Virus record (IMG/VR): IMGVR_UViG_3300018432_000036
Location: 1 to 29,219 of that record
Origin: a virus
Length of the DNA: 29,219 nucleotides
Direction: 5' to 3' (one strand)
The notes beneath the pieces were generated by a model that was not told where the DNA came from, made no database searches, and worked only from the letters and a program-made list of their open reading frames with translations. Positions 1-29,219 of this stretch are shown here, piece after piece (position 1 is the stretch's first letter; each line of letters begins with the position of its first letter). The translations under genes and the position numbers were made by a program.

Positions 1-1
1 G

Positions 2-121
2 AGCGCGCTGCGCGAGCTGGCCAAGGGCAAGTCGGGCGAAGAGAACCCGCGCCTGTTCATGGTCCAGACGCTGGGCGTGCCGACCGATCACAAGCTCGCG
101 AAGCAGAAGGCGAGCAGCTGA
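2..121 (+). CDS. 3' end of an unidentified gene (partial)
   Basis: An open frame enters from the left edge and ends at a TGA at 119-121, giving the last 39 residues of a protein. The tail is Lys-rich and hydrophilic, with the segment RLFMVQTLGVPTDHKLAKQK. I do not recognise the family and no start is visible. It runs toward the terminase genes in the same direction, so it may be the last gene of the preceding phage operon. Two strong inverted repeats follow its stop within 50 bases, which fits transcription ending here. The reading frame choice rests on sensible codon use only. Confidence 0.5.
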   Translation, partial: SALRELAKGKSGEENPRLFMVQTLGVPTDHKLAKQKASS

Positions 122-419
122 ATCATGGGGGGGTGTCGCACTTGGGGTGACGGCACCCCCCCGTCACCCCGCAGTAGTCGCGTTCGGAAAGACTCAGGTT
201 CTCGTTGGGTTTGTCTGAGAGAGCCAAGAAGGGGTCTTCTTGACGATCGTCACGGTTTGCTTCGCCTCGAGCTCGTGCTCGGGGCACCGGCGGCCACGAC
301 GCGCAGCACGCGGCGCGATCGCTGGGCGCGCCTCTTCGTCGCGCAGCGCGTCCGCATCGCGCTGAGAGCGCTCGGAGGGCGGTGCGCCGCGACTCCGTTC
401 GGACTCGCCGGAGGTTCCG
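122..419. other. Non-coding region upstream of terminase; candidate cos/pac or late promoter region
   Basis: I see no convincing gene here; the open frames present have Arg-rich shadow composition. The stretch holds several inverted repeats: two competing hairpins at 127-170, a 7-bp hairpin CAAGAAG/CTTCTTG with a GGGT loop at 225-242, and the palindrome TGACGATCGTCA at 241-252. A TTGACG at 240-245 could be a -35 element, but I see no good -10 partner. In many siphophages the packaging site lies immediately before the small terminase gene, so cos/pac is a reasonable inference. The sequence does not prove it. Confidence 0.4.
127..170. terminator. Two mutually exclusive GC-rich hairpins after the first gene
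   Basis: Bases 127-135 (seven G then TG) are fully complementary to 154-162. Bases 144-153 (GGGGTGACGG) are fully complementary to 161-170 (CCGTCACCCC), with a 7-base loop. The two stems compete for 161-162 and are interleaved, like an attenuator. No T-tract follows, which is common for terminators in high-G+C actinobacteria. It could be a terminator for the gene ending at 121, or a structural part of a packaging site. Confidence 0.5.
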
Positions 420-812
420 TTGCCTCGCCGTTCGCCTGACTCCGTCACGCCGCCGCGCGACCTCGACGAGACGAGCCGCGCGCTGTGGCGGCTGACGATC
501 GAGCAGCTCGAGACGCAGGGCACGTGGCAGGTCTCCGACGTGCCGGCGCTCGAGCGCTACATCCGCGCATCGGAGCGCGCCCGCCAGGCCCGCGACGGAC
601 TGCCGCGCGACAAGGACGGCCGGGTGGTGATGACCGCGAAGGGATCCCAGCACCAGCTGGTGCAGCACCCGAACATCAAGACCTGCAGGGAGGCCGAGCG
701 TGATGCCAACGACTACGCCAGGGAGCTACTTCTCACTCCGGCGTCGCGGCGTCGCGCCCAGGTCGAAGCCGGCGGCGACGGCGACGACCCGCTCGCCGGC
801 GCGCTCGGCTGA
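420..812 (+). CDS. Terminase small subunit (P27 family)
   Basis: The small terminase recognises the packaging site on concatemeric phage DNA and presents it to the large subunit. The 130-residue protein follows the P27-family pattern: an N-terminal PPRDLDETSRALWR segment, a central helical region with conserved D and Y residues (VSDVPALERYIRA), and a C-terminal LLLTPASRRR signature (residues about 100-109). The start is TTG at 420, chosen because GGAGG at 410-414 lies five bases upstream and no ATG fits. It stands immediately before the large subunit, as expected. Its last 113 bases are shared with the large-subunit frame if that gene starts at 700. Confidence 0.87.
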   Translation: MPRRSPDSVTPPRDLDETSRALWRLTIEQLETQGTWQVSDVPALERYIRASERARQARDGLPRDKDGRVVMTAKGSQHQLVQHPNIKTCREAERDANDYARELLLTPASRRRAQVEAGGDGDDPLAGALG

Positions 813-2523
813 CTGCCGGCGCGGGCCGAGCGGACTGCGGCTGCAGCTGACCTGGCTCTGCCTGTCGATCGCGGCCGTCGCCGCCGGCGCTCGACGGGCG
901 CCGGCGCGGCCGGAGTACTCGGCGAAGCGGCTGCGTCAGCTGTGCCATCAGCGCGAGCGCACCGGCCGGCTGAGCTGGTGTCTCGAGGACTTCCTGTGGT
1001 TCGCATCGCTGCTGACGATGCCCGACGCCGACGAGCACGGCGACAAGCAGCACTTCGTGCTCGAGCCGCACCTCCTGCTGATCGCCTGGGAGGTGTTCGT
1101 CAAGGGCCGTGTCGAGCTGCTCGCGATGCTGCCGAAGGGCAACGGCAAGACCGCGTTCTTCGCCGCGCTAGCCGTCTTCCACCTGCTCACTGTCCGCAAC
1201 TGCAGCTGCTACATCGGCGCCGCCGACGGCGAGCAGGCCGGCGAGATGTTCCGCTTCGCCGTGCACTACGTCGAGAGCTCGCCGGCGCTGAAGAAGCACC
1301 TGCGGATCGGCCGCGCACAGAAGATCATCCGGGCGCGCCGCGGCGAAGGCTTCATCAAGGTCCTCGCGTCGGACAACACGAAGGTCGCCAACAAGAAGCA
1401 GGGCTACAACCCGACTCTGGCGCTGATCGACGAACTGCACGCCCACGACAACGACAACATGTACGTCGACCTGCGGTCCGGCGTGACGAAGCGCCCGGGC
1501 CGGCTGATCGTGATCATCTCCACCGCCGGCTGGGACCCCGCAACGGTGCTCGGCGAGTTGCTCGCCAGGATGCTGCGGCAAGGCACGCAAGACGGCGGCG
1601 AGCTCGTCGAAGGCCTCGCGTTCGACGGGGACGGCGAGCTTTCCTACGACCCCGTGCAGGGCCGGCTGACCGTCACGCGGGCCCCGTCGGGACGCAGCGT
1701 CGGTCTGATCTGGGCACTGCGCGAGAAGGGACACCCGCTCGGCGCCGACGATCCGACCGACTTCGAGACGGTCAAGTTCGCGAACCCTGCGTCCTGGGTG
1801 ACGGTCGACTCGATCGCAGACGGCTACGAGAGCCTGCCGTGGGCGCGCTACCTGCGCTGGCGCTGCAACCTCTGGGCGCAGTCCGATGACGCGAAGATCC
1901 CCGCCGAGGCATGGGACGCGCTGAACACCGGCGCGAGAATCCCGGCCGACGGCGTGCAGGTCCTGGTCGTCGTCGACTACGCCCGCAAGTCCGACGCGAC
2001 CGCCGTGACGCAGTTCTGGTTGCGCCCGGACGGCAAGGTCGTGCCGGAGTCCTACGTGTGGGCGCTGCAGGAAACGCGGACCGGCCGACCACAACCGGTC
2101 TGTCACGAGCTCATCGCCGAGCGCACGATCCGCCAGTCGATCGTGCGCGACCACATCCGCTCGATCCGCGACGGCGGCCGCGACGTCTACGCCCTCGCGT
2201 TCGACCCGCACCTCTTTGATCCCGAAGATCTCACCGACGAAGGGTTCCTCATGATCGAGTTTCCCCAGACCGACGTCCGCATGGTGCCCGCGTCGAAGGC
2301 GACGTTCGAGGCGATCTGCGGCAGCGACGCGGTCTACGAACACGACGGCGACCCCGTCCTGCGTGCCCACGTCACCGCGATGGGCGTCAAGCACAAGCCC
2401 GAGGAGGGCTGGCGCTTCTCCAAGAGCGAGAGCGGCGGCCGCATCGACGCCGGGATCACCCTCACGATGGGCACCGAGCTCGCCCTCGCCGGGCCCGTCG
2501 CGATGCCCGGATGCGAGTGGTGA
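700..2523 (+). CDS. Terminase large subunit (HK97-like packaging ATPase/nuclease)
   Basis: This is the motor that pumps DNA into the prohead and cuts it. Visible motifs are Walker A PKGNGKT (residues 145-151), Walker B LIDEL (242-246), the coupling motif STAG (from 274), and RNase H-like nuclease acids at D426 (VVVDYARKSDA), D502 (AFDPH) and D583 (RIDAGI). The GTG at 700 has GGGAGG at 688-693, six bases upstream, and an ATG follows at 703. This start overlaps the small-subunit gene by 113 bases. The first ~70 residues are Arg/Ala-rich and look like shadow sequence, so a later non-standard start near 811-870 is possible, but no ATG, GTG or TTG exists there in frame. The family call is secure; the N-terminus is not. 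Confidence 0.93.
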   Translation: MMPTTTPGSYFSLRRRGVAPRSKPAATATTRSPARSADCRRGPSGLRLQLTWLCLSIAAVAAGARRAPARPEYSAKRLRQLCHQRERTGRLSWCLEDFLWFASLLTMPDADEHGDKQHFVLEPHLLLIAWEVFVKGRVELLAMLPKGNGKTAFFAALAVFHLLTVRNCSCYIGAADGEQAGEMFRFAVHYVESSPALKKHLRIGRAQKIIRARRGEGFIKVLASDNTKVANKKQGYNPTLALIDELHAHDNDNMYVDLRSGVTKRPGRLIVIISTAGWDPATVLGELLARMLRQGTQDGGELVEGLAFDGDGELSYDPVQGRLTVTRAPSGRSVGLIWALREKGHPLGADDPTDFETVKFANPASWVTVDSIADGYESLPWARYLRWRCNLWAQSDDAKIPAEAWDALNTGARIPADGVQVLVVVDYARKSDATAVTQFWLRPDGKVVPESYVWALQETRTGRPQPVCHELIAERTIRQSIVRDHIRSIRDGGRDVYALAFDPHLFDPEDLTDEGFLMIEFPQTDVRMVPASKATFEAICGSDAVYEHDGDPVLRAHVTAMGVKHKPEEGWRFSKSESGGRIDAGITLTMGTELALAGPVAMPGCEW

Positions 2524-2741
2524 TGCGCGGCAAGCGCCGCGTGCGCATCCACCAGCTGCAGGGACCGAGCTTCGAGGGCATCCAGATCGGCCGCCGACCG
2601 ATCGGCGGGCACTACGTGCTGATCGCCGCGGCCGCGCTCGAGCAGGGCGACGACCTCTCCATTCGCAAGGTCCCGCTCGACGCCGAGCACGTCGAGATCC
2701 CCGCCGGACGCGTCGTGTTCATCGAGGTGAACCCCTCGTGA
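2523..2741 (+). CDS. Small protein between terminase and portal, unknown function
   Basis: A 72-residue basic-then-mixed protein, starting MRGKRRVRIHQLQG and ending FIEVNPS. The start ATG overlaps the terminase stop as TGATG, so translation is probably coupled. An in-frame ATG at 2511 would add four residues. The end overlaps the portal GTG. The sequence reads like a small beta-rich fold (alternating hydrophobics in EIPAGRVVFIEV). Small genes at this position are common in siphophages and are usually uncharacterised. I do not assign a function. Confidence 0.72.
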   Translation: MRGKRRVRIHQLQGPSFEGIQIGRRPIGGHYVLIAAAALEQGDDLSIRKVPLDAEHVEIPAGRVVFIEVNPS

Positions 2742-3952
2742 TCGTCCGCTCGCACGGCGCCAACGTCGCGCTGCGATCCCTCGACGTCGACACGAACGCA
2801 TCGTGGGTGATCCCGGCGCCTGGCACAGCGGGCTCCACGTCGACCGGCCTGGCGCCCTCGTGGCAGGACGCCTACGGCCTCCCGGCCTTCCTCTTCTGCC
2901 TCCTGCTCGCCTGTCGCGCCGGCAGCCAGCTGCCCTGCGAGGTCTACAAGCCCGCCGGCACCGGCTCTGAAAAGGCCTACGACGCCCCCCAGCGCGAGCT
3001 GCTGCACACCAATCCACAGGGCAGCAAGACCCCGCGGGCGCTCTGGTACGTCGTCATCAACGGCATGCTCGGCCACGGAAACAGCATCGTCCAGAAGCTC
3101 ACCGTGCCCGACGGGCGGCTCGCGCCGCGCCGCGTCGTCGGACTGCAGGCCACGCAGCCGAGCCACACGCGCATCGTGCGACGCAACGGCATCGTCCGCT
3201 ACTACCTCGGTCGCACAGAGCTCGACCCTAGAGACGTCATCCACATCGCCGGCGACCTGCTCGACGACCCCGAGATCGGCGTCAGCCCGATCGCTGTGGC
3301 ACGCGAAACCGTCGCCGCGGGGCGCGCCGCGCAGATCTTCGAGGGCCGCTGGTACAAGACCGACGGCACGCCCTCCGGAGTCGTCGTCTGGCCAGCCGGC
3401 CAGAACCCAAACAAGGAGCAGCGCGACCAGTTCATGGAGCGCTGGGAAGGTCGCCACAAGCCGGGCAGCCGGCGCACCGGGCTGCTGTGGGGCGGCGCGA
3501 CCTACCAGCCGGTGTCCGTCAGCCTCAAGGACGCCGAGTGGGCCGCATCCGCGCAGATCTCGACGACCCGCGCAGCGCAGATCCTCGGCATGCCGGCGGC
3601 GTTTGTCGACCCCGAGAACGACACCGATCCGGCCGAGACGAACACCCGCTTCCGCGAGCTTTTCCTGCAGCCACTGCTCACGACCATCGACCAAGCGCTG
3701 TACGCCGACGACGAGCTCTTCCCCGACAAGACCTACTTCCCGCGCTTCATCACCAACGCGCTGCTGCGGCCGTCGCTGAAGGATCGCGCCGAGGCCTACC
3801 GCCTCCTGCGCCAGGGCGGCATCGCCGTCGCGAACGAGCTGCGCGCGCTCGAGGACTGGCCCGAGCGCAAGGACGGCGACGAGCTGCAGGCCACACCGGT
3901 CGGGGGCGCGCCGAACCCGGCGAAGTCCAGCCCCTCCGACTTCTCCAGCTGA
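2738..3952 (+). CDS. Portal protein (HK97 family)
   Basis: The portal forms the dodecameric ring at one capsid vertex through which DNA passes and on which the terminase docks. The 404-residue protein has the HK97-portal layout: an N-terminal region with YGLPAFLFCLLLACRAGS, the region around HNPQ/NTNPQ and MLGHGNSIVQK, the RDVIHIAGD strand, the stem/clip region KLTDGTP-like (KTDGTPSGVVVWPAG), and the late motif RAAQILGMPAAFVDP with NTRFRELFLQPLL. The start is GTG at 2738, overlapping the previous stop as GTGA, with GAGGTG at 2724-2729 as ribosome site. The frame is open far upstream, but that part is a shadow of terminase. The C-terminus is Ser/Pro-rich and probably flexible. Confidence 0.92.
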   Translation: MIVRSHGANVALRSLDVDTNASWVIPAPGTAGSTSTGLAPSWQDAYGLPAFLFCLLLACRAGSQLPCEVYKPAGTGSEKAYDAPQRELLHTNPQGSKTPRALWYVVINGMLGHGNSIVQKLTVPDGRLAPRRVVGLQATQPSHTRIVRRNGIVRYYLGRTELDPRDVIHIAGDLLDDPEIGVSPIAVARETVAAGRAAQIFEGRWYKTDGTPSGVVVWPAGQNPNKEQRDQFMERWEGRHKPGSRRTGLLWGGATYQPVSVSLKDAEWAASAQISTTRAAQILGMPAAFVDPENDTDPAETNTRFRELFLQPLLTTIDQALYADDELFPDKTYFPRFITNALLRPSLKDRAEAYRLLRQGGIAVANELRALEDWPERKDGDELQATPVGGAPNPAKSSPSDFSS

Positions 3953-4013
3953 ACCACCGCGGCCGCCCCGCCGGCGGACCTCACATCCCACGACCCGAGG
4001 AGGTCGCGATCTC

Positions 4014-4787
4014 ATGACGCTGTTTTTCGAGGAGCTGCGCAAGCACATCGGCACCGCCGGGCTGCTGCGCGTCGACGTCCGCGACGTCGTCGTGCGCGAG
4101 GCCGACACCGGCAACGTTGCCGGTACAACGGAGGCGGACATCGTCTTCAGTGGCCACGCGATCGTCTTCGACGTTCTCTCCGACGAGCTCGGCGGTCGCG
4201 GCTGGAGCTTCCGCGAGAAGATCGCGCGCGGTGCCGTCCGCAAAGCGCTCGACGAACAGCAGGACGTCGTCTACCTCTACGACCACGCCGGCCTGGTGCT
4301 CGCCCGCACCGCGGCCGGCACGCTGACCCTTGCCGAGGATCCGCGCTGGCTGCAGATCGACGCGCGCTGCGCGCCGACCAGCGTCGCGAAAGACCTCGCG
4401 ATCGCCACCCGCGCCGGCAACGTCAGGCACATGAGCTTCGCGTTCACGACCGCAGAGGACATGTGGGAAGAGGTCTACCACGAGGACGGCACCGTCGAGG
4501 TCACACGCACCGTCACGCTCATCGACCGGCTGTACGACGTCAGCAGCGTCGGCCAGCCCGCCTACCCGCAGACCGACGTGCAGGCCCGCTGCCGCGAGCT
4601 CGAGCGCGTCGCAAACCGCTACGGACTTACACCGCCGGACCTGCCGGAATCACTCGACGAGCTCGCCGTGCGCGTGGCGTCGACCCAAGGTCCCGCACAC
4701 GAGGCGCGCCGGGCCGCCCTGCATGACCAGCAGGCCGGAGCCAAGCGGCGTCTGACGGTCGCCAACGCCAGAACCCTCACCCGATAG
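4014..4787 (+). CDS. Prohead maturation protease (HK97 family serine protease)
   Basis: This protease sits inside the prohead, cleaves the capsid protein's N-terminal delta/scaffold segment, and then destroys itself. The 257-residue protein shows the U35-type pattern: GHAIVFDV and GWSFREKIARGAV near residues 48-75, the catalytic His in YLYDHAG (H91), and the catalytic Ser in RHMSFAF (S141), followed by ISSVG-like SSVGQPAYPQT. The start has AGGAGG at 3998-4003, ten bases upstream. It sits between portal and capsid genes as usual. One copy of the dispersed palindrome lies inside the gene at 4107-4124, encoding the TGNVAG segment. Confidence 0.9.
   Translation: MTLFFEELRKHIGTAGLLRVDVRDVVVREADTGNVAGTTEADIVFSGHAIVFDVLSDELGGRGWSFREKIARGAVRKALDEQQDVVYLYDHAGLVLARTAAGTLTLAEDPRWLQIDARCAPTSVAKDLAIATRAGNVRHMSFAFTTAEDMWEEVYHEDGTVEVTRTVTLIDRLYDVSSVGQPAYPQTDVQARCRELERVANRYGLTPPDLPESLDELAVRVASTQGPAHEARRAALHDQQAGAKRRLTVANARTLTR
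4107..4124. repeat. Dispersed palindrome, copy 1 (inside protease gene)
   Basis: A perfect 18-bp palindrome with core CGGCAACGTTGCCG and ACC/GGT-type flanking arms. It is the only one of four copies that lies within a coding sequence, near the 5' end of the protease gene. See the copies at 11571, 20387 and 25561. Its function is unknown. Confidence 0.85.
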
Positions 4788-4796
4788 GAGACCGAC

Positions 4797-6299
4797 ATGA
4801 CGATCGCCCAGCTGCGCGCCGCAGTGCGCGCGGCCTTCGAGCGCCTCGAGCGCGCCAACAGCGCCATCGACGCCCTCACCGCCGACAGCACCGACGAGCA
4901 GCGCACCGCAGCGCAGACCGAGTTCGACACCGCCGAGGCCGAGCACCGCGATGCCGGTGTCGCGCTGCGCCGCGCCGAGGACCTCGAGACCGCGCGCCGC
5001 GCACTCCCGCCGGCTGCGGCCGACACCGCGGCCGACGACGACCGCCGCGCAGGTGACGGCAGCGGGGCACGCATCACGCGCGAGCCGCCGACGTACGAGC
5101 GCGGAAGCGGCAACAGCTACTTCCTCGACCTCGCGCGGTCGCTCACGGGCCGCGGTCTCAGCGGCGCGTCCGAGCGCCTGGCGAACCACGCCCAGGACGT
5201 CCGGGGCGTCGTCGACGCTCGCGATCGCCGAGCCCGCGACGGCGTCGACCGCGAGATGGAGCAGCTGCTGCGCGAGCTCCCGCTGCCCGTCGCCCGTGCG
5301 CTCGAGCAGTCCGGTGTCATCGGCGTGCAGCGCGAGTCACGAGCGCTGACGCGCGTCGACGGCGCCGGCGGCGGCTTCGTCCCGCCGTTGCACCTCCTCG
5401 ACGAGTACGCGGAGGTTCCGCGCGCGTCACGTCCGATGGTCGAGTCGTGCCGGCACATCCCGCTGCCGTCGGGCACGGACTCGATCGTCATCCCGAAGAT
5501 CTCGACCGGCACCGTCACCGCGCCGCAGACGGCCGATGGCGCGGCGGTCGCATCGACGGACCTCGCCGACGCGACGGTTACCGCGCCGGTGCGGACGATC
5601 GCGGGGCAGCAGGACGTCGCCATGCAGCTGCTCGACCAGTCCCCCATCGCGTTCGACGAGATCGTCTTCGCGGACCTGATCGCCGACTACTACTACCGCT
5701 GCGAGGACCAGGGCTGGAACGGCAGCGGGGCGTCTGGCCAGATCAAGGGCATGCTCGCCGTCTCGGGCTTCAACGCGATCACGTACACCGACGCGTCGCC
5801 GACCGTGCCCGAGCTGTACCCCAAGATCGCCGGAGCCCTCAGCGATGCCCGCACCGCTCGCAAGCGGCCGATCACGCATGGCTGGCTCGCGCCGCGCCGC
5901 TACTACTGGCTGACGTCGGCGCTCGACGGGCAGAGCCGACCTCTCGTCGTGCCGCAGATCATGGGGCCGATGAACGCCGCCGGCGTCGTCGGCACGGAGA
6001 CGGGCGGCGGGTCGGGCGAGGATCACCCGGTCAACCTGCAGGGCGTCTGGCATCACATGACCGACGCGATGCCCGTCAACCTCGGCGCGGGCACCAACGA
6101 GGATCGCATCGTCGAGACTCGCATGGCCGACCACCTGTGGTTCGAGGGCGAGCTGCACGCTCGCGCGATGACCGAGGTGCTGTCCGGCACGCTGCAGGTC
6201 CGCCTGCAGGTCTACGCCTACGTCGCCGCGACGTTCGAGCGCTTCCCCAACGGGATCAGCGTCATCGCCGGCACCGGGCTGATCACGCCGACGTTCTGA
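4797..6299 (+). CDS. Major capsid protein (HK97 fold) with N-terminal scaffold domain
   Basis: This is the shell subunit. Residues ~1-75 are a highly charged Ala/Glu coiled coil (MTIAQLRAAVRAAFERLERANSAIDAL onward), typical of a delta/scaffold domain removed by the protease encoded just upstream. The mature HK97-like part begins near residue 185 (GAGGGFVPPLHLLDEY), with the familiar SGTDSIVIPKISTGT, the P-domain helix DEIVFADLIADYYYRCEDQ, the NGSGASGQIKGML glycine loop, and a C-terminal HARAMTEVLSGTLQVRLQVYAYVA stretch. AGGAG at 4786-4790 lies six bases from the ATG. At 500 residues it is within range for capsid proteins that carry a scaffold. A 12-bp hairpin follows the stop. Confidence 0.93.
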   Translation: MTIAQLRAAVRAAFERLERANSAIDALTADSTDEQRTAAQTEFDTAEAEHRDAGVALRRAEDLETARRALPPAAADTAADDDRRAGDGSGARITREPPTYERGSGNSYFLDLARSLTGRGLSGASERLANHAQDVRGVVDARDRRARDGVDREMEQLLRELPLPVARALEQSGVIGVQRESRALTRVDGAGGGFVPPLHLLDEYAEVPRASRPMVESCRHIPLPSGTDSIVIPKISTGTVTAPQTADGAAVASTDLADATVTAPVRTIAGQQDVAMQLLDQSPIAFDEIVFADLIADYYYRCEDQGWNGSGASGQIKGMLAVSGFNAITYTDASPTVPELYPKIAGALSDARTARKRPITHGWLAPRRYYWLTSALDGQSRPLVVPQIMGPMNAAGVVGTETGGGSGEDHPVNLQGVWHHMTDAMPVNLGAGTNEDRIVETRMADHLWFEGELHARAMTEVLSGTLQVRLQVYAYVAATFERFPNGISVIAGTGLITPTF

Positions 6300-6305
6300 T
6301 CGCCC

Positions 6306-6334
6306 GCGCGGCGCGGGGACTTCCCGCGCCGCGC
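6306..6334. terminator. Perfect 12-bp hairpin after the capsid gene
   Basis: GCGCGGCGCGGG (6306-6317) is exactly complementary to 6323-6334, with a 5-base loop GACTT, starting seven bases after the capsid stop. There is no T-tract. It probably ends, attenuates or stabilises the capsid message, so that capsid mRNA exceeds downstream gene mRNA. It may be an actinobacterial I-shaped terminator; this is inference. Confidence 0.6.
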
Positions 6335-6364
6335 TGAACTCCCCAAGAACAGGAGACCAACACC

Positions 6365-6601
6365 ATGCCAGAACCGATCATCCAGCCGGCGTCCGAGTTC
6401 CCGACGACCGGCCACCGCACCAACCACATGGCCGCGCTCGTCCGCGAACGCGAGGGCTACGAGGCCAAGGCCAAGGCCGCCGAGACCACCGGCGACACCG
6501 CCGGCGCCGAGGCCGCCAAGAACCGCGCCAGCCAGGTCGCCACGGAGATCAAACGCGTGGCCGACAGCGCGCGGGCCCGGCCGAACGTCGCGACCCGGTA
6601 G
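6365..6601 (+). CDS. Small helical protein downstream of the capsid gene
   Basis: A 78-residue protein with a short N-terminal lead (MPEPIIQPASEFPTTGHRTNHM) and a long Ala/Lys/Glu-rich helix (AALVREREGYEAKAKAAETT onward), so mostly helical. AGGAG at 6351-6355 supports the ATG. It lies between capsid and a presumed capsid-associated protein, each side bounded by a strong hairpin, so it is probably expressed at a tuned level with the head genes. It could be a head accessory protein. The family is not recognised. Confidence 0.75.
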   Translation: MPEPIIQPASEFPTTGHRTNHMAALVREREGYEAKAKAAETTGDTAGAEAAKNRASQVATEIKRVADSARARPNVATR

Positions 6602-6609
6602 CTCGCGGC

Positions 6610-6636
6610 GCGGGGGCGGCGGATAGCCGCTCCCGC
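6610..6636. terminator. 11-bp hairpin after the small helical protein gene
   Basis: Bases 6610-6620 pair with 6626-6636 over 11 positions, including one G-U pair, with loop GGATA, starting nine bases after the stop at 6601. The palindrome GCACGCGTGC at 6635-6644 overlaps its end. There is no T-tract. Terminator, attenuator or mRNA stabiliser are all possible. It is the second hairpin in 300 bases of this operon. Confidence 0.5.
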
Positions 6637-6674
6637 ACGCGTGCGGCACCTGAAGCCCACAGAGGAGGCAGCCC

Positions 6675-8288
6675 ATGTCGCTGGTGACATACGTCGGTCC
6701 GTACGCAAGCGTGACCGTCAACTACAACGGGATCGGCTACCTGGCCCCGCGCAATCTCTCGATCAGCGTCCCCGACGCGCTCGAGGCCCTACTCCTCGGC
6801 CAACCCGTCAACTGGGAAGACGGCGGCGACGGTGCCCCCGGCTTCATCCCGCCGGACGATCCCGACTGGCGGACGATCTCGATCGACCTCAACGGTGCGG
6901 GCGACGTCATCGTGCGCGACGACGAGTCGCCCACCGGCTTCGGCCTCAGCGACTCGGTCCTCACGGAGGGCGTACTCGAGGGCGCTCTCGAGCCCATCGA
7001 GACTCAGCTCAGTGCGCTGGAAAGCGGTAGTGCCTGGGATGACGGTGCTGACGGTCGCGTACTGACCTTTGGCCCCGGTGGAGTGATTTGGAGTGCGCCA
7101 CCCAGTGGCGCGCCGGTTGCCATTGCACAGGGGCTCCGCGCCGTGCGCGACGCGGAATATGCGGCGGTCATGGCGTCCCCGCCGACGATCGCACTGAGTG
7201 CCGCGAACGCGGCCACGTCGATCGCTTCGGCGGTCGAATATGCCCACACCAACGGCGTCTTTCGTTGGTCTGGCGGCAAGGTGGTCACGCTGGCGATCTA
7301 CCCGAACTACAAGGGCATAGGCCCTGTCGTCAGCGACGCCAACTGGCTTGACGACGCTGGCTTCCAGGTGGAGTTTCTGACGGACGCCACGCAGTTCGAG
7401 CAGGTCGCGTTTGGCAAGCTCGGTGTCTGCCGTGTATGGGTCGATGATCGGCCCGCGACGGCGGGTCATACGACGCTCGGCCCTGCGGATGGCAACTTCT
7501 ACCGGCTGCTTGTCTCCTCGCTTGCGGCGGGCACCAAGGCGATCAGGATCGAGTACAGCACGGCCAACCAGCTCGGTCCGGTCCGCGTTCCTACAGGTTC
7601 AGTGATAACCGCTGTCGCGGGATCTGTTGGGCCGAAGTTGATCGCGATCACCGACTCTTACGGGGATGGGCCGAACCCAGATAGCTTCAATGACCTGTTC
7701 AAGCGAGCGGGTCGTCTGCTCGGTATCAGGGATACCCGCGTGTCTCCTTCGGGCGGGACCGGCAATATGAATCCTGGCCCGTTCAGCCGCGTCAAGTTCC
7801 GGTCACGCGTCCAAGAAGTCATGCTGAACTACACGCCTGATATCGCGCTGGTGGCCGGGGGAATCAACGACTCCGATAGGCATACCTCGGCGATCTATCC
7901 GGCCGGGGCGGCAACAGCGCTGACCGTACTGGGGACGGAGGCGGCCGCGCTGTACGACGCAATCCGTTCTGGCTCCCCGACATCGGCGCTGGTTGTCGTG
8001 GGTCCGTGGTGGCCCAACGAGAACCCCACGAACAACGCGGCGGGATCGGACGTGATCGGCGTTCGCGACACGATCGAGGCCAAGGCCCTCGCTGCCGGGG
8101 CGATTTTCATTGATCCGATCGGGGAGCAGTGGATCACGGGGACTGGGCGTGTTGGGACGCCCGCTGGGAACGGCAACGCCGACTACTACATATCTTCGGA
8201 CGGCACCCACCCCTCGCCCGCTGGGCATGCGTACCTTGGCCGCAAGCTTGAGCAGGCTCTAGCCCCGTACGTGCCGCTGAGTGGATGA
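6675..8288 (+). CDS. Virion-associated SGNH/GDSL-type hydrolase
   Basis: The 537-residue protein has two parts. Residues ~1-115 resemble neighbouring structural proteins (YVGPYASVTVNYNGIG, a SISVPDALEALLLGQPV strand, GFIPPDDPDWRTISIDL). Residues ~320-530 form an SGNH hydrolase: block I ITDSYGDG with nucleophile S328 (Thr replaces the usual Gly before Asp), block III GGINDS with N398, and block V SDGTHPSPAGH with D509 and H512. This family includes carbohydrate esterases and acylhydrolases. In a phage particle it may remove acetyl or acyl groups from surface glycans. AGGAGG at 6663-6668 supports the start. Codon use becomes less G/C-biased from about 7015, suggesting the enzyme part was grafted on. 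The structural location (head fibre or decoration) is inferred from gene order. Confidence 0.8.
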   Translation: MSLVTYVGPYASVTVNYNGIGYLAPRNLSISVPDALEALLLGQPVNWEDGGDGAPGFIPPDDPDWRTISIDLNGAGDVIVRDDESPTGFGLSDSVLTEGVLEGALEPIETQLSALESGSAWDDGADGRVLTFGPGGVIWSAPPSGAPVAIAQGLRAVRDAEYAAVMASPPTIALSAANAATSIASAVEYAHTNGVFRWSGGKVVTLAIYPNYKGIGPVVSDANWLDDAGFQVEFLTDATQFEQVAFGKLGVCRVWVDDRPATAGHTTLGPADGNFYRLLVSSLAAGTKAIRIEYSTANQLGPVRVPTGSVITAVAGSVGPKLIAITDSYGDGPNPDSFNDLFKRAGRLLGIRDTRVSPSGGTGNMNPGPFSRVKFRSRVQEVMLNYTPDIALVAGGINDSDRHTSAIYPAGAATALTVLGTEAAALYDAIRSGSPTSALVVVGPWWPNENPTNNAAGSDVIGVRDTIEAKALAAGAIFIDPIGEQWITGTGRVGTPAGNGNADYYISSDGTHPSPAGHAYLGRKLEQALAPYVPLSG

Positions 8289-8365
8289 TCGCTTTGCGTC
8301 GGGAGCACTAGACCATTCGTTGAGCAGCGCCGCGGCGGCTGGCAGGATCCTGAGCCCATAGAAAC

Positions 8366-8394
8366 GCCCCCGCGACGCGCCAACGTCCGGGGGC
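8366..8394. terminator. Hairpin in the gap before the integrase gene
   Basis: GCCCCCG (8366-8372) is complementary to CGGGGGC (8388-8394), with a 15-base loop, in the 128-base gap 8289-8416. The gap otherwise shows no gene; a GCCGCGGCGGC-type inverted stretch lies at 8329-8340. The hairpin may terminate the upstream operon segment. An attachment site in this gap is possible but I cannot define one. Confidence 0.35.
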
Positions 8395-8416
8395 CGGCAC
8401 AGGAGATGACGCTCCC

Positions 8417-9085
8417 ATGCAGACCGACCGTACCGCGTTCAGCGGCACCCCGTTCAGCGCGCTTCACCGGGGCCGACGGCCCGGCAACGCCGGGCAGACC
8501 TATCCGGCGGACCCACCCAGCATCCTCGAAATCGTCGCTGTCCTGAAAGCGTGCGGCGCCACGCTCGCCGGCCAGCGACTGCGAGCGCTGATCATCGTGC
8601 TCTGGCGTTCCGGGCTACGAATCAGCGAAGCGCTCGCGCTGCAGGAGTCCGATCTCGACGAGCGCGCGAACAGCATCCTCGTCCGATCCGGCAAGGGCGG
8701 CAAGCGTCGCCTCATCGGGATGGACGACTGGGGCTGGCAGGAGCTGCGGCCCTGGATGCAGACACGTGAGCAGCTGCCCGTCGGGACCGTCTTCCCGGTC
8801 GTGCTCGGCGCGTCCGCCGGCAAGAAGTGGAGCCCATCCGGCGCCCGATCGGCGCTGCGGTTCGCCGCGGCACGCTCGTCGGTCCGCCGCAGGATCAACC
8901 CGCACGGCTTCCGCCACGCCCACGCCTGCGAGCTCGCTCGCGAAGGCGTCCCACTGCACCTCATCCAACGCCAGCTCGGCCACGCGAACCCCGGCATCAC
9001 GGCGATCTACCTGCAGGGCATCGCAGGTGTCGAAGTCATCGACGCGATGAGCGCCAGGCGCGCCCCGATGGTGCCCGCGATGTAG
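8417..9085 (+). CDS. Tyrosine recombinase (catalytic-domain integrase)
   Basis: This is a site-specific DNA recombinase that forms a 3'-phosphotyrosine link. All catalytic residues are visible in 222 aa: R68 (SGLRISEAL), K93 (SGKGGKRR), H163 and R166 (HGFRHAHA), H189 (LGHANPG) and nucleophile Y198 (ITAIYLQG). The protein is short: only ~45 residues precede the catalytic domain, so the usual SAM-like core-binding domain and arm-binding domain are mostly absent. AGGAG at 8401-8405 lies 11 bases from the ATG, a long spacing. It is embedded in the head/tail operon, between the SGNH protein and the head-tail adaptor, in the same orientation. It is XerC/D-like and could act in phage integration, resolve genome dimers, or be a selfish insertion. 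Confidence 0.9.
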   Translation: MQTDRTAFSGTPFSALHRGRRPGNAGQTYPADPPSILEIVAVLKACGATLAGQRLRALIIVLWRSGLRISEALALQESDLDERANSILVRSGKGGKRRLIGMDDWGWQELRPWMQTREQLPVGTVFPVVLGASAGKKWSPSGARSALRFAAARSSVRRRINPHGFRHAHACELAREGVPLHLIQRQLGHANPGITAIYLQGIAGVEVIDAMSARRAPMVPAM

Positions 9086-9108
9086 ACCACCACGCCGAAG
9101 GAGAGATC

Positions 9109-9702
9109 ATGAGCGTAACCCCGCTGTGCACGCTCGCCGAAGTCCGCGGCCGGCGACAGACGCCGGTCGCGAACACCGGACAGGACGCCGAGGTACAGCG
9201 GCTGATCGCGAGCCTCTCCTCGGCGATCGCCGAGGAGTACGAACGCGAGTTCACGCCAACCGACGCAGCCACGCGCACCTTCGAGTACGACGTCGACGAC
9301 GGCCCCCTGCTCAGCCTCACGCCATACGAGCTACGCACCGTCACCGAAGTGCTCACAGACGCCGACAGCGCCGACGTCGTGACGCTCGCCGCGGCCGACT
9401 ACCGGCTGCACCCCTACCCGTCGAAGCACGGCACCTTCCTCGCGCTGCGCTTCCGACCCGCGCTCGTCGCCACAAACGCACTGTGGGGCACGACGCTCGT
9501 CGAGATCACCGGCGACTGGGGATTCGACGAGATCCCCGACAACGTTCGCGAGGCCGCGATCGTCAGCGTCGTGCACAACATGCGCACCAGCGTCGGCCAG
9601 TACAGCGTCGCCGACGGCGCGGGCGGCGAGACCCGCTACGAACGCGTCGAGATCCCCCAAGCCGCGCGAGACCTGCTGCAGCCCTTCCGACGGATGGCCT
9701 GA
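9109..9702 (+). CDS. Head-tail connector (adaptor, gp6-like)
   Basis: The 197-residue protein starts at ATG 9109 with AAGGAG at 9098-9103. The frame is open upstream, but that part is a shadow of the integrase. It shows the pattern of head-tail adaptors: an N-terminal ITLAEVR-like helix start (CTLAEVRGRRQTP), the amphipathic helix DAEVQRLIASLSSAIAEEYEREF, then beta strands (TRTFEYDVDDGPLLSLTPY, TVTEVLTD), GDWGFDEIPDNVREAAIVSV and a C-terminal helix. Such proteins form the ring under the portal that joins the tail. The assignment rests on pattern and position, first gene after the head block. The stop overlaps the next ATG. Confidence 0.75.
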   Translation: MSVTPLCTLAEVRGRRQTPVANTGQDAEVQRLIASLSSAIAEEYEREFTPTDAATRTFEYDVDDGPLLSLTPYELRTVTEVLTDADSADVVTLAAADYRLHPYPSKHGTFLALRFRPALVATNALWGTTLVEITGDWGFDEIPDNVREAAIVSVVHNMRTSVGQYSVADGAGGETRYERVEIPQAARDLLQPFRRMA

Positions 9703-10145
9703 TGCCGGCAACCACGACGATCCCTGCCACGAAGGTCGCGCTGCTCGAACTGCTGCAGAACACCGTCAGCCTCGACGGCCTGCAGATCGAATGGGCCAGG
9801 CCCTCTGAGGACGCCCTGGCGCAGGAGGCGCTGTGGTTCGAGGGCACGAAGTCCACGCAGCAGCCGCAGGCGATCGGCAACCAACGCCGCGACGAGACCT
9901 ACGTCCTCGAGCTCGTCGTCTCGGTCCTACGCGACGGCGACGACCCGCAGGCCTGCGAGCTTCGAATGTGGGAGATCGTCGCCGACGTCGAGACGATCGT
10001 CCGCGCGAACACCCGACTGGGTGGCGGCACGATCCCCGGCCTCTTCGACATCCAATACGCCGGCGCGGATCAGACACCGACGCAAGCCCCCGGTCAGCGC
10101 GTCAGCGAAGCGCTCGTGCGCGTCGCCGCGCGCGGCCGCATCTGA
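9702..10145 (+). CDS. Probable tail terminator / neck protein
   Basis: A 147-residue protein starting at an ATG overlapping the previous stop (TGATG). It has the composition of tail-terminator proteins: an N-terminal helix (ATKVALLELLQNTVSL), a strand QIEWARPSE, a long beta hairpin (ETYVLELVVSVLRDGDDP), a helix with ELRMWEIVADVETIVRANTRL, and a C-terminal strand SEALVRVAARGRI. This matches the usual alpha-beta fold of gpU-like proteins that cap the tail tube. Position between connector and tube gene agrees. No clear separate head-closure (stopper) gene is seen. I am fairly sure it is a neck protein, less sure which one. Confidence 0.62.
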   Translation: MPATTTIPATKVALLELLQNTVSLDGLQIEWARPSEDALAQEALWFEGTKSTQQPQAIGNQRRDETYVLELVVSVLRDGDDPQACELRMWEIVADVETIVRANTRLGGGTIPGLFDIQYAGADQTPTQAPGQRVSEALVRVAARGRI

Positions 10146-10173
10146 GAAACCAACCGACCCCAGGAGGGTTCCC

Positions 10174-10569
10174 ATGAAGCAGAACGCCCGCTACGAGGGC
10201 GGCTCCGGCACCGGGGTCGATCTCACCGTGTTGCTCGTCGATGGGCAGCAGCGGCCACGCCACGTCGACCAGGGCGAAGCCCTGCCGACAGAGATCGCCG
10301 ACGCCGCCGTGGATCCGGAGTTCGTCGAGCGGCTGCTCGAGCAGGGCGACTGGCAGCCCACCGATCCGCACGCCTACTACGAAGCGATGACCGTCGATGA
10401 GCTGACGCCGCTCGCTGCTGACCTCGAGATCGAGGGCACCGGCGCCGACGGCAACATCCTCAAGAAGGACCTCGTCGACGGGCTCACCGCCGCACATCCG
10501 ACCGTCGCCGCAGATCCGATCGAGGACAACGACGACGACAACGACGACAACGAGGGCGGCACGTCATGA
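10174..10569 (+). CDS. Small protein with SAP/HeH-like helix-extension-helix motif
   Basis: This 131-residue protein is preceded by CAGGAGGG at 10161-10168. Residues ~70-108 (MTVDELTPLAADLEIEGTGA, then NILKKDLVDGLTA) fit the helix-extension-helix pattern of the SAP/HeH/Rho-N-like family. This is common in small phage proteins near the tail tube gene and often proposed to bind nucleic acid or protein. The N-terminal half is a probable beta domain. The C-terminal ~15 residues are almost pure Asp/Asn/Glu, a strongly acidic tail. The stop overlaps the tail tube ATG as ATGA. The role in the virion is unknown. Confidence 0.7.
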   Translation: MKQNARYEGGSGTGVDLTVLLVDGQQRPRHVDQGEALPTEIADAAVDPEFVERLLEQGDWQPTDPHAYYEAMTVDELTPLAADLEIEGTGADGNILKKDLVDGLTAAHPTVAADPIEDNDDDNDDNEGGTS

Positions 10570-11570
10570 CGCTGGCATCGGGTCTCGGGACCCAATTCGG
10601 ACTCACCAAGGAAGTCACCTACGGCACGCAGCTCGCCGCCACGAAGTTCTTCGAGATCGACAGCGCGGCGCTCGCCCTCGACCAGAACTACCAGGACAGC
10701 GTCGGACTGCGCGCCAACCGCATGTACGGCCCCTCCGGACGGATGCGCGCGACCACCAGGCAGGCCGCCGGCGGCGTGCCGATGGACGTGCCCACCAAGG
10801 GCTTCGGCGCGATCCTCGACCTCATGCACGGCCTCACGCCCACCGTAGTCCAGCAGGCCGCGACTCCGGCATACCTGCAAACCCACCTCATCGGCACCTC
10901 GATGCCGAACAAGAGCGCCTGCATCCAGACCAACAAGCCGACAACCCAGGCCGCCGACGTCGCGACGACCTACCCCGGATCGATCCTGACCGGCGCCTCG
11001 TTCAGCCTCGACGCCGCAGGGATGCTCAAGGTCAACCTCGCATGGGACAGCATGGACGAGCGGACGCTCGCGACGTCACCGGCTGGCCTCGCGCTTGCTG
11101 CCGCCGCCTACCCCAGCGGCGTCACGTCCTGGCTAGGAACCGTCACCGCTGTCATCACGCTCAACGGCACGCCAGTCGCCGTGGTGCGGTCACTGTCGCT
11201 CGACTGGGCCCAGCCCTATCGGACCGACCGCTTCTTCATCGGCTCTGGCGGCACGAAACAGAAGCCGATCCCCAACGGATTCCAGACGACCACCGGCAAC
11301 ATGGAGCTCGAGTGGTTCGACACCAGCGCCTACGCACTGTTCCGCTCAGGCGCCAAGGTCGCGCTCAGCTTCAGCTTCACCAACGACGTGATCTCCGGCA
11401 TCTACTCCGAGAACATCACGTTCACGCTGAGCGCCATCCAGATCCGCGGCAACAGCCCTGGCATCGACGGACCCGACGTCCTCAGCCAGACCGTGCCGTA
11501 CGTCGCCGGCGACGACGGCACCAACCCCCCGCTGAAGATCGAATACACCAGCACCGACACCGCCATCTAG
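10566..11570 (+). CDS. Major tail tube protein
   Basis: The 334-residue protein forms the stacked hexameric rings of the non-contractile tail. Evidence is the position directly upstream of the chaperone and tape measure genes, and a typical beta-rich sequence: an opening GLGTQFGLTKEVTYGT, then FFEIDSAALALDQNYQDS, GGVPMDVPTKGFGAILDLMHG, a long strand block with VRSLSLDWAQPYRTDRFFIG, TTGNMELEWFDTSAYALFRSG and a final FTLSAIQIRGNSP. This pattern matches siphophage tube proteins of actinophages. The ATG overlaps the previous stop. A dispersed palindrome begins right after the TAG stop. Confidence 0.82.
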   Translation: MTLASGLGTQFGLTKEVTYGTQLAATKFFEIDSAALALDQNYQDSVGLRANRMYGPSGRMRATTRQAAGGVPMDVPTKGFGAILDLMHGLTPTVVQQAATPAYLQTHLIGTSMPNKSACIQTNKPTTQAADVATTYPGSILTGASFSLDAAGMLKVNLAWDSMDERTLATSPAGLALAAAAYPSGVTSWLGTVTAVITLNGTPVAVVRSLSLDWAQPYRTDRFFIGSGGTKQKPIPNGFQTTTGNMELEWFDTSAYALFRSGAKVALSFSFTNDVISGIYSENITFTLSAIQIRGNSPGIDGPDVLSQTVPYVAGDDGTNPPLKIEYTSTDTAI

Positions 11571-11594
11571 GGGACCGGCAACGTTGCCGGTCCC
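11571..11594. repeat. Dispersed palindrome, copy 2 (after tail tube gene)
   Basis: A perfect 24-bp palindrome, the longest of the four copies, built on the core CGGCAACGTTGCCG with GGGAC/GTCCC outer arms. It begins on the base after the tail tube stop and ends 11 bases before the next ATG. As RNA it could fold into a 9-bp stem with an AACGUU loop. It sits where the ribosome site of the next gene would be expected. Confidence 0.9.
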
Positions 11595-11605
11595 GCGGTG
11601 CACCG

Positions 11606-12010
11606 ATGGCTGACGCGATCAAGGTCCCGGACCTCTACAAGATGCGGCGGGCCATGCGCGCGGTGGGCAAGGACGCTCTCCGCGAAGTGCAGGGCGTCAC
11701 GAAACGCGCTGCCGAAGTCGTCGCGGTCCAGGCCGGAAGGAACCAACCACGCGGCACCCGACCATTGAGTGACAGCTACCGCGGCAGAAAGCAACGGCTG
11801 GCCGATTCCTACCGGGCCAGCACCAGCGGCGCGCGCGGGCTCGTGCGAAGCAAGCTGCTCCACGGGCCGATCGAGGAGTACCGCCGCGGTGGACCGCACG
11901 CAGTCAACCGTGCCCTTGACGCCAAACAAGACGAAATCGCTGATGACCTCGAGCGCAGCTTTGACGAGCTGATGCGTCGCCACGGATTCCGCGGCGGCCC
12001 CGCGGCCTGA
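11606..12010 (+). CDS. HK97 gp10-like / minor tail-neck protein
   Basis: This 134-residue, strongly basic protein begins MADAIKVPDLYKMRRAMRAVG. A long N-terminal helix KDALREVQGVTKRAAEVVAVQA, then a basic loop, the segment LVRSKLLHGPIEEYRRGGPHAV and a C-terminal helix DEIADDLERSFDELMRRHG match the pattern of HK97-gp10-like proteins (...G..aP..TG.L..S.r...), although the usual position is upstream of the tube gene. No ribosome site is evident; the palindrome at 11571-11594 occupies that space. Translation may depend on coupling or on that structure. The function is assigned with moderate confidence. Confidence 0.6.
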   Translation: MADAIKVPDLYKMRRAMRAVGKDALREVQGVTKRAAEVVAVQAGRNQPRGTRPLSDSYRGRKQRLADSYRASTSGARGLVRSKLLHGPIEEYRRGGPHAVNRALDAKQDEIADDLERSFDELMRRHGFRGGPAA

Positions 12011-12042
12011 CCCCCCAACCTCAAAACCTGAGGGAGCACCAC

Positions 12043-12408
12043 ATGCCCGAAGCAACCTGTCCGTCCTGCGGCGAGCCGCTGCCCGAAAAGCCCGGCGCCG
12101 ACTCTCCCGTCCACATCAACGGCACGACGATCGACTTCGACGAGCTGTCCTACGCCGAGCGTCGCCAGATCAAGATTCTGGTGGCCGAGCTCGTCAAGCT
12201 GACCGATCCCGCCGGCGATCCCGAAGAGGACTACACCCAGGACGACATGCGCCTCGCGTTCGCGATCGTCTGCGCCAGGCGCACCACCCCGGAGTTCTCG
12301 ATCGAGGACGGACTCAACCTCAAGCCCGTCGACCTCCTCCCTCCTACGACGCCGCCACGCAAGCCGGCCGCCGCCAAGCACCGGCGCGCGAACGGCTCCT
12401 CGACCTAG
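12043..12408 (+). CDS. Tail assembly chaperone, short form
   Basis: This is the gene directly upstream of the tape measure, where siphophages encode chaperones that coat the tape measure during tail assembly. The 121-residue protein starts with a half zinc-ribbon (ATCPSCGEPLP), then FDELSYAERRQIKILVAELVKL and a helical acidic middle typical of gpG-like proteins. The last ~30 residues are basic and Pro-rich. GAGGGAG at 12030-12036 lies upstream of the ATG. The frame ends at TAG 12406-12408, but the -1 frame continues with good coding character to 12575, the classical arrangement for a frameshifted longer form. Confidence 0.78.
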   Translation: MPEATCPSCGEPLPEKPGADSPVHINGTTIDFDELSYAERRQIKILVAELVKLTDPAGDPEEDYTQDDMRLAFAIVCARRTTPEFSIEDGLNLKPVDLLPPTTPPRKPAAAKHRRANGSST

Positions 12409-12575
12409 CGCAACTCGAGGTAGACCCGCGGCCGCGATGGACCGCTGAGCTCGGCGCCACCTTCGGCTGGGCGGCACCCGAAGCGTTGGACCACCTGCGC
12501 CCCCACGAGCTGCAGGCGATGGAGCAGTTCTTGAGGCAACGCCGACACAAGGAGGCGAGCAATGTCGACACGTAA
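12339..12575 (+). CDS. Tail assembly chaperone, -1 frameshift extension
   Basis: The -1 frame has no start of its own but reads coherently through the short form's stop, giving ARERLLDLAQLEVDPRPRW, TAELGATFGWAAPEALDHL and a final helix HELQAMEQFLRQRRHKEAS before TAA at 12573-12575. This looks like the T domain of a gpG/gpGT-type pair, and its end overlaps the tape measure start by 14 bases. The shift point must lie before 12406. The -1 frame is open from at least 12291. I found no canonical X XXY YYZ heptamer. The run CTCCTCCCTCCT near 12334-12345 is the best weak candidate. Confidence 0.68.
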   Translation, partial: PSYDAATQAGRRQAPARERLLDLAQLEVDPRPRWTAELGATFGWAAPEALDHLRPHELQAMEQFLRQRRHKEASNVDT

Positions 12576-15500
12576 AGCAGCGCTCGCCGTCCTCATCACC
12601 GGGGATCAGAAGCAGCTCGAACGCACCCTCAACAAGGGCGGCGACAACCTCACGAAGTTCGGCAAGAAAGCCGAGCACACCAACACCCGCGTCGGATCCT
12701 CGTTCTCCGGCCTGGCGAAGCGCGCCGCCGCCGGCGGCGCCGCGATGGTCGGCGCCTACGCGTCGATTGCCGGCGGCAAGAAGGCGATCGATACGACCAC
12801 GACGCTCGCGAAGACGACGCTGTCACTGCACAAGAACCTAGGCCTGTCGATCGAGTCGTCATCGCGGTGGGCCGCCGCCGCGAAGTCGCGCGACATCGAC
12901 TCAAAGGCGCTCAACCAGTCGTTCGTCGTGTTGTCGAAGAACATCGGCAAGGCCGGCAGCGAACAGGACAAGTACCGAGCCAAGCTCGACGAGCTCGGCG
13001 GCTCCGAGAAGGACCAGGAGCAGCGCCAGAAGCTGCTCGCCAAGGGTGCCGGCGACACGGTCGGTGCGTTCAAGAAGCTCGGGATCTCGCAGGACGAGCT
13101 GAAGAAGAGCGACTTCGACGACGTCCTGAAGAAGGCCGCCGACGGCCTGGCGGCCCTGCCCGCCGGCGCCGACCGCGCCGCGTTGTCAGCGAAGCTCTTC
13201 GGGCGCGGCTGGCAAAGCATCGTGCCGGTCCTGCGTGGCGGCTCGAAGGCGATGGACGAACAGCTCGCGCTCGCCGACAAGTACGGCGTCACGCTCAAGG
13301 GCAAGACCGTCAAGAGCCTCGAGGAGATGATTGCGGCCCAGCGCGAGTCGAAGTTCGCGACCATGGGTCTGCAGGTATCTCTCGGCCAAGAGCTCATCCC
13401 AGCGCTGACGAAGGGCTCACAGGCCTTCAGCAAGTTCGTTGCGCAGATGCGCACCGGCAAAGGCGCCGGCGGCCAGTTCGCCGACGTCGTCGAGACCATT
13501 GTCGACGAAGCCCGACCGATCGTAGTGTGGCTCGGCCGCGCCGGCGCAGCCGTCGGCCGCTTCGTCGAGAAACACCCCGAGGTCGGCAAGCTCGCCGCAG
13601 CGGTCATTGCCGTCGGCGTCGCGGTCAAGACGCTCAAGTTCGTGAGCGCCGCGACCGGCTTCACCGGCCTGCTCAAGGGCGGACGCTCGGCGATGAGGGG
13701 ACTAGTCCGCATCTTCGCTACTCAGGGTGCAGTCGCTGGCACCGCCGCCGGTACGGCGGCGGCGGGCGGCGAAGGGATGGCGTCGTCGGCGGTGTTCGAC
13801 AAGCACCGAAACACCGGCAAAAGGCTCGGCAAGGTGCTGGGCAAGGGCATCGTTGTGGGCGTCGCTCTTGGCATCGCGACGGCCGCGGATACGATCACCA
13901 AGAGCCTGTACGACAAGATCGGCGCGGGTGGCACGCCGACGGGCCTTGGGCAAGCCATCTGGCGCAAGCTCAAGGGCGATGGGCTTGGGCGACAGATCGC
14001 CCAGAACGCCCCCACGGGCCTCGGCAATGGCGCGCTGGCTGGTGCTGGCGCGGGCGGCGGCGGGCTCATGGGCGCGAATCCTGCGCTGGGTGGTTTCGCT
14101 GCGCTCGGTGCGACGTTCGGGTTGGGCGTGTCGTCGGGCGGCGAGGCCAGCCGGAAGAACAAGAAGACCTCGAGCGGTAACACCTCGTATCACTCGACGG
14201 GCGAGGCGATCGACGTGGCAGGCCCGCCTGCCGGGATGCTGCGCTACTTCAAGGCCATGAAGTCTCGCTACGGCGGCCGGCTCGCCGAGCTGATCTACAC
14301 ACCCGGCGGCGCCGGCGTGAAGAACGGTCGGCCCCACCGCTACACCGGGCAGGTCGCACGAGACCACCTCGACCACGTTCACGTCGCGCTCGACCTCGGT
14401 CGGCGCGGGCCCGGGATCGGCGACGGCATCGGTCAGGCGACAGCGGCCGCGCGCAGGGCCGGCTTGAGCGGCACGAAGCTGGTCGAGGCCGTGGCGATCG
14501 CGGGGCCCGAGAGCGGCTACAACGCTGAGGCCGTGAACATCGGGCCGCGTGATCACTCGATCGGGTTCTGGCAGATCAACCAGTTGGCGCACAAGGGCCG
14601 GTTCGGTACCGATGCGCAGCTGAAGAACCCCGACGCGAACGCTCGGGCGATGAAGGCGCTGTCGTCGGGCGGGAAGAACTGGCAGCCCTGGACGGCGTAC
14701 ACCGCGGGCAGCTACCGCTCGTTCCTCAGTCGTGCTCGAGCAGCCGTCATCGGTTCCCGCGGCGCCGGCGCCAGCTCGAGCAGGGGTGGCGGGGGTGGCG
14801 GTGCGTCCGCTGCGCCTGATCGAGCCGAGGCCCAGGAGCGCGGTGGCTCACGGATCATCAACGCGCTGACGCGCCGCCACAGCCCGGGCATCAACCGGGC
14901 GGTCGGGGCGGCCAAGAGCGCCGCCGCGCAGATCGAGGATGGCTCGACTGCGTACGGGCAGCTCGAACGGCGCTTCGGCCAGAGCGAGGAGGATCTCGGG
15001 ACCGCCGAGGGCAGAGCAGCGCGCGGCTCAGAGATCAAGGCGTTGCGGGTCGAGAAGGGCAAGCAGCTCGCTCGGGCGAAGCGACGGGCGCAGCATCTGA
15101 GGACGGCGATCAAGCGGCTGGACGCCCTGATCAAGGCTGCCCGCAAGAAGCGCGACAAGGCGAAGGGCGGCACTCGTGCGCGGATCGTCAAGCGCATCCG
15201 TGACTTTGAGGATCAGCGCTCGGACCTCGCCGCAGAGCTGAAGTCACTCGAGCTGCAGGACATCCCCGAGCTGGGCCTCGACATCGGAGATCTCGATAAG
15301 GAGGCGCAGGACGTCGCCGGTGGCGGCGCCGCGGCGTCGTCGGCGACGGACAAGGCCGGCAGTGACCTCGAGCTGGTCGACCTGCGCGAACGCGCGGGCG
15401 TGTACTCGCCCGGGCAAGCGGAGGCGGAGCGCCAGCGCATTCGGCAGGCCGCGCTCGGCGGTGCGTATGGCGCCCTGAGCGAGCGCGAGCAGCTGCAGAT

Positions 15501-15738
15501 TCAAGGCGACATGCTCGAGGCGCAGAAGCAGGCGACGCAGGCTGTCGCCGACCTCACGTCGGAGATCACAGCGCTGAGGGCGGAACAGGCCAAGACCAAC
15601 GCCTTCAACGAATCGCTCATCGGCGTGCAGTTTGCGACGATCAGCCGCGCGTTCGCCGATCACCTCTCGGGCGAACTCGGCGGCCGAGTCCAAGCACGCG
15701 CGGCAATGCCAAACAGCGGCGCCCTGATGGGTCTATGA
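12562..15738 (+). CDS. Tape measure protein with peptidase and transglycosylase domains
   Basis: The 1058-residue protein sets tail length and is released with DNA. The first ~330 residues are helical (TTLAKTTLSLHKNLGLSIES, LPAGADRAALSAKLFGRGWQ). Hydrophobic helices follow at ~345-365 and 430-445. Residues ~535-612 are an M15-like peptidase domain: H544 and D551 in YHSTGEAIDVAG, and DHLDHVHVA with H605 and H607. Residues ~635-725 are a lysozyme-like SLT domain with probable catalytic E650 in AGPESGYN and IGFWQIN. The C-terminal ~300 residues are coiled coil (KALRVEKGKQLARAKRRAQ). AAGGAGG at 12549-12555 supports the ATG. The two domains probably cut peptide cross-links and glycan strands during DNA entry. 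The order peptidase-then-SLT is clear. Confidence 0.9.
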   Translation: MSTRKAALAVLITGDQKQLERTLNKGGDNLTKFGKKAEHTNTRVGSSFSGLAKRAAAGGAAMVGAYASIAGGKKAIDTTTTLAKTTLSLHKNLGLSIESSSRWAAAAKSRDIDSKALNQSFVVLSKNIGKAGSEQDKYRAKLDELGGSEKDQEQRQKLLAKGAGDTVGAFKKLGISQDELKKSDFDDVLKKAADGLAALPAGADRAALSAKLFGRGWQSIVPVLRGGSKAMDEQLALADKYGVTLKGKTVKSLEEMIAAQRESKFATMGLQVSLGQELIPALTKGSQAFSKFVAQMRTGKGAGGQFADVVETIVDEARPIVVWLGRAGAAVGRFVEKHPEVGKLAAAVIAVGVAVKTLKFVSAATGFTGLLKGGRSAMRGLVRIFATQGAVAGTAAGTAAAGGEGMASSAVFDKHRNTGKRLGKVLGKGIVVGVALGIATAADTITKSLYDKIGAGGTPTGLGQAIWRKLKGDGLGRQIAQNAPTGLGNGALAGAGAGGGGLMGANPALGGFAALGATFGLGVSSGGEASRKNKKTSSGNTSYHSTGEAIDVAGPPAGMLRYFKAMKSRYGGRLAELIYTPGGAGVKNGRPHRYTGQVARDHLDHVHVALDLGRRGPGIGDGIGQATAAARRAGLSGTKLVEAVAIAGPESGYNAEAVNIGPRDHSIGFWQINQLAHKGRFGTDAQLKNPDANARAMKALSSGGKNWQPWTAYTAGSYRSFLSRARAAVIGSRGAGASSSRGGGGGGASAAPDRAEAQERGGSRIINALTRRHSPGINRAVGAAKSAAAQIEDGSTAYGQLERRFGQSEEDLGTAEGRAARGSEIKALRVEKGKQLARAKRRAQHLRTAIKRLDALIKAARKKRDKAKGGTRARIVKRIRDFEDQRSDLAAELKSLELQDIPELGLDIGDLDKEAQDVAGGGAAASSATDKAGSDLELVDLRERAGVYSPGQAEAERQRIRQAALGGAYGALSEREQLQIQGDMLEAQKQATQAVADLTSEITALRAEQAKTNAFNESLIGVQFATISRAFADHLSGELGGRVQARAAMPNSGALMGL

Positions 15739-15748
15739 GGAGGTCCGC

Positions 15749-17782
15749 ATGACATCGAGCCTCGAGCAGCTGGTCCTCGACTCCCTGGCGCTCAACGACG
15801 CGACGACGTTCGGGCTGGAGTCACTGTCGATGAACCCGCCGGCGAAGAAGCCCGAATGGATCAGCGGTGCCGACTCCAACGGAGCCATCCTCGGCCGCGA
15901 CCCCCTGCACGAGAACCGCGTCGTCGAAGCGCGCATCGGCATCGAGCCGCAGGCGACGCGCGATCTCGTGCTCGCAAAGATCCGGTTGATCGTCGACAAG
16001 CTGCAGGAGTGCTCACTCAACGAAAACGGCCTCCCGCTCGTGTGGACACCAGCGGATGCCAGCATCAACGCGATCACGTTCAGGTGCCTGATGGGCGAGA
16101 TCACCGACCTGCCGATCGACTGGCAATCGGGCTGGCTGGGGCTGGCCCCGATGTTCACCGTGCGTCTGATCTGCCTTCCGTTCGGTGAGGGCGTCGAGTC
16201 GGCCGTGTGGGCGACCATGACGACGGCCCCGATCGCCACCATCGAGATCACTGACGTACTCGGTGACGTGGCGGCATTGGCGCGGATCGTCGTTACGGAT
16301 TCGGCATCGCAGAACCGCCGCTATGTCGCGCTGGGCATGGAGTCGCGCTGGTATCCGACAAGCTCGCCGCCGTCGCTCATCGTCGACTCAACGGCGATGG
16401 TGACCAGCGGCTACGCCGGCGTCACGGCCACGCGCTCGGGCGCGTACTCGGGCGGATCGAACAACGTCATCGGCGCCACGCTGCGCACGCAGGTCCAAGC
16501 GATCTGCGGCCTCGGCAACCTGACGCACATCGGCCAGTTTCGACCGATGCTGCGCTTCTACGCGAGCGCCACGACGATGGCCGTCAGGTTGACCTACCAG
16601 ACGCTCGACGGCCCGTTTCGCAGCCTCGCCTACAAGGTGCCCGTGGTGGCGGGCTTGAACTGCGTCGACCTTGGTCTCGTCACCCTTCCCGAAGCGACAA
16701 GTGGGGCGCAGCGATGGACCGGGCGCATCGAGGCGTACAGCACAGCGACGGGCGGCGAGACCTTCCAAGCAGACGTGGTGCTGCTCATGCCCGCCGAACG
16801 CTACGGCCGGGCGCGCGCACCGTACTCCTACGAGACCGGGGTGCTGGTGGCCTACGACGACTTCACAGGCATGACCGCGGGCGCTGCGCTCAACGCCCAG
16901 GTCTCGGACTCGGGGCAGACTTGGGTAACGTCCGGCGCTGGCACGGACTACACGGCGGCGGACGCACCAGCGGCTGCTGACGAAACGGTCAAACGCGCGA
17001 CCGTCAGCGATGCGGGCGCGCGATTCGCGGTGCTCGGAGCAACGAGCTATGCGGCGACGGAAGTCAGCGTCACGCTGATGCACTTCACGTCGGTTGGCTA
17101 CGGGGCTGCCGCACTGATCGAAATGGGCGTGATCGCGCGATGGGTCGACGCGAGCAACTATCTGCGCTTCACGTTGCGTGCGACCATCGGCCCGGGACGT
17201 CCGACATGGGAGCTGGTCGTCACAAAGGTGGTGGCAGGAGCAGCGACACAGATCGTGTCGGCTCCGTTCGTTGGGAGTTTGGGAGGGGGGCAGCGCTATC
17301 AACTGCGTTTGACGGCGCACGCCTCGGGCGGTGCCGTTGCCACGCTCCTGACCGCTGCGGGCGTTCCGATCACGTCGCTCAACGCCACCGATGCCGTGCT
17401 CGCAACGGGAGGGGCGCTGGCCTCCGGCAAGCCCGGCCTGTACGACATCAACACCACAACGATGACGGGGAATCGCTACTACGATTCGCATGCGGTGGCG
17501 GTCCCACCCGCTGAGCCGATCGCGTGCTACTCCGGCCAGTCGATCACGTTCAGCAGCGACTCGGTATTGCGCGAGGACGCGACCGGCACCTATGCGGGCA
17601 AGCCGCCCGAGGACGTGGGTGGCCGCTTCTACCTGCCCCAGGCCGGCGGGGCGGGCCGCAAGAGCCGGGTTGCTGTCATCGCCCGGCGCGGCGACATCGA
17701 GACCAGCGCCGACGACTACATCGCTGACTCAACGACGGTGCAGGTGTACGCAACGCCGAGATATCTGGCGATACCACGATGA
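15749..17782 (+). CDS. Distal tail protein with jelly-roll/LamG-like insertion
   Basis: This 677-residue tail-tip protein follows the tape measure, the usual place of the distal tail (Dit) protein. The N-terminal ~170 residues read like a Dit ring domain (LVLDSLALNDATTFGLESLS, HENRVVEARIGIEP, IDWQSGWLGLAPMFTVRLICLPFG). Residues ~180-360 are beta-rich, with tandem strand patterns like a carbohydrate-binding domain. Residues ~365-565 (AYDDFTGMTAGAALNAQVSD to GNRYYDSHAV) resemble a LamG/concanavalin-like domain, with VIARWVDASNYLRFTLRAT. These suggest glycan binding, so this may carry host recognition. AGGAGG at 15738-15743 overlaps the tape measure stop. Codon choice in the middle is less biased than in the head genes. 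Confidence 0.72.
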   Translation: MTSSLEQLVLDSLALNDATTFGLESLSMNPPAKKPEWISGADSNGAILGRDPLHENRVVEARIGIEPQATRDLVLAKIRLIVDKLQECSLNENGLPLVWTPADASINAITFRCLMGEITDLPIDWQSGWLGLAPMFTVRLICLPFGEGVESAVWATMTTAPIATIEITDVLGDVAALARIVVTDSASQNRRYVALGMESRWYPTSSPPSLIVDSTAMVTSGYAGVTATRSGAYSGGSNNVIGATLRTQVQAICGLGNLTHIGQFRPMLRFYASATTMAVRLTYQTLDGPFRSLAYKVPVVAGLNCVDLGLVTLPEATSGAQRWTGRIEAYSTATGGETFQADVVLLMPAERYGRARAPYSYETGVLVAYDDFTGMTAGAALNAQVSDSGQTWVTSGAGTDYTAADAPAAADETVKRATVSDAGARFAVLGATSYAATEVSVTLMHFTSVGYGAAALIEMGVIARWVDASNYLRFTLRATIGPGRPTWELVVTKVVAGAATQIVSAPFVGSLGGGQRYQLRLTAHASGGAVATLLTAAGVPITSLNATDAVLATGGALASGKPGLYDINTTTMTGNRYYDSHAVAVPPAEPIACYSGQSITFSSDSVLREDATGTYAGKPPEDVGGRFYLPQAGGAGRKSRVAVIARRGDIETSADDYIADSTTVQVYATPRYLAIPR

Positions 17783-18036
17783 CCAAACGGAAGGTATCTG
17801 TGTCTCTGAGCGAACTGCGGCGCACATATGACGAGGCGGGTGCTGCTCTGCGGGCCGAGGAGGACCGGCTCGGCCTAGCGCAGGAGACCGCACGCACCGC
17901 AGTGGATGCGTTGGCGGCGCTGGAGCGCGCCGCGATCACTGCCGGCGGCGATCCTGACGCTTTGGAAGCGGTCCGCGGCGAACGGGATCGGGCGATGACG
18001 GCGCTGGCGGTCGTGCAGACCGAACTGAACGACTGA
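17779..18036 (+). CDS. Small coiled-coil protein in the tail-tip operon
   Basis: An 85-residue protein starting at an ATG overlapping the previous stop as ATGA. It is almost entirely helical, with heptad-like Leu/Ala (LSELRRTYDEAGAALRAEED, AQETARTAVDALAALERAA, AVRGERDRAMTALAVVQTEL). It lies between two tail-tip proteins and is translated with them, so it may be a structural linker or assembly chaperone for the tip. No family recognised. Confidence 0.72.
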   Translation: MTKRKVSVSLSELRRTYDEAGAALRAEEDRLGLAQETARTAVDALAALERAAITAGGDPDALEAVRGERDRAMTALAVVQTELND

Positions 18037-18038
18037 GC

Positions 18039-19676
18039 ATGAGGGCCGACACCGAGCTCGTCGTCATCGTCACCGACGCCAACGGCACCACCAAGACGCT
18101 CAGCGGCGACGCACCCGATCCGGGGGATCGCCCGCAGGGCTTGCAGTTCGGGACGCAGATCGGCTCGGGCTTCTACACCGCGTCGTTCAACCTGACGCGC
18201 GCGATCGACCGCGACAACGAAGACCTCCACCTCGGCGACGACGTCAAGTTCATCGGCGCCAACGGCGAAACCGCCTACGAGGGCTACATCACCGCCCTCC
18301 CCCGCAGCATGGACACCGACGGCCACAACCTCGGCGTGACGTGCGCCGGCTGGATCGCATCCGCCGCCGACAACCCGTTCTCGATGATCTTCGTAGACCG
18401 TGACCTCAGCCACTGGAGCGGCGCAGCAATCGAACGCAACGTCAACCTGCTCGCCGCTGCCTTCACCCAGGCAGCGGCCCCCTCGGTCATCAACGACACC
18501 GGCCGAGCCGCCCTCGTGCTGCAACACGCCGACAAGTGGGCGTCGCCGATCCATCCGATCGCCGAGGCGTGGTACGACGCGGGGCCTGGAAACACGATTG
18601 GGACGATCTACTACGACATCGTCAACGTCGGCTCCGCGGACCCCTTGAACGCACTCTACGACTTGTACGTGAGGACCAGCGCGACCGATGACTTCGCGGC
18701 CGTCAACGCCTCGAGCGGCGACTTGTGGCCCGCCCCCGACGCGGGATACCTCGTGGATGGCGACCCCGTCCGGTACGCCGTCATCAGCTTCTACTACAAC
18801 GGCACCCCCGGTGGGGCCGACGGCTACGTCTACTCCGTGCAATGCCGCGACCTGGCCGTGTACGGCAACGTCGACCTACTGCTGCGCACCACGGGGGACC
18901 CGTACGGTGTCGCCGCGTCCGAGGCCCTCAAGTGGGCCGTCGCCAACCACGCACCACTCCTGAACACCGATGAGGTCCTCGACACGACCTACCCAATCGA
19001 GCACCTGGTGGCCGAGGACATGACCGTCACCGACCTCATCCTGAAGGTCAACAGCTTCCACAACTGGCCGTTCGGGGTGTGGGAGAACCGGACGCTGCGC
19101 TTCGCTCCCGTCGACCTGAACGATTACGACTGGGAGATCCGCCACGACGAGATGGGCAGCACGATCGGCCTGCAGGGCGACGAGCTCACCGCCCTGCGAA
19201 ACCGTCTGCGAGTCAAGTTCACCAACGTCGCCACTGGCAGACAAGAACTCCTGACCGGTTCCGACTACTCCGAGCTGCGCGACGACTCGATCGACAACCC
19301 GCTCAACACGCACGGCCGCGAGCGCAGCGGCGAACCATTCGTCATCCCGTACCCCACGACGATCGCCAACGCGCTCGAGCTCGGCCGGATCCGGCTGCTC
19401 GAAGACAACCAGCCCAAGGCGCCCGGCTCGTTCACCCGCGAAAGCCACGTGCGCGACCGCTCCGGCCAACTGCAGCCCGCATGGAAGGTGCGCGCCGGCG
19501 ACCGGGTGCGGCTCATCTCGAGCGCCAACCTGAGCGACCGGCCGCGGCTCGTGCAGGAGACCTCCTACTCGCACGACAGCAAGACCGTGACGATCGGCGT
19601 GGACTCCACGTTCCGAGTGCTCGACGCTTACATGGATCGAGTCACGACCGCACTAACAGCCGCAGGCCTGCAATAG
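18039..19676 (+). CDS. Tail hub / tail-associated protein (gp27-like)
   Basis: The 545-residue protein has the layout of siphophage tail hubs: an N-terminal beta domain (TELVVIVTDANGTTKTLSGD, FYTASFNLTRAIDR, LGDDVKFIGANGETAYEGYI), a central insertion with Tyr/Asp-rich strands (~residues 120-270), then the hub return segment with DMTVTDLILKVNSFHNWPFG, GVWENRTLRFAPVDLNDYDW, LRNRLRVKFTN, and a C-terminal barrel AWKVRAGDRVRLISSANLSD followed by SKTVTIGVDS. This type of protein closes the tail tube and opens on host contact. The start ATG is two bases after the previous stop. No enzymatic domain is evident. Confidence 0.75.
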   Translation: MRADTELVVIVTDANGTTKTLSGDAPDPGDRPQGLQFGTQIGSGFYTASFNLTRAIDRDNEDLHLGDDVKFIGANGETAYEGYITALPRSMDTDGHNLGVTCAGWIASAADNPFSMIFVDRDLSHWSGAAIERNVNLLAAAFTQAAAPSVINDTGRAALVLQHADKWASPIHPIAEAWYDAGPGNTIGTIYYDIVNVGSADPLNALYDLYVRTSATDDFAAVNASSGDLWPAPDAGYLVDGDPVRYAVISFYYNGTPGGADGYVYSVQCRDLAVYGNVDLLLRTTGDPYGVAASEALKWAVANHAPLLNTDEVLDTTYPIEHLVAEDMTVTDLILKVNSFHNWPFGVWENRTLRFAPVDLNDYDWEIRHDEMGSTIGLQGDELTALRNRLRVKFTNVATGRQELLTGSDYSELRDDSIDNPLNTHGRERSGEPFVIPYPTTIANALELGRIRLLEDNQPKAPGSFTRESHVRDRSGQLQPAWKVRAGDRVRLISSANLSDRPRLVQETSYSHDSKTVTIGVDSTFRVLDAYMDRVTTALTAAGLQ

Positions 19677-19780
19677 CCACCCGCCCCGTCGAGCGCCGCT
19701 GCGGACGTCCGGCAGGAACAGACGGTGCTCCAACCAGCGCCGGTCGACAACACACAGCGACGTGCCAAGGAGGCGTGAGC

Positions 19781-20047
19781 ATGGAAGGCAACGGCAACGG
19801 TGTCGTGCTGCACCGACTCGGCGAAGTCGAGCGTGACATCGAACGCATCGACTCGGTCGCCGCCAAGGCCGCCGAGAAGGTGTCGGTGCACGAGGAACAG
19901 ATCAACGGCGACCGCGGACTGAGCAGGGCGCTCGAGACACTCAACGGCAAGGTCGACAGCCTCGTGCGCGTCGGGTGGGCGATCGCCACCTCAGTCGTCG
20001 GCGGCGCCGCGCTCCTGGTCCTGCAGAGCGCCGGAAAGCTGTTCTGA
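19781..20047 (+). CDS. XhlA-like coiled-coil membrane protein (probable lysis protein)
   Basis: An 88-residue protein: an N-terminal coiled coil (VLHRLGEVERDIERIDSVAA onward), then a short linker and one C-terminal membrane helix (VGWAIATSVVGGAALLVLQS, residues ~64-84). This layout matches XhlA/haemolysin-type proteins, which partner holins and endolysins in Gram-positive phages. AAGGAGG at 19767-19773 sits seven bases before ATG 19781. An in-frame GTG at 19775 is too close to that site. It follows a 104-base gap (19677-19780) in which I see no gene, and stands just before the other lysis genes. Confidence 0.72.
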   Translation: MEGNGNGVVLHRLGEVERDIERIDSVAAKAAEKVSVHEEQINGDRGLSRALETLNGKVDSLVRVGWAIATSVVGGAALLVLQSAGKLF

Positions 20048-20379
20048 TGACGCCACGGAGGCGCGCCACGGACACACCCCTTCGTCGGCGCGTGCCGATC
20101 TGGGTCGGCGGGGTGATCATCGTCGCGGCGCTATGCGTGATCGTCTGGACGATCGCGTCGAACACACGAGCGTCACAGGACATCTACGACGAGCGCTCTC
20201 GCAACACGCTCACCTCGTGCCAGGAGAGCAACGCACGCAACCGCCGCACCAAGAGCGTCGTGCGTAAGGAGTTCCCGCAGACGGCCGACACGCGCGTCGT
20301 GTTCCTGCTGATCGACGCGCTCGCGCCCTACCGCAAGGACTGCTCCGCGTACGTGCGCGAGCGCGTCTCACCTGACTGA
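20047..20379 (+). CDS. Single-pass membrane protein of the lysis cassette
   Basis: A 110-residue protein whose ATG overlaps the previous stop (TGATG). A very basic N-terminus (MTPRRRATDTPLRRR) precedes one membrane helix (VPIWVGGVIIVAALCVIVWT, residues ~15-36), so the topology should be N-in, C-out. The outer part has two Cys (C58 in LTSCQES and C100 in KDCSAY) that could form a disulfide. The position between the XhlA-like gene and the amidase suggests a holin partner or regulator of lysis. It is not a recognised holin family. Confidence 0.65.
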   Translation: MTPRRRATDTPLRRRVPIWVGGVIIVAALCVIVWTIASNTRASQDIYDERSRNTLTSCQESNARNRRTKSVVRKEFPQTADTRVVFLLIDALAPYRKDCSAYVRERVSPD

Positions 20380-20386
20380 AGCGCCA

Positions 20387-20406
20387 CCCCGGCAACGTTG
20401 CCGGGG
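20387..20406. repeat. Dispersed palindrome, copy 3 (before endolysin gene)
   Basis: A perfect 20-bp palindrome with core CGGCAACGTTGCCG and CCC/GGG outer arms, in the 71-base gap between the membrane protein stop and the amidase ATG. It begins seven bases after the stop. As RNA it could form a 7-bp stem with the same AACGUU loop as copy 2. The outer arms differ from copies 1 and 2 yet keep complementarity. Confidence 0.88.
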
Positions 20407-20450
20407 ACCCCCACGTAGTTCTCCTCACCCCTCCGAGAAAGGGAGGCCAC

Positions 20451-21530
20451 ATGCAGATCTCCAAGCGCGCCCTCGCGGCGCTCGCAGCCCTGCTCGCCCT
20501 CATCGTCGCGGCGATGCTGCTCATCATCGGTCCACCCGACGATCAAGCGGAGCGGCCGGCGCCGACGCTCACCATCCCCGGCCAGCCCGGCGTCATCGTT
20601 CACCAGGGTGACGGCGTCGAGGCCGTCGACGGTCCCGACAAGGACACGAAGCGCGACGATGCTGTGCCCCTGGCCCCGACCGCCGCCGACGAGCTCCAGG
20701 ACGCCGTCACAGCGACCGACCAGGCGGGCGATACGCACCGCGAGCTGAGCGAGCCGCTGCGCGAGGCCGACGACGGCCCGGTCGTCCTGAACGAGGGACC
20801 GCTCGCCGCGCAGGAACTCGACGGCTGTCGAACCCGGTTCGTTCGCAACAGCTCAAGCCGCGCCGGCGTCAAGCCGCGCGTCATCGTCTGGCATCAGACC
20901 GTCTCAAGGGATCGAGCTGGCCGCGCTGACCAGGACGGCCTTACCGCAATGGCGAACCGCGCCAGCTCTGGCGTCTCCTGGCACCTGCTGATCGGTGGCG
21001 TCGACGGCCTGTGCACGTACACCGTGCCGATGAACCTCAAGGCATGGACGCAGGGCAACGCGAACCCGTTCTCGATCGGGATCGAGGTCCAGGCGTTCGG
21101 CGACGAGCCCTCCTACGTTCGCGCCGCCGGCCGTTCCTCGCTCCTGGCGCGGACCCGGTCGGTCGGCAAGCGCTACGGGATCCCGATGAGGCGCGGCCTC
21201 GTCCGCAACTGCCGCGTCGTCAAGTCCGGCGTCGTCATGCACCGGGATCTCGGGGCATGCGGCGGCGGGCATGTCGACGTCGCATCAACGCGCTGGCAAC
21301 GCAACCCGAGCGGCGGCGAGCTCGCGGGCTGGACGATCGGCCCGCTGATCGCCGACCTCGCCGGCGGCGGCGTCACCGGCACTGACCGGGCGACCTGCCG
21401 GAAGCTCAACAGCTGGCGCAAGGCCGGCTCACCGAAGGGCGGTGACTGGGAGCGCAACAGCGTCAACCGCCGACGGGCGCTCGCCAAGCGCAGCGTCCTC
21501 TGCACGACGAGAGGACCGGTGAAGCACTGA
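20451..21530 (+). CDS. Endolysin: membrane-anchored N-acetylmuramoyl-L-alanine amidase
   Basis: This zinc amidase (Amidase_2/PGRP type) cuts the bond between MurNAc and the stem peptide. The 359-residue protein begins with a short basic segment and a hydrophobic helix (residues ~7-27), a signal anchor or signal peptide, then a ~90-residue acidic linker. The catalytic domain spans ~140-310: H148 in VIVWHQT, SWHLLIGG, the central NANPFSIGIEVQAFGD, H264 in VVMHRDLGAC, and a probable third ligand at D276 or H274 in GGGHVD. The C-terminal ~50 residues are basic (KAGSPKGGDWERNSVNRRRA) and may bind the wall. GGGAGG at 20441-20446 supports the ATG. The N-terminal anchor suggests holin-independent export. 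Confidence 0.87.
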   Translation: MQISKRALAALAALLALIVAAMLLIIGPPDDQAERPAPTLTIPGQPGVIVHQGDGVEAVDGPDKDTKRDDAVPLAPTAADELQDAVTATDQAGDTHRELSEPLREADDGPVVLNEGPLAAQELDGCRTRFVRNSSSRAGVKPRVIVWHQTVSRDRAGRADQDGLTAMANRASSGVSWHLLIGGVDGLCTYTVPMNLKAWTQGNANPFSIGIEVQAFGDEPSYVRAAGRSSLLARTRSVGKRYGIPMRRGLVRNCRVVKSGVVMHRDLGACGGGHVDVASTRWQRNPSGGELAGWTIGPLIADLAGGGVTGTDRATCRKLNSWRKAGSPKGGDWERNSVNRRRALAKRSVLCTTRGPVKH

Positions 21531-21886
21531 TGTGCGAGACCTGCGGCTGCACGAACACGCTGTCTCAAGACGAGCTCGCCAACGCGCTGGTCGGTCTCGC
21601 GGCGGCCTACACGATCCTGCCTCGCACACGAGTCGCGGCACGCCAAGCCGCGGACCTCATCCGCAACCTCGATGAGGCCGTGTTCCGTGCCGCGATGGAC
21701 CCTGACGGCACGACCCTGAAGTGCGAACGCGATGACTGCCCGACGCTCAGGCTGAAGGGCGACACGGTCGGCGCTCGCGAGTTCTGTCCACGGCCGGGCT
21801 GCGGTAAGAGCATCGAGGGCGGCGAGTACGTCTCGAAGGAGTACGCCGACGCGCATCCCGACACGACGTATCGCTCGGAGGACTGA
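21530..21886 (+). CDS. Cysteine-rich small protein, probable zinc binder
   Basis: A 118-residue protein starting at an ATG overlapping the amidase stop (TGATG). It begins MCETCGCTNT and later has LKCERDDCPTLRLKGD and EFCPRPGCGKSIEGGEYVSK. These paired CxxC/CxxxxC motifs suggest zinc ribbons. The middle is a helix (ELANALVGLAAAYTILPRTR). It is part of the coupled chain after the endolysin. A regulatory or DNA-binding role is possible but I recognise no family. Confidence 0.66.
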   Translation: MCETCGCTNTLSQDELANALVGLAAAYTILPRTRVAARQAADLIRNLDEAVFRAAMDPDGTTLKCERDDCPTLRLKGDTVGAREFCPRPGCGKSIEGGEYVSKEYADAHPDTTYRSED

Positions 21887-21888
21887 CC

Positions 21889-21990
21889 ATGCCCGCTCCA
21901 AAGCCCGGCACCTTGCCGCCGAAGCCTCGGATGCGACCCGGCACACCCTCCCCACCAATGGTGCCAGGCGTCCCAGGGACGGGTGGCTGA
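21889..21990 (+). CDS. 33-residue Pro/Gly-rich micro-gene
   Basis: ATG 21889 follows the previous stop by two bases, and its TGA (21988-21990) overlaps the next ATG as TGATG. The product is MPAPKPGTLPPKPRMRPGTP and then SPPMVPGVPGTGG, about half Pro/Gly. Such a peptide would be unstructured. Support comes only from the tight coupling on both sides. It may serve mainly to carry ribosomes on to the next gene. Confidence 0.4.
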   Translation: MPAPKPGTLPPKPRMRPGTPSPPMVPGVPGTGG

Positions 21991-22064
21991 TGCTGGCCCG
22001 TCTACTTCACGCACTGAGCGACCTGATCTCGCGCGTGACCGGCTGGCGCGGTGACAACCGCTGA
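21990..22064 (+). CDS. 24-residue amphipathic micro-gene
   Basis: ATG 21990 overlaps the previous stop, and its own TGA (22062-22064) overlaps the next ATG, both as TGATG. The product is MLARLLHALSDLISRVTG followed by WRGDNR. Leu/Ile/Val fall on one helical face and Arg/Asp/Ser on the other, as in membrane-active or membrane-surface peptides. Its place in the lysis cassette makes an accessory lysis role conceivable. No homologue is recalled. Confidence 0.42.
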   Translation: MLARLLHALSDLISRVTGWRGDNR

Positions 22065-22603
22065 TGCCGCTCACAGAGCAGTACAAGACCGACCCGTGGC
22101 CGGAGAAGCCTCCACGCCCCCGTCGCTGCCGAATCCTCAGCGCAGCGGTCCGCCACGGGTCACAAGGGCCACGACCGCGCCCGCTGCGCACTCTCGCCGG
22201 GCTGCTGCTGGGCGCTGTCGCGCTGGCGTGTCTCGTCGTCCTGCTCGGGCTCGCCGTCGCCTCAGCGGACGAGCGCGACGGCGGCTGCGAGTCGCGAGCA
22301 TGCGTCGAGCGCGTGAAAGCACGCTATCTCGAGCACCGCTACCAGCTCATCTGGCGCAGCGCACCCGTTGCAGTCCGTGCCCACCTCCGCCGGATTGCGG
22401 CGTGTGAGTCCAACGGCAACGAACGAGCCGTGTCACCCGGCGGCAAGTTCCGCGGGCTGCTTCAGTTCCTGCAGTCGACCTGGGAGGCGATGGGTGGCCG
22501 CGGTGATCCCGCGGCCGCGTCGCGATGGGAGCAGTGGGCGCGCGGGGTGCGGCTCTACATCGCTGCCGGGCCCGGGCAGTGGCCCGTCTGTCAATTCAGG
22601 TGA
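22064..22603 (+). CDS. Rpf-like transglycosylase with membrane anchor
   Basis: A 179-residue protein: a basic Pro-rich cytoplasmic segment, one membrane helix (residues ~44-66, GLLLGAVALACLVVLLGLAV), and an external domain from ~100. The domain has the resuscitation-promoting-factor pattern: IAACESNGNER with catalytic E115, GGKFRGLLQFLQSTWEAMGG, then SRWEQWARGVRLYIAAGPGQ and a terminal WPVC. C114 and C176 match the Rpf disulfide. Rpf domains cleave peptidoglycan glycan strands and are characteristic of actinobacteria. ATG overlaps the previous stop. Together with the amidase it would attack both peptide and glycan bonds at lysis. Confidence 0.85.
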   Translation: MPLTEQYKTDPWPEKPPRPRRCRILSAAVRHGSQGPRPRPLRTLAGLLLGAVALACLVVLLGLAVASADERDGGCESRACVERVKARYLEHRYQLIWRSAPVAVRAHLRRIAACESNGNERAVSPGGKFRGLLQFLQSTWEAMGGRGDPAAASRWEQWARGVRLYIAAGPGQWPVCQFR

Positions 22604-22611
22604 TTAGGGAT

Positions 22612-23322
22612 TTAGCCCTTACCGCACACCTTGAAACCGTATGTCCGCGCCGCGCCCTTCACCCGCTCGGCGAGCAGTCCGACCTCCTCCAGCAGCGCGT
22701 TCACCCGCGCCGTATCCTCCCCCGCGATCGCATCGGCCGCCGCAGACGTGATCCCTACCTGCTGCGACACGTCGTCGTAGTACGCCTCCAGCGCTTCACG
22801 ATCACCCGCTGGTCGCTTTAGCGCGCGGCGGGCATGCAGCGACGTGCGGCCCTGGTCGGCGACATCGCGCAGTGCTTTGGCAGCGTCGTTGAAACGGCCG
22901 GCATCGTACGCGGACACAAAATACCGCTCGGTCGCCTTGTCATCCTTGTCGCGATTGCGACAGATCGCGTCAGCCTGCTCAATGTACGCGCCACGCGTGA
23001 TGGTTTGGGCGGGCGTAGAGGCGGGTGCTTCGGGCTTTGCGCTATTGCTGGATTCGCCGCACGCGGCGAGTGCAGTCAGGAGGGCAAGTAGGGCTAGGGC
23101 CGAACGGTTCCGTCTGCGGGGTGTGAAAGGGTCACCGTTCGCTCGTGATCGCGCTGCCGCGGGCGAAGCCAGACGCCGGAGAACGGATGGCGTTGAAGCA
23201 GCCGAAGCACCGGAGGCCGCGTTGACCCAGTACCGCCAGTCGTATCTGCTCACACTGCTCGAAGGCGGCAAGGAGGGTCCGGTGACAGGCGAGGAAGTGC
23301 TGTGCCAGGTCGCCGACCTCAT
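22612..23322 (-). CDS. Predicted secreted lipoprotein (likely moron)
   Basis: A leftward gene convergent with the lysis cassette. A lipoprotein signal is clear internally: basic PRRRNRSALALLALLTALAAC with lipobox LAAC, followed by a Ser/Ala/Pro linker and a helical domain (YIEQADAICRNRDKDDKATE, EALEAYYDDVSQQVGITSAA, ALLEEVGLLAERVKGAARTY). Two Cys (in AICRN and KVCGKG) may pair. ATG 23322 overlaps the repressor stop as ATGA, but it would leave ~75 residues before the lipobox, unusual for a signal peptide. A GTG at 23253 is another option, and no ATG/GTG/TTG lies closer. The start is unresolved. Sharing the repressor's strand suggests expression in the lysogen, with a surface role such as superinfection exclusion. 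Confidence 0.68.
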   Translation of the reverse strand: MRSATWHSTSSPVTGPSLPPSSSVSRYDWRYWVNAASGASAASTPSVLRRLASPAAARSRANGDPFTPRRRNRSALALLALLTALAACGESSNSAKPEAPASTPAQTITRGAYIEQADAICRNRDKDDKATERYFVSAYDAGRFNDAAKALRDVADQGRTSLHARRALKRPAGDREALEAYYDDVSQQVGITSAAADAIAGEDTARVNALLEEVGLLAERVKGAARTYGFKVCGKG

Positions 23323-23699
23323 TGAGGCCCGTCTTCCTCTGATCCCGTTTGAGGATCCTGACCGAGGAGTGCTTGCAGCGCTCGTCCATGCTGCGCCACC
23401 GTCGCGATCAAGGTCCCCACGCTCCGGCGCAGTTCGCTGATCTCGTCGCGCAGCTCAGCCTCTCGCGTCTCGGCCGCAAAGCCGTGCTCCATGAACCAGA
23501 ACGGCATCTCACATGCGTCGGCGATCTCGCGAAGTTCGACGGCACGAGCATTGCCGGTCTGCCAGATAGCCCGCAGCCGCTTGAGGCCGATGCCGCTATT
23601 GCGCTCGGCGAGGGCTTCGGCGAGTTTCTCGACGCTGCTGTAGCCGCCTGCGGCTAGACCGACCCGAACGCGGCGGCGGACGTCGTCGGGCAGCGGCAT
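23319..23699 (-). CDS. XRE-like repressor with coiled-coil tail (candidate immunity repressor)
   Basis: A 126-residue leftward protein. Residues ~18-75 form a lambda-repressor-like helix-turn-helix (YSSVEKLAEALAERNSGIGL, ELREIADACEMPFWFMEHGF), where the last motif is a common end of XRE domains. Residues ~78-112 are a heptad helix (ETREAELRDEISELRRSVGT) for dimerisation. It starts 91 bases from the divergent Cro-like gene, with palindromes and direct repeats between, the standard arrangement for an immunity repressor. It lacks a LexA-type self-cleavage domain, so SOS induction would need another route. The ribosome site is weak; a TAGCTT at -10-like distance hints at a nearly leaderless message. 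Confidence 0.78.
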   Translation of the reverse strand: MPLPDDVRRRVRVGLAAGGYSSVEKLAEALAERNSGIGLKRLRAIWQTGNARAVELREIADACEMPFWFMEHGFAAETREAELRDEISELRRSVGTLIATVAQHGRALQALLGQDPQTGSEEDGPQ

Positions 23700-23789
23700 G
23701 GCCCCAAGCTACGGCGGGTGTCCCGGCAGAGTCTGCCTGTTGGGGACAGAAGTTGCCGTACAGTGACACTTTCTGTACCCTGGGGACAG
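23700..23789. promoter_or_regulatory. Divergent immunity operator/promoter region
   Basis: The gap between the repressor and Cro-like genes is rich in symmetry. GGCAGA-G-TCTGCC is a perfect palindrome at 23725-23737. TGGGGACAGA occurs twice, exactly 40 bp apart (23741 and 23781). TGTCCC at 23719-23724 is an inverted copy of GGGACA in that repeat. GTACAG (23758-23763) and CTGTAC (23773-23778) form an inverted repeat. These are likely operators for the repressor and/or the Cro-like proteins. Confidence 0.68.
23753..23781 (+). promoter_or_regulatory. Candidate rightward early promoter
   Basis: TTGCCG (23753-23758) and TACCCT (23776-23781) are separated by 17 bases, fitting a sigma-70-type promoter. 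The expected transcript start is at about 23788, just before ATG 23790, so the Cro-like message may be leaderless. The GTACAG/CTGTAC inverted repeat lies within the spacer and -10, where a bound repressor would block polymerase. Confidence 0.45.
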
Positions 23790-24044
23790 ATGGTGCACCG
23801 CGACCCGAGAGCCGGCCGACTCATCCGCGAAATCCGCGTTGATCTGGGCCTGAGCCCTGAAGCGCTCAGCCACGTCATCTACAGCGCCGGTTTCGGGTCC
23901 GTGTCGGCCCGCACGATCCGACGTATCGAGAGCGACGGGCTCGTGCCTCGTGTCAGTGCCCAGTTCGCGATCGCTCAGTTTTGCGGGCGCAGCGTCACCT
24001 CGATCTGGCCGCTGCCCGCCACCAACCGAAAGACCATGGCATGA
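23790..24044 (+). CDS. Cro-like XRE regulator
   Basis: An 84-residue protein, first gene of the rightward operon and divergent from the repressor. The helix-turn-helix spans ~10-60 (RLIREIRVDLGLSPEALSHV, SARTIRRIESDGLVPR), and the ending SVTSIWPL is common in XRE proteins. The ATG at 23790 is the last base of the second TGGGGACAGA repeat, so repressor binding there would also mask the start. An upstream in-frame ATG is not needed. It overlaps the next gene by four bases (ATGA). The lytic-switch role is inferred from position. Confidence 0.78.
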   Translation: MVHRDPRAGRLIREIRVDLGLSPEALSHVIYSAGFGSVSARTIRRIESDGLVPRVSAQFAIAQFCGRSVTSIWPLPATNRKTMA

Positions 24045-24244
24045 ACCTCACCGAGGCTCGGCTCAACCGTGGCCTGAGCGTGGCTGCTGCTGCAAAGGAG
24101 ATAGGTGTGCACCGTCGCACGCTGACAGCGCTTGAGAGTGGTGGGCGGGTCCTCCCGGATAGCGCGAAAAAGGTCGCCGACTATTTCGGCTGCAAGGTCA
24201 CTGACCTGCCCGCGTTCGCCGCGACCGCCACGGATGCGGTATGA
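24041..24244 (+). CDS. Second small XRE-family DNA-binding protein
   Basis: A 67-residue protein starting at an ATG overlapping the Cro-like stop. The fold is a plain HTH_3 domain: MNLTEARLNRGLSVAAAAKE, then IGVHRRTLTALESGGRVLPD and SAKKVADYFGCKVTDLPAF. It has no extra domain. It may be a second regulator or an excisionase-like accessory factor. Tandem small XRE genes after an immunity promoter are common in actinophages. Confidence 0.78.
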   Translation: MNLTEARLNRGLSVAAAAKEIGVHRRTLTALESGGRVLPDSAKKVADYFGCKVTDLPAFAATATDAV

Positions 24245-24260
24245 CCGCGACGGGAGCAGC

Positions 24261-24515
24261 GTGAGCCCGGTCGCGATCGGCTTCGTGGGGTGGGTGGCGG
24301 TTGCTTGCCTGATCTTGCTCTGGCTGTTCGTTCAGGACGTCCGGCATCAGCGGGCGCTGGCGCGCCAGGCGCGCTGGCTCGATCGAGCTCCACGCCCGAC
24401 GTACGGCTGTGGGGTCGCTGGGACCGTGGTGCCGGTTGGTTCTCGTCCCTCGTCGGTGGTTGTCGACGCGCGCGATCGCTTCGCTGATCGGGCGCGGGAG
24501 ACGCCGGGGTGCTGA
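24261..24515 (+). CDS. Small membrane protein in the early operon
   Basis: GTG 24261 has GGGAG at 24252-24256 and yields 84 residues. An in-frame ATG at 24234 would add nine. A membrane helix fills residues ~3-24 (PVAIGFVGWVAVACLILLWL), followed by a basic cytoplasmic segment (QDVRHQRALARQARWLDR) and a disordered tail. It resembles other small early membrane proteins of phages. Host takeover or exclusion are guesses only. It overlaps the next gene slightly. Confidence 0.58.
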   Translation: MSPVAIGFVGWVAVACLILLWLFVQDVRHQRALARQARWLDRAPRPTYGCGVAGTVVPVGSRPSSVVVDARDRFADRARETPGC

Positions 24516-24802
24516 CGGTGACTCGCAAGCAGCAGCTCGTCGAGTCGTTCCGTGCGGCCGGTTTGCGCGGACTCACTGGCTCGGAGATGGCCCGCCTGGT
24601 CGGCGCGTTCTGGCGGCTGCGGCTGCGCGAGCTCAGAGATGACGGCTACGTCTTTCTCGAGCATGACTCGCGCATCAGGCCCGGCCGCATATTCCGCTGG
24701 GTGCTCGTGACCGAGCCCGCACCCGACGCGATCGGCGACGATGCGCTGTTCGTGCCGGCACCGCCGCCGCCCGGCGACGCGATCTACGGGGAGTCATCGT
24801 GA
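24509..24802 (+). CDS. Winged-helix DNA-binding protein
   Basis: A 97-residue protein starting at GTG 24509 (GGGAG at 24496-24500); an in-frame GTG also lies at 24518. Residues ~5-50 have a winged-helix pattern: TRKQQLVESFRAAGLRGLTG, then SEMARLVGAFWRLRLREL and DDGYVFLEHDSR, the LRELRDDGY motif being typical of small phage proteins with a predicted wHTH. The C-terminus is acidic and Pro-rich. It is probably an early regulator or replication accessory protein. Its end overlaps the next gene as GTGA. Confidence 0.65.
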   Translation: MLTVTRKQQLVESFRAAGLRGLTGSEMARLVGAFWRLRLRELRDDGYVFLEHDSRIRPGRIFRWVLVTEPAPDAIGDDALFVPAPPPPGDAIYGESS

Positions 24803-25002
24803 TGCTCCTCGATCAGCTGGTGATCATCGCGGCCGAGCGCGGCGCCACGCTCGAGCTCAAGGCTGTGCGCGGCAGCTGCCGGACGATCGCGCAGATCGGG
24901 ACGGTGTCGGCGATCGGTGCCACGCCGAACCGGGCGCTCGAGGCGCTCGGTGTCGCGCTCGAGCACGGACCGGGGGAGGCCTCGTGCCCGACACCGAGCT
25001 GA
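24799..25002 (+). CDS. Small unknown early protein
   Basis: A 67-residue protein starting at GTG 24799 (GTGA overlap), or at ATG 24802 one codon on, with GGGGAG at 24788-24793. It has an N-terminal hydrophobic helix-strand (LLDQLVIIAAERGATLELKA) and a second helix ATPNRALEALGVALEHG. It overlaps the next gene by 19 bases. It resembles small phage proteins that pair with a partner, but I recognise no family. Confidence 0.5.
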   Translation: MMLLDQLVIIAAERGATLELKAVRGSCRTIAQIGTVSAIGATPNRALEALGVALEHGPGEASCPTPS

Positions 25003-25262
25003 CACATCACGTCAAGCCGCATCCCGCGAAGGCCAAGCGGCCGGACGGCGGCTGGCTCGACGGCACCGTGGCGATCGGCGGGTCGTTCGTCCTCGACGTC
25101 GACCTGCAGCCCGGCGACGAGCTCACCGTCCAGATCGCGAACGCCGACGGCGAGGTCCTGACCGGCGGTGTCGTCGAGGTCACCACGGTCGGCTTTAAGC
25201 CCGTGAAGGTGAAGGGCTTCGTCGTTGGTAAAACCCGAGTGCACAAAGCGAAGCTCGCATGA
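24984..25262 (+). CDS. Small beta-rich protein, unknown function
   Basis: GTG 24984 follows GGAGG (24975-24979) by four bases and gives 92 residues. The frame is open upstream, but that part is shadow. After a Lys/His-rich start (THHVKPHPAKAKRPDGGW), the rest is strand-rich (GTVAIGGSFVLDVDLQPGDE, LTVQIANADGEVLTGGVVEV, FKPVKVKGFVVGKTRVHKAK), suggesting a small beta barrel or sandwich. Basic termini could contact nucleic acid. No family recognised. Confidence 0.6.
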   Translation: MPDTELTHHVKPHPAKAKRPDGGWLDGTVAIGGSFVLDVDLQPGDELTVQIANADGEVLTGGVVEVTTVGFKPVKVKGFVVGKTRVHKAKLA

Positions 25263-25618
25263 GCACCGTCTCATCCCTCTTTCCGTGTCGTGGTTGGCCC
25301 GTCCTTTCTGGCCTGAACGACGCGAGCTCCGCCGGCGTGCCCACGGGGAAGGCGCTCGCGGCCGCGGCGTTGTGCGACACGGAGAACTTCGTCCCGCCAC
25401 CACGCATGCAGCTCCTTCCGAGCGCGGCGGCGTCGAGCACGGCTGCTCGGCCGCGGACGAAGCGACGGCCGTCCCGTCTCCTGCACGCCCCGGGCTACCA
25501 CCGATCGGCCCGGGTGACGGCGGGACGGCCGTTGATCCCCCTTCGCTGTAGCCGGGTGATCGGCAACGTTGCCGGTCGCGTGGCCAGCGCCATCCGACCG
25601 ATGAGGAGTAGCGCATGA
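25259..25618 (+). CDS. Doubtful gene upstream of the ParB-like gene
   Basis: A 119-residue frame whose ATG overlaps the previous stop and whose stop overlaps the ParB-like ATG, both as ATGA. This double coupling is its main support. The product is Ser/Arg/Pro-rich with one plausible ordered patch (LAAAALCDTENFVPPPRMQL). Codon use is not clearly biased like its neighbours, and the palindrome at 25561-25574 lies within it. The 352-base stretch may instead be largely non-coding control DNA for the ParB-like gene. Confidence 0.33.
   Translation: MSTVSSLFPCRGWPVLSGLNDASSAGVPTGKALAAAALCDTENFVPPPRMQLLPSAAASSTAARPRTKRRPSRLLHAPGYHRSARVTAGRPLIPLRCSRVIGNVAGRVASAIRPMRSSA
25561..25574. repeat. Dispersed palindrome, copy 4 (upstream of ParB-like gene)
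   Basis: The minimal perfect 14-bp palindrome CGGCAACGTTGCCG, with two more matching positions farther out (25559 with 25576, 25558 with 25577) around one mismatch. It ends 40 bases before the ParB-like ATG. This is the copy best placed for autoregulation or for parS-like nucleation by that protein. Confidence 0.87.
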
Positions 25619-27837
25619 CCCCGCCCGCGAGCCTGCCGGTGGAGGTCACCGGCACGCTGCCGCTCGAGCAGCTCGACCCCGACCACTGGCCCAACCCCCG
25701 CGGCGACGTCGACACGACAAGCCCCGCGTTCGCCGAACTCACCGCGAGCATCGCCGCGCAAGGAATGCTCGAGCCGATCGTCGTCGGCCCCGCCCTCGAG
25801 GACTGCGGCGGCCGCCACCCGATCATCGCCGGCTGGCGGCGCTACATCGCAGCGCTCGTCGCCGGCACGCCGACGGTCCCGGTGCATCACCGCCCCGACA
25901 TCGCCGATGAGGCCTCGGCGCTGCGCGCCGCGCTCGCGGAGAACCTCGCCCGCGAGGACATGACGCCGCTCGCCGAGGCCGCGGCGATCGCCAAGCTCGT
26001 CGAGCTCGGCGACACCCAGGTCGAGGCCGCGGCCGCCGTCGGCGTCAGCGAGCGGACGGCGCGCGAGCGGCTGCGGCTGCTGACGCTGCCCAAGCCCGTG
26101 CAGGACGCGATCGCGGCCGGCCGCGTCCCCTCGACCGCCGGCCGCACGCTGCAGCTGATCGCAGATGCGTCGCCGGCCGCCGCGGTCTGGATCGCCAAGG
26201 GCCTCGAGCAGGAGAGCATCCGGGCAGCCGACCTGCTCGACCCAGACCTCACGGCCGACCTGCTGCTCGAGGTCGAGAGCCAGCCCGAGATCGCGTTCCA
26301 GAAGCTCGGCGGTTTCCTGCGCGCCGGCGACGTCGAGGACAAGGATCTCGCGAAGCGCATCAAGGCTGCTGGCGGCGGGGGAGACTACTCAGGCATCCGG
26401 CTGCGAGCCGACGACGAGCTGCTCGAGGCCGCGCGCGCCTCAGGCGGGCTGCTCGAGCACGACGAAGACCTCGTCTTTCTGACAGACACCGACCTGATCG
26501 GCGAGGCGATCGAGTACTCGATCGCGCTCACCGAGAGCGAGCGCGCTGAGCAGGCCGCAGAGCGCAAAGCCCAGCAGGCCAAGTCCCGATCGGCAAACAC
26601 AGACGGGCCGGCGAAGGATCCGGCACTACTGCTCGCTGTTGAGCGTGACAAGCAGGCACGGCCATACGCAGAGGCGATGAACGCCGAGCTTGGAAGGCGA
26701 CTGCGCGGGATGTCCGCGTGCTCGCTTGAGGGGCCTGTCGCGCGCCTCGTCCTGCACCTCGTCGATGGCTACCCGCACGCTGAAACTGCCGGCGAGTACG
26801 GCTACAAGCACGTCGACCCGGAGCGCACCCTCGACAAGGACTGGGCGGCCGCCAAGGATCCGAGCACCGCGGCGGCAGAACTGGTCAGGGCCTATGTCGC
26901 TGCATTCTTCTGCGATCCGCGCGCAACGGGCGGATCGCTCGGGCTGCCCTACTACCTGCGCGAAGAAGAGGACCTGATCGATCACATACGCGCGGCCGCG
27001 AAGAAGCTCAAGCTGCTGCCGCCACGTGCGATCGCGCTCGACGAGGCACGGACGCGACTCACGACGCAGCTGCAGCACTGGGGCGGTCGTGGGGCACGTC
27101 GGCGCATCCTCGCCGAGCTTCACGACGCGCCGGAGGTGCAGGCGCTCGATCTCGCAGACCTACGCGCAAAGACCAAGGTCTATGGCTCCGGCGGCGCCGA
27201 CGCCTACCCCATCTACGGGGACAAGGCCTTCGACCAGGCGCTCGAGCAGCTGCTCGAGGCTGGTTGCATTCGACGCGCGTCCGAGGTCGACGTCATCACG
27301 ATCACCGCGGCGGGGAAGGCCGCGCTGAGCGCACCCGACGAGCCTCAACCGATCATCGACGACATCGATGCCGACATCGCTGTGCCAGGCCTGCAGCTCG
27401 TCGACGAAGAGGTCCCCGACACCGGTGATCTCACGATCATGCTCGAGCAGCCCGAGACGTCCGTCCCCTCGAGGACGCGTCGGGCCCGGGCGCTCGAGCT
27501 GATCACCCAGCACCCCGGGATCACGATCCCCGAACTCGCGCACGGCATGGCGCTCAAGCAGAACGCGCTCTACCGCATCGTGCCCGCCCTCGCCGACGAC
27601 GGCCTGGTACGCAAGGACGGCCGTGGCTGGTTCCCCGTCGAGCAGGCCGCCGGCGACGTCGTGCTCGTGCACGTCACGCCGACCGGCGGCGGCGACCCCG
27701 TCGAGGCCGAGCTGCAGCCCGACCCGGCGAAGGGCAAGAGCAACTCGCGCAAGGTCATCTACACCGCAAGCCGCACCGCCGCGTGGGTCGCGGAGAGCCG
27801 GATCGTGGACCTCCCGGCCGAGGTCGCAGCAGCATGA
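25615..27837 (+). CDS. ParB-like protein with long C-terminal extension
   Basis: ParB proteins bind parS DNA, hydrolyse CTP and slide as clamps. The 740-residue product has NPRGDVD at 27-33, an A/S-rich SIAAQGMLEPIVV strand, Arg-rich IAGWRRYIA (GWRR at 73-76), ENLAREDMTP (109-118; the family CTP-pocket segment ENxxRxDxxP), and a helix-turn-helix at 133-156 (DTQVEAAAAVGVSERTARER). Residues ~240-600 are an unidentified helical region with basic and acidic stretches. Residues ~623-673 form a second winged helix (LELITQHPGITIPELAHGMA, DDGLVRKDGRGWFPV). Typical ParB is ~300 residues. ATG 25615 is preceded by GATGAGGAG. No ParA partner is in view. Functions could be phage plasmid partition or transcription control. 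Confidence 0.85.
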   Translation: MTPPASLPVEVTGTLPLEQLDPDHWPNPRGDVDTTSPAFAELTASIAAQGMLEPIVVGPALEDCGGRHPIIAGWRRYIAALVAGTPTVPVHHRPDIADEASALRAALAENLAREDMTPLAEAAAIAKLVELGDTQVEAAAAVGVSERTARERLRLLTLPKPVQDAIAAGRVPSTAGRTLQLIADASPAAAVWIAKGLEQESIRAADLLDPDLTADLLLEVESQPEIAFQKLGGFLRAGDVEDKDLAKRIKAAGGGGDYSGIRLRADDELLEAARASGGLLEHDEDLVFLTDTDLIGEAIEYSIALTESERAEQAAERKAQQAKSRSANTDGPAKDPALLLAVERDKQARPYAEAMNAELGRRLRGMSACSLEGPVARLVLHLVDGYPHAETAGEYGYKHVDPERTLDKDWAAAKDPSTAAAELVRAYVAAFFCDPRATGGSLGLPYYLREEEDLIDHIRAAAKKLKLLPPRAIALDEARTRLTTQLQHWGGRGARRRILAELHDAPEVQALDLADLRAKTKVYGSGGADAYPIYGDKAFDQALEQLLEAGCIRRASEVDVITITAAGKAALSAPDEPQPIIDDIDADIAVPGLQLVDEEVPDTGDLTIMLEQPETSVPSRTRRARALELITQHPGITIPELAHGMALKQNALYRIVPALADDGLVRKDGRGWFPVEQAAGDVVLVHVTPTGGGDPVEAELQPDPAKGKSNSRKVIYTASRTAAWVAESRIVDLPAEVAAA

Positions 27838-27932
27838 GCGCCATCGTCAACGCAGCCCGCGCCGAGCGTGCTGCCCTGCTCGAGGACAAGCTCGCGCTCG
27901 ACCCTGACGGCTGCTACCGGGTGCCCGCGTGA
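27834..27932 (+). CDS. 32-residue helical micro-gene
   Basis: ATG 27834 overlaps the ParB-like stop (ATGA), and its TGA overlaps the next GTG (GTGA). The product reads MSAIVNAARAERAALLEDK and then LALDPDGCYRVPA, a helix followed by a short loop. Similar short peptides with a DPDGCYRV-like ending seem plausible as small zinc or partner-binding units, but I recognise no family. The coupling on both sides is its support. Confidence 0.45.
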   Translation: MSAIVNAARAERAALLEDKLALDPDGCYRVPA

Positions 27933-28144
27933 GGGCCGCGGTGCACATCGTGCCGGCCGCCGGCGTGCAGCTGGATACGACCGGCAGCGGGAAGTCGGCC
28001 GGCCAGGGCATCGCCACTGCGGCACTCCAGACAGTCGGGCGACTTGACGAAGACGTCGATCTGATCCTGCTCGCTGTTCCGGCGGGCGAGGCACAGGCGT
28101 TCGTCGAGCAGCTGCTCGTCAACGGGCAGGCGCTGGCCGCATGA
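27929..28144 (+). CDS. Small unknown early protein
   Basis: A 71-residue protein from GTG 27929, overlapping neighbours by four bases at each end. It has a strand-turn-helix look: MRAAVHIVPAAGVQLDTTGS, GKSAGQGIATAALQTVGRLD, DVDLILLAVPAGEAQAFVEQ. The segment TTGSGKSAGQG superficially resembles a P-loop but lacks the G-x(4)-GK[ST] spacing. Function unknown. Confidence 0.58.
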   Translation: MRAAVHIVPAAGVQLDTTGSGKSAGQGIATAALQTVGRLDEDVDLILLAVPAGEAQAFVEQLLVNGQALAA

Positions 28145-28472
28145 CCGTCACCCCGGCCGAGCTCTACGAGGTCTTCGTGCAGTGGGCCGCCTACCAGGAG
28201 CTGCACGAGGTCCTCGGCGGCGACCCGCGCACCAGCGATCCGCGTGACCTGATCGGCAAGGTCGCCGCCTACGGCCACGATCGTGCCGCCGCCGCGATCG
28301 TCGACTCCTACCTCCTCGTCGACATCGACGACGCCGAGCTCGTGCTCGGCGAGCTGCTCGACCTCGCCGCCACCGGCCGACGCCCGCGGTACGGCCGCGA
28401 GCTCGGCACTGATTTCTGCATCCGGCTCAGCCGGGAGCTGTGCACCCCTCAAGACCACGAAGGAGCCACGCC

Positions 28473-28476
<4 letters not shown>
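28141..28476 (+). CDS. Small acidic helical protein, unknown function
   Basis: A 111-residue protein overlapping its neighbours as ATGA on both sides. It is mostly helical and acidic (PAELYEVFVQWAAYQELHEV, AIVDSYLLVDIDDAELVLGE, CIRLSRELCTPQDHEG). It is chained between the short gene and the Ala-repeat protein. No domain recognised; it may be a replication or modification accessory protein. Confidence 0.6.

Positions 28477-29219
<743 letters not shown>

Follow-up and report, generated by a model that had tools for sequence, protein, structure and literature searches.

The protein encoded at positions 8417-9085 (plus strand) of a 29,219-nucleotide stretch of DNA from a soil phage (IMG/VR record IMGVR_UViG_3300018432_000036; hereafter, the window) is a tyrosine recombinase (YR) of the Phage_integrase catalytic fold. 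We tentatively propose, from sequence comparison, that this enzyme is an accessory recombinase resembling those of Rin systems and acting on a virion-surface cassette, and that it is not the integrase of the phage. This reading is based on the adjacency of the YR gene to surface genes, conserved motifs inside and just after the neighboring gene, octamers inverted relative to each other in these motifs, and a geometry like that of Rin.

A short tyrosine recombinase with a catalytic domain only

The open reading frame is 222 codons in length and is preceded by a Shine-Dalgarno (SD)-like AGGAG. Residues 39-200 of the protein match Pfam PF00589 (Phage_integrase, E=7.8e-27), and its PHROG match is to integrase (E=1.4e-30). 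The catalytic residues, assigned by comparison with the motifs of XerD, are R68, K93, H163, R166, H189, and Y198. These six are invariant across the four members of the YR group that were aligned, and together with the Pfam and PHROG matches this invariance confirms the complete R-K-H-R-H-Y set that the original prediction had described in the 222 amino acids. The AlphaFold model consists of a lone catalytic domain that begins at about residue 36, with pLDDT of ~75 overall and 85-93 for the greater part of the catalytic core; residues 1-29 are disordered. Neither the model nor Pfam has a core-binding or arm-binding domain N-terminal to the catalytic domain, in keeping with the earlier claim that most of the usual N-terminal DNA-binding domains are missing. 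The best matches of the model in the PDB were XerA (Foldseek probability 1.00), integron integrase, and XerH.

No second YR and no serine recombinase are encoded within the 29-kb record, which is a linear fragment ending in a low-complexity repeat. Hence a second, full-length integrase, named beforehand as a finding that would speak against a special role for this YR, does not occur in the contig, itself a fragment. No convincing att-like direct repeats were found around the YR gene.

Position among virion structural genes

The YR gene lies between capsid-side genes and the head-tail adaptor gene, all on one strand, in agreement with the original prediction. Genes for terminase, portal, protease, capsid, and a GDSL protein are located upstream, and those for head-tail adaptor, tail tube, tape measure, and a Dit-like protein downstream. 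The immediate upstream neighbor (6675-8288, plus strand) encodes a modular virion protein of 537 amino acids whose C-terminal domain is a GDSL esterase (Pfam Lipase_GDSL_2, 4.5e-12; PHROG head decoration, 5.8e-17), and is the proposed substrate gene. It is separated from the YR gene by a gap of 128 bp (8289-8416). The downstream neighbor is the head-tail adaptor gene (9109-9702, plus strand; PHROG 442, 8.7e-18).

The capsid protein of the window is nearest to those of Omegavirus and related mycobacteriophages (33-40% identity), and searches with the capsid and Dit proteins found no close phage relatives. Comparison of gene order with phages lacking the YR, as had been suggested, revealed the same order without it. 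In Gordonia phage JKSyngboy, the esterase gene directly precedes the head-tail adaptor gene, with no recombinase between them; in phage Hollow, the esterase gene lies between portal and protease. These gene orders place the esterase in the head module of named phages and make the YR the extra element here. The GDSL gene may encode a head esterase instead of a receptor-binding protein.

Relatives of the recombinase

We sought relatives by pattern-based scans of IMG/VR and by a degenerate motif scan. One close relative was found, with 80% amino acid identity, on a 42-kb phage contig (G001). Its gene is located between the tape measure and Dit-like genes, again beside fiber-like genes, in the order fiber 1, methyltransferase (opposite strand), YR, and fiber 2. 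Thus, in both phages with a close YR, the gene directly adjoins modular virion-surface or fiber-like genes, which favors a surface role. G001 also encodes a 238-aa serine recombinase, with PHROG labels of integrase or DNA-invertase.

The degenerate motif scan yielded two more distant relatives, one with 48% amino acid identity in the early region of its phage (L139) and one with 37% identity beside a large serine integrase (L140). With that of G001, these form a group of short YRs from IMG/VR phages that are like the window YR in size, in the invariant catalytic set, and in the motif RHAHAxELAxEG. Unlike the window YR, those of L139 and L140 occur in early or integration regions, and neither is adjacent to fiber genes. 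Both phages carry large serine integrases, and neither therefore requires the short YR for integration. This coexistence makes it probable that the window YR, as had been suspected, is no ordinary integrase. A degenerate pattern for the motif RPGN..YP required the codon TAC, while both YRs use TAT, and its zero matches are therefore uninformative.

Conserved DNA around the recombinase gene

The window and G001 share almost no DNA apart from three matches, which correspond to the YR gene (E=3e-138), its 5' leader (E=2e-10), and a block inside the GDSL gene (E=4e-5). This last is the only significant match besides the YR gene and leader, scoring 44.9 bits as against 39.1 bits for the best reversed-sequence control. 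The leader (8336-8416, plus strand) includes 38 nt at 95% identity (8339-8376) and a G+C-rich hairpin (~8366-8394) just upstream of the SD. At the other end, the right edge of the conserved unit is formed by the SD region of the next gene, GCCGAAGGAGA (9094-9104, plus strand), which is also present in G001 after the YR stop codon. This unit of leader, YR, and SD is found at different junctions, namely between the GDSL and adaptor genes in the window and between fiber 1-methyltransferase and fiber 2 in G001. The corresponding junctions are reciprocally empty: the tape measure and Dit genes of the window are 10 bp apart (15738|15749), and the capsid-adaptor junction of G001 (10924|10994) holds neither a GDSL gene nor a YR.

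A candidate recombination site, the post-stop motif GATCGCTTTGCGTC (8287-8300, plus strand), overlaps the stop codon of the GDSL gene. An exact copy follows fiber 2 of G001 (29318), and a degenerate copy precedes the G001 YR leader (~26812). This 14-nt match was the best among 896 pairs of post-stop flanks compared between the window and G001, the next best being 11 nt. The motif has at least 119 matches in IMG/VR, which is about chance level, and among the matches listed only that of G001 adjoins a YR relative. It is also readable as a mini-ORF, M(T)IALR..., that overlaps the stop codon.

The second candidate site is the in-gene block, which begins with GTGCGCTGGAAAGCGGTAGTGCCTGGGA and is located at the boundary of the N- and C-terminal domains of the GDSL gene (7012-7043, plus strand). 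The block (including TGGAAAGCGGTAGTGCCTGGGA) has 22 nt identical to fiber 1 of G001, and its first 15 nt are identical in fiber 2; no match to it was detected in 50,697 phage records. Fibers 1 and 2 of G001 are homologous at the N-terminus (51-56%) and unrelated at the C-terminus, with the change falling near the site, and the similarity of the window GDSL gene to fiber 1 begins at the in-gene site. All three in-gene sites (window, fiber 1, and fiber 2) are in one common codon phase.

The 128-bp gap had been suggested as a place that might hold the site of the recombinase. The motif conserved with G001 at 8287-8300 and the conserved leader are in keeping with this idea; that the YR uses the motifs as sites, that recombination occurs, and what purpose it serves we infer from the comparison of two close sequences.

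Geometry of the octamers and proposed mechanism

Both motifs contain the octamer AAAGCGRT, which was picked only after the motifs had been seen. It occurs exactly twice in the window, once as AAAGCGGT within the in-gene block (7021-7028, plus strand) and once as AAAGCGAT in the post-stop motif (8288-8295, minus strand), such that the second is inverted relative to the first. Five occurrences were found in G001: in fiber 1 (plus), in fiber 2 (plus), after fiber 2 (minus), and two strays. The inverted core in the window comprises 6 nt exactly, or 8 nt with one mismatch, and is not significant alone (random, 0.24); the inverted pair of G001 fiber 2 extends over 9 nt (~0.009 for random placement). 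GC change-points fall elsewhere than at the proposed sites and for this reason were not used as support.

In the mechanism we propose, the YR would act on two short inverted sites with the core AAAGCGRT, one at the domain boundary (7021) and one after the stop codon (8288). Strand exchange would invert the C-terminal module, or swap it with the module of a co-replicating or recombining genome, and the outcome would be a diversified virion-surface or receptor-contact protein. This would amount to a pared-down version of the Rin shufflons known from actinobacterial prophages, with a single cassette and a recombinase that has only a catalytic domain.

Inversion of a segment was among the roles originally suggested, and an inversion or cassette role does fit best, with the GDSL gene (6675-8288) as the likely substrate; a truncated surface protein would, however, result from simple inversion in each of the three cases (the window and G001 fibers 1 and 2). 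Because of this truncation, cassette exchange or an on/off switch is favored over a classic shufflon, barring silent cassettes outside the fragments. No silent alternative (Rv) C-terminal cassettes bracketed by further copies of the site were found in the window or G001, records that may be fragments. We considered whether the opposite strand holds an alternative C-terminus made available by inversion, and rejected this, as the inverted ORFs stop after short tails.

A more specific version of the proposal, which we regard as rather improbable, is that this one-domain YR performs recombinase-mediated cassette exchange between unrelated phages in co-infection. The inverted, in-phase sites would let phages trade the C-terminal modules of surface proteins, and the recombinase would travel with its substrate gene. 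If the cassette reading is true, alternative C-termini might occur after GGAAAGCG. The surface proteins of phages are mosaics, usually credited to homologous or illegitimate recombination, and a dedicated recombinase moving together with a modular surface gene that has conserved short sites at its domain boundary and its end would offer a specific, testable route for the swapping of host-contact domains.

Comparison with known systems

In Rin systems, the gene of a receptor-binding protein (RBP) carries an 8-11 bp repeat internally and another copy immediately past its stop codon, and the neighboring YR is not the integrase (PMC6109161, PMC8778435). These systems occur in Bifidobacterium prophages (PMC6109161) and in Eggerthella lenta clade 1 prophages, in which the repeats are inverted (PMC8778435). 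In the window and G001, a YR that is probably not an integrase likewise adjoins a gene for a modular virion-surface protein, which may or may not bind a receptor, and the window phage is of actinobacterial type. The short asymmetric repeat found within this gene and directly behind its stop codon, in inverted orientation as in E. lenta, is a candidate counterpart of the Rin repeats; its copies in the window are imperfect, and their exact length and significance are modest. Differences exist as well. The Rin YR has core-binding and catalytic domains, whereas that of the window has a catalytic domain only; Rin has an array of alternative Rv C-termini, whereas the window has one visible cassette; and Rin acts on an RBP gene, whereas the gene here encodes a GDSL head-module protein. 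Neither an array of cassettes nor a core-binding domain was found, and we therefore do not classify the window system as a member of Rin. If the proposed role is correct, Rin-type systems would occur not only in gut bacteria but also in actinobacterial-type phages of soil, there with a smaller enzyme.

FimB/FimE-type invertases (NF007371 and NF007370; 198-200 amino acids) share with the window YR an architecture limited to the catalytic domain, and their models are covered nearly end to end. The match to NCBIfam NF007371 (11-171 of 198, E=2.7e-14) scored 53 bits, the cut-off being 222. The window YR thus falls far below the curated cut-offs, and it differs further in having no invertible promoter element and in its context of phage morphogenesis genes. 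By sequence and structure, the closest catalytic domains are those of XerC, XerD, and XerA. The equivalog models of these three gave 84-89 bits, below all of their cut-offs (220-335), and in contrast to these proteins the window YR has no N-terminal core-binding domain and no dif-like site was found.

Alternative functions

Two other functions are serious rivals to the proposed accessory role. The YR may be a phage integrase in an unusual place, with an attP in the leader (8336-8416) or at 8287-8300, that inserts the phage into the host chromosome. It is the sole YR in a record with no serine recombinase, its PHROG label is integrase, its leader is conserved with G001, and Cro/CI-type HTH proteins (23718-24244) hint at possible lysogeny; moreover, G001 may be devoid of a large integrase, its serine recombinase being a small one of 238 aa. 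We nevertheless consider this function unlikely, given the missing core- and arm-binding domains, the coexistence of more distant group members with large serine integrases, a window without a tRNA gene, and the different structural positions of the unit in the two phages. Next in probability, and also unlikely, is the view that the gene is selfish or hitch-hiking: leader, YR, and SD, together 800 bp, would pass from phage to phage without benefiting their carrier. This would agree with a unit 80% identical, and differently placed, in two contigs sharing almost no other DNA, and with the location of relatives in early regions or next to a serine integrase. The selfish insertion of the original prediction is possible to this extent, but terminal repeats and target duplications were sought and not found; ordinary modular exchange would move the unit too, and the conserved block and post-stop motif of the neighboring gene are left unexplained.

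Less likely still is the resolution of genome multimers, or of dimers of a circularized plasmid-like prophage as by Cre for P1. The Xer/Cre-like fold of the YR and a ParB-like gene (25615-27837; PHROG, 5e-28; Pfam ParB_N and HTH_ParB) would be compatible with such a function. However, such ParB-like proteins are widespread among non-plasmid phages, no ParA was found, and neither was a lox-like palindrome with a 6-8 bp spacer near the YR. The motifs of the surface gene are again unexplained, and for multimer resolution, which had also been suggested, no evidence emerged beyond the ParB-like gene.

Additional features of the phage genomes

The leader was evaluated in two further respects. Its 16-mer CATAGAAACGCCCCCG was rejected as a mobile end, its other occurrences in IMG/VR being confined to two unrelated contexts. 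The hairpin was rejected as a distinct regulatory RNA, with a z-score of -2.3 in the window and only -1.1 in G001; Arthrobacter phage Pitbull matches the leader hairpin only. There was no Rfam match in the window or in locus L002 of G001.

In this G001 locus, the opposite-strand methyltransferase (L002, 9094-9797) has its start 25 bp within the degenerate site. Inversion of the segment would leave the truncated reading frame of fiber 1 ending in a GTGA that overlaps the start of the methyltransferase, as if the two were translationally coupled. Elsewhere in G001 (locus L136, 11470-16628), genes starting with a glycosyltransferase (PHROG, 1.8e-12) fill the interval from head-tail adaptor to head closure; the comparable place in Omegavirus is occupied by glycosyltransferases and a methyltransferase. 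The phage of L140 has two recombinases in tandem (5212-7311), a 460-aa serine integrase followed after ~110 bp by the short YR of the same group.

The tape measure proteins of the window (12562-15738) and G001 (L002, 2131-6846) each have an embedded lysozyme-like SLT_3 domain, and that of G001 also has a weak M15 peptidase match, below the cut-off. The ParB-like protein of the window is 740 amino acids in length and has a C-terminal winged-helix match as well; it may belong to a plasmid-like prophage or may be a regulator. The end of the contig (28960-29219) is a GCC/GAC-rich low-complexity repeat encoding runs of Ala and Asp, at which the assembly probably broke, leaving the phage incomplete. 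Following the amidase lysin, the window encodes an Rpf-type transglycosylase domain (22064-22603; PF06737, 1e-17), which suggests an actinobacterial host.
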